From: Candidatus Aegiribacteria sp. | GTDB taxonomy: Bacteria > Fermentibacterota > Fermentibacteria > Fermentibacterales > JCC-6 | Direction: 5' to 3' | NCBI GenBank assembly: GCA_021108435.1 | Contig: JAIOQY010000162.1 | Span: forward strand, 1 to 45,840 | DNA: 45,840 bases | Shown here: piece by piece, positions 1-45,840 of the stretch | How positions within the stretch are numbered: position 1 is the stretch's first letter | Layout of the letters: each line of letters starts with the position of its first letter | Translations under genes and position numbers: made by a program | The notes under the pieces: model-generated | Databases searched by the model: none | What the model saw: only the letters and a program-made list of their open reading frames with translations | Told to the model about the DNA's origin: nothing

Positions 1-18
1 AATTCACGAACAGTAAGA

Positions 19-56
19 AAACCCATACCATGCACAGGATTGTGTGGTATGGGTTT
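19..56. terminator. Strong hairpin, probable bidirectional terminator
   Basis: Twelve-base perfect inverted arms (19-30 and 45-56), with a further 4-bp CACA/TGTG stem inside (33-36 and 41-44). On the minus strand the stem is followed by a TTTTCTT tract; on the plus strand only by TTT. It most likely separates the gene left of the window from the one starting at 252. Confidence 0.55.
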
Positions 57-150
57 CATGTCAGAATTCTGCCTGATATTGTTAAAATATCAAAGCTCTC
101 GCCATCACATTCGTTCTGCATCATTCAGCACAGTTACAAAATGTTACGAA

Positions 151-179
151 TTGTTAATACTCAATTCATATAGTATAAA
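151..179 (+). promoter_or_regulatory. Candidate sigma-70 promoter for the 252 gene
   Basis: TTGTTA (151-156), a 17-base spacer, then TATAAA (174-179), about 70 bases before the start codon. Three GTTA cores at 133, 143 and 153, exactly 10 bases apart, run into the -35 box. They could be an activator site on one face of the helix, which is inference. Confidence 0.4.
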
Positions 180-251
180 TAAATAGGTTTCAGATACTTA
201 TGCCCGAATTTGTTTAAGTCCTTTTCCTATCGTTTGCAGGGAGGAATTGAA

Positions 252-2081
252 ATGCAGCAGTTATTATTCCTGTCAGTCATTGTGGTTTCACTTGCGCATG
301 GAGGAGTTCAGGAATATTTCATTCTGAGAGGAGACATCTATATAGGGCCGGGGCAGGACACTTTGCTCATCGATGAGGATTTCACGCAGGATGGAAATAT
401 CATCATTTACGGAGATGGAGTTCTTATTGTTGATGACGCAAAGCTGACTATTTCCGGACATGTCTGGGCTCAGGATCAGGGGAAGGCTGTTTTCAGAAAC
501 AACGCCTGGCTTCACTTCAATCAGTTCTATGTGGGTCAGTATTATGTATTTCTTATCGGCAGTTCCGAGTTCGAAGCTTCTGACGCAACCGTGGACGCAA
601 ACGGTGTAATGCACTACGCTCAGCTGCATGACGATTGCATCTATACAGCCGTACGCACGGATTTCCCGGATTGGACATTCAGAAAGGTTTTCGACAGGGC
701 AACACTGATACTGGAAGATGTGGATCACGTTGGGGATATTATGGTTGACGATTCCTGCCTTGTTCATTTCACGAGTTGCGATACACTCATGCCATGGCTG
801 GAAACCTGTGACGGTTCCATTATTGATATCGAGTTTCCGGATCCGGATTATGTCGAGCATTTCGAATTCTCCGAAAGCACACCAGGTGTTGACGGGATAG
901 GTTTTACGTTCATTGTCGATCAGTGCAGCAGGTGCTGGTGGTCTCTAGAATCTCAGCCTGGTTCCTCAGTTACGATAAACAACTCTGTAATAAGAGGCTC
1001 ATGCGTCAGAATACCAGGTTCCAATACAGTCAATATTCAGAATATTGAGAACAACAGTTATTTCTCACATCTGCTGGTTCCTCTGGAAGACAGACTGCTT
1101 GAATACAACAACACTTACGTTTACTGGTGGAACTGGTATCCGATGGAAAACACAATATTCAATATTGATTCCAGTATCTTCGGTGAATTGATTGGAAGAG
1201 GCGTTTCTGAAACCTATGCCACGAATTGCGTTCATGACGGTGCTACGATATGCCTGAGCGTAACGGACAGCGCCTTTGTCTCGTTTGCAGATGGAACCAG
1301 CCTTGCTTTCATATCTTCCTTCGAGAGGGGAACAATGCTGCTTACGAACTCCTCCGTTACACCCATGTGGCCTTATCAGTCTACAAATATCGCTCATGAT
1401 CATTCTGCTATCCTGGCAGTCAACTCATATTTTGAATACGAACCTTATGCGCTGGATACCGCTCTTGTAATGGTAACCTCGATAGACGGGCCATTATCCG
1501 GACAGATTGACGACAGTATTGATATTACAGGCTCCGCATGGATGGATACAGGAGAATACAATCCTGTGGTATTCGACAGATACACTGTCTCCTGGGCTGA
1601 AAATGGTAGTTCGGACTGGACAGTGATCGTGGAATCGAATAGTCAGGCGTACAATGAGATCATTGCCACATGGAATACATCAGGAATGAACGAGGGTGAG
1701 TACGACCTTCAACTTACTCTGTACAGTAGCACTGAGGACAGTCTGACAGCGCCGGCTGATATCACGCTGTATCCCCTCGGGATCGAAGAAACACTTGGTC
1801 GGAGCAATGGTTCTTATCTGTATTACCCGAACCCGTTCACTGCGGGAGCAGCATTCACTTACAGAATTACAGAGAATGAAGTTGTAGTGCTTCGTGTCTT
1901 TGATTTGTGTGGTCGTCTTGTTGATACAGTAGTGAATGAGACTCAGGCAGCTGGAGATCATTCGGTGACCTGGGAATCCTCTGATATGTCCGATCAGGAT
2001 ATAGCCTCAGGAGTCTATCTCTGTGATTTCCATGTCGGGGATGAATTCTCACAGACCGGAAAATTCGTTCTCTACAGGTAG
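252..2081 (+). CDS. Secreted beta-helix-like protein with C-terminal T9SS/FlgD-like domain
   Basis: Predicted exported protein of 609 residues. The start at 252 is preferred over an upstream frame because GGGAGG (239-244) lies 7 bases before it and the product then opens with a signal peptide (MQQLLFLSVIVVSLAHG). The middle consists of repeated short strands rich in Asp, Ser, Asn and aromatic residues, which resembles a right-handed beta-helix or pectate-lyase-like repeat; I cannot name an enzyme. The last ~86 residues start with YYPNPF, followed by VLRVFDLCGRLV and an ASGVYL segment. This is the Ig-like domain annotated as T9SS type A sorting domain or FlgD-Ig in FCB bacteria. Likely fate is the outer membrane surface or the medium. 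No T9SS component gene is in the window. It appears monocistronic behind the promoter at 151-179. Confidence 0.75.
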   Translation: MQQLLFLSVIVVSLAHGGVQEYFILRGDIYIGPGQDTLLIDEDFTQDGNIIIYGDGVLIVDDAKLTISGHVWAQDQGKAVFRNNAWLHFNQFYVGQYYVFLIGSSEFEASDATVDANGVMHYAQLHDDCIYTAVRTDFPDWTFRKVFDRATLILEDVDHVGDIMVDDSCLVHFTSCDTLMPWLETCDGSIIDIEFPDPDYVEHFEFSESTPGVDGIGFTFIVDQCSRCWWSLESQPGSSVTINNSVIRGSCVRIPGSNTVNIQNIENNSYFSHLLVPLEDRLLEYNNTYVYWWNWYPMENTIFNIDSSIFGELIGRGVSETYATNCVHDGATICLSVTDSAFVSFADGTSLAFISSFERGTMLLTNSSVTPMWPYQSTNIAHDHSAILAVNSYFEYEPYALDTALVMVTSIDGPLSGQIDDSIDITGSAWMDTGEYNPVVFDRYTVSWAENGSSDWTVIVESNSQAYNEIIATWNTSGMNEGEYDLQLTLYSSTEDSLTAPADITLYPLGIEETLGRSNGSYLYYPNPFTAGAAFTYRITENEVVVLRVFDLCGRLVDTVVNETQAAGDHSVTWESSDMSDQDIASGVYLCDFHVGDEFSQTGKFVLYR

Positions 2082-2379
2082 CGCGAATGGTTGCGTCTGA
2101 AGCTGCGGGATTAGGCCGCGATTCGTACAGAGCGAAACCCGTTGGATCTATCGGATTATGATAGTCATCCTCAATCTCAATTCCCAGCTCGCTCAACTAA
2201 ATATGAAACACTGCCGCACCGCAGGTAGCAGCATAAACCGTTACATCCGAACCATTGTCATGTACCCATATATCCTTAATAAGCGGGTTAGCTTTGACAG
2301 AACTGATATTCGTTGGTATTTTCGCTTTCGGCATGAAAAAGGGATCACATGCACTATTCGGGAAAGGGGCTGAGAATCA
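2082..2379. other. Intergenic stretch without a recognisable gene
   Basis: About 300 bases between two plus-strand genes. Short open frames exist on both strands, but none has a ribosome-binding site, signal peptide or recognisable motif. I see no clear terminator. A purine-rich AAAGGGG just before 2380 is the ribosome-binding site of the next gene. Confidence 0.5.
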
Positions 2380-3981
2380 TTGTTTATTGAGGATGAGAAT
2401 ACAACACCCGGTTCAGCATCAAAATTCTCGTTTGCTGCTATCATTCTTATTTCACTTTTCCTGCTTCTTCTCCCCTACGGAAGGGTATTCCTGCATCATC
2501 AGCAGTGGATCATCGGTGATCCTATGCCCGATGCGTCTGTAAAGAACGATTCAGACGTTTATGACCATGTATGGCATTTCTGGTGGGTTTCTAATGCGCT
2601 TGATAAGGGGATTGATCCCAGATACTGCGATCTGATATATCCTCCCACCGGAATTTCCCTGGTTTACCACCATATCGGATGGTTTGATACTTATCTTTTC
2701 GCTGCCACAGGAATAAGCAACTATGATCCGGTTCTCTCATTAAATCTCTCGCTTCTTCTTGGCACTCTCCTCACAGGGCTGTTCGGCTGGCTGCTTGCCA
2801 GATCATGGGGCGCTGACATATACGGCGCTCTCTTTTCAGCTCTTGCGCTGGTCTGGCTTCCTTCCCGAACGGCTCACCTCCTGCAGCACTATCAGATCTC
2901 CAACTGCTGGGCATTAATCGCCGCACTGTGGCTTTGCCGAGAATACCTTAAGGACAGGAAACGGAGATATTTCCTCGGATTTGCGGCAGCTATGCTGGCA
3001 GCAGCGTTTCAGAGTCCATTTCATGCAGTGTTCGTTGCCATCGGAGTAATCGCGACAGTATTCATCATCCGTGCGGACTGGAGAAGAACCTCTATGCTCG
3101 TCCTTGTGGTGATCACGGTAATGATTCTTTTCGGAGCATTTGTCGTAACCTCACCAGGTGACGCCGGATCTCCAGTAATGCACTGGAGAAATGCTATTTA
3201 CTGGTCAGCTGAACCTCAATCATTTATTCTTCCATCTCCATTCGGTCTGTTGGGAAAAGTTACCGGACTTCAACAGAAAGTATCATGGATGCCGAATACT
3301 TATGAAGGTGTGGTTACACCGGGTCTTGTTATACTTGCAGCCTTCGCGATCATAATCTGGAAGAAGAAACGCTGGAGGTTCGCTGCTGTCGTTCTTGTAC
3401 TGTTCCTCCTGAGCCTTGGCCCTGAGCTTCGCATATTCGGCAGACCGCTGGGAATTCCGCTGCCGTTTCGACTGATGCAGAGTATCCCTGTTCTCAACGG
3501 AATACGAGCCCCTTCGCGGTTCGCAATTCTTGGCGGTATTTTTGCCGCTGTAGGCGCGGGAATGGCATTTTCAATGATGAAAGATCGATTGAGAGCTCTT
3601 CTCATGTTTCTTCTTCTGTTTGAATTGACAGTGCTGACACTACCCTGTCTACTACCGGAGATACCCGAAGTATGTTACGATATATCTTGTGAGAGCACAA
3701 TTCTTGAGGTTCCGTGTGATAGAAATGTACGACGATACGCACTCTTCCAGACTGCATCAGGCTATTCACGTCAATACGCTCATCTATCGCGATTGCCGGA
3801 TTTTCTGGCGGATATACCGGAGTTCCCGGAGATACCGGACAATACCGATGTGATCATCTACCATAGATGGCTTTTCGAAGGTACAGACAGAGATTTCTAT
3901 GACAGTATTTATACTCAATATTTCCCCGGATTCACTGAGGACGATTCAGTCTGGATACTTGACAGGACTCGCACTCCATAG
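2380..3981 (+). CDS. Polytopic membrane protein, GT-C glycosyltransferase-like
   Basis: Hydrophobic protein of 533 residues with roughly ten to twelve membrane segments and a soluble C-terminal tail from about residue 430. The start is TTG at 2380, with AAAGGGG about 10 bases upstream; the next Met lies past the first membrane segment. After the first segment come a large loop with KNDSDVYDHVWHFWW and IYPPTG, then a second loop with SRTAHLLQHYQ. This layout resembles uncharacterised GT-C/ArnT-like families that move sugars from polyprenyl-phosphate donors in the periplasm. The Asp residues of the first loop would be the natural catalytic candidates (inference). The next gene is a dolichyl-phosphate-glucose-synthase-like enzyme, which could make its donor, and the two are 49 bases apart. 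The exact substrate cannot be told. Confidence 0.65.
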   Translation: MFIEDENTTPGSASKFSFAAIILISLFLLLLPYGRVFLHHQQWIIGDPMPDASVKNDSDVYDHVWHFWWVSNALDKGIDPRYCDLIYPPTGISLVYHHIGWFDTYLFAATGISNYDPVLSLNLSLLLGTLLTGLFGWLLARSWGADIYGALFSALALVWLPSRTAHLLQHYQISNCWALIAALWLCREYLKDRKRRYFLGFAAAMLAAAFQSPFHAVFVAIGVIATVFIIRADWRRTSMLVLVVITVMILFGAFVVTSPGDAGSPVMHWRNAIYWSAEPQSFILPSPFGLLGKVTGLQQKVSWMPNTYEGVVTPGLVILAAFAIIIWKKKRWRFAAVVLVLFLLSLGPELRIFGRPLGIPLPFRLMQSIPVLNGIRAPSRFAILGGIFAAVGAGMAFSMMKDRLRALLMFLLLFELTVLTLPCLLPEIPEVCYDISCESTILEVPCDRNVRRYALFQTASGYSRQYAHLSRLPDFLADIPEFPEIPDNTDVIIYHRWLFEGTDRDFYDSIYTQYFPGFTEDDSVWILDRTRTP

Positions 3982-4030
3982 AACAGTTGTATATTGCTGT
4001 ATTAGCTGATAGAATTCCAGAGAAGAGAGT

Positions 4031-4765
4031 ATGATCAACAGCATAGATGTCTCGGTAATCATCCCGGCTTACAATGAGGAATACCGTTTGGGTATTTTCC
4101 TTGATAAACTCGCCACGTACTGCAGAAACAGCAGACTTACTTATGAAGTAATCGTTGTGGATGACTGTTCTACCGATGACACGATCGGTATCACGGCTCA
4201 ATATGAAGATCAGTTCGAATACTTCCATGTGCTTAAATCAAAGATGAACAGAGGCAAAGGTTACAGCGTAAAGAAGGGACTGCTTAAGGCTCAGGGTAAT
4301 TTCTGCCTGTTCATGGATGCAGACGGATCTGTAGAGCCGGATGAGATTGAGAAGAACCTGGATTATATCCGTAACGAAGGCTACGATATCTTCATCGGTT
4401 CAAGGGTGTTACATGATTCCGATCAGGTTCTGGTTACACGATGGTACAGAGAATATATTGGTTCTGTCTTCAATTTTTTTGTTCGATTGTTCCTTTTCAG
4501 GGATATCTGCGATACCCAGTGCGGATTCAAAATATTCAAACGCGAAGTGATCCAACCTGTATTTTCAAGAGTGCAGATTGAAGGATTCGGCTTTGATCTG
4601 GAGTTCCTCTACCTGGCCCGGATGATGGGATACAAAATTAAGGAGTGTCCCGTTTCATGGCATCATGTTGATGGAGGAAAGGTCAGATTATTGTGGGATT
4701 CTATGAGAATGTTTTTCAATATACTTCAGGTCAGATACAGGCACAGGAATTCTTCATTGATGTAA
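4031..4765 (+). CDS. GT2 glycosyltransferase, dolichyl/polyprenyl-phosphate glucose synthase type
   Basis: GT-A fold transferase of 244 residues. It opens with SVIIPAYNEE and has VVDDCSTDDT, the DxD motif in MDADGS, and the CDTQCGFKIF block diagnostic of the DPG/DPM synthase subfamily, followed by GFGFDLEFLYLA. Family members transfer a sugar from a nucleotide-sugar to a polyprenyl phosphate on the cytoplasmic face of the membrane. There is no C-terminal membrane anchor, and the length matches the catalytic domain alone. AGAAGAGAG precedes the ATG. It sits 49 bases after a GT-C-like membrane protein, so the pair may make and use a lipid-linked monosaccharide (inference). Glucose versus mannose or another sugar cannot be decided from sequence. 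Confidence 0.85.
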   Translation: MINSIDVSVIIPAYNEEYRLGIFLDKLATYCRNSRLTYEVIVVDDCSTDDTIGITAQYEDQFEYFHVLKSKMNRGKGYSVKKGLLKAQGNFCLFMDADGSVEPDEIEKNLDYIRNEGYDIFIGSRVLHDSDQVLVTRWYREYIGSVFNFFVRLFLFRDICDTQCGFKIFKREVIQPVFSRVQIEGFGFDLEFLYLARMMGYKIKECPVSWHHVDGGKVRLLWDSMRMFFNILQVRYRHRNSSLM

Positions 4766-4809
4766 CCGGCTGACTCAAATCCGGCGGCCTTATTGCCTCC
4801 GCTATGAAA

Positions 4810-4908
4810 TTAGACATAATGGTTGGACCACCCTTCTGTACGGTTATCGTTTAGCAACTACTAACGATATATAACCGTTTGGTTGTGTGGTCCAACCATT
4901 ATGTCTAA
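4810..4908. repeat. 99-bp palindromic element with 22-bp perfect inverted ends
   Basis: The outer arms 4810-4831 and 4887-4908 are perfect reverse complements (22 of 22). Inside, ACGGTTAT (4840-4847) pairs with ATAACCGT (4871-4878), and CGTTTAG is almost complementary to CTAACG (4861-4866). The whole element can fold into one long interrupted hairpin. No target-site duplication is visible at the borders and there is no T-tract, so a plain terminator is unlikely. It may be a miniature transposable element, a remnant of one, or a structured RNA. Confidence 0.75.
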
Positions 4909-5257
4909 GGGCGTAGAAGGTTTCAGCTAACAATAAGAAATTCGATTTCAAGCCTTGCTTTGATCTGCTCACAACACATACTTTCATGCACTCTTCGAGG
5001 GATATATATATGCATCAGTAAGCAGTTTTGTGAGTTTATCAGCCCTTCATTTGCTTGACATTCCCGGTCTGCTCTTGTTATTGTCAGCTCTGGTAACAAT
5101 TCTATCGGTTGGAAGGCTCTGGAACGTTCTTCAGGACATAATTACAGTCTGACGATACGTCGGAATTTATCTGCCTGAAGCCCGGTGATATTCCCTAACT
5201 GGCATTCACCGCATAAGATAGAACAGTGAATAATGCAAGAGATGAAGGGAGCTTTTA
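4909..5257. other. Intergenic stretch; possible operator before 5258
   Basis: About 350 bases with no convincing gene or RNA. The only structure I see is an imperfect inverted repeat, GCATTCAC (5202-5209) against GTGAAT-aat-GC (5226-5236), just before the ribosome-binding site AGGGAG (5246-5251) of the next gene. A lone TTGACA (5055-5060) has no good -10 box at the right distance. Confidence 0.4.
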
Positions 5258-5470
5258 ATGGCACTTGTTAAGTGCGCCTGGTGCAAAGGCACAGGCATTG
5301 ATGGCATCGGAGATTCCCCTTGCGATGTTTGCGGAGGCGATGGCCACATCAATGTGCCGGAACCTGCGACACCCTGCGGAAGATGCAAGGGAACCGGCAA
5401 AATTTACAACGAAGTTCTTGAGGAACACGGAAAATGCGGTGGCTGCAACGGATCAGGCTGGGCCAGCTGA
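5258..5470 (+). CDS. Small protein of four DnaJ-type CxxCxGxG zinc motifs
   Basis: Seventy-residue protein built almost entirely from CAWCKGTG, CDVCGGDG, CGRCKGTG and CGGCNGSG. These match the central cysteine-rich domain of DnaJ/Hsp40, which binds two zinc ions and helps hold unfolded substrates. No J domain or C-terminal chaperone domain is present, and the frame is complete with ATG and AGGGAG at good spacing. Free-standing versions are known in bacteria, sometimes as partners of other enzymes, but this one has no obvious client. It is flanked by intergenic DNA upstream and converges with the minus-strand operon ending at 5515. A cytoplasmic zinc-binding or chaperone-like role is the most that can be said. 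Confidence 0.8.
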   Translation: MALVKCAWCKGTGIDGIGDSPCDVCGGDGHINVPEPATPCGRCKGTGKIYNEVLEEHGKCGGCNGSGWAS

Positions 5471-5514
5471 AAAATATCCGGTATCACATTTAATATTAGT
5501 GAATATGGTACAGA

Positions 5515-5910
5515 TTAGTATGTAATCGCGTCAGGGGATTCTCCTTCAGAGGATTCATTTTCAATGCAGATGAATACACCTGAAGGGACACATATTGCCA
5601 GATCCCCGGCTGATGTCAGCCACCCCTTTCTGACGCAGTCCTGTCCGGGGCATGGAGATTCCGATATTCTGGCTCTGCTGCTGTCAATCTGTATCTCCAG
5701 CTGTCCCATGTTTCCATTCACTCTGAAGGAAGTATCCCGGTCAAGCGGCAGATATTCAGTGTTTCCGGCGGTGTGAATCACCAGCAGAAGTCCGTCTGAA
5801 TCCTGAGCGCTGTTTGATAAATGCAGCACTAGAAGAACCAGACCCGCGATCAACAGTATGAGAAGATCTGTCAGGCGGAAGAACGGGATATCCTTATCTG
5901 ATGATTTCAT
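5515..5910 (-). CDS. NusG_II-domain membrane-anchored protein
   Basis: Protein of 131 residues with one N-terminal membrane segment (about residues 12-30), followed by an extracytoplasmic beta domain. The domain has ESPCPGQDCVRKGWL and LAICVPSGVFI, the signature of the NusG domain II family (PF07009), including its CxxxxC cysteine pair. It is not the transcription factor NusG. In other bacteria such proteins often lie next to ApbE or electron-transport genes. Here it is last in a run after ApbE and a radical SAM enzyme, and its start overlaps the upstream gene by 17 bases. A redox or flavin-related role at the membrane is inference. Confidence 0.8.
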   Translation of the reverse strand: MKSSDKDIPFFRLTDLLILLIAGLVLLVLHLSNSAQDSDGLLLVIHTAGNTEYLPLDRDTSFRVNGNMGQLEIQIDSSRARISESPCPGQDCVRKGWLTSAGDLAICVPSGVFICIENESSEGESPDAITY

Positions 5911-6916
5911 AAATAAGATTCAGGTCGCGACCGCACACCCTGCATAAGCCTTTGTTCATGCCGTCAGTATTTACTTCAATACCGGCTCTGCTCACGCATA
6001 GATTGGAGCAGGATGGACAAATAATATTCCCGCTGTCCAGCCCCACGTTCCCGAGATAGACAAAATTGAGTTTCTCAGAGAATACTTCCTTTGCGTGGAT
6101 TAGTGTCTCAACGGGAGTAGGATGGCTCTTCAGCTTGTACCTGGGAAAATATCTTGAAATATGAAGCACTGTATCGTCACCGCATTCATGCGCGAGCCAG
6201 TCAGCCATTTTTTTCCATTCATCAGGAATATCATTTTCACCCGGAATAACAAGAAATGTGACCTCCAGATGACATTCGGAGTCAGCCAGAATTTTTAATG
6301 TATTGAGAACAGTCGGCAGTGATCCGGCACAGTGTTCTGTGTAAAACTCATCCGACCAGGATTTAAGATCGATATTCCAGGCATCGATTATTCCGATCAG
6401 CTCCCTGAGAGGCTCCGGATTGATCATTCCATTTGAGACCATGACCGAGACACCGCCCTTTTCCCGGACAAGTGGTGCTGAATCGTAAATGTATTCGTAC
6501 CATATTGAAGGCTCTGTATATGTATAGGCTATTCCGACACTCCCGCTGCTCATAGCCATTAAAGCAAGATCAGGCGGGGAAACATATCTTACAGGTACGT
6601 TATTTTTCTGGGAGATCGACCAGTTCTGACAGAAATCACAGCTCATGTTGCATCCGGCCGGACCGGTTGAAAAAATTGATGAACCGGGAAGAAAATGGTA
6701 CAGCGGTTTTTTCTCAATCGGATCGATCGAAAGTGATACGCATCCCCCATATCCGGGAAGGTATGGAACTCCGTTTTTAACGCCCCGGACTCTGCAGAAC
6801 CCGATCGAAGTAGAATCAGCGTCCCAGGTACACCCTCTGGGACAGAGCAGGCATCTCCACTTTTCCCCGTCCTTCTCGAACCACTCGGGCTTTCTCACAC
6901 TTCCCCCCTTTTCCAT
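5894..6916 (-). CDS. amrS: AmmeMemoRadiSam-type radical SAM enzyme (AmrS family)
   Basis: Protein of 340 residues. The radical SAM cluster motif CxxxCxxC lies at about residues 89-96 (GCNMSCDFCQNWSIS). It is preceded by the family-specific block DPIEKKPLYHFLPGS and by a Cys-rich N-terminus (C22, C25, C29, C41). The C-terminus adds a second cysteine group (CPSC...CRVCG). This architecture belongs to the pyruvate-formate-lyase-activase-like AmmeMemoRadiSam family, whose substrate is not established. The usual AMMECR1 and Memo partners are not in the window. It overlaps apbE by 22 bases and the NusG_II gene by 17. A GTG seven codons downstream sits too close to the GGGGGG tract, so the ATG at 6916 is preferred. 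Confidence 0.85.
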   Translation of the reverse strand: MEKGGSVRKPEWFEKDGEKWRCLLCPRGCTWDADSTSIGFCRVRGVKNGVPYLPGYGGCVSLSIDPIEKKPLYHFLPGSSIFSTGPAGCNMSCDFCQNWSISQKNNVPVRYVSPPDLALMAMSSGSVGIAYTYTEPSIWYEYIYDSAPLVREKGGVSVMVSNGMINPEPLRELIGIIDAWNIDLKSWSDEFYTEHCAGSLPTVLNTLKILADSECHLEVTFLVIPGENDIPDEWKKMADWLAHECGDDTVLHISRYFPRYKLKSHPTPVETLIHAKEVFSEKLNFVYLGNVGLDSGNIICPSCSNLCVSRAGIEVNTDGMNKGLCRVCGRDLNLIYEIIR

Positions 6917-7902
6917 TCCAGCAGATTCCCGGCTTCATCTTCCATAATTACAATAATCAAACTGAAGAGCGAATCAGGTACTGAGGATGCAATATCTGTT
7001 CCCCCTACCGCAATAGCTGTAGCCAGCGCGTCTGCAATCACGGATCTGTCGGCAACAACGGTCACCGAAGCCACTCCTGTTTCCGGATATCCGGTACGGG
7101 GATCAAGAATGTGACAGAACCGTCTTTCATTTTCGAATATACAGCTTTCATAGTCTCCTGAAGTGGCGACCGCGCCATTTTCAAGCATGATCATTTCCTG
7201 AATCTCATTCAGTCTTGGATTTCTTACGGCAAGCCTCCAGATCCTTCCAGTTTCAGGATCACCTCCACAGCGAATCTCCCCTCCGATCTCAACCAGAACA
7301 GCATATGCGCCACGCTTCACAGCAAGATCAAAGACTCGATCCGCCGTATATCCTTTCGCTATAGCGCCAAAATCCAGGAGTGTCCCTGGATTCAGTCGGA
7401 TTGTATCTCCGGAGGTTGCGAGATTTTTCAGGCCGGATACGAAAAGGGCATTTTCAATTGAAAGACTGTCCGGAATATGCGGATCATTCGGAAATCCCCA
7501 CACGTTTACGAGAGCTCCAATTGAGGGATCAAAAAGTGAATCCGTTACAGAGGCAATAAGGAATGAGACTTCCAGAAGATGCCGGAGATCAGTGGACATT
7601 TCAGAGATGCATGCATAACCGCGTTTGTTAAATAAAGATACTTCTCCCTGACTGAACACACCCAGCTCAAAATCAAGATGCCTGGCAAGTGAATCCATTG
7701 CGCCCAGGATATTGTCTGCTGATTCTTCCTGCGCAATAACTACGTACGTCGCATATGTACCCAGAACCGGAGTTCTTCTGCGCATCTCAACAAGTTCAGT
7801 TTGCTTCTGTATAGTAATCGCACGAATCAGTACGGCAATCAGAACAGTCAGCATCAGAATAACCATTAGAACATACGACGATAGCTTCCTGCTCCGGGGC
7901 AT
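6895..7902 (-). CDS. apbE: FAD:protein FMN transferase (ApbE)
   Basis: ApbE attaches FMN covalently to Thr or Ser of target proteins outside the cytoplasm, using FAD and Mg2+. The frame is open further upstream, but ATG at 7902 is chosen because it forms a TAATG stop/start overlap with the preceding gene and gives a product of 335 residues starting just before a single membrane segment. Family blocks in order: RRTPVLGTYATYVV, FDPSIGALVNVWGF, LDFGAIAKGYTADRV, VEIGGEIRCGG, ATSGDYES, HILDPRTGYP and DRSVIADALATAI, the last carrying metal and active-site residues. There is no lipobox, so it is anchored by the membrane segment. The target flavoprotein is not obvious in the window. The NusG_II gene downstream hints at an extracytoplasmic flavin or electron-transfer module. 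Confidence 0.92.
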   Translation of the reverse strand: MPRSRKLSSYVLMVILMLTVLIAVLIRAITIQKQTELVEMRRRTPVLGTYATYVVIAQEESADNILGAMDSLARHLDFELGVFSQGEVSLFNKRGYACISEMSTDLRHLLEVSFLIASVTDSLFDPSIGALVNVWGFPNDPHIPDSLSIENALFVSGLKNLATSGDTIRLNPGTLLDFGAIAKGYTADRVFDLAVKRGAYAVLVEIGGEIRCGGDPETGRIWRLAVRNPRLNEIQEMIMLENGAVATSGDYESCIFENERRFCHILDPRTGYPETGVASVTVVADRSVIADALATAIAVGGTDIASSVPDSLFSLIIVIMEDEAGNLLEWKRGEV

Positions 7903-8219
7903 TAAAATTGTCCCCGCCGCTCCTCCTCTTTCTTGATATCCAGATGATATCTGCAGTATTTGGAACCTGGCACTGAAGGACGACCGCACTCGATACACTT
8001 AAGTGTGTCACCTGCTTTACGGCGAATTTCCTGAGGCGGCGCGCCGATGCCGGATATTTGCATAAATATCAATCCAACACCGGAAACAGGTATCAGGAAC
8101 GAAGAAAGGCCTGCCAGAGCCCAGGTGAATCCCCTGGAACTGCCCAGAAGAAAGCCCAGAGTCCAGATCAGGATACTGGCGATAAGACAGATTTTCAATA
8201 TCGTTCTGAGTCTCCTCAA
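7902..8219 (-). CDS. Small two-TM protein with C-terminal zinc-finger-like tail
   Basis: Unrecognised protein of 105 residues. Two hydrophobic segments (about residues 8-27 and 32-55) are followed by a tail with CIECGRP and KYCRYH, a C2-CH arrangement likely to bind one zinc on the cytoplasmic side. The start is TTG at 8219, with AAAGGA 8 bases upstream; no other Met exists until past both membrane segments. It is coupled to apbE by a TAATG overlap and follows the 8274 gene after 54 bases. Function is unknown; membrane location with a small metal-binding tail is all that can be supported. Confidence 0.6.
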   Translation of the reverse strand: MRRLRTILKICLIASILIWTLGFLLGSSRGFTWALAGLSSFLIPVSGVGLIFMQISGIGAPPQEIRRKAGDTLKCIECGRPSVPGSKYCRYHLDIKKEEERRGQF

Positions 8220-8273
8220 TGGATTATTCCTTTCTTATATGCTAGAGTGTATCCGATAATTTTGGACAGACTC

Positions 8274-9059
8274 CTATAAAAGATCAATGAAACTGATAAT
8301 GTGATTAACTCCAAGAACTGCAATCCCGGTTTCCTTCTCGCCCGATACCAGCAGAGCGATTCCGCCTGCTTCCACGGCAATATTCAGCCAGCCGAAACCT
8401 CTTCCGCTGTCAATCTGTCCCCACCCCGGAAGCAGAAGTGATTTCCATGGATGAACGGAATCGGATACATCGAGTACCGGAGCCGGATCAGGTACATCCT
8501 CATTCAAATAGTAATCAGGGATTCCCGGTCTTCGGAGTAACGTTGGAAATCCTGCAGTTCCAACTTCAAACTCCCTGAGTTCAGCTGACCGCCATAAGTC
8601 CAGCTGGTCCAGAGAACCGTTAAGAACACTATCAATGCTTGAGATGGAACATCTTATTCCGATCCAGCTCATGTCATCCACACCAACTACATCAAGGGCC
8701 AGATCCGTAATCCTCATTCCGGGAAAACGATTCAGACAGTCCTGGATCACACTGAATACTCTATCGATGGTGGATAGTGGAATACTGGCGGAGTATTCAA
8801 GAAGTCCTGAGAATTCCAGATTTACAGCGCTCAACGAATCAGGATATACACTGTTCTCGCCTTCCAGTGTCATTCCTGCCCTGGTAGTCAGTTCGAGCTG
8901 AGTTCTCCCTGTTTCAGGCACTCCTCTGGTGATCTGAATTCTAAGTACGCTTACAAAAGGTTCTCCCTGTATGAGATCCTGAACTACCGCGAACTCAAAT
9001 GGAGTCTGCGCGACGGCTAAAGAAGCAAGTATCAGTAGATTCAGTATAATGATTCGCAT
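8274..9059 (-). CDS. Exported protein with LPGWGQ-type C-terminal membrane hairpin
   Basis: Protein of 261 residues with a signal peptide (MRIIILNLLILASLAVAQ). A soluble beta-rich region to about residue 200 follows, then a C-terminal stretch SLLLPGWGQIDSGRGFGW with two hydrophobic segments. The LPGxGQ motif followed by small-residue-rich membrane segments is seen in uncharacterised FCB proteins (DUF5683-like). GAGGAG lies 6 bases before the ATG. It sits between the M19 dipeptidase (13 bases) and a zinc-tailed membrane protein (54 bases). Function is not known. Confidence 0.6.
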   Translation of the reverse strand: MRIIILNLLILASLAVAQTPFEFAVVQDLIQGEPFVSVLRIQITRGVPETGRTQLELTTRAGMTLEGENSVYPDSLSAVNLEFSGLLEYSASIPLSTIDRVFSVIQDCLNRFPGMRITDLALDVVGVDDMSWIGIRCSISSIDSVLNGSLDQLDLWRSAELREFEVGTAGFPTLLRRPGIPDYYLNEDVPDPAPVLDVSDSVHPWKSLLLPGWGQIDSGRGFGWLNIAVEAGGIALLVSGEKETGIAVLGVNHIISFIDLL

Positions 9060-9072
9060 CCGGGTCTCCTCT

Positions 9073-9921
9073 TCAGTTTTCCATCGTTATTCTGCGCCAG
9101 TTATCACCGGCAACAGCTTCTATGCTTTTCTGATCCCATCCTCTTTTATCCAGAAGCTCAAATATTTCAGGCCATACCGAACAGTCACGCACTCCTGCAG
9201 GAAGATTTATTGTACCGTCAAAATCGCTTCCCATACCTGCGTGCGAAATGTCGGTGATCTTAATAATATGCTCAAGATGATCCGCAATAGTCCCAATTGA
9301 AGCATCCTTCCCGAGAAAATCAGGAACAAATGTTACTCCTATAACTCCGCCGGAGCTGGCTATTTCCCGAATATCGTCATCAGGAAGATTCCTTGGAATA
9401 TCCAGAATACTTCTGCAATTGCAATGTGTGGCAACAGTTCTGATGCCAAGCGAGAGCAGATCCATTCTCGACTGATCACAAAGATGTGATACATCCAGAA
9501 TGACTCCTGCATCATGAAGCTGCAAAGCCATGTTCTTCCCCGCTGCTGAGAGCCCTGTATCCGTGCCGATTCCACCCCCTAGAGAATTCGCGCCATTCCA
9601 GGTAAGAGAAGCAAAAGATAATAATTGAATTATTTCTTCTCTGTTCTCAATCTCCATCAGGGGTTGACAGCCCTCCAGCAACAGCAGAAGCTCTATTGAG
9701 GATATCTCCTTAACCTCTCTGTAAAGAGAAATCCCATAGTGAAAGGCGGTCATCTGGTTTTTTGCAGCTTCAGCACAGACCGCGGTCAGAAGTTGAGTAA
9801 CACCGGCGCGCTTCGCTCTGGGCTGATCAACATGTGTTACTTCATTCCCTTGAATAAAACTCACAGCATTCGGAAGTTTAAGAAGTGTATCAACATGGGC
9901 ATCGAATACTGACGGGTTCAC
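9073..9921 (-). CDS. Membrane dipeptidase, peptidase family M19
   Basis: Zinc metallopeptidase of 282 residues; the family hydrolyses dipeptides, including ones with D-residues, and some renal-type members open beta-lactams. The binuclear zinc ligands are visible: H9 and D11 (FDAHVDT), E83 (LLEGCQ, the bridging Glu), H146 (LDVSHLCD) and H166 (THCNC). RNLPDDDIREIA and MGSDFDG complete the family pattern. The enzyme is shorter than the ~330-400 residues usual for the family and lacks a signal peptide, suggesting a compact cytoplasmic form. The start is GTG, overlapping the preceding stop as GTGA. A role in peptide or peptidoglycan-peptide turnover is inference. Confidence 0.9.
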   Translation of the reverse strand: MNPSVFDAHVDTLLKLPNAVSFIQGNEVTHVDQPRAKRAGVTQLLTAVCAEAAKNQMTAFHYGISLYREVKEISSIELLLLLEGCQPLMEIENREEIIQLLSFASLTWNGANSLGGGIGTDTGLSAAGKNMALQLHDAGVILDVSHLCDQSRMDLLSLGIRTVATHCNCRSILDIPRNLPDDDIREIASSGGVIGVTFVPDFLGKDASIGTIADHLEHIIKITDISHAGMGSDFDGTINLPAGVRDCSVWPEIFELLDKRGWDQKSIEAVAGDNWRRITMEN

Positions 9922-10103
9922 TCGCTGCCATTCTCAAATGATGTAGAATCCGGCGGGAAAAATATTCGGGAAAACCCGCCTACAAATGTTTCAGCTTTGA
10001 ATATCAAAAAGATAACAAGCAGGAGTAGAAGAAGGTAAAAAAATGTTCTGGCATTCCCGCTTTTCCGAGGATGTTTTTCCTGCCAGTCACCGATAATTCC
10101 CAT
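9918..10103 (-). CDS. 61-residue single-TM protein
   Basis: Small basic N-terminus (about 20 residues) followed by one very hydrophobic segment (FFYLLLLLLVIFLIF) and a short acidic tail that should face the periplasm. GGAG lies 8 bases before the ATG, and the stop overlaps the dipeptidase start as GTGA, which supports real translation. No family is recognised. Confidence 0.55.
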   Translation of the reverse strand: MGIIGDWQEKHPRKSGNARTFFYLLLLLLVIFLIFKAETFVGGFSRIFFPPDSTSFENGSE

Positions 10104-10108
10104 TTCTG

Positions 10109-10483
10109 CTACTCCATGAGCTTTTCTATCCTGAATTGACGGCGAAACGTGGGAAGCCCTGGAAATTCAATTGAATCAGGATAGCATACAACGTATATGT
10201 TACCATCGAATCCGGTTCCACTGTATAGGATTGATTGATATACCGCATTAGAACACTCATCTGAACTCCGGTACTCTCCCCACTTTATAAGGAATTCCGC
10301 TGGCCGGCGGGGTCGTGGATAAATATTTGCGACTTCCTCATATACTTCATTTAGCTCGCTCTGAACTCTTGATGGAGTCATGAATAACACATCAGCGTAT
10401 TTGATCGCGACGCTGACCACAAGAATCAGAATCGTCAGAAGAATAGCGTACAGGTTGTTCCTACGTTTCAATAATTCCAGCAT
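10109..10483 (-). CDS. Single-TM hypothetical protein
   Basis: Protein of 124 residues with a short cytoplasmic N-terminus (LELLKRRNN), one membrane segment (about residues 11-29) and a periplasmic domain. The domain contains two cysteines (SSDECSNAVY and YVVCYP) that could form a disulfide. AGGG lies just before the ATG. It lies 6 bases after lptE and 5 bases before the 61-residue protein, so it belongs to the same transcript. Not recognised; position suggests an envelope role. Confidence 0.6.
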   Translation of the reverse strand: MLELLKRRNNLYAILLTILILVVSVAIKYADVLFMTPSRVQSELNEVYEEVANIYPRPRRPAEFLIKWGEYRSSDECSNAVYQSILYSGTGFDGNIYVVCYPDSIEFPGLPTFRRQFRIEKLME

Positions 10484-10489
10484 AATTCC

Positions 10490-10972
10490 CTACCATCCTG
10501 AAAGGCATCGTCTGACTATATCTTTCGCTGCCTCTTCCAGAAGTCTGTTTCTTGCATCGGTCTCTGTCTCTGTATCGGGGTTATAAACCAGCCATGTTGT
10601 TATACTCTCATTACTGATTATATCCGTTTCCCTCAGAAGATCAATGAAAGTTATTTCAACTCTTATTTCAAGTTTGTACTCCTCCACCTCTTCAGAGGAT
10701 GTGTAGGAATAAGGTGTTCTTGAATATGCCGCAACGGTTCCCTCTATCTCTGAATCCTGTCCATCCAGAACTACGGCAAGCCTTCCATCCCTTACCATCA
10801 TTTCAATCACTCTGGACGTTATATCCTGTTCAAGACCGTACTGCGTCACCCTGCTTCTGATCGGAGTGATCTTAACGGATTGAATGTGTTCCGGAAGGCT
10901 TCCTCGAAAACCATAGCTGCACGCCGCACCGAGTATCAGCAGCAGTATAACTGGGATAATCAGGAATTGCAT
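10490..10972 (-). CDS. lptE: LptE-like LPS-assembly lipoprotein
   Basis: Lipoprotein of 160 residues. It has a signal peptide with lipobox (LILGAAC), then the LptE-type opening CSYGFRGSLPEHIQSVKI, a GLEQDITSRVIEMMVRDGRL segment and alternating strands ending in a helix. LptE plugs the LptD barrel and helps insert lipopolysaccharide in the outer leaflet of the outer membrane. The start at 10972 is chosen over an upstream in-frame Met at 11068 because the longer form would begin inside dut and place 32 residues before the signal peptide. It is 4 bases after dut. The assignment rests on N-terminal pattern and architecture, so a related lipoprotein is possible. Confidence 0.75.
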   Translation of the reverse strand: MQFLIIPVILLLILGAACSYGFRGSLPEHIQSVKITPIRSRVTQYGLEQDITSRVIEMMVRDGRLAVVLDGQDSEIEGTVAAYSRTPYSYTSSEEVEEYKLEIRVEITFIDLLRETDIISNESITTWLVYNPDTETETDARNRLLEEAAKDIVRRCLSGW

Positions 10973-10976
10973 GTTC

Positions 10977-11423
10977 TTATTTCCCGGAATGGCCAAACCC
11001 TCCGTCACCCCTTTCAGTGTCAGGCAATTTCTCAATAGCTTTGAGTACAGGACAGGCGACAGGAGCAAGAACTGCCTGGGCTATTCTGTCACCGCGTTCC
11101 ACCAGAAAAGGTTCATCCGACAGATTAGCCAGAATGATCTGAACCTCACCTCTGTAATCCGAATCAATCGTACCTGGAGAATTCAGCACAGTTACGCCGT
11201 ATTTCAAGGCGTTGCCGCTTCTGGGTCTGATCTGCCATTCATACCCGCGGGGTATCGACACCTTGAGACCGGTCGGGATGAGAACTCTCTTTCCCGGATC
11301 TATTACGAGTGGTGAATAAATGGCAGCCATCATGTCCACACCGCTTGATCCTCGAGTCGCTCTCGCAGGAAGGGGAAGATCGCGCGCATGCTCAAGTACT
11401 TCAAGCAATACTTCTATTCCCAT
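10977..11423 (-). CDS. dut: Deoxyuridine triphosphatase (dUTPase)
   Basis: Hydrolyses dUTP to dUMP and pyrophosphate, keeping uracil out of DNA and supplying dTMP synthesis. The 148 residues match the trimeric family length, and the five motifs are present: SSGVDMMA (motif 1), RPRSG (2), NSPGTIDSDYRGEV with the catalytic Asp and uracil pocket (3), GDRIAQAVLAP (4) and the flexible C-terminal RGDGGFGHSG (5). GGGGA precedes the ATG. It follows pnp by 46 bases and precedes lptE by 4. Confidence 0.96.
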   Translation of the reverse strand: MGIEVLLEVLEHARDLPLPARATRGSSGVDMMAAIYSPLVIDPGKRVLIPTGLKVSIPRGYEWQIRPRSGNALKYGVTVLNSPGTIDSDYRGEVQIILANLSDEPFLVERGDRIAQAVLAPVACPVLKAIEKLPDTERGDGGFGHSGK

Positions 11424-11469
11424 ATGTTCCCCATCCTGCAGAACAATCCATCACTCAGGCGAAGATGTT

Positions 11470-13569
11470 TCAGTTTTTCTGATCAACATCTTTCATTGTC
11501 AAATCAATCTTGCCGTTATCTTTGATAGCGGTAACCTTGACTTTTACTTGCTGTCCCCGTTTGAGAACATCATCCACGTTCTCAACTCTATCTTTGCTGA
11601 TCTGACTGATATGAACCAGTCCGTCAGTTCCAGGCATTATTTCAACAAATGCTCCGAAATTCAGGATATTAACAACAACACCGTCGTATATCTGACCAAG
11701 CTTTGGTTTCCCTGTTGAGAGTTCGATCAATTCCAGAGTTCTGTTAGCAGCTTCGGCGTCATCCGACAGGATAACGACCGTACCGTCATCTTCAATATTA
11801 ATATCCGCGCCGGTTTCTTCCGTTATCGCACGGATATTCTTCCCACCCGGACCTATCAGTTTACCGATCATATCCTTTTCGATCGAAATCGTGTATACTC
11901 TTGGAGCATACTCACTCAAAGCATCACGCGGTTCACTGATGACTGAGTCCATTTCATCAAGAATGAAGATCCTGTTCTCTCTGGCTCTTTGCATAGCCTC
12001 CCCAAGAACACCAAGCGATATTCCTTCAACTTTGAGATCCATCTGTATCGCTGTGACACCGGTTCTTGTTCCCGCTATTTTCAGATCCATATCACCGAGA
12101 TGATCTTCGACACCTGCGATGTCTGAGAGAATAATGTAATCATTCCCATCAGTTACAAGACCAAGCGCGACACCTGCTACAGAATCTGATACCGGGACTC
12201 CGGCATCCATCAGGCTGAGTGAGCCTCCGCAAATCGTGGCCTGACTGGAAGAACCATTCGATTCCAGAATATCCGATACCACTCTTACCGTGTAATTGAA
12301 TTTTTCCTTTTCCTTCGGCATCACATGAGAAAGCGCCATCTCAGCAAGATGACCATGACCGATTTCCCGTCTGCTGGGTCCACGAGCCGGTCTGACTTCA
12401 CCAACACTGAATGAAGGGAAATTGTAATGAAGCATGAAATCCTTGGTGTATTCGCCCATTAAGGCATCGATTCGCTGTACATCTCTCGCGCCGCCAAGAG
12501 TGACAGCGACGAGCGCTTGAGTTTCTCCTCTGGTGAACAGTGCGGAACCGTGAGGACGCGGCAGTACACCGACCTCACATGTAATCTTGCGTACATCGCT
12601 CTCGGCACGACCATCAGGGCGCTTGCGGTCAACAAGCAGTTTCTGTCGAACAAATGCCTTCTCCGCGTCATGAACGGCATTTGAAATAATTTTTCGAAGC
12701 TGTACTTCATCATCCAGTTGCTCGTATTTGCCTGCAAGTTTTTCAAGAGCACTATCTACAGCAAGCTCTCCTACTTCTGAAAGAACGTTCTTTACACCGT
12801 TTCCATATACTTTCTCGAACTCCGGAAAAGCAATTTCATTAATTATTCCCTGCAGATCCTCAGGAATAGCAGTTGCGATTTCAGGCTTACGTTTTTCCCT
12901 GCCTGCAAGACCCTGAAGTTCAGCCTGCAGCTCATTTATCCTGGCTGCTGCTTCAGCGGCTCGTTTGATTGCCTCCATGACCAGTTCTTCAGAAAGCTGG
13001 TCCGTAGAGCCCTCAAGCATAACTACATCGTTGCCTTTCACGGCTACAATAAGATCCAGCTCGCTTTTCTCCTGTTCCTCCATTGTGGGATTTATTACGA
13101 ACTCTCCATCGATTCTTCCGATTTTCACTGATGATACGGGTCCATCCCAGGGAATATCTGATATCAGCAATGAGGCGGAAGCTCCAACCATCGCCAGCAG
13201 ACTCGGATCGTTCTGACCATCTGAACTCAGCACCAGACAGTAAACCTGGGTCTCCTCCATGTATTCCGATGGAAACAGAGGTCTGAGGGGTCTGTCTATC
13301 AGTCTGGCTGTAAGAATTTCCTTTGCCTGTGGCTGACCTTCTCTTCTGAAGAAGCCGCCCGGGATCTTGCCCGCGGCATAGGTTCGTTCGCGGTACTCTA
13401 TCGTAAGCGGGAAGAAAGGCAGATCTCTCAATCCACCTGAAGTTGCCGCTACAAGAACAGAAGAACCTCCATATGTAACGTACACTGAACCATGGGCCTG
13501 TTTTGCCATACGACCTGTCTCGATCGAAAGCGTTCTTCCGGCTATTTCACATTTCACTACATTTGACAT
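11470..13569 (-). CDS. pnp: Polyribonucleotide nucleotidyltransferase (PNPase)
   Basis: Phosphorolytic 3'-to-5' exoribonuclease and RNA degradosome component. The 699-residue product shows the first RNase PH domain (VTYGGSSVLVAATSG, EYRERTYAAGKIPGGFFRREG), an alpha-helical linker, the second catalytic RNase PH domain (GVLPRPHGSALFTRGETQALV, YNFPSFSVGE, GRREIGHG-like SRREIGHGHLAE), then a KH domain (IGKLIGPGGKNIRAI) and an S1 domain (GQIYDGVVVNILNFGAFV...GLVHIS). The start at 13569 (MSNVVKCEI) fits the family; the frame is open 28 codons further but that part is Lys-rich and unconserved. It lies 120 bases after rpsO, the usual bacterial order. Some species regulate pnp through hairpins here; I see only weak ones. 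Confidence 0.96.
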   Translation of the reverse strand: MSNVVKCEIAGRTLSIETGRMAKQAHGSVYVTYGGSSVLVAATSGGLRDLPFFPLTIEYRERTYAAGKIPGGFFRREGQPQAKEILTARLIDRPLRPLFPSEYMEETQVYCLVLSSDGQNDPSLLAMVGASASLLISDIPWDGPVSSVKIGRIDGEFVINPTMEEQEKSELDLIVAVKGNDVVMLEGSTDQLSEELVMEAIKRAAEAAARINELQAELQGLAGREKRKPEIATAIPEDLQGIINEIAFPEFEKVYGNGVKNVLSEVGELAVDSALEKLAGKYEQLDDEVQLRKIISNAVHDAEKAFVRQKLLVDRKRPDGRAESDVRKITCEVGVLPRPHGSALFTRGETQALVAVTLGGARDVQRIDALMGEYTKDFMLHYNFPSFSVGEVRPARGPSRREIGHGHLAEMALSHVMPKEKEKFNYTVRVVSDILESNGSSSQATICGGSLSLMDAGVPVSDSVAGVALGLVTDGNDYIILSDIAGVEDHLGDMDLKIAGTRTGVTAIQMDLKVEGISLGVLGEAMQRARENRIFILDEMDSVISEPRDALSEYAPRVYTISIEKDMIGKLIGPGGKNIRAITEETGADINIEDDGTVVILSDDAEAANRTLELIELSTGKPKLGQIYDGVVVNILNFGAFVEIMPGTDGLVHISQISKDRVENVDDVLKRGQQVKVKVTAIKDNGKIDLTMKDVDQKN

Positions 13570-13689
13570 TTTTCTTTTACCATCTCTTCTTTTCTTAATC
13601 CCTGCGGTTTTGCAGAAATTATTCTTACAGGCATCACTTTGTTTGAGTTTCAAATGTGTTTTCAGTGTGCCGGTAATTCGGTTGAGTTG

Positions 13690-13959
13690 CTATCTTCTCA
13701 ATCCGAGTTCTTTTATTATTGTCCTGTACCGCTCAATATCCTTTTTACTCAAGTAATTGAGCAGTTTTCTCCTCTTACCGACCATCTTCAAAAGTCCCCT
13801 TCTGCTGTGATGGTCATCTTTGTGAATCTTACAGTGTTCGGTAAGGTTCTTAAGCTTTTCTGTCAGAATCGCTATCTGAACTTCAGACTTACCTGTATCC
13901 TGTTCTTTTTCTCCGAATTTTTTTACAAGTTCTGCCTTTTTATCGGCGGTGATACTCAT
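13690..13959 (-). CDS. rpsO: 30S ribosomal protein S15
   Basis: Eighty-nine residues, exactly the usual S15 length when started at 13959 (MSITADKK). Conserved blocks GSEVQIA-like [33 protein letters not shown] and [10 protein letters not shown] are present. It binds 16S rRNA early in 30S assembly. GGAGG lies about 10 bases before the ATG, and the ATG overlaps the ribF stop as ATGA. Confidence 0.97.
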
Positions 13960-14837
13960 CTTTCTGGATCCTCCATCCATTTTTCTTCTTCAGCAAGTTT
14001 CTTAACATCTCTGACATCCTCTGCTATAAGGTCTGATAACTCACCCATGGAATCAGGTGATGCTATACCTCTCAGCCTCGAGCAGAAGCTGACGGTCATA
14101 CCGCAGCCATACATATTCTCTATCCGGTTGATCAGATGAGCTTCAACCGGACCGGTGGCGTTTCCCGGAACAAATACGGCTGCAGGCATTCGCCTGTCAC
14201 TTTCATCAAGGGTTACAATTCCGGCATAGCTTCCGCGTTCCGGAAGCAATTTACAGAATGGAACCCTGACATTTACAGTGGGAAAACCTAATCTGCGTCC
14301 CACTCCTTTGCCTCTCGATACGACCCCGGTAACTGAATATTTTCTGCCAAGCAGCAATTCAGCCTGACGAACATCACCGTTTTCGAGAAGATTTCTGATT
14401 CTTTCGCTTTTAACAGGTACATCTCCGGTCTTCAGCGGAGGTACAATAATAGTATCAATTCTTCTTGAAGTACACCATTGCTTGAGAAAATGCTCCGTGC
14501 CTTTCCGCTCTCTGCCAAAATGGAAATCGTAACCAACAACAAGTCGTGAAAACTGCTCCCTTGCATAAAGATCCTCAAGAAAGACCTCAGGCTCCATATT
14601 TACCGTAATATTATCAAAAGGATACAGGAGAATCTTCTTTATTCCCAACTCGCGTAATATTTTTGCTCTCTCAAATGAAGTTGTAAGACGTCTTGACCAC
14701 GATCCTTTTCCGAAATACTGACGAGGCACCGGCTCGAAACAGACAACACCCGCGTTTCGGTCTTTCAGCAGCGCTGCCCTTATCACCACTTCATGACCCA
14801 TATGTATCCCATCGAAACTGCCGATTGCCAGTGTCAT
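13956..14837 (-). CDS. ribF: Bifunctional riboflavin kinase / FAD synthetase
   Basis: Converts riboflavin to FMN and then FAD in the cytoplasm. The N-terminal nucleotidyltransferase domain has the HxGH-type motif [24 protein letters not shown] and a degenerate SxxRIR motif ([13 protein letters not shown]). The C-terminal kinase domain has [16 protein letters not shown] and the GxYAG block. At 293 residues it is slightly shorter than most RibF proteins (~310), because the ATG falls close to the first motif. It lies 4 bases after truB and overlaps rpsO by 4. Its FAD is the donor used by ApbE, encoded further down the same run. Confidence 0.94.
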
Positions 14838-14841
14838 ATCT

Positions 14842-15702
14842 TCAATCCGCTATAAATACGCAGAGAGGTCTCAATGAAGAGCCATCCCCCTCTGCCATTG
14901 CCACCAGTCTGTCCTGCTTATCAAGCAGAACAACTGTACCTGTGAGCGTACTGTAAAGCCTTGCGCCATGGGATACAAGGCGCTTATCCGAATCGCTCAG
15001 AACAACGCTCTCATATGCATTCAGAAGAGCAGTCATAGAAAGCATTGACTCAGGATTATCCGGTTCGCGTGACGCTCTCTCGATATCAAAGCTCCCGATG
15101 GAAAGCCTTCTGATATCGAACGCGGCCCCACAGGAATCGAGATCGTACCCGATGTCCCTTGCAAGGGCTCTTACATAGGTCCCTGAACTGACTGTAACCG
15201 CAAGGTGTACTTTACTGTTCTCATATTTCATCAGTTCCCAGTCAGTTACGCAAACTCTCTTCTCCGGCGTATCAGGAAGCAAACCTTTCCTTGCTGTCTT
15301 ATAAGCTCTGACACCATCTACTTTCACAGCGGAATAACTGGGTACTTTCTGGGTGATGTTTCCCGTATATCTCTTAAGAATACTCTGAATATCCTTCCGA
15401 CTTATATGCTCTGCAGATTTCCTTTCGAGAATATTCCCGGTTGTATCATCTGTATCCGTTCTGATTCCGAACTCAATTCCGAAGCTGTATCGCTTCTCTT
15501 CTGATGTGATAAACCTGGATAATTTTGTGGCTTTCCCCATAAGTACTATCAGAAGTCCTGTAGCATCAGGATCGAGAGTTCCAGCGTGCCCGTACTTTCT
15601 GAAACCCCAGGCACTGGCCACTGACGAGGTTGCCATTCTTGAAGTAATACCGCTTGATTTATCCAGCAGGTATGCTGCACCGCAGATGTCAGAAAATGTC
15701 AA
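14842..15702 (-). CDS. truB: tRNA pseudouridine-55 synthase
   Basis: Makes pseudouridine 55 in the T-loop of tRNAs. Hallmarks: LLDKSSGITS, the catalytic-Asp loop HAGTLDPDATGLL, GKATKLSRF, QKVPSYSAVKVDGVRAYKTARKG and SSGTYVRALARDIG. The start is TTG at 15702, overlapping the rbfA stop as TTGA. The next Met lies past the first conserved motif, so the TTG is required. The product has 286 residues with a short PUA-like C-terminal part. Cotranscribed with rbfA and ribF. Confidence 0.95.
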   Translation of the reverse strand: MTFSDICGAAYLLDKSSGITSRMATSSVASAWGFRKYGHAGTLDPDATGLLIVLMGKATKLSRFITSEEKRYSFGIEFGIRTDTDDTTGNILERKSAEHISRKDIQSILKRYTGNITQKVPSYSAVKVDGVRAYKTARKGLLPDTPEKRVCVTDWELMKYENSKVHLAVTVSSGTYVRALARDIGYDLDSCGAAFDIRRLSIGSFDIERASREPDNPESMLSMTALLNAYESVVLSDSDKRLVSHGARLYSTLTGTVVLLDKQDRLVAMAEGDGSSLRPLCVFIAD

Positions 15703-16043
15703 TCGTTGTCCAGTTCCTTCATGATACCAAGGACTTTATCTCCGTCTTTCCCGGATGAATCATGCACAAAGGAAAGTACTGGCACAGTCCGCATCCTGAT
15801 TCCATCCGCCAGCCTGGATCTGAGAAATCCGGCAGCTGACTTCATTGCCTTACAGGCATCTTCTGAATCATTTTCTGAACCTGTTGTCTCGAAAAACACT
15901 GTAGCATGTGATCCGTCACGAGCAAGTTTCACTCTTGTTATCAGTATATTCTGGAGTCTATCGTCAGAAACATCCCGAATAATTGTTTCCTCAAGTATCC
16001 GTCGGATATCACCGGAGAGCCTTCTTATTTTTCTCTCGTTCAT
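15699..16043 (-). CDS. rbfA: Ribosome-binding factor A
   Basis: Small KH-fold factor (114 residues) needed for late 16S rRNA 5'-end maturation and cold adaptation. The start at 16043 (MNERKIRRLSGDIRRILEE) is chosen by family and by GGGAAG 5 bases upstream; the open frame extends 37 codons further but into infB. Conserved pattern: RLSGDIRRIL, LILITRVKLARDGSHATVFF-like strand-helix, and SFVHDSS near the end. It follows infB by 16 bases and overlaps truB as TTGA. Confidence 0.93.
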   Translation of the reverse strand: MNERKIRRLSGDIRRILEETIIRDVSDDRLQNILITRVKLARDGSHATVFFETTGSENDSEDACKAMKSAAGFLRSRLADGIRMRTVPVLSFVHDSSGKDGDKVLGIMKELDND

Positions 16044-16059
16044 TTCAACTTCCCGCCAT

Positions 16060-18171
16060 TCAGAGTTCCCGGGATACCGATAATATCTCGAAAGACTCGA
16101 TAACATCGCCAACTTTGATATCGTTGTATCCCGAAAGACCGATACCACATTCAAAACCTGCTTTAACCTCCTTGCGATCTTCTTTGAATCGCTTCAGAGA
16201 GCTGATACTGCCTGACCATAAATCAACACCATTCCTGACAAGGCGAACTCGCGCATTTCTTCTGATAACGCCATTGACAACATATGATCCGGCAATAACA
16301 CCAATTTTGGGAACTTTAAAGAGATCTCTGACTTCCGCTGAACCAAGAAATTCTTCTTTCTCTTCAGGTTTTAGAAGACCGGAGAGAGCTTTGGTCACAG
16401 TATCCTCCACCTGATGAATCACACTGAATGTAGCAATCTCAATATCCAGAGCTGAAGCTTCTTCACGCGCTCTTGCATCCGGACGAACTCTGAAACCGAT
16501 TATCACCGCGTTTGAGGCCGCGGCAAGATTGACATCATTCCCTGATATTCCACCTGCTCCGCTTCTGATGATGTTAACGGATACTTCGTCGTTACCGAGC
16601 CCTGACAGTGTATCGACTATGGCTTCCGCTGTCCCCTGAACATCTGCCTTGATAATCAGATTGAGTACACCCTCTGTTTCTTCGGATTTCTGCCAGAAAT
16701 CCTTAAGTGAAACCTTTCTGCCTGCATGAAGATCTCTTTCACGCTGAACCAGCTGACGTATTCGGGTGACTTTCCTGGCCTCATGTTCGGAATCAACCAC
16801 CACAATCGATTCTCCTGCGTCCGGAACGAATGAACATCCTAGAATCTGTACGGGAACACCGGGGCCTGCTTCTTCAATCTCATTATTGTTTTCATCATAC
16901 ATCGCTCGGACTCTACCGCTGAAGCGCCCTGCTATGAAATAATCCTCAAGCCTGAGTGTACCGTCCTGAACGATAATATTGGCAACAATTCCACTTCGGG
17001 GATCGATCTCACCTTCCAGAACTGTACCTTTCGCAGGTCTGTCAGGACATGCGGTCAGCTCAAGCATATCTGTCTGAAGCATCAACTTCTCAAGCAGATC
17101 ATCAATATTTTCACCTGTGATTGAAGAAACCTCGGAGCAGAGGATATCACCGCCCCATTCTTCAACAAGTATCTTGTGAGCAGCCAGATCTTTCTTAATG
17201 AAATCAGTATTCGCTGTCGACAGATCAACCTTGGTGATCGCTACTACAATTGGAACTCCTGCTGCTCTTGCGTGATCAATGGCCTCTTCCGTCTGAGGCA
17301 TGACCCGACTGTCGGCGGCGATTACAAGTATTACAATATCAGTAACTCTGGCGCCCCTTGTTCTCATGGCTGTGAAAGCCTCATGTCCGGGAGTATCGAT
17401 GAATGTAATCCTTCGATCATCAGCAAGATTTGTGATATACGCACCAATGTGCTGTGTTATTCCACCTGATTCCGTTGAAAGAACATTTGTGGATCTTATC
17501 CTGTCCAGAAGAGCTGTCTTGCCATGGTCAACATGTCCCATAACGGTGACAATCGGTGATCTGGGTACTTCTGTTCCATCTGTGCTTACGCGCTTCTTCT
17601 CAATCTCCTCTGCGCCAAAACTCTCAACCATTTCCACTTCGAATCCGAATTCATCAGCCACAAGCGAAATGGTCTCAACGTCAAGCCTCTGATTTGCTGT
17701 AGCCATCACACCGAGTTCCATGAATTTACCGATAACCTTGCTCAAAGGAAGATCCATCATTTCGGCCAGTTCAGAAGGGCTTGTATACTCTGTTATTCGT
17801 ATTAGTACGGTCTCCTCTGGACCGGTATCCTCAGTTATCTGGCGTTCCTGCTTTTCCTCTCTGTATTTCTTTCTTTTTTTCTGCCTTGCTTTTCCTGTGC
17901 CAGAGTCAATCTTGGCGAGAGTATCACGCACCGTTTTCACTGCTTCCGCAGTTATGCGAGGTTTACGCCTTTTTTTCTTCTTGCGTTTCTTCAAAGCGGT
18001 TTTTGAACGAGCTTCGATTTTTTCTTTATCAAACCTGACCCGTATTCTATTAATATCTTCAGTAGTCATTGAACTCATATGACTCTTAACAGATACTTTC
18101 ATCTCTTCAAGAACCTTCAGGAGGGCTTCACTTGACAGGTTAAGTTCCCTTGCCAGCTCATACACTCTCAT
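16060..18171 (-). CDS. infB: Translation initiation factor IF-2
   Basis: GTPase that delivers initiator tRNA to the 30S subunit and promotes subunit joining. It has 703 residues from ATG 18171, chosen because MRVYELARELNLSS is the family N-terminus. An in-frame ATG at 18219 would add 16 residues, and neither start has a strong ribosome-binding site. A Lys/Arg-rich linker is followed by the second N-terminal subdomain (TSPSELAEMMDLPLSKVIGKFMELGV). The G domain has GHVDHGKT (G1), GGITQHIGAY (G2) and DTPGHEAF (G3), then domains II, III and C2 with GLSGYNDIKVGDVIE. The G4 motif reads TKVD instead of NKxD. It is separated from nusA by about 140 bases containing only a weak 5-bp hairpin (18236-18249) followed by five Ts. 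Confidence 0.95.
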   Translation of the reverse strand: MRVYELARELNLSSEALLKVLEEMKVSVKSHMSSMTTEDINRIRVRFDKEKIEARSKTALKKRKKKKRRKPRITAEAVKTVRDTLAKIDSGTGKARQKKRKKYREEKQERQITEDTGPEETVLIRITEYTSPSELAEMMDLPLSKVIGKFMELGVMATANQRLDVETISLVADEFGFEVEMVESFGAEEIEKKRVSTDGTEVPRSPIVTVMGHVDHGKTALLDRIRSTNVLSTESGGITQHIGAYITNLADDRRITFIDTPGHEAFTAMRTRGARVTDIVILVIAADSRVMPQTEEAIDHARAAGVPIVVAITKVDLSTANTDFIKKDLAAHKILVEEWGGDILCSEVSSITGENIDDLLEKLMLQTDMLELTACPDRPAKGTVLEGEIDPRSGIVANIIVQDGTLRLEDYFIAGRFSGRVRAMYDENNNEIEEAGPGVPVQILGCSFVPDAGESIVVVDSEHEARKVTRIRQLVQRERDLHAGRKVSLKDFWQKSEETEGVLNLIIKADVQGTAEAIVDTLSGLGNDEVSVNIIRSGAGGISGNDVNLAAASNAVIIGFRVRPDARAREEASALDIEIATFSVIHQVEDTVTKALSGLLKPEEKEEFLGSAEVRDLFKVPKIGVIAGSYVVNGVIRRNARVRLVRNGVDLWSGSISSLKRFKEDRKEVKAGFECGIGLSGYNDIKVGDVIESFEILSVSREL

Positions 18172-18312
18172 CTTATTCCCGCTGCTTTTCTCAGCCAAGG
18201 GATCACCCGCTTCCATCATTGGTCAATATCAAAAATTCCTTAAGAGGAAATAACTAAAATATATTACGCTTCAGTGAATCTGCCTGTATCTTCCTAATTC
18301 TCCTTCAGGCTA

Positions 18313-19698
18313 TTATTCTTTAAATTCTTTCTTATCTTCATCAATGAATTCTTTTTCAGCCTCAAGTATTTCACTCTTCTCTTTCTCAATTTTCACAAAT
18401 TCATGTCTTTTCTTAACAAGTATTTTCGCTTCTTTCAGCATGGATTTCAGCTTGACAGGACCTACTCCCTCGACTTCGAGTATCCTTTTCTCAACGCCTT
18501 CGATAAGCCTTGCTGCAGAATCAAAACCGGCTCTCGTTAATCTCTCGGCTAGTTTATCATTCACGCATGTGAGTTCAGAGATATCGATTATGAGCATATC
18601 ATCCCAACGTTTCTGATCCTCCCACAACGATTTTTCCTCAATCTCGATCCTGTAACCCACAAGCTGTCCTGCAAGCCGGACATTGTGACCGCCCTTGCCT
18701 TTAGCTCTGCCGACCTCATCATCCGGAACAGTAGCAACCATTACTTTTTCATTCTCTCCGGTATCTTCATTGAGCCGATCTCTCATCTCGACACGAAGAA
18801 CAGTTGCCGGAAGAAGCGCATTTGTAACAAGCAGTTTTTTATCAATCGTCCATGGAATGATGTCAATACGCTCACTGTTCAGTTCCCGCATAACAGACTG
18901 GACTCTCATCCCCTTCATTCCTACAAAGGTGCCCACTGCGTCAACTCTAATATCATTGCTCGTAACAGCAATCTTTGTTCTAACCCCGGCTTCCCTCGCA
19001 ATGGCCTTGATCTCAGCAATACCTTCGTCAATCTCCGGAGCTTCTCGTTCAAATAATCTCTTGATCAGCAGAGGCGTTGCTCTTGACAGGACAAGCTGAG
19101 GTTCGCTGCTTTCCGGGCTTTGTACTTCTACCAGAACAGGGAGAACTGTATCCCCATGTTCAAATCGCTCACCTCTTGCTCTTTCCTCTGGTGGGATTAC
19201 AGCTTCAATCTGTCCTGCAACGCGAACATTGACTCTGTTCCTGTAAACCTGCTGTACAACGCATCTTGGAATCAGCTGTCCGATACGGCTGGAATACTCC
19301 TTATACACCTGTTCCCGCTCAGCAGAGCGTTCGAGTGTATGGAATTGCTGCCTGAAAACATTAACGGAGGAGCGGCTGAAATTGTCGAAATCTACCGGCA
19401 CCTCAACCGTATCGCCCTGTTCAGCATCTGGCTGGTACTTTCTTGCTTGTCTCCTTGTGATCTGTAAATGCTCTTTGTTCTCCTCAACTTCCTTTACCAC
19501 AACTTTCAGAGTAACAACGTTTACATCACCTGTTCTCTGATTCCAGGTTACACTTATATTTTGAGGAGAACCGTATTCCAGCTCTGTGGCTTCAACCAGA
19601 GCTCTTTTTAACCATTCCAGCAGGAGTTCCTGATTTGCTCCCCTGCTCTCCCTGATCACTGCGGCCAGGGCTTCTATTCTCTGGTAGTTATCTGGCAC
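18313..19698 (-). CDS. nusA: Transcription termination/antitermination factor NusA
   Basis: Binds RNA polymerase and nascent RNA, modulating pausing, intrinsic termination and antitermination. Domains in the 461 residues: N-terminal polymerase-binding region (1-125), S1 (about 130-200, GQLIPRCVVQQVYRNRVNVRV), KH1 (REAGVRTKIAV...GTFVGMKGMRVQSV), KH2 (AKGKGGHNVRLAGQLVGYRIEI), then a helix-hairpin-helix-like repeat (VEGVGPVKLKSML) and an acidic/Lys-rich tail. The start is GTG at 19698 with a strong AAGGAG 6 bases upstream. It lies 34 bases after rimP, the standard order. NusA could act on the hairpin upstream of rimP, an autoregulation known in enterobacteria. Confidence 0.96.
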   Translation of the reverse strand: MPDNYQRIEALAAVIRESRGANQELLLEWLKRALVEATELEYGSPQNISVTWNQRTGDVNVVTLKVVVKEVEENKEHLQITRRQARKYQPDAEQGDTVEVPVDFDNFSRSSVNVFRQQFHTLERSAEREQVYKEYSSRIGQLIPRCVVQQVYRNRVNVRVAGQIEAVIPPEERARGERFEHGDTVLPVLVEVQSPESSEPQLVLSRATPLLIKRLFEREAPEIDEGIAEIKAIAREAGVRTKIAVTSNDIRVDAVGTFVGMKGMRVQSVMRELNSERIDIIPWTIDKKLLVTNALLPATVLRVEMRDRLNEDTGENEKVMVATVPDDEVGRAKGKGGHNVRLAGQLVGYRIEIEEKSLWEDQKRWDDMLIIDISELTCVNDKLAERLTRAGFDSAARLIEGVEKRILEVEGVGPVKLKSMLKEAKILVKKRHEFVKIEKEKSEILEAEKEFIDEDKKEFKE

Positions 19699-19732
19699 TT
19701 TTTACTCCTTGCTCTCTTATCTAATGTATTGT

Positions 19733-20158
19733 TTATTCCAGAACCTCAAGAGCCTTCCTGATTGCATCAACAGCAACTACTCTCCCGCTTCTGAAAGTCA
19801 GTATTCCATCATCGTAATGCTCGAGCCAGTCAACGATTACTTCATCGTCCAGTTCAATACCCAGCTTCCTGCCGATTGTTCTATTCCAATCGACCTCTGT
19901 GTGAAGAAGTCTTCCCACACCGGGAGAACTGACCTCAAGTCGGTAGTTTTCTCCTTTTAGAAGCATATCCGTGTCAATAGTATCCTTAATTTTCCTGGAT
20001 AATCTCGCGCATTGGCTGATAGTAACGCGGCCCTGACAATCAACAAGAATTCTGATTATGTGACTTCTGCCAACTTTAGTCAGGGTCAGATCAACAAGCA
20101 TAAGTTCTTCCCCGGCAACCAGTTTTCTAAGAACCCCATCAAGATTCGCAGTTTCCAT
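19733..20158 (-). CDS. rimP: Ribosome maturation factor RimP
   Basis: Protein of 141 residues required for early 30S assembly around S12. Family features: LMLVDLTLTKVGRSHIIRILVD, ISQCARLSRKI and the diagnostic YRLEVSSPGVGRLL block, then a C-terminal SH3-like domain (GRKLGIELDDEVIVDWLEHYDDGILTF). The ATG at 20158 follows GGCTGGGG closely. First gene of the rimP-nusA-infB operon; a candidate promoter (20244-20272) and a terminator-like hairpin (20186-20205) precede it. Confidence 0.94.
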   Translation of the reverse strand: METANLDGVLRKLVAGEELMLVDLTLTKVGRSHIIRILVDCQGRVTISQCARLSRKIKDTIDTDMLLKGENYRLEVSSPGVGRLLHTEVDWNRTIGRKLGIELDDEVIVDWLEHYDDGILTFRSGRVVAVDAIRKALEVLE

Positions 20159-20175
20159 TCATACCCCAGCCACAT

Positions 20176-20205
20176 ATAAAAATAAAAGGCGGATGCAACC
20201 GCCTT
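20176..20205 (-). terminator. Intrinsic terminator or attenuator before rimP
   Basis: On the minus strand AAGGCGG pairs with CCGCCTT (arms 20199-20205 and 20186-20192, 6-base loop), followed by TTATTTTTAT. It lies only about 20 bases before the rimP start, so rimP transcripts starting upstream must read through it. It may end the O-antigen-ligase transcript, attenuate rimP-nusA, or both. Confidence 0.7.
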
Positions 20206-20243
20206 GTGAATCTTCAAATTCATAAGCGAGAACTCGGTAGTTA

Positions 20244-20272
20244 AATCTAGCTTGGATATGCATCTGTGGCAA
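20244..20272 (-). promoter_or_regulatory. Candidate promoter for rimP-nusA operon
   Basis: Minus-strand TTGCCA (20267-20272), 17-base spacer, TAGATT (20244-20249). Transcription would begin near 20237, giving a leader that contains the hairpin at 20186-20205. The -35 box lies inside one arm of an inverted repeat (20260-20270 with 20320-20330). Confidence 0.4.
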
Positions 20273-20359
20273 GTAGCGGCAGTTAGTCTGCATAAAATCA
20301 CCAGCCTTCGTAGCGAAACGCCACAGATGCTGGTGGATACGAGGCTTGCGCGGAGGCTC

Positions 20360-20389
20360 GGGGACATGCAGGCTCTGCTGCGTGTCCCC
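20360..20389. repeat. REP-like palindrome, copy 1
   Basis: Thirty-base imperfect palindrome beginning GGGGACATGCAGG and ending TGCGTGTCCCC. It is identical over all 30 bases to the copy at 45773-45802 and closely related to the cluster at 24643-24737. Confidence 0.8.
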
Positions 20390-20477
20390 GAAAAGCATTG
20401 AGGACGGATGTATGAACATAACGAAGTAGACGCCTGCATATGTGGTGTTGCAGCAGATGGCTGGTGATTTATGCGGG

Positions 20478-23400
20478 CTAGATCCGGCCCATCACAAGAT
20501 CTGTTTTAAGTATTTCAATGACTTGACCGTATAACGGATTGTGCAGGCTGTTCACAACCGCATCCATACCGTCGAGCATACTTCCTATCTGATACCTTGT
20601 TTCCGTCTCACCAATCAGTTCCACAAGATTGCCCCTTGAACTCCTTAAACCATCTGCGATATATTTTGTCTGTTCGGATGAGAAGGTTGGATTCTCGTAG
20701 TAGAATGAAACAAACAGAATATAGAGCCATGCTATCTTAAGCTTCTGTATTTCAGGATTATCCGGGTTTTCCAATTCCAGTTGCGTTAACCCGGAATATG
20801 CTCCTTCCAGAAGTGATCCGTCTCTGATTACAACAGATAATGAATCATCGTGCAGCATACTGTTCGAATAGCAATACAAAGGGCCACCTGTTTCTTTCCA
20901 GATGCTGCTGAAGAAATCCTGTAAATAAGATGGAACATTTTCTTTGAAGCCAGGGGTTGAGTTAACAAAACTCACTGTATCGAACACATATCTGTCCAGG
21001 ATAAGAGCCAGGCTTTCACTATCTAAAAACAGCTCTCTCTGTTCGGGCGTTTCCAGATCGGAAGAGAGCAGCATACTGTTAAGCGCTATGAAGAGATCTA
21101 CGGGGCCACCAGGCCAGACGATCATATTATTATAATTGCCATAGATAATATAATCCCGTAATATGTTCTCCAGTATTCTTGCTCCCTCCATTTCTCCTTT
21201 CTCCGCAAGAAGCAGACCCATAGCAGTGAACTGTGCGGGGAGTATTTCAATATCTTCCCGAGCAAATTGACTGAGTTCATCCATCAAACCTGAAGTATCA
21301 CCTGAATTCATTCTCTGTATTATTTCCAGTCCATTTTCCAGCTCTCTCAGCTGAAATTCCATTCCGCTTCTAAGTTCATTCGTGACAGACGGTACGAGAC
21401 TGTCAGAGATGCTTGAGAACGCATGAAACAAGCTGTCAGCTGAATCCGGATGTTTCAGAAAAGTATTTCCGGTATAAAACAGCAATATCTGAATGTATCT
21501 TGTTCTTTTGAAATCTGTCATTGTACTGAACAGATCTTCATCTCCGATCATTCCAAGCCATTGGAGATGACATGCACCTGTCTCTTCAGTAAGCGGAGCC
21601 AGAAGGAATGACTGTCTTATGTATTTATCTCTGTTGTGAGCATGAAGTCTCCATGCGGTTCTCATTGAAGCCAGAGCGCCGTTCGTGTCGCCAAGATTTG
21701 TCCGGATCAGTACGATATTATGATGTACCTCAGCATAATTCGGTGCTCTTTTCATCAGAGAATCGTAGGCGGCAAGTCCAAGATTCACATATCGATCCGC
21801 CTCTTCAAGATCAAAAGGAACTCTTCCGCTCATATGCATAATGTTTATCATCGGAGTTGATAGCGGTTTGCACAGTAAAGCTCTGGTGACATAAGAGCTT
21901 CCGAGAGCATACCACCCGCCGAGTTCATCAGGATTAGTCTCAACACATTTCGAACACCATGAAATTGAACTGTCCGCCAGCTGAACGGCAGTATCATAGT
22001 AATACAGAGCCCTTCCTGCGTCCTCATCATTTCTGGAGATGTTCCAGGCTGAAGCAGTATTCACAATATCGTTCATTATCGGTTGGATCTTCGTCAGATA
22101 CATATCCTTGCCTATGAACAGCTGTCTTCCGGATCTCATTGATGCGACGTAATATGGAAAAGCAACACAACCCAGAATGACAGCAGTAATGGATAGAACC
22201 ATAACAGCGCCAGCTTTTACTTTCCCTTTCATCAGATTCCACCTTGCCGGGATAGACGCAAGAATAAGCCCGAGCAGTATGGCAAGCAGAATCGCGGACG
22301 GTGGCCACCGAAGAGCAACAGAAACAGCTGCTTCCGACAGCAGAGCTATAACACCTCCGTAAAGTCCGAGTACTGTCCAGTCCTCACTGTACGAAGTTAT
22401 GTTCTCCGAAGGTTGGATGAGGGTTTTCCTTTTTCGATGTAGTATTCTGATAAAGAAAAAGGCAACCGTTACGCATAATAGAAAACCGATAATACCAATA
22501 TCCACAAGGATTTCCAGATACTCGCAATGTGAATGCAGTGTATTATGACTAACACCAAGAGTAAAATATTCAGGATCCCTGAATTGTGGAAACATTATCT
22601 GAAAAGACCCCGGTCCAAGGCCGAATACAGGATTCATGGCAATCAGGGATAGAGAACCGGACCAGATGAGTTTTCGAACCTGTAAGGTTCCACCGCTTTC
22701 TGTATCTGTTAATTCTTCCATCCTGTTCTGCATGAAGAAGATAGAACCGACTATCAGTACAAGAAGCATTAGACTGACAAGTATCAATCGACGTTTGTTC
22801 TTCCTTATGAACGGTGCAAATGGCGCAAATGCGGCAACGGCAAACAAACCTATCAGGCTTCCGCGGGTCTTGCTTGCAATCAGGGCACCAGAACATAGTA
22901 CAACAAAAATAAGCACAACGGGAATTCGGATCTTAGCGAGTCTTTCTCTGCCGAGAAGGAATCCAGCGCCAACAGGAAGCATTGCTACAGCAAAACTTCC
23001 CAGCAGGTTTGCGTTGCCCAGGGTTCCAGAGCTTCTTGCCTGCATAGTCAATCCGCTGTCCCATGGAAATATCATGAAACCGAGAGATTGCACCATAGCG
23101 TATACTGACAGGAGAACGGAAGCACTCACGAGAATCCATAGAATCATATCCCTGCTGGATCTGGTAAACGTCATCGAGATTACAGCAGCCAGTCCGCCAA
23201 GGGCGATAAGACTGTATATCATCTTCATGGCGTTTACGGATCTGGATCCTGTGTAAAATCGAAATATCACCCATCCGATCAGAAGGATGTAGGAAAGACA
23301 TAATGGAAGAGTAAGTCTGTTCGCCGCTATTTTTCTTCCGGAGATCAGAATAATCGCAGTGACAAACAAAACAAGAGCCGACCCGGCAACTGCAAACTGT

Positions 23401-23507
23401 TCCTTTATAAGAATACTGCTTCTGCTGTTCGTGTAAATCAAGAATATGGATCCCAGAATAATCAGGCCTACGATTACTGTTATAACTGATCTTGGAATAT
23501 CCTTCAT
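20478..23507 (-). CDS. O-antigen ligase-like membrane protein with TPR-like C-terminal half
   Basis: Protein of 1009 residues. The first ~450 residues hold about a dozen membrane segments with the Wzy_C/WaaL-type periplasmic loop (GPGSFQIMFPQF...SHNTLHSHCEYLEILVDIGIIGF), as in enzymes that ligate or polymerise undecaprenyl-linked glycans. The remainder is a helical, TPR-like soluble region (GWYALGSSYVTRALL, ADRYVNLGLAAYDSLMKRAPNYAEVHHNIVLI), probably periplasmic. Ligase-TPR fusions are known, but this C-terminal part is long. It overlaps the GT4 gene by ATGA, so both are made together. Whether it acts as ligase, polymerase or protein-glycan transferase cannot be decided. Confidence 0.85.
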   Translation of the reverse strand: MKDIPRSVITVIVGLIILGSIFLIYTNSRSSILIKEQFAVAGSALVLFVTAIILISGRKIAANRLTLPLCLSYILLIGWVIFRFYTGSRSVNAMKMIYSLIALGGLAAVISMTFTRSSRDMILWILVSASVLLSVYAMVQSLGFMIFPWDSGLTMQARSSGTLGNANLLGSFAVAMLPVGAGFLLGRERLAKIRIPVVLIFVVLCSGALIASKTRGSLIGLFAVAAFAPFAPFIRKNKRRLILVSLMLLVLIVGSIFFMQNRMEELTDTESGGTLQVRKLIWSGSLSLIAMNPVFGLGPGSFQIMFPQFRDPEYFTLGVSHNTLHSHCEYLEILVDIGIIGFLLCVTVAFFFIRILHRKRKTLIQPSENITSYSEDWTVLGLYGGVIALLSEAAVSVALRWPPSAILLAILLGLILASIPARWNLMKGKVKAGAVMVLSITAVILGCVAFPYYVASMRSGRQLFIGKDMYLTKIQPIMNDIVNTASAWNISRNDEDAGRALYYYDTAVQLADSSISWCSKCVETNPDELGGWYALGSSYVTRALLCKPLSTPMINIMHMSGRVPFDLEEADRYVNLGLAAYDSLMKRAPNYAEVHHNIVLIRTNLGDTNGALASMRTAWRLHAHNRDKYIRQSFLLAPLTEETGACHLQWLGMIGDEDLFSTMTDFKRTRYIQILLFYTGNTFLKHPDSADSLFHAFSSISDSLVPSVTNELRSGMEFQLRELENGLEIIQRMNSGDTSGLMDELSQFAREDIEILPAQFTAMGLLLAEKGEMEGARILENILRDYIIYGNYNNMIVWPGGPVDLFIALNSMLLSSDLETPEQRELFLDSESLALILDRYVFDTVSFVNSTPGFKENVPSYLQDFFSSIWKETGGPLYCYSNSMLHDDSLSVVIRDGSLLEGAYSGLTQLELENPDNPEIQKLKIAWLYILFVSFYYENPTFSSEQTKYIADGLRSSRGNLVELIGETETRYQIGSMLDGMDAVVNSLHNPLYGQVIEILKTDLVMGRI

Positions 23508-24577
23508 TCTTTTTTTACCTTCTCTGCGCGGCTGATGAAGAATGACAGGAGGCTGATAAGCCCGAGAGCGTGAGCCAGTACCAATACAGCCTGATAAGGT
23601 TTAAGTGTAGGCAGAAGAAGGGCAAGGATTCCCATAAGTATAGCAATCACAATCAAAACCTTTACAGCCTGGCTATGAGAGAGTCCGATTCTCATCAGAC
23701 GGTGAGCAAGATGATTTCTGTCTCCGCTAAAGAGAGGCTTGCCTGTCTTCCTTCTGTAGTTCAGTACAAACACTGTATCAACCAGAGGAATGGAAAGCAC
23801 AAGCAGTGGAGCGAGCACAGCTATCTCACGAATGGAACCCTCAGGCGTGTAAACACCGAGAACAGCAATGATACCCAGCACAAAACCCAGCATATTACTT
23901 CCGCAATCACCCATAAAAATGGACGCAGGATTATAGTTGAAAATCAGGAAACCGGCTGAAGCTCCGGCAAGCGCAGCACTAATTAAGGCTACAGGATAAT
24001 TACCTGACAGGAGATTGATAATCATGAAAAATATCGCGGCAACGGCACTCGATCCGGCTGCAAGGCCATCCGCATGATCAAGAAGATTCAGAGAATTCGT
24101 AATTCCGACAAGCCATAACACCGTGAGTGGAGCTGCAAGCCAGGCAAGACTGCTGCCTGTCAGAAAAATATTGAGCAGGGTTCCTTTAACAACAAAAATG
24201 AACCCTACAACAAGCGTGGCAAAAGTGTGAAATACAAGCTTGAGAACAGGAGATAATCCGAGTATATCATCCACAAGGCCAACCAACGCCATCAATCCAC
24301 CGCCAAGAATTACAAGCAGGCAGAGTGGTTTCCAGCCAAGAGAAGTCATATTACCGGATGGATCTTTCAAGATAATCATACCCGCCAAAAGAACAATGCC
24401 GAATGCGAGATAAATCGAAAGACCTCCGAGCAGGGGTGTAGTAAGCAGATGCCTTTTCCTGGATCCGGGTCTGTCAACAACATTGGTTCTTAAAGCGATA
24501 CGCCGTACAGCGGGAGTGAAAATCGCACTTAAAGTGAGAGTTCCAAGGAATGCAATACCGATTATACTGACATGCAT
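23504..24577 (-). CDS. GT4 undecaprenyl-phosphate sugar-1-phosphate transferase (WecA/TagO-like)
   Basis: Integral membrane enzyme of 357 residues with about eleven membrane segments. It moves a HexNAc-1-phosphate from UDP-sugar to undecaprenyl phosphate, starting a surface glycan. Motifs: VDRPGSRKRHLLTTPLLGGLS, VGLVDDILGLSP (cytoplasmic DD), NLLDHADGLAAG in place of the more common DGLDGLA, FNYNPASIFMGDCGSNMLGF, and GDRNHLAHRL. MraY is excluded by the missing MraY-specific blocks. The start overlaps nothing upstream. A TATAAA (24626-24631, minus strand) about 50 bases before it is a possible -10 box, but no -35 is clear. First gene of a two-gene operon with the ligase-like protein. Confidence 0.9.
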   Translation of the reverse strand: MHVSIIGIAFLGTLTLSAIFTPAVRRIALRTNVVDRPGSRKRHLLTTPLLGGLSIYLAFGIVLLAGMIILKDPSGNMTSLGWKPLCLLVILGGGLMALVGLVDDILGLSPVLKLVFHTFATLVVGFIFVVKGTLLNIFLTGSSLAWLAAPLTVLWLVGITNSLNLLDHADGLAAGSSAVAAIFFMIINLLSGNYPVALISAALAGASAGFLIFNYNPASIFMGDCGSNMLGFVLGIIAVLGVYTPEGSIREIAVLAPLLVLSIPLVDTVFVLNYRRKTGKPLFSGDRNHLAHRLMRIGLSHSQAVKVLIVIAILMGILALLLPTLKPYQAVLVLAHALGLISLLSFFISRAEKVKKE

Positions 24578-24642
24578 ATTTCACCAGCTCTCATAGAATA
24601 ACCGGAATCGACACACTTACACTCATTTATACAACAGTACTC

Positions 24643-24737
24643 GGGGACATGCACTCTCTGGTGCGTGTCCCCAAAGAACATGACTCTCTGGTGCGTGTCC
24701 CCAAAGAACATGACTCTCTGCTGCGTGCCCCTCAAAA
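24643..24737. repeat. REP-like palindrome with two further tandem half units
   Basis: A full 30-base GGGGACA...TGTCCCC palindrome at 24643-24672 is followed by two more 30-base units (24678-24707 and 24708-24737) that keep the TGCGTGTCCCC half and an ACATGACTCTCTG linker. The last unit has drifted (GTGCCCC). It lies between the MalK-type gene terminator and the GT4 gene. Confidence 0.8.
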
Positions 24738-24757
24738 TACTTTGCCTCCGGCAAAGT
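24731..24757 (-). terminator. Terminator of the 16-gene glycan operon
   Basis: Perfect 8-bp stem ACTTTGCC/GGCAAAGT (24739-24746 with 24750-24757) and a 3-base loop. It is followed on the minus strand by ATTTTG, about 20 bases after the stop of the MalK-type gene. The T-tract is short. Confidence 0.6.
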
Positions 24758-24776
24758 TGCCTGAAAAAGATACAGA

Positions 24777-25838
24777 TCATACATCAACCTTTACTCGGAT
24801 GCCGTCAGGATCAAATAAATGACTTCTACTGATATCAATCGAAAATCTGAGGGTCTCTCCAGGAACAATCTGAACTTGAGGACCGCATCTGACTGTGAAC
24901 TGCCTTCCGGCGAATTTCATGTAAATAATATTTTCATTTCCAAGAGTTTCAAGAACCTCCACACGACCCTCAAGTGGAGCGTCAGCAGCAGGATGAATAT
25001 CCTCAGGTCTGATTCCAAATGTATATTCCCCATCAGGCACACCAGAATAAATGGAAGCCTGTATCAGATTATCACCTGAACGCAGCACTGAACCCTCAAG
25101 GCTTACAGGAAGGAAATTCATTGCGGGGCTGCCTATGAATCCTGCGACAAAGCTGTTCTCAGGGAAATCATATAAATCAAGAGGTGAAGCGATCTGCTGA
25201 ATATAGCCATCCTTCAGGACAACTATCCTGTCCCCGAGAGTCATTGCTTCTGCCTGATCATGTGTTACGTAAATCATCGTTGCCTGAAGCCTGGTGTGGA
25301 GCCGGCTTAATTCGTTTCGCATCTGCACCCTGAGTTTAGCATCAAGGTTGGAAAGAGGTTCATCAAAAAGAAATACGGATGGATGTCTGACAATTGCTCT
25401 GCCAACCGCAACTCTCTGGCGCTGACCACCTGAAAGCTCTCTGGGTCTCCGATTAAGATAATCTGAAATACCAAGTATTTCCGCTGTTTCCTGAACATTC
25501 TTATTGATAAGTTCTTTCGGCATCTTCTTCATTCTCAGAGAAAAAGCCATATTGTCAAATACCGTCATGTGAGGATACAGAGCATAATTCTGGAAAACCA
25601 TCGCAATATCCCTATCCTGCGGCTTCTTATCTGTGATTGGCTGATCATCTATGAAAAGCTCTCCTGTTGTGGGCTCTTCCAGTCCTGCAAGTAATCTGAG
25701 AGTTGTTGATTTGCCGCACCCGCTGGGTCCTACAAGAGCAAGTAATTCGCCATCTTCAACTTCCAGAGTAAATTTCGCGAGTGCAAGGATATCTTTCTGA
25801 TAGATCTTACTAATCCCCTCAAATCTCACAGATGCCAA
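24777..25838 (-). CDS. MalK/UgpC-type ABC transporter ATPase
   Basis: Cytoplasmic ATPase subunit of 353 residues of the carbohydrate-uptake CUT1 class. Walker A GPSGCGKST, Q-loop VFQNYALYPHMTV, signature LSGGQRQR, Walker B VFLFDEPLSNLDAKLR and H-loop THDQAEAM are intact. A C-terminal TOBE/OB-fold region (FGIRPEDIHPA) follows, which in MalK binds regulators. The start is TTG at 25838, with AGGAAG upstream; the next Met is far inside the domain. No permease or solute-binding protein is nearby, so it may be a shared ATPase serving transporters elsewhere, as MsmK does. It is last in the operon, 23 bases after the CBM48-like lipoprotein gene. Confidence 0.93.
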   Translation of the reverse strand: MASVRFEGISKIYQKDILALAKFTLEVEDGELLALVGPSGCGKSTTLRLLAGLEEPTTGELFIDDQPITDKKPQDRDIAMVFQNYALYPHMTVFDNMAFSLRMKKMPKELINKNVQETAEILGISDYLNRRPRELSGGQRQRVAVGRAIVRHPSVFLFDEPLSNLDAKLRVQMRNELSRLHTRLQATMIYVTHDQAEAMTLGDRIVVLKDGYIQQIASPLDLYDFPENSFVAGFIGSPAMNFLPVSLEGSVLRSGDNLIQASIYSGVPDGEYTFGIRPEDIHPAADAPLEGRVEVLETLGNENIIYMKFAGRQFTVRCGPQVQIVPGETLRFSIDISRSHLFDPDGIRVKVDV

Positions 25839-25861
25839 AAGCTACTTCCTTTCAAGACTGC

Positions 25862-26245
25862 TCAGTCAGAGATCAGAATAACAGAAACGACCTTATCTCT
25901 GAAAACTGCAGTTTCGGGATTATCGAGGTCCCTGATCCACCTGTACCCGTTAATGAAGAATGCATACCTGTATGAGCCAGCGTCTAATTCACTGATATCC
26001 AAAGCCCAGAATCCATTCTCCTGTTTTTTCATTCTGCCGATCAACGGATCGATTATACCTCCGGCGCTTTCAGATCCTCCCCATTCGTTCCAGTCTGAAA
26101 GAACCTGTACAGAGATGGCTTCCGGCATCCAGAATAAGAGCTGCTCCCCCTGTTTCTGTGGTTTTTCAATCGGAACGATTAAGGAACATCCTGAAATAAG
26201 AACCGGAAGTATCGTAATCAGCAACGCCATTCGTTTTTTTATCAA
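25862..26245 (-). CDS. Lipoprotein with CBM48/AMPK-type glycogen-binding domain
   Basis: Lipoprotein of 127 residues: signal peptide with lipobox LISGC (Cys 20), then one early-set Ig domain of the CBM48/AMPK-beta type. It shows ISVQVLSDWNEWGG, GFWALDISELDAGSYRYAFFINGYRW and DLDNPE, the aromatic-rich pattern that binds alpha-glucans in glycogen-branching enzymes and AMPK. There is no catalytic domain. The start is TTG, overlapping the preceding stop as TTGA, with GAGAGGG upstream. It follows two barrel-like proteins and precedes a MalK-type ATPase. Binding to glycan at the outer or inner membrane is plausible; the domain may instead act as a structural module. Confidence 0.75.
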   Translation of the reverse strand: MIKKRMALLITILPVLISGCSLIVPIEKPQKQGEQLLFWMPEAISVQVLSDWNEWGGSESAGGIIDPLIGRMKKQENGFWALDISELDAGSYRYAFFINGYRWIRDLDNPETAVFRDKVVSVILISD

Positions 26246-27504
26246 TGCAGAAGCCCTCTCAGGTTTATTGAAAGAGTCACGTCACTACCATGTTCCCAGT
26301 GTATTCCAATCAGACCTGACACAGGTCCGAGAGCTGTCGAGATATCCAATCCGCATGCGGGATCAAGGCTGCCGTCAACATCAGCTGAAATTGTCAATGC
26401 CGCAGATACATCCTCCCTTGGAGTGCAGGAAGCCATACCGGTTAATCTCGTACTGTCTTCCAGAATTTCAGCACTTAATCCCGCAGAAGCAAAGGAATCT
26501 GCTGTACCAGCTCCAAAAACTGCTCTGTAATCTCCATCAGCATAAACGTCAAATTCAATATCCCAGAAGACGGACGATTCGGATACCATTGCTGCGGTTA
26601 CTGATACCCCGCTGAGACTATCACTTTCAAGATCAAGCATACCGATAATTCCCGCACTGGCAATGTACCTTACAGATCTGAGGTATGCTCCCAGTTTGAG
26701 TAATCTCTGACCCGGTACAAAGGCATCTCCAGGAGCTGAGAATTCCTCTCCGGCAAAAGCGATACCAGGAACAACTTCAATTTCTCCCAGAGCTGTTGTG
26801 AAGTTTCTGAAATCACGAATCTCCCCTGCTACTGCCCATCTGCCCTTCTCACCTTCCGCTCCCGCGATTAAAAACCATGGTTTGAAATATCTGAAATCAC
26901 TTCTGATTGATAGAGCATTCAATACAATGTTATCATCCAGCGGAGATTCCGCGGAATGATAGTGTACCCGTGAGTACGAAAAACCTGCAAAGCCCATCCA
27001 TGGTGAACTGATATTCAATTGAGTCAGGGTATCAGAACCTGTCTGCTGAATCATGTATTCACCATTAAATCCCAGAATTCCACCAATTGAGAAACCGTAT
27101 CCCTGCAGTGAATCAATATCGATCCAGCCCCATTCAACCAGCGGATTACTGAGACCCGGAATAAATGGCTGCCTGTCGTGCAGATACAGACCCGCTCCAA
27201 CCCATGGAGTGCCTGGCCATTTCACAACTGCTCTGGCTCTGCGAAAAATAAATGTATCTGAAGAGTCACTCATGAGTGCTCCGGTTGCAAGGAAATCTAC
27301 TTCCTGTGATTCCGCCATTATACTGAGTGCAGCATCCACATCGGTGCTATCAATTACTGGATGGTTTCCAGCCCACATTCCATTCCCGGTTGCCGACACA
27401 AGGCATTTCCAGCCCATAGTCCAGCCTTCAGGTATCAGATCGACATCCGTGGAATCGGGAACCGCCGCCAGCAGGATCAGCAGGACAGAAGCGAGAGCGC
27501 TCAT
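26242..27504 (-). CDS. Exported beta-rich protein, probably outer membrane
   Basis: Protein of 420 residues with a signal peptide (MSALASVLLILLAAVPDS) and a long series of amphipathic strands rich in Gly, Ser and aromatic residues (GAGLYLHDRQPFIPGL, WMGFAGFSYSRVHYH, IGIHWEHGSDVTLSINLRG). The pattern and the beta-strand terminus fit an outer-membrane barrel, but no family is recognised. The ATG overlaps the preceding stop (TGATG), and its own stop overlaps the lipoprotein start as TTGA. It forms a tight three-gene unit with both neighbours. Confidence 0.6.
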   Translation of the reverse strand: MSALASVLLILLAAVPDSTDVDLIPEGWTMGWKCLVSATGNGMWAGNHPVIDSTDVDAALSIMAESQEVDFLATGALMSDSSDTFIFRRARAVVKWPGTPWVGAGLYLHDRQPFIPGLSNPLVEWGWIDIDSLQGYGFSIGGILGFNGEYMIQQTGSDTLTQLNISSPWMGFAGFSYSRVHYHSAESPLDDNIVLNALSIRSDFRYFKPWFLIAGAEGEKGRWAVAGEIRDFRNFTTALGEIEVVPGIAFAGEEFSAPGDAFVPGQRLLKLGAYLRSVRYIASAGIIGMLDLESDSLSGVSVTAAMVSESSVFWDIEFDVYADGDYRAVFGAGTADSFASAGLSAEILEDSTRLTGMASCTPREDVSAALTISADVDGSLDPACGLDISTALGPVSGLIGIHWEHGSDVTLSINLRGLLH

Positions 27505-28277
27505 CAGAATCCTCCGGGAGAGAATGATATACCAAGAACCTGTCGATTATCATGATTATCAAGCATGACTGCCCAGTCAACTCTTAAGGAACGGTAATAA
27601 GCAGAAAGACCGGCATTCCACGATAATCCGTCTGAACCGGTTCTTACAGAAAGCCAGTCATTGACGGAAAGATCAAAGCCGAATGAAGGTCTGCTTTCCG
27701 TGACTGAGAAATGTCCTCGGAATCCTCTGTGAAATACAGTTGAAATACCGTAACCGATCTCTCGATCACGAAGTTTATCGCCGAATATTCTCAGGTTTGA
27801 GAAATTCACACCGATGGCTACTGTTGGAAAGATCGAGAATTGAAATCCCAAAGAAGCTGAAAGCATATTCAGAGGTTCGGTTTCATCAGTTAAGGCAAAT
27901 CCAAGTGACGCTCCAACAGAAATACTTGGTCCAAAGACTCCTTCCATGAATCCCACAGGATCTCCTCGAAGTGTTCTGGCGATACTCACAGATGCGTCAA
28001 GTGTATCAGGATCTGATCCGGATCGAGTCCACCCCAGTCCGGCTCCACAGTGAATCGAGCCTGATTCTGTGGCTGCAGCAGCATAGATACCATTGTTATT
28101 CTCATCACTGGCAGCCGCGTATACAGCATATTCAGTCCCAATAATCCGGACAAGTCCTGCAGGAGCATACAGACAGGAAGCAGCATCGTCAGCAAATGCG
28201 TATGGATAGCAAGTACAACCGGATACTCCGGGTCCGGGAGCAAAAGAAACCAATGACGCAATAAGAAATAAAATCAA
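27504..28277 (-). CDS. PorV/UPF0164-like outer-membrane barrel protein
   Basis: Protein of 257 residues with a signal peptide (MILFLIASLVSFAPG), then ADDAASCLYAPAGLVRI, which resembles the start of PorV/PorQ/UPF0164 barrels where a DAxAxxxNPAGL motif is common. Alternating strands follow (SISVGASLGFAL, AIGVNFSNLRIFG, LSWNAGLSAYYRSL), ending LGISFSPGGF. In FCB bacteria such barrels serve secretion or are of unknown function. The start is TTG, required because the next Met is about 110 residues in, and it overlaps the glycosylphosphotransferase stop as TTGA. The family call is tentative. Confidence 0.6.
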   Translation of the reverse strand: MILFLIASLVSFAPGPGVSGCTCYPYAFADDAASCLYAPAGLVRIIGTEYAVYAAASDENNNGIYAAAATESGSIHCGAGLGWTRSGSDPDTLDASVSIARTLRGDPVGFMEGVFGPSISVGASLGFALTDETEPLNMLSASLGFQFSIFPTVAIGVNFSNLRIFGDKLRDREIGYGISTVFHRGFRGHFSVTESRPSFGFDLSVNDWLSVRTGSDGLSWNAGLSAYYRSLRVDWAVMLDNHDNRQVLGISFSPGGF

Positions 28278-29665
28278 TATGCTCCCCTTCCCCTGAAAAT
28301 CGTGATCAGCGTTTTCATCAGAATAGTAAAATCAAGCATCAATGACTGATTTCTGATGTAGTAGTAATCATATTCCAGGTTGTCGTGCAGGGGAAGCTCT
28401 TTTCTTCCCATTATCTGCCACATTCCGGTAAGGCCCGGTTTAACATCCAGTCTGTGACGCTGCCAGGCGTTATACTCCTTTACGATAAAAGTCATCTCGG
28501 GTCTTGGTCCAACAAGGCTCATTTCGCCACGGATGACGTTGAACAGCTGCGGAAGTTCATCCAGACTGGTTCTTCTGAGGAATTTCCCGGTCCGGGTAAC
28601 TCTTGTATCATCCATGGATACCGGAGCAACCTCATATTCATGCGAATCAGGTTTCATTGTTCTGAATTTCAGCAGAGTGAATTCCTTCCCTTTCAATCCA
28701 ACCCTTCTCTGTTTAAAGATCGGTGATCCCTTACCTGTAACCAGAAGAATCAGATACAGAACAGCCATCAATGGGAAAAGAAGCACTGCCATGAAAATAG
28801 AAATAAGAACATCCGTAATTCTCTTTGTAATTCTGTGCAGGGTTCCAGGCTCACCATAACCGATTTCAATAATTGGCAGTTTAACCATATCATCCAGATC
28901 TGTTCCGCCTATGGCGATCTCAAACAGATCGGTTACAAGTCGAAAATGAACCTCGTTTCCGGTAACATTCGATATAATCGACAGCATCTCGGATCTATCA
29001 AGCTCAGGCGCAGCGAAAAATACCTCATCAACCTTTAAAGTTTTTATCTGTTCAACTATGTCTGCAAGTGATGCTACAATTGGTATACCCTCAAATTCAT
29101 CATTTTCGATATCTCCGGGAGATACGATACCGATTATCTCCGGGGGCTTCCCTGGCAGATTTAAAAGAGCTGATATAATCCTCGAAGCTACTTCTCCTGT
29201 GCCAACAACAATAATCCTCGGTACTTCTGCAATGGGCGCTATGATATGCGCAATCCTTCTCCCGACAGATCGAGTGGCAGCAGCCACGGGAATTGAGATT
29301 CCGATAAACATGAGAAGCATTATTCTCGAATAGTCCATCCGTACAAGATAGCTTGCTGCCATCAGCGCAACAGCAAGATACAAAAGGGCTTTCATGAGCT
29401 TCTGCAGTTCACCAAGACTTCCCAGATAACGCTTTGGTTTGTAGAGCCCGACTCCGGCAAAGGAAATCAGCCACAGTATAGCAACAACCGGCAGAACCGT
29501 GATGTAAGTCTGGATGGAATGGTAAAATCCCGGCAGCAAGGATCTGAGAACAGAAGTCCTCAGAAACCAGGTCAGAATGAATGATGCAGGAATTGCAATC
29601 GCATCCGAAATAACCAGCAGCACGCTGAGAACACGATCTGCTTTTCTAACAGGAACGAATTTCAT
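28274..29665 (-). CDS. Polyprenyl glycosylphosphotransferase (WbaP/CpsE-type sugar transferase)
   Basis: Membrane enzyme of 463 residues that transfers a hexose-1-phosphate to undecaprenyl phosphate. Four or five N-terminal membrane segments are followed by a Rossmann-like CoA-binding-type middle domain (IIVVGTGEVASRII) and the PHPT catalytic C-terminus: KRITDVLISI, SPIFKQRRVGLKGK, LLKFRTM, RRTSLDELPQLFNVIRGEMS, VGPRPE and KPGLTGMWQI. The start at 29665 (MKFVPVRK), with GGCGGGAGA upstream and ATGA overlap, is preferred over an open extension of 22 codons. With the GT4 enzyme at 23504, the region encodes two different glycan-initiating enzymes. Confidence 0.94.
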   Translation of the reverse strand: MKFVPVRKADRVLSVLLVISDAIAIPASFILTWFLRTSVLRSLLPGFYHSIQTYITVLPVVAILWLISFAGVGLYKPKRYLGSLGELQKLMKALLYLAVALMAASYLVRMDYSRIMLLMFIGISIPVAAATRSVGRRIAHIIAPIAEVPRIIVVGTGEVASRIISALLNLPGKPPEIIGIVSPGDIENDEFEGIPIVASLADIVEQIKTLKVDEVFFAAPELDRSEMLSIISNVTGNEVHFRLVTDLFEIAIGGTDLDDMVKLPIIEIGYGEPGTLHRITKRITDVLISIFMAVLLFPLMAVLYLILLVTGKGSPIFKQRRVGLKGKEFTLLKFRTMKPDSHEYEVAPVSMDDTRVTRTGKFLRRTSLDELPQLFNVIRGEMSLVGPRPEMTFIVKEYNAWQRHRLDVKPGLTGMWQIMGRKELPLHDNLEYDYYYIRNQSLMLDFTILMKTLITIFRGRGAY

Positions 29666-30642
29666 TCTCCCGCCTTTCCGGCGGTAAATATACCCAACAG
29701 GATTCCAGAAAAAAGCGCACACCCGCGCCATACTACAAAAAGAGGAAGAATGGGAATCAGAAATGGCTCATTCCCCGCAGCTATCAGCATAAGAGGAATT
29801 GAAGAGATGATGATGCATCCGGCCCACATACCAGCAAATGATGGATATCCCGTTATTGACAGTACAAAAATGAGAGGAAGAAGCATACACATGATGATCT
29901 GCAGTTTCAGCGCGAATGGAGTATAAGATCCTCCTCCAGCCTTATCCGGAAACTTTCTGAGAACTTTCATTCTCCATCTTCCCCTGGATACTTTCATCCG
30001 GAAGTACTCTCCCCAGCTCTCTCTGTGTGTATGGGCGACCAGAGCATCCGGTTCAAACATAAGATTCATGCCCATGGCTTTCATTCGATAAGAAAGATCC
30101 ACATCCTCATGATCAGGCATTGGAAACGACTCATCAAATCCTGCTGCACGCTCCAGAGCTTCTCTTTTAAAACCTGCAGAATATGTATCAACAAGATCTG
30201 TATCTCCGTGTTTTATTAAGAGCTGATACCTTTCCTCAAATTCTATCTGCGCAAGTCTCTGAATGATTATCGATCCTCCGCTTGAGTAAGCTCCTTTTAC
30301 AGCATCAGCTCCTGCTTTCAGTACACTGAGCAATCGTTCAGCCCAGTCTTTTTCAGGTTCGCAATCCGAATCCGTAAAGAGTATGTACTCACCACTGGAG
30401 GCTCTCCACCCTCTGTTCCTTGCTGAAGCGGGACCGGAGTGCGATCCCTCCACTATCATGTCAGCTTTTTCCTGTATTCGTGGAGGAAGCGGATTCCCGC
30501 CGTCAAGAGAAACAATGATTTCAAGACTGTTTCTGACTGTCTGACAATCGAGAGCATCCAGACATCTGACAAGCTGATCTGAATCATTGTAACTGGGTAT
30601 GATTACACTTGCCCGAACAGATGAATTCGTGAGATCGTTCAT
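29662..30642 (-). CDS. GT2 family glycosyltransferase
   Basis: Protein of 326 residues. The GT-A domain shows ASVIIPSYNDSDQLVRCL, LDGG, PASARNRGW, the DxD site TDSDCEP, and an acceptor region with DTYSAGFKREALERAAGFDESF and DHEDVDLSYRM. Two hydrophobic segments near residues 245-315 anchor it. Likely adds a sugar to the lipid-linked chain on the cytoplasmic side. It overlaps both neighbours by ATGA. Donor and linkage unknown. Confidence 0.88.
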   Translation of the reverse strand: MNDLTNSSVRASVIIPSYNDSDQLVRCLDALDCQTVRNSLEIIVSLDGGNPLPPRIQEKADMIVEGSHSGPASARNRGWRASSGEYILFTDSDCEPEKDWAERLLSVLKAGADAVKGAYSSGGSIIIQRLAQIEFEERYQLLIKHGDTDLVDTYSAGFKREALERAAGFDESFPMPDHEDVDLSYRMKAMGMNLMFEPDALVAHTHRESWGEYFRMKVSRGRWRMKVLRKFPDKAGGGSYTPFALKLQIIMCMLLPLIFVLSITGYPSFAGMWAGCIIISSIPLMLIAAGNEPFLIPILPLFVVWRGCALFSGILLGIFTAGKAGE

Positions 30643-32090
30643 TTTTTTCTCGAATTTCTGAGTATATATTTCCGGAAGGTTGAGAAAGCCCTGAATGTCC
30701 TCTTTCGTTCGTCAGCATCCAGCAGGCATGCACGCATTTTCCTGAAAATATAAAGCGGCCTGAGGTAGAATTTCCTGCGCGCATGGTCACAGAAATCAAC
30801 GAGCTGTTCTGATGTAAGCTCATCCGTGCTGACAACACAGTTGTGAAGTCCGTCCTCCGTCAGCCAGTCCCTCCATTCAGTAGCGGTAAGATTTCCCGAT
30901 TCATCCGCCTGCCGGTATGCTTCTGTGCCTGGATAAACCATCATTGGATAGAACTGCGCTGTATCAGGATTGATCTCCAGCGCGAATTCAAGGGTCTCCT
31001 CCATTGTTTTACCGGTTTCCCCTCTTGTTCCAACCATAAAACACCCATGCACCAGAACACCCGCCTTAGCAGCGTTCCGCATGAATGCCCTGGACATCTC
31101 AGTTGTTATACCCTTCTTCATATTTCTGAGCATTTCGTCGCTGCCGCTCTCGAAACCTACGCAGACCGATCGAAGCCCTGCTCTCCTGCAAATTGAAAGC
31201 GTCTCGTAATCGACATTCGCACGAATGTTGGATGTCCAGGAAATTGACACATCTGCTCTGATCATCGCTTCAGCCAATTCACGCAGTCTCTTTTTGTCAA
31301 CGGAAATAGTATCGTCTTCAAAGAATACCGCTCTGGCATCGGGAAGATTATCCTGCACCCAGAGCATTTCCCGGATGATATTATCTATCGATCGATATCG
31401 AAATTTTCTTCCCTGAAGAACCTGGGGAAATACGCAGAACGTACATTCATAAGGACAGCCCCTGCCACCCATGATCATAACCTGCGGATAAAGAGCATTA
31501 GGATTGTTATAGTTTTTGATATTGAGGTGTTTCGCATACACTGTACTGACAAATGGAAGAGAATCAAGATCATCCAGTCTTTCTGAATGCCCCGTAGAAT
31601 AACCTTCTCCTTTCGGACCCCTCAGAAACAGACCCGGTATTTCAGCTGGATTTCCGCTTACTTCAATTGCTTGAGCAAGCTTAACAAGAGGTATCTCATA
31701 CTCTCCCACAACAATCCCGTCAAATCTGCTGCCCAGCTGGAGTGTCTCCTCCGGGAGAGCAGATGGATGAGTCCCCACAAGCATAACAGTCCTTCCCGGC
31801 TTACAGAGACTGTCCGCGAACCTGACATCCGATTCAATGGATGGCGTGGAAGTCTCCACTATTACAAGTGAGGGATTGAATTCGTCAATTCTGATCGCGG
31901 TCTTCGCAATATCAAGCCCGTCAGCGGGGGCATCAATCAGATCCAGTTCATTCCCGCTCTGTTCAAGAGCACCGGCAGCGTAAGCAAGCCATATCGGGTA
32001 GTAAAGTGTCCCGCTCTTTGTAACTGCCGGGCTTCTCTGTCCTCTGCTGTAATCGGGAAGAAACGGCGGGTTAACAGCTGTAATTCTCAT
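30639..32090 (-). CDS. B12-binding-domain radical SAM enzyme (copy 1)
   Basis: Protein of 483 residues. The N-terminal half has the cobalamin-binding Rossmann pattern (ITAVNPPF, PIWLAYAAGALEQSGNELDLID, MLVGTHPSALPEE). The radical SAM domain has RGCPYECTFCVFP (CxxxCxxC), FFEDDTISVD, GFESGSDEMLRNMKKG and CFMVGTRGETGKTMEE. The C-terminal ~100 residues are basic. The family (BchE/P-methylase-like) includes methyltransferases acting on unactivated carbon or phosphorus and ring-forming enzymes. Within this glycan operon it likely modifies a sugar or lipid (inference). It overlaps the GT9 gene by 20 bases and has AAGGTG upstream. Confidence 0.88.
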   Translation of the reverse strand: MRITAVNPPFLPDYSRGQRSPAVTKSGTLYYPIWLAYAAGALEQSGNELDLIDAPADGLDIAKTAIRIDEFNPSLVIVETSTPSIESDVRFADSLCKPGRTVMLVGTHPSALPEETLQLGSRFDGIVVGEYEIPLVKLAQAIEVSGNPAEIPGLFLRGPKGEGYSTGHSERLDDLDSLPFVSTVYAKHLNIKNYNNPNALYPQVMIMGGRGCPYECTFCVFPQVLQGRKFRYRSIDNIIREMLWVQDNLPDARAVFFEDDTISVDKKRLRELAEAMIRADVSISWTSNIRANVDYETLSICRRAGLRSVCVGFESGSDEMLRNMKKGITTEMSRAFMRNAAKAGVLVHGCFMVGTRGETGKTMEETLEFALEINPDTAQFYPMMVYPGTEAYRQADESGNLTATEWRDWLTEDGLHNCVVSTDELTSEQLVDFCDHARRKFYLRPLYIFRKMRACLLDADERKRTFRAFSTFRKYILRNSRKK

Positions 32091-33099
32091 GCATCACCTT
32101 CTGAATCGAAAACCATGTATCGTCAGTTCCCAGTGAATCCATGCAGATCGCTCTTTTCTGCGAACAACCGGGGAAAAGACTGTTTGAATAGCACGGCGAA
32201 CATGGAACATCCGCGACAACGGGAGTAATAAGACCCTCAGCGTACAGAGTACAGGGTGAAGTCGGACCGAACAGTACAACGGATGGCAATTTTCTGGCAA
32301 CAGCCAGGTGTGCCGTCCCGCTGTCAGCGCCCAGAAATCCAATACATCTATCAAACAGGGCGGCTGTCTGACCCCATGTTGTTTTTCCGGTCATGTTTAA
32401 CACCTCTGAAGTAACCATGGAAATCATTTCTTCTGCAGCGTCACTGTCACCGATTCCTCCTACAAGAAGCACCCTGATGCCCATCTTTCCCAGCCTGTTC
32501 GCGATGGTCGCGTATTTCGAAGGCTGCCATCTCTTCTCCAGGACGTTATCTCGCGGATTTCTTCCTCCACCCGGCGCAATGGCAAAATACGAACCGCTTA
32601 TTCCAAGTTTGTCAACCCATTCACGCTCTGAATTTTTGAGCGAAAAAAGCGGTCTCCAGTCAGAGGGTTGGACCCCGGCAGTTTTTGAATAGGAATATCC
32701 TGCGTAGTCCGTCTCCTTCATCGGAAACACCTCTTCCCAGTTTCCGAGAGCTGAACCTCCTCCGGATCTCATTGGCGCTCCGGTCAGAAACCTCACCCAC
32801 CTTCTTACTGCGGGAGAACCCTGAAATACAAATGACTCGGCAACACCTCTCAGATGTTTTCTATTCCGGATAGTCCATTTAAGGAATCCTGTGTAACCGG
32901 ATCTGCCCGATGGCGGAACCGGTGCTGTAAATATTCTGTCAATGCCGGGAACACGCTCCCATACATCTGCAGCAGAGGGACCTGTAAGAACCCAGCAGAT
33001 TCCCTTTTTCTCCTTTATGAGAGCCTGTACAACAGGTGTACAGATCATCGAGTCTCCGAAGGCGTGTGTCTTTACAAAGAGTACTGGCGCTTCAGGCAT
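32071..33099 (-). CDS. GT9 family glycosyltransferase (heptosyltransferase-like)
   Basis: GT-B fold enzyme of 342 residues of the ADP-heptose:LPS heptosyltransferase family. It has FVKTHAFGDSMICTPVVQAL at the N-terminus, IAPGGGRNPRDNVLEKRW, VLLVGGIGDSDAAEEM and the donor-binding GADSGTAHLAVARKLPSVVLFGPTSP. Members usually build the inner core of lipopolysaccharide, but many GT9 proteins act in other surface glycans. C-terminal cysteines (CSPCYSNSLFPGCSQKRAIC) resemble those of other GT9 relatives. It overlaps both neighbours. Confidence 0.9.
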   Translation of the reverse strand: MPEAPVLFVKTHAFGDSMICTPVVQALIKEKKGICWVLTGPSAADVWERVPGIDRIFTAPVPPSGRSGYTGFLKWTIRNRKHLRGVAESFVFQGSPAVRRWVRFLTGAPMRSGGGSALGNWEEVFPMKETDYAGYSYSKTAGVQPSDWRPLFSLKNSEREWVDKLGISGSYFAIAPGGGRNPRDNVLEKRWQPSKYATIANRLGKMGIRVLLVGGIGDSDAAEEMISMVTSEVLNMTGKTTWGQTAALFDRCIGFLGADSGTAHLAVARKLPSVVLFGPTSPCTLYAEGLITPVVADVPCSPCYSNSLFPGCSQKRAICMDSLGTDDTWFSIQKVMHENYSC

Positions 33100-34546
33100 T
33101 CCCGGTTGCCCTCCATGACTGATATCTCTCCAGCGAATACTGCACCCCGATCATCGCGAGTATTGCCATGGGATAATCAATCGCGACCCGGTGAGGAGTT
33201 CCTGAGGCGGTGAGCAGGTGCATCAGTGCATACCCGACCACTCCTGTAGCAATGTAGAATCCGCCGACACCTTTGCTGAAACAGCATCTGACAGCTCCGC
33301 CCCACACAAAGAACAGTATCCAGAAAAAGAACAGAAGCCCAGCCAGAGTATACAGAACAGAGAAGGAATTCAAAGGAAAAGGCTTGAAAAACTCAATGAA
33401 TCGCAAAGAGATCAATCTAAGTGTCAGTACTGGATTCCGAAACATGAAAGCTGTGTTCCTTTCGAACAGGATTCTATCTCTTTCCCATTCGGATTCATCT
33501 CTGAATTCCGGGAATTCCGCAAGCTCGGGCGAATTCAGCTTATTAATGTATTCTCTCCGGATATCTCCATATAGCAGTTTTGCCCCTTCAACCTCATTCA
33601 CAAAATGTTCTGTGAATATCCTTCCATTGTATTCCCACAGATTCACACCGCCCTGAGTGGGCATAATCCGGAAAGATCCGCAAATTTCCCTGTTCCTCAA
33701 TCCCCATGGAAGCATAAGCAACATGAAAACCCCGAGAACAACCATGCCATAAGAAAATCCTTTTAAGGAAAATACTTCGGCTTTGAATGTAGAGATTTCC
33801 GCCTTCCGTCTCACAGACAAGATCTGCCTGATCTTCGGCGCGAACGGAAGCAGAAGAGTTATCCATATCATCAAGGGGAGAGAAACGGGGCGGACATAGA
33901 ATGAACATGCCCATGCAAGCCCGGTTACTGCTGCTATCAATATCATTTTCCCGGTCGAATGAGAGCCTTCAAGGAGTTTCAATGATAGAAGCACTGAAAT
34001 CAGGAATAACAGAGAAAACAGCGCCTGTGTTGCGGGAATCGCTTCGTAATAGAGTTCGAAAGGGTCAAGAGCCATGAATATCCCGGCTAACGCAAGGTAT
34101 TTCCCCGAAAGAAATCTTCCGGCAATCCTCATCCCGATCAACACGGTAAAAAGTCCCAGAAACAGCTGTATACCACGTACGGCCAGGAAATTTCCCGATC
34201 CGAATATCGCATATATGGAGGCCATGAAAACAGCATATCCAGGGACAAGAAACGTCGTAGGCCTGTCAGGTCTTAATCCCCCGTAGTACGCATTAACTCT
34301 TCTGTAGAACTCAAATGTTTTCTGAAACATGGGGTTTGCTTCGGCTTCCCTTTCAGGATAAAGCATTGATCCTGAAAGCATGAAACCATTTCCGCTGAGA
34401 AGGTTTTCAGCCAGATTGGACTGGGTTCTGCCCTCACCGATAAGAAATACTCCCTGAGATGCTGCTCCAAACACTATAATTCGAGCAACAAGCGCAAGGA
34501 GAAGTATTCTCCTGGTTAACTTCGCTTCAGCCATTCGTTGAACCAT
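33092..34546 (-). CDS. GT-C type membrane glycosyltransferase (GT39/ArnT-like), copy 1
   Basis: Integral membrane protein of 484 residues with about ten to twelve segments. The first large loop, after segment 1, carries EGRTQSNLAENLLSGNGF and DRPTTFLVPGYAVFMASIY, the layout of ArnT/PMT-like enzymes that use polyprenyl-phosphate sugars on the periplasmic side. The usual catalytic Asp of this loop appears as Glu (GEGRT). A second soluble loop near residues 300-360 has GVNLWEYNGRIF. Start choice between 34546 and 34534 is uncertain because neither has a ribosome-binding site; both lie inside the preceding gene. Donor and acceptor unknown. Confidence 0.8.
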   Translation of the reverse strand: MVQRMAEAKLTRRILLLALVARIIVFGAASQGVFLIGEGRTQSNLAENLLSGNGFMLSGSMLYPEREAEANPMFQKTFEFYRRVNAYYGGLRPDRPTTFLVPGYAVFMASIYAIFGSGNFLAVRGIQLFLGLFTVLIGMRIAGRFLSGKYLALAGIFMALDPFELYYEAIPATQALFSLLFLISVLLSLKLLEGSHSTGKMILIAAVTGLAWACSFYVRPVSLPLMIWITLLLPFAPKIRQILSVRRKAEISTFKAEVFSLKGFSYGMVVLGVFMLLMLPWGLRNREICGSFRIMPTQGGVNLWEYNGRIFTEHFVNEVEGAKLLYGDIRREYINKLNSPELAEFPEFRDESEWERDRILFERNTAFMFRNPVLTLRLISLRFIEFFKPFPLNSFSVLYTLAGLLFFFWILFFVWGGAVRCCFSKGVGGFYIATGVVGYALMHLLTASGTPHRVAIDYPMAILAMIGVQYSLERYQSWRATGNA

Positions 34547-35241
34547 TCTGATCGCATCAACTCCAATTCATCAGGTTGTGTTGAAGCCCATACTGGAGAA
34601 ATAGCCGGATGCGTCACGAGTTCAGCCAGACCTTCACGCTTAAGGCTCCCGGAAAGTCTTTCAAGGTACTTCCTTGTAACATTCCCGCTTCTGGAGAATC
34701 CAAGCATCAAATCAGGTGTCACTACACCCCTCTTTTTTGCCATTTTCTTCAGTTTCCTGCCAAGACTATTAAGCACAATCCCGGATGGGCGTCGAAATTT
34801 GTCAGGCAGAACAGCTGCTCTGACCGTCCCGATTCCGTATTCCTTTGCCAGATCAAGTATTACTTCTCTCAATCCGGACAGATTATGCAGGTGATGATGG
34901 CTGTCCAGTCCGGTTATCATCACGCCTGCTGAGAGAACTCTTTCAATCTGGACTCTCCATTCATCTTTGACTTTCCCGGCCAGAACAGATCCGCTTCTGA
35001 ACCAAGTATGGAAAGAGTCCGGAAACTCGACTCCTGTCAGAAATGGAGGCTCCGAGCAGTTCAAATGGGCAGATATCCTTAAACCCGGGCTGTTTGCAAT
35101 ATCAAGCGCCTCATCGAGAGCTGTGCCTGTTACGAATATGCTCAGGCAGTTAACCCGACCTGCGTTCAGCAGTATTTTCGCCGCTTTGTTCACCGATGTT
35201 GAAAGCCCCATGTCATCAATTGTCACTTGAATTTTCATCAT
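34516..35241 (-). CDS. YdjC/ChbG-family carbohydrate deacetylase
   Basis: Protein of 241 residues of the YdjC fold, metal-dependent enzymes that remove N-acetyl groups from sugars such as chito-oligosaccharides. Metal and catalytic residues are visible: TIDDMG (D9, D10), SAHLN (H59), LDSHHHLHN (D113, H115-H119) and LVTHPA. It lacks a signal peptide, so it acts in the cytoplasm on a lipid-linked or nucleotide sugar. It overlaps the preceding radical SAM gene as ATGA. Its presence predicts a free amino sugar in the exported glycan (inference). Confidence 0.9.
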   Translation of the reverse strand: MMKIQVTIDDMGLSTSVNKAAKILLNAGRVNCLSIFVTGTALDEALDIANSPGLRISAHLNCSEPPFLTGVEFPDSFHTWFRSGSVLAGKVKDEWRVQIERVLSAGVMITGLDSHHHLHNLSGLREVILDLAKEYGIGTVRAAVLPDKFRRPSGIVLNSLGRKLKKMAKKRGVVTPDLMLGFSRSGNVTRKYLERLSGSLKREGLAELVTHPAISPVWASTQPDELELMRSEWFNEWLKRS

Positions 35242-36611
35242 ACCCTTCTCGCTTTCAGAAGAGTCCTTTTAAGGTTTCGCGGACCCAGAACCGTTCTGAT
35301 GGTTCTGAATATTCTGCTCGGTTGAAGATAAAATTTCAGGAACGCCATTTTCTTCATCTTTTCGATCGAACCCGGTTCAATTCCATCAAGAGAATAGACA
35401 GATGTATGAAAACAGTCAAATTCGCTGTAATCTCTGTTAATAAGCTCTTTCGTCATATCCCATAACATGGTATGAGGAAAAGGAGTAGTGATGTCAAACA
35501 CAGCATCGTCAAAAGGCTGTTTCGCGGCAAAATCAATTGTTCTCTTCATCTCTTCGATAGTCTCTCCCGGAGCACCAAGCATAAAATACCCCTGCACGAC
35601 TATTCCCCTGTCATTCGCAAGGCGCAAAGCCTTCTGTACACCCTCCACAGTTATACCCTTGTTGTAGATATCATCCAGAACTCTCTGAGAGGCGGATTCC
35701 ACACCCATGTTGATTTTCGCGAGTCCGGCTTCCTTCATATGATCAAGCAATTCACCACTCAGAAGATCCGCCCGTACATTGCAGCACCATTTCAATTCAA
35801 CACCCCGCGAAAGCATCTCATCGCATATGGCATGTACCCAGTCATGATCCAGTATGAAGGTGGAATCCTCGAACATGAATGCATTAATTCCGAATTTTTC
35901 TTTAAGATACTCAAGTTCATCAACGATATTGGACGGTGATCTCTTCCGAATTTTCTTTCCGAATATTTCGGACAGCGTTGGCTGACAGAATGTGCATTTG
36001 AACGGGCATCCTCTTGTAGCCATCACAGAGGTTCCGCGCAGAGACGAATCAATCCTGTCCATCGAATACCAGCTTGAGAAGTACTTTTCCATATTAAAAA
36101 TTGACCTGTCCGGAAATGGAAGGGAATCAAGATTCTCCGTAAGAAGCAAACCTGGATTTCTTCTTGTTTCATCACCCGACATCCAGCAGGCTCCTGGAAC
36201 ATCATCCCACCGTCCGGTTTCAAGAATTCGTGAAAATGCTATCTCTCCTTCACCGGAATAGACGAAATCTGATTTCATCCTTCTGAGAGTATCCTCCGGC
36301 AGTACTGTCGCATGCGGTCCTCCCGCTGTAAAAACTGCATTAATTTCTGAACTCCGGATAATCTCCGCTACTCTTACCGCGGCTTTCAATTGTGGAGTAA
36401 CAATGGATATTGCGATAAGATCAGGCTTGTAATTCAGCATCATGCTTTTGAAAGAATTGAACGGATCTTTCAGAAAAGACATGTCACACAGTTCCACTTC
36501 GCATCCGGATAATTTTGCCAGAGCGGACAGGCTCGCTATCCCGAGAGGCGGCTGACCGGACGGGTATCGTGTTTCCGGGAAAACAAACAGAATCCTATTG
36601 AATGCAGGCAT
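35238..36611 (-). CDS. B12-binding-domain radical SAM enzyme (copy 2)
   Basis: Protein of 457 residues from ATG 36611 (GAGGAG upstream); the frame is open 12 codons further. It has a cobalamin-binding-type N-terminus (ILFVFPETRYPSGQPPLGIASLSALAK, FTAGGPHATVLPED), then radical SAM (ATRGCPFKCTFCQPT), FMFEDSTFILD, GVESASQRVLDDIYNKG and GYFMLGAPGETIEEM. It shares architecture and a basic C-terminus (YLQPSRIFRTIR) with the copy at 30639 (YLRPLYIFRKMR), so the two are paralogues with probably different substrates. Directly precedes the YdjC deacetylase and overlaps a GT-C gene by 17 bases. Confidence 0.88.
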   Translation of the reverse strand: MPAFNRILFVFPETRYPSGQPPLGIASLSALAKLSGCEVELCDMSFLKDPFNSFKSMMLNYKPDLIAISIVTPQLKAAVRVAEIIRSSEINAVFTAGGPHATVLPEDTLRRMKSDFVYSGEGEIAFSRILETGRWDDVPGACWMSGDETRRNPGLLLTENLDSLPFPDRSIFNMEKYFSSWYSMDRIDSSLRGTSVMATRGCPFKCTFCQPTLSEIFGKKIRKRSPSNIVDELEYLKEKFGINAFMFEDSTFILDHDWVHAICDEMLSRGVELKWCCNVRADLLSGELLDHMKEAGLAKINMGVESASQRVLDDIYNKGITVEGVQKALRLANDRGIVVQGYFMLGAPGETIEEMKRTIDFAAKQPFDDAVFDITTPFPHTMLWDMTKELINRDYSEFDCFHTSVYSLDGIEPGSIEKMKKMAFLKFYLQPSRIFRTIRTVLGPRNLKRTLLKARRV

Positions 36612-37917
36612 TATTCTCCTCAACCCATCTGAGTTTTCTCGATACAAACAGAACCGAAGCGATGATAAGAACGGTCTCTACCGGAAGTCTGTAACGGATT
36701 CCACCGTGCGCAAGCGAATGCATGAGAAGATATACCAGGAAAAATGATGCCAGAAACAGAATTTTGCCATCTTTACGCCGCCGGATTATTTCTATTGTAC
36801 CGAGCACCAGTAAAGGCAGGTACAGGAATAATCCGACAAGAATAAATATCGGATTGCTAATCGTTCCTCCTACAGGAGAAATGAACAGACCGAATCGAAT
36901 AACGGACAAATAGAGAAAAAGTACCGGATTCGCGAATATGAACTGATTCGCTCTTTCCGAGAGAACGCTGCTTCTCTCCAGTTCGCTGTTTAATCCTTCC
37001 ATGGACGGATACTTCAGTAAGTCCCTCCTGTTTATTCCATCCTCGATCCACCCCGGTACTACTATCCCTTCCATCGCAATGATCTCAGGATTATTCCGCA
37101 TCCACAGATTAAGGGCTCCTTTGGTTGGCAGGAATACAGGACTGCCCAGTTCAATCTGATTTCTCACAACCCAGGGAACGCAGCAGACAGTAAAACCCGC
37201 AAGAAGAAAAAGGGAGGTTTTCCATTTTTTCCTGAGTAACAGATAGAACAGCTGCAGTGGAAGCAGAAACACGGCTGTGCTTCTGATCAGGAAAAGAAAT
37301 CCCGTCACAATTCCGGCAGGAAAACCTGCCTTCATCGTTTTCACAGAACGAATGGTCAGCCACATAATCAGAGGAAGCATGGAGATATGGATGGAATCTG
37401 TCATTGCATACGCGCTGTAATAAACGTAATAAGGGTAAATAGACCAGATAAGCGCAGCAAGAAATGCCTGTTTCTTTCCCCAGTTCTCCTCCACCATTCT
37501 CCATAGAGCCCAAGCGCCAAGCAGCGCGAAAACACAGTTCAACAGAAACACGGCTCCGGTGGTAGGACCCGCAATAATGAACATCAGCGCAAGAATGACC
37601 GGATATCCCATTTCCAGGGAGGCTGTTGGAGTTTCAACGGGCACCATTCCAAATACATAATCAGGATCAGCGTTCCATGCGGCCTCAAGGCTTGTTTCTC
37701 CAGCTCTTAGATTCTTCAGCCATCCCAGATCTTCACTGAAGGACATCCCTTCAGATGATGCGATTCTTCCAGCCAGCCTTAGATAAATACCCTGATCCCG
37801 CTCCGGTTCCGGGAAGTAGCCTCCCAGATATATGAACCACGCGATCCTCGGCAGCAGGACAGCCATCACAATCACGATGTTTTTATGCTTCATCAGACAG
37901 TTCAGCATTGTTTCCAT
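36595..37917 (-). CDS. GT-C type membrane glycosyltransferase, copy 2
   Basis: Integral membrane protein of 440 residues, about eleven segments. The first periplasmic loop carries PERDQGIYLRLAGRIASSEGMSF, with the Asp expected for GT-C catalysis, and SLEMGYPVILALMFIIAGP. YPYYVYYSAYAMTDSI and a later loop with GALNLWMRNNPEI match the GVNLWEYN loop of the copy at 33092. The two are related but divergent. The start at 37917 lies in the end of wzt; ATGs at codons 4 and 9 are alternatives. Probably adds a sugar from a polyprenyl-phosphate donor to the glycan or to lipid A-like core. Confidence 0.8.
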   Translation of the reverse strand: METMLNCLMKHKNIVIVMAVLLPRIAWFIYLGGYFPEPERDQGIYLRLAGRIASSEGMSFSEDLGWLKNLRAGETSLEAAWNADPDYVFGMVPVETPTASLEMGYPVILALMFIIAGPTTGAVFLLNCVFALLGAWALWRMVEENWGKKQAFLAALIWSIYPYYVYYSAYAMTDSIHISMLPLIMWLTIRSVKTMKAGFPAGIVTGFLFLIRSTAVFLLPLQLFYLLLRKKWKTSLFLLAGFTVCCVPWVVRNQIELGSPVFLPTKGALNLWMRNNPEIIAMEGIVVPGWIEDGINRRDLLKYPSMEGLNSELERSSVLSERANQFIFANPVLFLYLSVIRFGLFISPVGGTISNPIFILVGLFLYLPLLVLGTIEIIRRRKDGKILFLASFFLVYLLMHSLAHGGIRYRLPVETVLIIASVLFVSRKLRWVEENNACIQ

Positions 37918-39098
37918 GTAACATTTGAAAGCCGAAGCGGAGGATCGATCCTGACATCAAGAAGAGTAATTGGATAGAAGAATTCCTGCCAGTGATAATC
38001 CTTTCGTGCGAGTGGATCTGTAAGCGCGAGCCCCAGTATGTAGGAGCCGGGCTCTTCAACATCGAGCATTATCTCAATACTTGCCTCAACCGATTCGCTG
38101 AAAGAAAGCAGTGGTTCATTCATCTCCAGATTATTTGTTCCGATAATAGTCTCACCATCCGGTCTGTGAAGTGAGAATCCGAACACCACGTTATCAACAG
38201 TTCCTGAAAGACGGGTTTTAATAACAGCATCGATAACGATTTTCTCGCCCTTTCGGAATAATCCTGCGGGTGTACCCGACACGTCTCTAAGAGTAACGGA
38301 ATCGAACCACACTTCACGGTTGCCCCATTCTTTCGGTGAGACTGCCGCGGCAACATGTTGCGAACGAATACCATCCAGATATTCTGAAAGAATATCCTCA
38401 ACTTCCCCATCCTTCTGTATCCTGCCGTCATTCAGCCAGACAGCTCTGGTGCACAGTCTGGTAACCGCATTCATATCATGTGATACGAAGATTATTGTCT
38501 TTCCACTCTTCCGGAAACTCCAGATGCGTTCGTAGCATTTCGCCTGAAAGCTCGCGTCTCCGACAGCAAGGACTTCATCAATCAGAAGAATATCCGGATC
38601 GACCGCTGTTGCAAGACTGAAGCCAAGACGCATGAACATCCCGCTGGAGTAGTATTTAACTGGAGTATCCATGAACCGGGTCAGTTCAGCGAAGTCTGCT
38701 ATCTCAGGGATCAGATCTTTCATGGTATTTCTATTTAAACCAATGAGTGATCCGTTCAACATCAGATTTTCCTCGCCTGTAAGATCAGGATGAAAACCAA
38801 CACCAAGGTCAAGCAGAGAGGCTATTCTTCCCCCGGTTTCCGCAATTCCTGACGAAGGTTCGTAGATCCCGGCCAGAAGTTTCAGCGTAGTTGATTTTCC
38901 CGCACCGTTTGCACCTATTATCGCCAGAGCCTCACCCGGTTCAACATCGAATGTCACCCCATCCAGCGCTGTGAATAATTCCATTTTCGTGCTGCGATTA
39001 AAAACGTTCAGCATCGTCTCCCGCAGTGTTACCGCCCTGTCGTGATACAGCCTGTATGCAAGCGAAACATTATCCATGAGAATTGCGCCTGGTTTCAT
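37902..39098 (-). CDS. wzt: ABC polysaccharide exporter ATPase (Wzt) with glycan-binding C-terminal domain
   Basis: ATPase of 398 residues that powers export of lipid-linked O-polysaccharide. Walker A GANGAGKST, the YSSGMFMRLGFSLAT signature of polysaccharide exporters, Walker B ILLIDEVLAVGD and H-loop VSHDM are intact. Residues from about 250 to 398 form the beta-sandwich Wzt C-terminal domain (GFSLHRPDGETIIGTNN, GSYILGLALTDPLARKDYHWQEFF), which in O9a-type systems recognises a chemically capped chain end. A capped or modified terminus is therefore likely here (inference). Four bases after wzm. Confidence 0.93.
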   Translation of the reverse strand: MKPGAILMDNVSLAYRLYHDRAVTLRETMLNVFNRSTKMELFTALDGVTFDVEPGEALAIIGANGAGKSTTLKLLAGIYEPSSGIAETGGRIASLLDLGVGFHPDLTGEENLMLNGSLIGLNRNTMKDLIPEIADFAELTRFMDTPVKYYSSGMFMRLGFSLATAVDPDILLIDEVLAVGDASFQAKCYERIWSFRKSGKTIIFVSHDMNAVTRLCTRAVWLNDGRIQKDGEVEDILSEYLDGIRSQHVAAAVSPKEWGNREVWFDSVTLRDVSGTPAGLFRKGEKIVIDAVIKTRLSGTVDNVVFGFSLHRPDGETIIGTNNLEMNEPLLSFSESVEASIEIMLDVEEPGSYILGLALTDPLARKDYHWQEFFYPITLLDVRIDPPLRLSNVTWKQC

Positions 39099-39102
39099 TT
39101 GC

Positions 39103-39897
39103 CTACAACTCCTTGACGACGACAGGTTCGGCTTTTCTGAACACAGCTGAACCCAATATCAGAAATACCACAGACCATGTACTCAGTGAGATCCAGCACC
39201 ATGCAGCCGGCCAGGTTCCAGCGTAGAGTATGGAGTGCATTATCTCCATGAATCCGGCAACCGGATTGAATCTCAGAACCTGAAGCAGTCTGGGAGATTC
39301 AATAATGTTAACTCCGATAGAATCAAGCGGATAGATTATTGGAGAAGCATAGAACCATGCAAGAAGCAGAACTTCCACAAACTGTTTTACATCACGGTAA
39401 AAGACATTTCCTACAGATAGAAGCATTCCAGCACCGATTGTCATTACTGTAAAAAGAAGTATAGCGGGAATCAGAAGAATAATTGATAATCCAGGGGTAT
39501 GTCCAAAAATTATAAGCACAGCTTCCAGTACTATCAGAGCCAGGACAAGGTGAACCAGATTAGCCAGAACCTCGGCAACGGGAAGAGACATTCTTGGGAA
39601 ATATATACTCCGGATAAGCCTGTGATTGTCAAGAAGAGTGGATGTTGAAGCAGAAAGAGAAGATGAGAAGAAATTCCATGGAAGCAACCCCGTGAGAAGA
39701 AAAAGAGAAAAATGGGGAATCGCACCGCCGAATCTTAAAATTCTCGTGAATACGAAGTAATAAACGATCATGCTGAAAAGAGGTTTCAGAAGAAACCATC
39801 CAAAACCAAGAACAGAACGCTTATATCGCACTTTCAAATCCTTGGAGACAAGGCTTTCCATAAGAAGTCTCAGTCTGCCGAAATTCCAATCACTCAA
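39103..39897 (-). CDS. wzm: ABC polysaccharide exporter permease (Wzm)
   Basis: Permease of 264 residues of the ABC-2 family with six membrane segments. KDLKVRYKRSVLGFGWFLLKPL near the N-terminus, LTGLLPWNFFSSSL and YASPIIYPLDSI are typical of Wzm/TagG-type exporters. It works with the Wzt encoded next to it to move undecaprenyl-linked glycan across the inner membrane. The start is TTG at 39897, overlapping the plsY stop as TTGA. Confidence 0.92.
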   Translation of the reverse strand: MSDWNFGRLRLLMESLVSKDLKVRYKRSVLGFGWFLLKPLFSMIVYYFVFTRILRFGGAIPHFSLFLLTGLLPWNFFSSSLSASTSTLLDNHRLIRSIYFPRMSLPVAEVLANLVHLVLALIVLEAVLIIFGHTPGLSIILLIPAILLFTVMTIGAGMLLSVGNVFYRDVKQFVEVLLLAWFYASPIIYPLDSIGVNIIESPRLLQVLRFNPVAGFMEIMHSILYAGTWPAAWCWISLSTWSVVFLILGSAVFRKAEPVVVKEL

Positions 39898-40523
39898 TCT
39901 GACACCTGTCTCCTTTGGAAACTGAATCTGCTCTCTTCTCCCCGCAGAAGTCTCCTGATGTTTGGTCTGTGCCGCAGAATTATCAGAACCGCAACGAGAA
40001 TCATGACCACCTGCACAGGCACTTCCCCTGGATCGAACAGAAATACCGCTGGAATCATGCAGACAGCAGCACAGATAGAACCCAGTGAGACATATCTGGT
40101 TAAGAATAATGTCAATATGAATACGCCAACACCTGTTGCTATAGCCAGTGGGGATAATACAAGCAGGACTCCCAGAGCAGTAGCTACCCCCTTACCTCCT
40201 CGAAAACCAAGCCATGGAGTGAATACATGACCGAGAACAGCGCAAATCGCCACCATCGCAACTACAGTAGCACTGACCGGGGGAATATTCAGCATTCCAT
40301 TTGCTGCAACAAGTACGGGAAACGCTCCTTTCACAGCGTCAAGAAAAAGACCGGCGATACCGTATCCGGTACCGCATACCCGCATGAGGTTCGTTGCCCC
40401 GGCATTGCCCGAACCCTCGCTCTGAATATCAACACCTTTCAATCTTCCAAGCAGCCATGACCATGGTACGGAACCGGATAAGAACCCCAGAAGCAGATAG
40501 AATAAAACGGGCCACATCGTCAT
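39894..40523 (-). CDS. plsY: Glycerol-3-phosphate acyltransferase PlsY
   Basis: Membrane acyltransferase (209 residues) that uses acyl-phosphate to acylate glycerol-3-phosphate, the first step of phospholipid synthesis. Three signature blocks are clear: GSVPWSWLLGRLKGVDI, GSGNAGATNLMRVCG and FRGGKGVATALG. It is one base after der, an order known in many bacteria, and overlaps wzm. Confidence 0.95.
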   Translation of the reverse strand: MTMWPVLFYLLLGFLSGSVPWSWLLGRLKGVDIQSEGSGNAGATNLMRVCGTGYGIAGLFLDAVKGAFPVLVAANGMLNIPPVSATVVAMVAICAVLGHVFTPWLGFRGGKGVATALGVLLVLSPLAIATGVGVFILTLFLTRYVSLGSICAAVCMIPAVFLFDPGEVPVQVVMILVAVLIILRHRPNIRRLLRGEESRFSFQRRQVSD

Positions 40524-40524
40524 A

Positions 40525-41826
40525 TCAGTGTTTTCTCTTCCTGTAAATGACCTTCATCTGAACCCCTCTCATACCAAGACATTCCCTTAGATTGTTCTCA
40601 ATATAACGACGGTAATTCTCGGGTATATCCTCAGGACGATTAGAGAATATCATTATTTTAGGAGGGCGCTGACCGATCTGTGTGGCGTAAAACAGCCTGA
40701 CAGGCTTTCCTCTTGGTGTTGGCGGCTGCACTTCCTCGACTGCCTGCATGAGTTTCCTGTTTATCTCTGAGGTCGAGAGATCCTTCTCTCTTGTTCGCGC
40801 AACTTCAACCACAGTGGAAAGTATTCTGCCGACGCCCTCACCGGTGATCGCTGAGAAGAATATTATCGGGATCCATCTTGCCGGATGAAATCTTTGAATA
40901 ATACTGTCAATCCAGAGTTGTTTGTCAATTCCCAGATCGATCTTGTTAACACCGATAACAACGCCCTTGCCCATCTCCCAGGCTTTGCCGGCAATCCTGA
41001 TATCCTGTTGAACCGGATACTCGGCAGCATCCATAAGAACCAGGACAACATCACCTCTGGATATGGATTTCCATGCCCTGACAGTGCTGTAGAACTCAAC
41101 GTTATCCATTTTTCTTGTTCTTCTGCGAAGTCCTGCCGTATCAACGATTCTGATATCGTTGTCATTCCATGATACCAGCGTATCTATGGAATCCCTTGTA
41201 GTTCCCGGAACATCTGTAACAATATTCCGGTCTTCTCTGCAGATCCTGTTTACTATTGAACTCTTTCCGACGTTCGGTCTTCCGACAACAGCAAGAGATA
41301 TCTCATATTCTTCACTCTGTTCAACTGCTGGAAGAACATCTACCACTGCGTCAAGCAGATCACCGGAACCAAGTCCGTGCTGAGCGCTGATCGGCCATGG
41401 CTCTCCCAGGCCCAGTTTGAAAAACTCCGGGACCAGCGGAATACGCTGGTCGTTATCGACCTTGTTCACAGCCAGAAAGGCAGGTAAGCCTGATTTCCTG
41501 ACAAGCTCGGCAGCTTCAATATCGAACGGATGAATTCCCGACGTAACATCAACAACGAGTATTACTGCGTCTGCTTCCTCCAGAGCCAGCTGCACCTGCT
41601 CCCTTATGCTCTCCTGAAAAGCATCCTCGCTTCCAGGAGCAAGACCACCCGTATCGATTACGAAAAAATCGTATCCGGTCCAGTTAGCCAGAGTCATGTT
41701 TCTATCTCTGGTAACTCCTGGAAGGTCATCAACTATGGCGATTCTACCACCGGCGATTCTGTTGAAAAGAGTGGATTTGCCTACGTTGATTCTTCCCACG
41801 ATAGCTACCGCCGGTATACTGGACAA
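40525..41826 (-). CDS. der: Ribosome-associated double GTPase Der (EngA)
   Basis: Tandem-GTPase factor for 50S assembly, 433 residues. First G domain: GRINVGKST (usual P replaced by I), DTGGLAPG and NKVD. Second: GRPNVGKSS, DTAGLRRRTR and NKID. The C-terminal KH-like domain (PPKIMIFSNRPEDIPENYRRYIEN) ends with a basic tail. The start is TTG at 41826, with AAAGGG 8 bases upstream, needed because the next Met is past the first P-loop. It heads the 16-gene run down to 24777. Confidence 0.96.
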   Translation of the reverse strand: MSSIPAVAIVGRINVGKSTLFNRIAGGRIAIVDDLPGVTRDRNMTLANWTGYDFFVIDTGGLAPGSEDAFQESIREQVQLALEEADAVILVVDVTSGIHPFDIEAAELVRKSGLPAFLAVNKVDNDQRIPLVPEFFKLGLGEPWPISAQHGLGSGDLLDAVVDVLPAVEQSEEYEISLAVVGRPNVGKSSIVNRICREDRNIVTDVPGTTRDSIDTLVSWNDNDIRIVDTAGLRRRTRKMDNVEFYSTVRAWKSISRGDVVLVLMDAAEYPVQQDIRIAGKAWEMGKGVVIGVNKIDLGIDKQLWIDSIIQRFHPARWIPIIFFSAITGEGVGRILSTVVEVARTREKDLSTSEINRKLMQAVEEVQPPTPRGKPVRLFYATQIGQRPPKIMIFSNRPEDIPENYRRYIENNLRECLGMRGVQMKVIYRKRKH

Positions 41827-41856
41827 GCTTCACACCCTTTCTCTAGATTAACCATG

Positions 41857-41862
41857 ATTATA
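41857..41862 (-). promoter_or_regulatory. Candidate -10 box of the der operon
   Basis: A perfect TATAAT on the minus strand, about 30 bases before the der start. No good -35 box is seen at 16-18 bases, so an activator or an extended spacer may be involved. Confidence 0.35.
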
Positions 41863-41914
41863 CGTTATTGAAGACTTGATGAGGGAGTCTCAACAATTGA
41901 AGTTTGGAGATTAT

Positions 41915-42385
41915 ATGCTTTATTCCTGGCTGTTAACCATGGTTCTTTTTTCAACACCTTCTGATATAGGCGATATCCTGCCGGCTTTCAGAGACTCGAT
42001 CATCAGGGGTAATGGATCAGGCGCTGTTGAAATGATATCGGAACACGCAGTTTATGTTGTAGATTCGGTGCTTGCACATGATCCGGGGCAGATTGCCCGG
42101 ATCGTATCCTATTTCGGAATCGAACTTGCTCTCCCTGATGAGGGTAGCGCAGATGCAAGACAGATACTGACTGATATTCTATCAGATCCATCAGTTGCAG
42201 GCATGGTAATGCTTATGGGAGTATCCTCCGGAGATCCGATCTCATCCGGAGAAAGAACATTTATCCCTGTTGACTGGGGTCTCCCGGGCTCCAGAGACAC
42301 CTTGTTCATTGAGATAGTTTCTGAAAACGAACAGTGGAAGATCAATGACTATTTTGAGGTAATCCCCTCTGGAAGGGGTTCATAG
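41915..42385 (+). CDS. Small exported protein, function unknown
   Basis: The start at 41915 is chosen because TTTGGAGA (41903-41910) lies 4 bases upstream and the product then opens with a signal peptide (MLYSWLLTMVLFSTPS). Upstream TTG/ATG codons at 41876-41881 lack a ribosome-binding site. The 156-residue product has a helical domain (DSIIRGNGSGAVEMISEHAVYVVDSV) and a short strand region ending in GRGS. The fold (ISEHA, QWKINDYFEV) loosely resembles DUF4783 or SnoaL-like domains of FCB exported proteins, but I cannot claim a family. A CCCCT/AGGGG hairpin (42364-42378) overlaps its last codons. Confidence 0.65.
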   Translation: MLYSWLLTMVLFSTPSDIGDILPAFRDSIIRGNGSGAVEMISEHAVYVVDSVLAHDPGQIARIVSYFGIELALPDEGSADARQILTDILSDPSVAGMVMLMGVSSGDPISSGERTFIPVDWGLPGSRDTLFIEIVSENEQWKINDYFEVIPSGRGS

Positions 42386-42423
42386 AATACGATATGAACT
42401 GGTGATATCCTTGAACAATGGGT

Positions 42424-42450
42424 ATTGTATAATTGAGTATACAATTGTAT
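42424..42450 (+). promoter_or_regulatory. Candidate -10 box inside a palindromic operator
   Basis: ATTGTATA (42424-42431) and TATACAAT (42438-42445) form a perfect inverted repeat, and ATTGTAT recurs at 42444-42450, exactly 20 bases after the first copy. A perfect TATAAT (42428-42433) lies in the first arm. A bound repressor would cover it. No clear -35 box. Confidence 0.45.
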
Positions 42451-42470
42451 TACCCTCAGGAGATTGAATT

Positions 42471-43610
42471 ATGCTTTTCAGCAGTACAAACAGGGATACG
42501 ACTAGGCTCCAATCGATTATCAGAATTACTAGAGCTGTCAGTACAGTACACGATCTTCACACACTGATAACTCTTCTTGCGTCTGAAACAAGCAAAGTCC
42601 TTAATGTGGAGCGTTCCACTGTTTTCCTCTATAGCAGAAAAACGGATGAACTCTGGTCCTACGTGGCTGAAGGTGAACCGAACGAAATCCGCTTCAGTGC
42701 CGATCAGGGCATCGCCGGTTCCGTTTTTCAAACTACAGAGACAATTATCCTGAACAATGTCTCCGATGATGAAAGATTCAATAAAGATATAGATGACACC
42801 ACCGGATTCATAACAAGAAATATGATTACATCGCCGATTATCAATCCTTCCGGTCACTGCATCGGTGTTTTTCAGGTCATCAACAAAGAAGGCGGGAACT
42901 TCAGGAATGACGATGCTGAATTCCTGCAGATCGTCGCCGCGGAAGCAGCAGTAACCATTGAGAATGTAAGACTGCTTGAGAGTCGAAAACGGATGTTCGA
43001 CAGCCTTATCAAGGCTCTCGTAATTTCAATAGAAGCGCGCGATCCACTTACAGCGGGGCACAGCTTTGATGTTACATTTCTCGCAGGTAAGATCGCCGAG
43101 TATCTAAAATTGGACAGTGACACAAGCGAGGCGATCTACTACGCGGCACTTCTCCATGACTATGGAAAAATCGCTGTTCCTGACAGCATTCTGAAAAAAC
43201 CCGGTACGCTCTCCACGGAGGAGTTCTCCATACTCAGAAAACATGTCCAGCATACTCGAATAATACTCTCCCCAATTGAATTTGAAGAGAGGCTTGAACA
43301 GATACCGGTATTCGCGTCGCAGCACCATGAAAGAATCGATGGAAAAGGATATCCTGATGGCCTCAAGGGTGATGATATCTCGATAGGTGGAAAAATCATC
43401 GCTGTCGCTGATGTATTCGAGGCGCTTACAGCTAAAAGGCATTACCGTGAGCCGTTCACCCTCGAGAAAACGCTCAATATTCTTATTGAAGGTATTGACA
43501 CTCAGTTTGACAGAGATGCCGTTCTCGCCCTGAGACAGTATTTCATTGACATCGGCAAGATCGAACCGGAGAAAGTGCCGCTTCTGGAGAAAACCAGAGA
43601 TGTTCTCTAA
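42471..43610 (+). CDS. GAF-HD-GYP cyclic-di-GMP phosphodiesterase-like protein
   Basis: Cytoplasmic protein of 379 residues. A GAF sensor domain (about 20-170, VLNVERSTVFLY...IGVFQVINKEGG) is followed by an HD-GYP domain (about 175-370). Metal and catalytic residues are present: HD at 229-230 (LLHDYGKIAVPD), HH at 285-286 and HHERIDGKGYPDG with the GYP triad at 293-295. HD-GYP enzymes break c-di-GMP (or related cyclic dinucleotides). The GHSxR motif reads GHSFD, a small deviation. AGGAGA is 7 bases before the ATG. It overlaps the adenylate cyclase gene by 11 bases, so both respond to the same control. Confidence 0.93.
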   Translation: MLFSSTNRDTTRLQSIIRITRAVSTVHDLHTLITLLASETSKVLNVERSTVFLYSRKTDELWSYVAEGEPNEIRFSADQGIAGSVFQTTETIILNNVSDDERFNKDIDDTTGFITRNMITSPIINPSGHCIGVFQVINKEGGNFRNDDAEFLQIVAAEAAVTIENVRLLESRKRMFDSLIKALVISIEARDPLTAGHSFDVTFLAGKIAEYLKLDSDTSEAIYYAALLHDYGKIAVPDSILKKPGTLSTEEFSILRKHVQHTRIILSPIEFEERLEQIPVFASQHHERIDGKGYPDGLKGDDISIGGKIIAVADVFEALTAKRHYREPFTLEKTLNILIEGIDTQFDRDAVLALRQYFIDIGKIEPEKVPLLEKTRDVL

Positions 43611-45711
43611 CCCTTTTGTGCCCGGCAGCAGAACAAGAAGGATATTTCAGGTTCTTCTGATAGCTCTGTTATCAACTATTATTTCATGGAGTTTCTCGAA
43701 CCTCGAATTCGCGGACAGTCTTGAAAGAAGTACTCTTGATCTGCGCTTCCGACTCTCCCCTGCTCCGGAAAAGGCAGACAGCGGCATTGTACTTATTCTG
43801 CTTGACGGCGGTTCCATGGATCAGCTGCCATTTCCCGTTCCACGTCAGCTTTACTCCGATGTTCTTGCGATTCTTCAGGACTGGGGAGCTAACGCAGTCG
43901 GTTTTGATATCCTCTTCGATCTTCCATCAATCTATTCTGTAACAGAGGACAGTATTTTCGGTTCTGTCGCGTCTGATGGAAGAACTGTATTCGTCATGTC
44001 TCTGCTGCAGCGCGAAGACGGCAGCCCTGTTCCGGAGAACGCGATCATCGACATTTCAGGTGATTATTCCGAACTGGATTCCGCCTTTTCCTGTATACCC
44101 CCCTGCCAGATGATAGCACAGGGCGTTCCTCTGCTTGGAAGCAGCAACGACAGACAGGATCCGGACGGAGTCTTTCGAAATATCCGACTCCTTTCGGCAA
44201 CACCGGACGGCATTGCAGCATCACTGCCGGTAGCACTTGCATGGCTTGCTCTCGATAAACCTGAGATGTCTGTTGATAATGATCGATTTACCCTTGGTGA
44301 GAACAGTTTCCCGATTGAAGACGGCTGCAGACTGCAGTTGAAATATCATGGCCCGGCAGGAACCTACAGAAGCCTTCCTCTGGCCGATCTTGTTGCTGCT
44401 CTTAACGCCAGAGCGACAGGTTCGCCATGCCCGGTCGATTCATCTCTCTTCAATGGAGCACTCGTCCTGATAGGTTACGCCGCCCCTGCTTTGTACGACC
44501 TCAAACCTACACCATATTCTGCCAAGTGTCCGGGGGTTGAGGTGCTCGCCACAGCACTTGATAATCTTCTGAACGGTGACTGCCTGTATCATATCCGGGG
44601 ATGGATTTCAGTAATCACTGCATTGCTTGTATCCCTGTTTGCGGCCCTCTTTCTGTCAGCTGTCAAAAAAATCCCCCTTGGAGCATCCTTAGCGGTACTC
44701 CCGCCTCTTTTTCTCCTGGTTATATCACTTCTGCTGTTCCGCAATGGAATCTGGATCGACACGGTCTGGCCTGTTTCTTCCGGATTGCTGACCATTCTCT
44801 CAGGGGGAATTTTTCTCTTCAGCTCGGAGAACCGGAGAAAGCAGGAGATCAGAACAGCTTTCTCACAGTACCTTTCACCGGATGTTGTCGCCAGGGTGAC
44901 CGAACATCCGGAGACTCTGGTACTTGGTGGGGACAGAAGAGTGATGACAACCTTCTTCTCGGATATAAGGGGATTTACAGGTATTTCAGAGAAACTCTCT
45001 CCGGAAGAGCTGGTCTCTCTTCTGAATCGCTACCTCACTGCAATGACCGACATTATCCTTGAAACGGGCGGAACTGTCGATAAATTCGAAGGTGACGCGA
45101 TAGTAGCTTTCTGGGGAGCTCCCATAGAACTTGACGATCACGCTGAAAGAGCTTGTTCCGCCGCCCTTCAGTGCCAGAATGAACATATTGAAATGAATCT
45201 TCAGCTTACAGCAGAGGGGTATCCGGAACTGATAACAAGAATCGGTCTGAGTACAGGCGAAATGGTTGTTGGGAATATGGGCTCCTCCAAACGCTTTGAT
45301 TACACTGTAATGGGAAGCACGGTCAACCTTGGTTCAAGGCTTGAGGGCGCGAACAAGGTCTACGGAACATCCATAATGGTTCCGGAGAAAACCTGTATAA
45401 AAGCCTCAGATAATTTCGTCTTCCGTGAACTCGATACGATTCGCGTTGTAGGCCAGAAGATACCGGTGGATGTGTTTGAACTTGTCTGCGCAAGAACCGA
45501 TCTCTCCGATTCGCAGAAGAAGATTCTCGAATGCTATTCTGAAGCGCTGAAACTCTACAGAGCAGGCAGATTCGAAGATGCGGAACAGAAATTCTCAATA
45601 ATAGATGATGAGCCTTCCATCGTGATGGCTGAAAGATGCAGGCATCTGAAGGAAGAATACAGAAACAGTGATGAGGACTGGGACGGAATTTTCAATCTGT
45701 CATCCAAATAG
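43600..45711 (+). CDS. CHASE2-domain class III adenylate cyclase
   Basis: Membrane receptor cyclase of 703 residues from ATG 43600 (GGAGA 9 bases upstream); an earlier in-frame ATG at 43546 lies deep in the previous gene. It has one N-terminal membrane segment, a periplasmic CHASE2 sensor (about 35-325, with ILLDGGSMD, GFDILFDLPS and IGYAAPALYDL), three membrane segments, then the cyclase domain. Metal Asps are D455 (FSDIRGFT) and D499 (GDAIVAFWG). K495 and D567 form the Lys-Asp pair that selects adenine, and N576 and R580 (VNLGSRLE) stabilise the transition state. A C-terminal TPR-like tail (EALKLYRAGRFEDAEQKF) follows. Product predicted to be cAMP. Confidence 0.93.
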   Translation: MFSNPFVPGSRTRRIFQVLLIALLSTIISWSFSNLEFADSLERSTLDLRFRLSPAPEKADSGIVLILLDGGSMDQLPFPVPRQLYSDVLAILQDWGANAVGFDILFDLPSIYSVTEDSIFGSVASDGRTVFVMSLLQREDGSPVPENAIIDISGDYSELDSAFSCIPPCQMIAQGVPLLGSSNDRQDPDGVFRNIRLLSATPDGIAASLPVALAWLALDKPEMSVDNDRFTLGENSFPIEDGCRLQLKYHGPAGTYRSLPLADLVAALNARATGSPCPVDSSLFNGALVLIGYAAPALYDLKPTPYSAKCPGVEVLATALDNLLNGDCLYHIRGWISVITALLVSLFAALFLSAVKKIPLGASLAVLPPLFLLVISLLLFRNGIWIDTVWPVSSGLLTILSGGIFLFSSENRRKQEIRTAFSQYLSPDVVARVTEHPETLVLGGDRRVMTTFFSDIRGFTGISEKLSPEELVSLLNRYLTAMTDIILETGGTVDKFEGDAIVAFWGAPIELDDHAERACSAALQCQNEHIEMNLQLTAEGYPELITRIGLSTGEMVVGNMGSSKRFDYTVMGSTVNLGSRLEGANKVYGTSIMVPEKTCIKASDNFVFRELDTIRVVGQKIPVDVFELVCARTDLSDSQKKILECYSEALKLYRAGRFEDAEQKFSIIDDEPSIVMAERCRHLKEEYRNSDEDWDGIFNLSSK

Positions 45712-45716
45712 GACTC

Positions 45717-45802
45717 GGGGACATGCAGGCTCAAACACCACCATGGGGACATGCAGGCTCAAACACCACCATGGGGACATGCAGGCTCTGCTGCGTGTCC
45801 CC
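45717..45802. repeat. REP-like tandem: two 28-bp units and one full palindrome
   Basis: Two identical 28-base units (45717-45744 and 45745-45772) start GGGGACATGCAGGC and end CACCACCAT. They are followed by a full 30-base palindrome (45773-45802) identical to the one at 20360-20389. The array begins 5 bases after the cyclase stop codon. Confidence 0.85.
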
Positions 45803-45840
45803 ATTAACTGAACCGATAAAAACACAGGTATGGACAAAAG

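Follow-up and report, generated by a model that had tools for sequence, protein, structure and literature searches.

A putative flavinylation operon pairs ApbE with an AmrS-family radical SAM paralogue and an EetA-type NusG_II protein

Flavin-based extracellular electron transfer (EET) in Listeria involves a set of EetA, EetB and FmnB/ApbE, which is found near Rnf genes in Clostridia too. The radical SAM enzyme AmrS belongs to the AmmeMemoRadiSam system with Memo, a member of the fold family of aromatic-ring-cleaving dioxygenases, and AMMECR1, and both of these partners have human relatives. EetB binds FAD and is an export subunit, and deletion of eetA in Listeria had no EET phenotype (PMC9973259). 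According to the same paper, apbE is located near eetB in 2,169 and eetA in 3,328 of 4,214 genomes with eetB, and eetB neighbourhoods are most commonly associated with Rnf and EET systems (PMC9973259). An excerpt of PMC12052999 gives the ApbE target motif as D-x-x-[ST]-G-A-[ST], and an excerpt of PMC7159879, a paper on conflict systems, places radical SAM domains akin to the Memo-Ammecr1 type in peptide-processing systems. We found no literature pairing ApbE with NusG_II or with NusG domain II. The AmrS link described here was likewise not found in print, since the main texts of two flavinylation surveys (no mention of NusG, radical SAM, heptaprenyl or Gx transporter), an ApbE review (neither NusG nor radical SAM), the EetB paper (PMC9973259; no mention of 'radical') and the Effluviviacota paper are all silent on radical SAM enzymes. 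AmrS as a predicted partner of EetA, EetB and ApbE and a conserved EetA C-terminus resembling the ApbE target motif appear to be new here.

The analysed stretch of 45,840 nucleotides (the window) carries on its minus strand four overlapping genes for ZnTM, ApbE, AmrS and NusG_II (Table 1). A preliminary description of the DNA had proposed this cluster, and all four genes were confirmed at 5515-8219, but the likely start of ApbE is ATG 7902 and not GTG 7998. ZnTM is the first gene of the set, with its stop codon and the start codon of ApbE overlapping in TAATG, and gene ends overlap also at the ApbE/AmrS and AmrS/NusG_II junctions. ApbE, AmrS and NusG_II exceeded their family cut-offs (3/4 cluster proteins), while ZnTM reached none (WRC, 17.4 bits vs cut-off 28.6). 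Its portrayal as a zinc-tailed protein with two TM segments holds for the hydrophobic segments and the Cys-rich tail. The loci of the other phyla contained no such protein (none within 2.5 kb of NusG_II in 47 WOR-3 and 88 Spirochaetota loci). ZnTM was labelled next to ApbE in 10/10 long loci (L079-L088) and in L032-L034.

Table 1. Features of the overlapping gene cluster in the window.
Feature	Position	Strand	Description
ZnTM	7902..8219	-	105 aa; hydrophobic segments 7-25 and 35-53; C-terminal CxxC...C tail
ApbE, FAD:protein FMN transferase	6895..7902	-	335 aa; PF02424, 203 bits (cut-off 25.6)
AmrS paralogue, radical SAM enzyme	5894..6916	-	TIGR04337, 285.6 bits (cut-off 220); start ATG 6916 or GTG 6898
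NusG_II / EetA-type protein	5515..5910	-	131 aa; PF07009, 67.5 bits (cut-off 29.6)
Pentapeptide D-A-I-T-Y ending the NusG_II protein (tail ESPDAITY)	5518..5532	-	

The NusG_II protein is, judged by its sequence, a member of the EetA family, and annotated Listeria EetA likewise matches PF07009. It is composed of one N-terminal TM segment, a beta domain and a flexible linker, and its model (pLDDT 89.8) shows the fold of NusG domain II; apart from NusG domain II and proteins of the DUF1312 family, the fold search returned FHA-like and other matches, all under Z 6. The TM segment agrees with the proposed membrane anchor, but there are three conserved cysteines (C87, C92, C107) and not just the pair initially recognised, a signature present in 164/167 NusG_II proteins and in Listeria EetA. 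A function as transcription factor was rejected because the domain follows a TM segment and the Aquifex NusG fold match covers domain II only, and a function as NqrM-like iron-delivery protein for Rnf was dropped after the identification as EetA. The very C-terminus of EetA, located behind a linker of variable length, is conserved as D-[AGS]-[ILVM]-[ST]-x and resembles the opening half (four residues) of the motif targeted by ApbE, without the acceptor Thr. Among NusG_II proteins with a stop inside the locus, Asp was found at position -5 in 158/167 tails and in 31/35 after thinning to <40% core identity, and a control with seven other families from the same loci yielded Asp at -5 together with [ST] at -2 in only 1/359 C-termini. 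The tails of Spirochaetota are weaker (both residues in only 39/85), and in Bacillota and Fusobacteriota Asp at -5 occurs in 2/7, with Listeria EetA ending in DPIISS and that of Monoglobus in DAVTGK. None of the four cluster proteins contains [ST]GA[ST], so that NusG_II was rejected as an acceptor of flavin through this established motif.

ApbE has an N-terminal membrane anchor (hydrophobic segment 11-29) and aligns with T. maritima TM1553 (1VRM, 2.8e-38) through SGDYE and HILDP-TGYP, and with further solved FMN transferases. It is the single ApbE match in the whole genome (95.6% complete), where the single FMN_bind (PF04205) match is RnfG, encoded inside a complete rnfCDGEAB operon on a different contig; PplA, a flavinylated FMN_bind lipoprotein, was not found in the genome. 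Rnf is thus the likely, though putative, target of the cluster ApbE. The preliminary description had suggested seeking proteins with the FMN-binding motif elsewhere in the genome, and these were indeed encountered: the target motif is present in RnfD (DAISGAT), and RnfG has a near match, DAMTGCT, in which Cys takes the place of Ala. Two other genomes (G025 and G026, 88% and 71% complete) possess an FMN_bind match without an ApbE or NusG_II match.

The AmrS protein lacks a membrane segment and contains an invariant CX3CX2C motif, an N-terminal C4 motif and a C-terminal CxxC/CxxC motif. With a TM-score of 0.78 by target length, 3CB8, the pyruvate formate-lyase activating enzyme, was the best solved fold match of its AlphaFold model (pLDDT 95.0). 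It is a paralogue, with the canonical AmrS of the genome located elsewhere (C182) beside a fused Memo-AMMECR1, while an unfused Memo/AMMECR1 pair forms a second set at C144. Memo and AMMECR1 are thus encoded outside the window, in line with their reported absence nearby, and the cluster AmrS was rejected as their partner by neighbourhood because the second AmrS has that position. In a tree computed after removal of two short fragments (L170, L180), NusG_II-linked AmrS split from the canonical Memo-AMMECR1-linked AmrS, including that of the window's genome, with an SH-aLRT of 97. No alignment column separates the two groups (threshold >=90% vs <10%), so the alignment gives no pointer to a changed substrate. 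Memo or AMMECR1 was located within 2.5 kb of NusG_II in only 1/165 loci scanned (L190), 30 of which belong to the window's phylum and reach only 1.5 kb to each side, and neither appeared in ten longer loci (12-19 kb) of this phylum. Nearly all genomes encode them (AMMECR1 in 40/42, Memo in 39/42 and in 141/147 WOR-3 genomes), and one genome (G013, 98% complete) has kept ApbE-AmrS-NusG_II without a match to either. The control genome of Thermotoga maritima yielded matches to NusG_II, AmrS, ApbE, AMMECR1 and Memo.

The linkage of AmrS to NusG_II is not specific to this assembly, as the two genes adjoin in 36/37 genomes with NusG_II from the window's phylum and in 36/47 WOR-3 loci; in Spirochaetota the share is 11/88, and there was none in ten Bacillota loci of 3-12 kb, which implies that EetA and EetB in general do not need a linked AmrS. 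ApbE was found near NusG_II in 29/30 loci of the window's phylum, which reach 1.5 kb to each side, and, within 2.5 kb, in 28/47 WOR-3 and 10/88 Spirochaetota loci. A neighbourhood unique to this assembly, or relatives with Memo and AMMECR1 adjacent and ApbE not, had been named as outcomes that would speak against a common module, and neither occurred: the neighbourhood is conserved in three phyla, with ApbE rather than Memo or AMMECR1 as the recurring neighbour. Most AmrS are unlinked: of 147 WOR-3 genomes, 137 have an AmrS above the cut-off, 47 contain NusG_II and 36 the linkage. By our own estimate, assuming one to four AmrS per genome of ~2.2 Mb, chance would bring AmrS and NusG_II to within 2.5 kb of each other in ~0.2-1% of genomes compared to the 36/47 observed in WOR-3, genomes that share ancestry and are not independent. 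G159 and G165, WOR-3 genomes in which NusG_II occurs at two places, contribute one place each to these counts, the Spirochaetota set leaves out a weak place under the cut-off (G307:C3), and missing neighbours can be contig ends where loci end near the gene (e.g. G167). The gene order varies from ApbE-AmrS-EetA in the window's phylum to ApbE-AmrS-EetA-EetB in WOR-3 and EetA-EetB-AmrS in Spirochaetota. The neighbour listing of Spirochaetota lacks the NusG_II ORF of four loci (L241, L254, L259, L297), and the counts given above cover all 88. EetB (PF07456) accompanies NusG_II in 35/47 WOR-3 and 67/88 Spirochaetota loci, and one spirochaete even encodes EetB and AmrS as a fusion in a single ORF (L267:2529-4082). 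Neither the window nor the loci from its phylum, which overlap in part and add up to 0.57 Mb, contained EetB.

We consider it somewhat probable, with a little better than even confidence, that the genes form an operon for FAD delivery and flavinylation that matures the Rnf complex, with AmrS as a predicted radical SAM partner. Several observations weigh against this reading, namely the absence of EetB from the loci of the window's phylum, the location of rnf on a different contig, the Cys in the RnfG motif, FMN_bind without ApbE or NusG_II in G025 and G026, the many unlinked AmrS, the Listeria eetA deletion without EET phenotype, the weaker tails of other phyla and the lack of a column separating the two AmrS groups. 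The extracytoplasmic flavinylation or redox module suggested earlier gains support from the conservation of the cluster and is strengthened by the identification of NusG_II as EetA, whose usual neighbour in WOR-3 and Spirochaetota is the FAD exporter subunit EetB, but AmrS, having no membrane segment, would be its cytosolic part. The domain of EetA would lie outside the membrane and might serve as an adaptor where FAD leaves the cell, its flexible tail docking ApbE as a pseudo-substrate that resembles the target motif minus the acceptor Thr. Exported FAD could then be handed straight to ApbE, which would put FMN on RnfG and RnfD. AmrS may act on a protein or on the flavin of the pathway, in the cytosol at the inner face of the exporter, a location hinted at by the spirochaete in which it is fused to EetB. 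A protein or peptide target seems slightly favoured, given that the nearest solved relative of AmrS is the pyruvate formate-lyase activase. A far bolder extension, to which we assign a low probability, would have the AmrS family, together with Memo and AMMECR1, serve flavin-cofactor delivery, AmrS modifying the flavin or EetA/EetB at the membrane, and EetA acting as the adaptor that shows the half motif to ApbE so that no exported FAD is lost in the transfer.

The same data can be read differently. EetA might be the substrate of a peptide- or protein-modifying AmrS, altered before export, e.g. at the cysteines or the conserved C-terminal pentapeptide, and thus a product rather than an adaptor for ApbE. 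In the window's phylum and WOR-3 together, 60 of 65 linked loci have same-strand AmrS and NusG_II frames (stop to stop) that overlap, the activase that AmrS resembles acts on a protein, the related domains of peptide-processing systems (excerpt of PMC7159879) fit as well, and so does the conservation of the extreme C-terminus beyond a variable linker. We nevertheless regard it as unlikely, since Asp at -5 is kept in 56/63 Spirochaetota rows whose loci lack both AmrS and ApbE (22 of these 56 with [ST] at -2), AmrS follows EetB and not EetA in Spirochaetota, and the tail should be outside the membrane with AmrS inside. Less probable still seems an AmrS that alters or repairs the FAD exported by EetB, which would assign the linked AmrS to a flavin-cofactor pathway and, by extension, Memo and AMMECR1 as well. 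The fold family of Memo, the presence of ApbE in the window's operon too and the union of AmrS with FAD-binding EetB (PMC9973259) in one polypeptide (L267) agree with it, but a linked AmrS is absent from most NusG_II-EetB loci of Spirochaetota and, to our knowledge, no modified flavin has been described for Rnf.

AmrS might also be a mere passenger that was once inserted into an ApbE-EetA operon and kept by linked expression, while working with Memo and AMMECR1 encoded at other places of the genome in an ordinary AmmeMemoRadiSam system. The near-universal presence of both partners and the lack of a separating column are compatible with this, as is the linked AmrS being the sole match in some WOR-3 genomes (e.g. 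G045, G063). Three different gene orders and the EetB fusion, on the other hand, speak against a passenger, as do the separate tree group, found in genomes that also have a canonical paralogue, and the retention of AmrS in G013 with no match to Memo or AMMECR1, and we rate this explanation as improbable, too. Under the favoured role of the operon in FAD delivery and flavinylation, the linkage puts AmrS, EetA and the route of exported FAD to ApbE at one place, i.e. the exit of FAD at the membrane. The partnership in three phyla provides a testable place of work for the AmrS family and, if AmrS acts at the FAD exit, this would be the first such place for an enzyme whose partners Memo and AMMECR1 have human relatives.

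Compared to described systems, AmrS shares its core fold and the CX3CX2C motif with the pyruvate formate-lyase activating enzyme, but has the extra N-terminal Cys4 motif and C-terminal CxxC/CxxC domain, and none of the cluster genes was recognised as encoding a glycyl radical enzyme. As in the AmmeMemoRadiSam system, it exceeds the TIGR04337 cut-off and contains all motif cysteines; however, Memo and AMMECR1 are not adjacent and the linked AmrS groups apart, whereas the C182 paralogue fits this system. The complete rnf operon with the RnfD motif, the RnfG variant and one ApbE in the genome corresponds to an Rnf complex with ApbE maturation, although ApbE is located in the AmrS-EetA operon and not beside rnf. 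Relative to the EetA-EetB-FmnB/ApbE set, the operon of the window's phylum lacks EetB, PplA was not found in the genome, and the window's operon adds an AmrS-family radical SAM enzyme and is led by a two-TM zinc protein. What it has in common with this set is EetA (PF07009) and ApbE in one cluster and an association with Rnf, with EetB adjoining in most loci of WOR-3 and Spirochaetota.

The four minus-strand genes of the cluster (see table) run head to tail with overlapping ends. TAATG is common to the stop codon of ZnTM, which encodes a 105-aa two-TM protein with a Cys-rich tail, and the start of ApbE; the ApbE stop overlaps a GTG start option of AmrS, and the NusG_II start overlaps the AmrS end by 17 bases. 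By hydrophobicity, ApbE and NusG_II have one N-terminal membrane segment each, ZnTM has two and AmrS none, while a second, weaker hydrophobic stretch of NusG_II (residues 98-116) lies inside the folded beta domain of the model. The AmrS protein is 89-93% identical to those of three Candidatus Aegiribacteria MAGs.

Genes of the cluster, with window positions
Gene	Position	Strand	Remarks
ZnTM	8219-7902	minus	head to tail with ApbE, overlapping
ApbE	7902-6895	minus	well over family cut-off
AmrS	6916-5894	minus	well over family cut-off
NusG_II	5910-5515	minus	well over family cut-off

Several features surround these genes. A 99-base imperfect palindrome (4810-4908; two 38-base arms, 84% complementary, 23-base spacer) between the glycosyltransferase and NusG_II genes is perhaps a small non-autonomous mobile element. 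Convergent with NusG_II, a plus-strand gene (5258-5470) encodes a 70-aa protein that by eye is composed of CxxCxGxG-type repeats, i.e. DnaJ-like zinc motifs. RibF (FAD synthetase and riboflavin kinase; 13956-14837) is encoded on the strand of the cluster, some 6 kb upstream of it, which puts FAD supply close to ApbE; its run also contains, by eye, polynucleotide phosphorylase and translation genes and is probably just the usual bacterial gene order.

The linkage of AmrS and NusG_II is widely conserved in Fermentibacterota, where NusG_II was found in 37 of 42 genomes. AmrS adjoins it in 29/30 loci read and, by match coordinates, in 7 further genomes, thus in 36/37 genomes, with G017 as the exception. 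In the WOR-3 phylum, NusG_II occurs in 47/147 genomes, and a single locus read for each (n=47) had, within 2.5 kb, same-strand AmrS in 36, PF07456 in 35, ApbE in 28, and AmrS and ApbE jointly in 26. Among 198 Spirochaetota genomes drawn, 87 carried NusG_II, and PF07456 was near it in 67 of 88 loci, AmrS in 11 and ApbE in 10. Gene order is ApbE-AmrS-NusG_II(-PF07456) in WOR-3 and NusG_II-PF07456-AmrS in Spirochaetota, where one locus (L267), the only such case seen, encodes PF07456 (residues 36-180) and AmrS (199-512) in a single 518-aa frame. Another spirochaete locus (L277:2184-3973) has diadenylate cyclase (CdaA) and a YbbR protein followed by EetA and EetB, and gene lengths suggest the same arrangement in other spirochaetes. 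The majority of AmrS genes have no NusG_II linkage; AmrS exceeded the cut-off in 137/147 WOR-3 genomes. The 13 loci outside Fermentibacterota obtained through the AmrS search comprised one with ApbE, AmrS and NusG_II together (L038, WOR-3), five with AMMECR1 near AmrS, all Bacillota, and seven with neither, and AmrS was absent from all ten Bacillota NusG_II loci of 3-12 kb.

NusG_II and PF07456 both have names in work on extracellular electron transfer (EET). In the annotated Listeria EET locus the PF07009 (NusG_II) protein is EetA and the PF07456 protein EetB, with families checked. The window NusG_II shares a three-Cys signature with the EetB-adjacent EetA of Listeria, Enterococcus gilvus and Monoglobus, which Lin0431-like and EF3258-like proteins do not have. 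The fold of its model (pLDDT 89.8) is that seen in NusG domain II and in the solved structures of Lin0431 and DUF1312 proteins. EetB is described as the FAD-binding ECF-S subunit of a FAD exporter feeding the ApbE-like FmnB; eetB was reported in 4,214 genomes, near eetA in 3,328 and near apbE in 2,169, with EetA-EetB fusions in 14 (PMC9973259). Deletion of eetA is reported to give no EET phenotype in Listeria (PMC9973259), and deletion of eetA/B in L. plantarum abolished flavin-dependent current (PMC9888254).

A further conserved element is the C-terminal pentapeptide of EetA (DAITY in the window). Among 167 distinct complete C-termini, Asp stands at -5 in 158, together with Ser/Thr at -2 in 116, and 88 match D-[AGS]-[ILVM]-[ST]-x in full. 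Both residues are present in 32/32 tails of Fermentibacterota, 43/46 of WOR-3, 39/85 of Spirochaetota and 2/4 of Bacillota. After thinning to <40% folded-core identity, the Asp was kept in 31/35 and both residues in 28/35; only 1/359 C-termini of seven other families from the same loci had both. In rows with the Asp, anything from 11 to 28 linker residues separates the domain from the tail, so the position of the tail is set by the C-terminus. Its sequence is like the opening four residues of D-x-x-[ST]-G-A-[ST], the target motif of ApbE (PMC12052999), which reads D-[ASG]-[IMV]-[TS]-G-[ASC]-T in 19 local FMN_bind motifs; background composition gives an estimated chance fit of about 1 in 2,500 for a given four-residue stretch. 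Weighing against the pattern, only two of seven named Bacillota and Fusobacteriota tails (Haliovirga and E. faecalis) have Asp at -5; the Listeria EetA ends in DPIISS and that of Monoglobus in DAVTGK, with Asp at -6.

The window's genome (95.6% complete) has a single ApbE match, that of the cluster, and a single FMN_bind match, RnfG, within a complete rnfCDGEAB operon on another contig (C61). RnfD carries DAISGAT and RnfG the variant DAMTGCT, making both candidate targets. AmrS exceeds the cut-off at two places, in the window (285 bits) and on contig C182 (391 bits), where the canonical copy adjoins a Memo-AMMECR1 fusion; C144 carries a further Memo and AMMECR1 pair, unfused. The preliminary description had placed Memo and AMMECR1 away from the window AmrS, as these locations bear out, and the window AmrS is therefore a second, different copy. 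An RtcB gene (PF01139; L076:12097-13320) lies near the canonical copy; in Segatella, a gene annotated as RtcB is found close to amrB-amrS (L327:1075-2247).

In a quick AmrS tree (78 rows, no bootstrap, midpoint root), seven canonical Memo-AMMECR1-linked rows and two unlinked ones stand apart from all 59 NusG_II-linked rows (SH-aLRT 97), and the five Bacillota rows linked to AMMECR1 are placed with the NusG_II-linked ones, their branching order unresolved. All groups retain the Cys of both the N-terminal and the radical SAM motif, except that one WOR-3 row lacks its N-terminus. The C-terminal motif Cys are missing in 2/14 rows of Fermentibacterota, one WOR-3 row and 2/12 Memo/AMMECR1-linked rows, some of them fragments; the two Fermentibacterota rows (L083 and L086) belong to genera g4 and g3, and the AmrS matches of these genera mostly end early in the genome search. 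Canonical C196 is invariant in Memo/AMMECR1-linked (12/12) and Fermentibacterota (14/14) rows, and its position is hydrophobic in all 34 WOR-3-linked rows. The AmrS model (pLDDT 95.0) is nearest to pyruvate formate-lyase activase.

Memo occurs in 141/147 WOR-3 genomes. Memo-AMMECR1 fusions were seen in L076:6278-7918 (C182 of the window's genome), L048-L051, L060-L063, L093, L190, L300, L305-L315 and L319. Scored by an ad hoc simple rule rather than a signal-peptide program, a signal-peptide-like hydrophobic start was found in 10/10 fusions of Fermentibacterota, all lipobox-like, in 14/15 of WOR-3, 7 lipobox-like, and in 0/12 unfused Memo proteins; from sequence, the fusions may be exported lipoproteins. 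By eye across the 42 Fermentibacterota genomes, canonical AmrS co-occurs with the fusion and NusG_II-linked AmrS mostly with the unfused pair, as if these were two parallel sets. Exceptions include G002, G013 and G019 (linked AmrS without the unfused pair) and G006, G018, G021, G025 and G026 (unfused pair or fragments without linked AmrS); G013, 98% complete, has ApbE, AmrS and NusG_II and no Memo or AMMECR1 match.

From these parts, their conservation, the identity of EetA, the Rnf candidates and the tail, we infer the steps of the likeliest mechanism. FAD made in the cytosol would be exported, by EetB where present, the EetA tail would hold ApbE at the FAD exit, ApbE would then place FMN on RnfG and RnfD, and AmrS might act at the inner face, on protein or flavin. 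Three alternatives weighed alongside this reading have AmrS modify EetA, act on the flavin, or be a mere passenger of the operon.

The association of EetA, EetB, ApbE and Rnf is already known, Rnf and EET systems being the commonest eetB partners (PMC9973259). In the main texts searched, we found no AmrS partnership with EetA, EetB or ApbE, no EetB-AmrS fusion and no conserved EetA tail. Targeted FAD delivery to ApbE was raised by the EetB paper itself because extracellular flavin levels were not detectably changed in eetB mutants (PMC9973259), and an EetA carrying half of the target motif would be such a delivery device.
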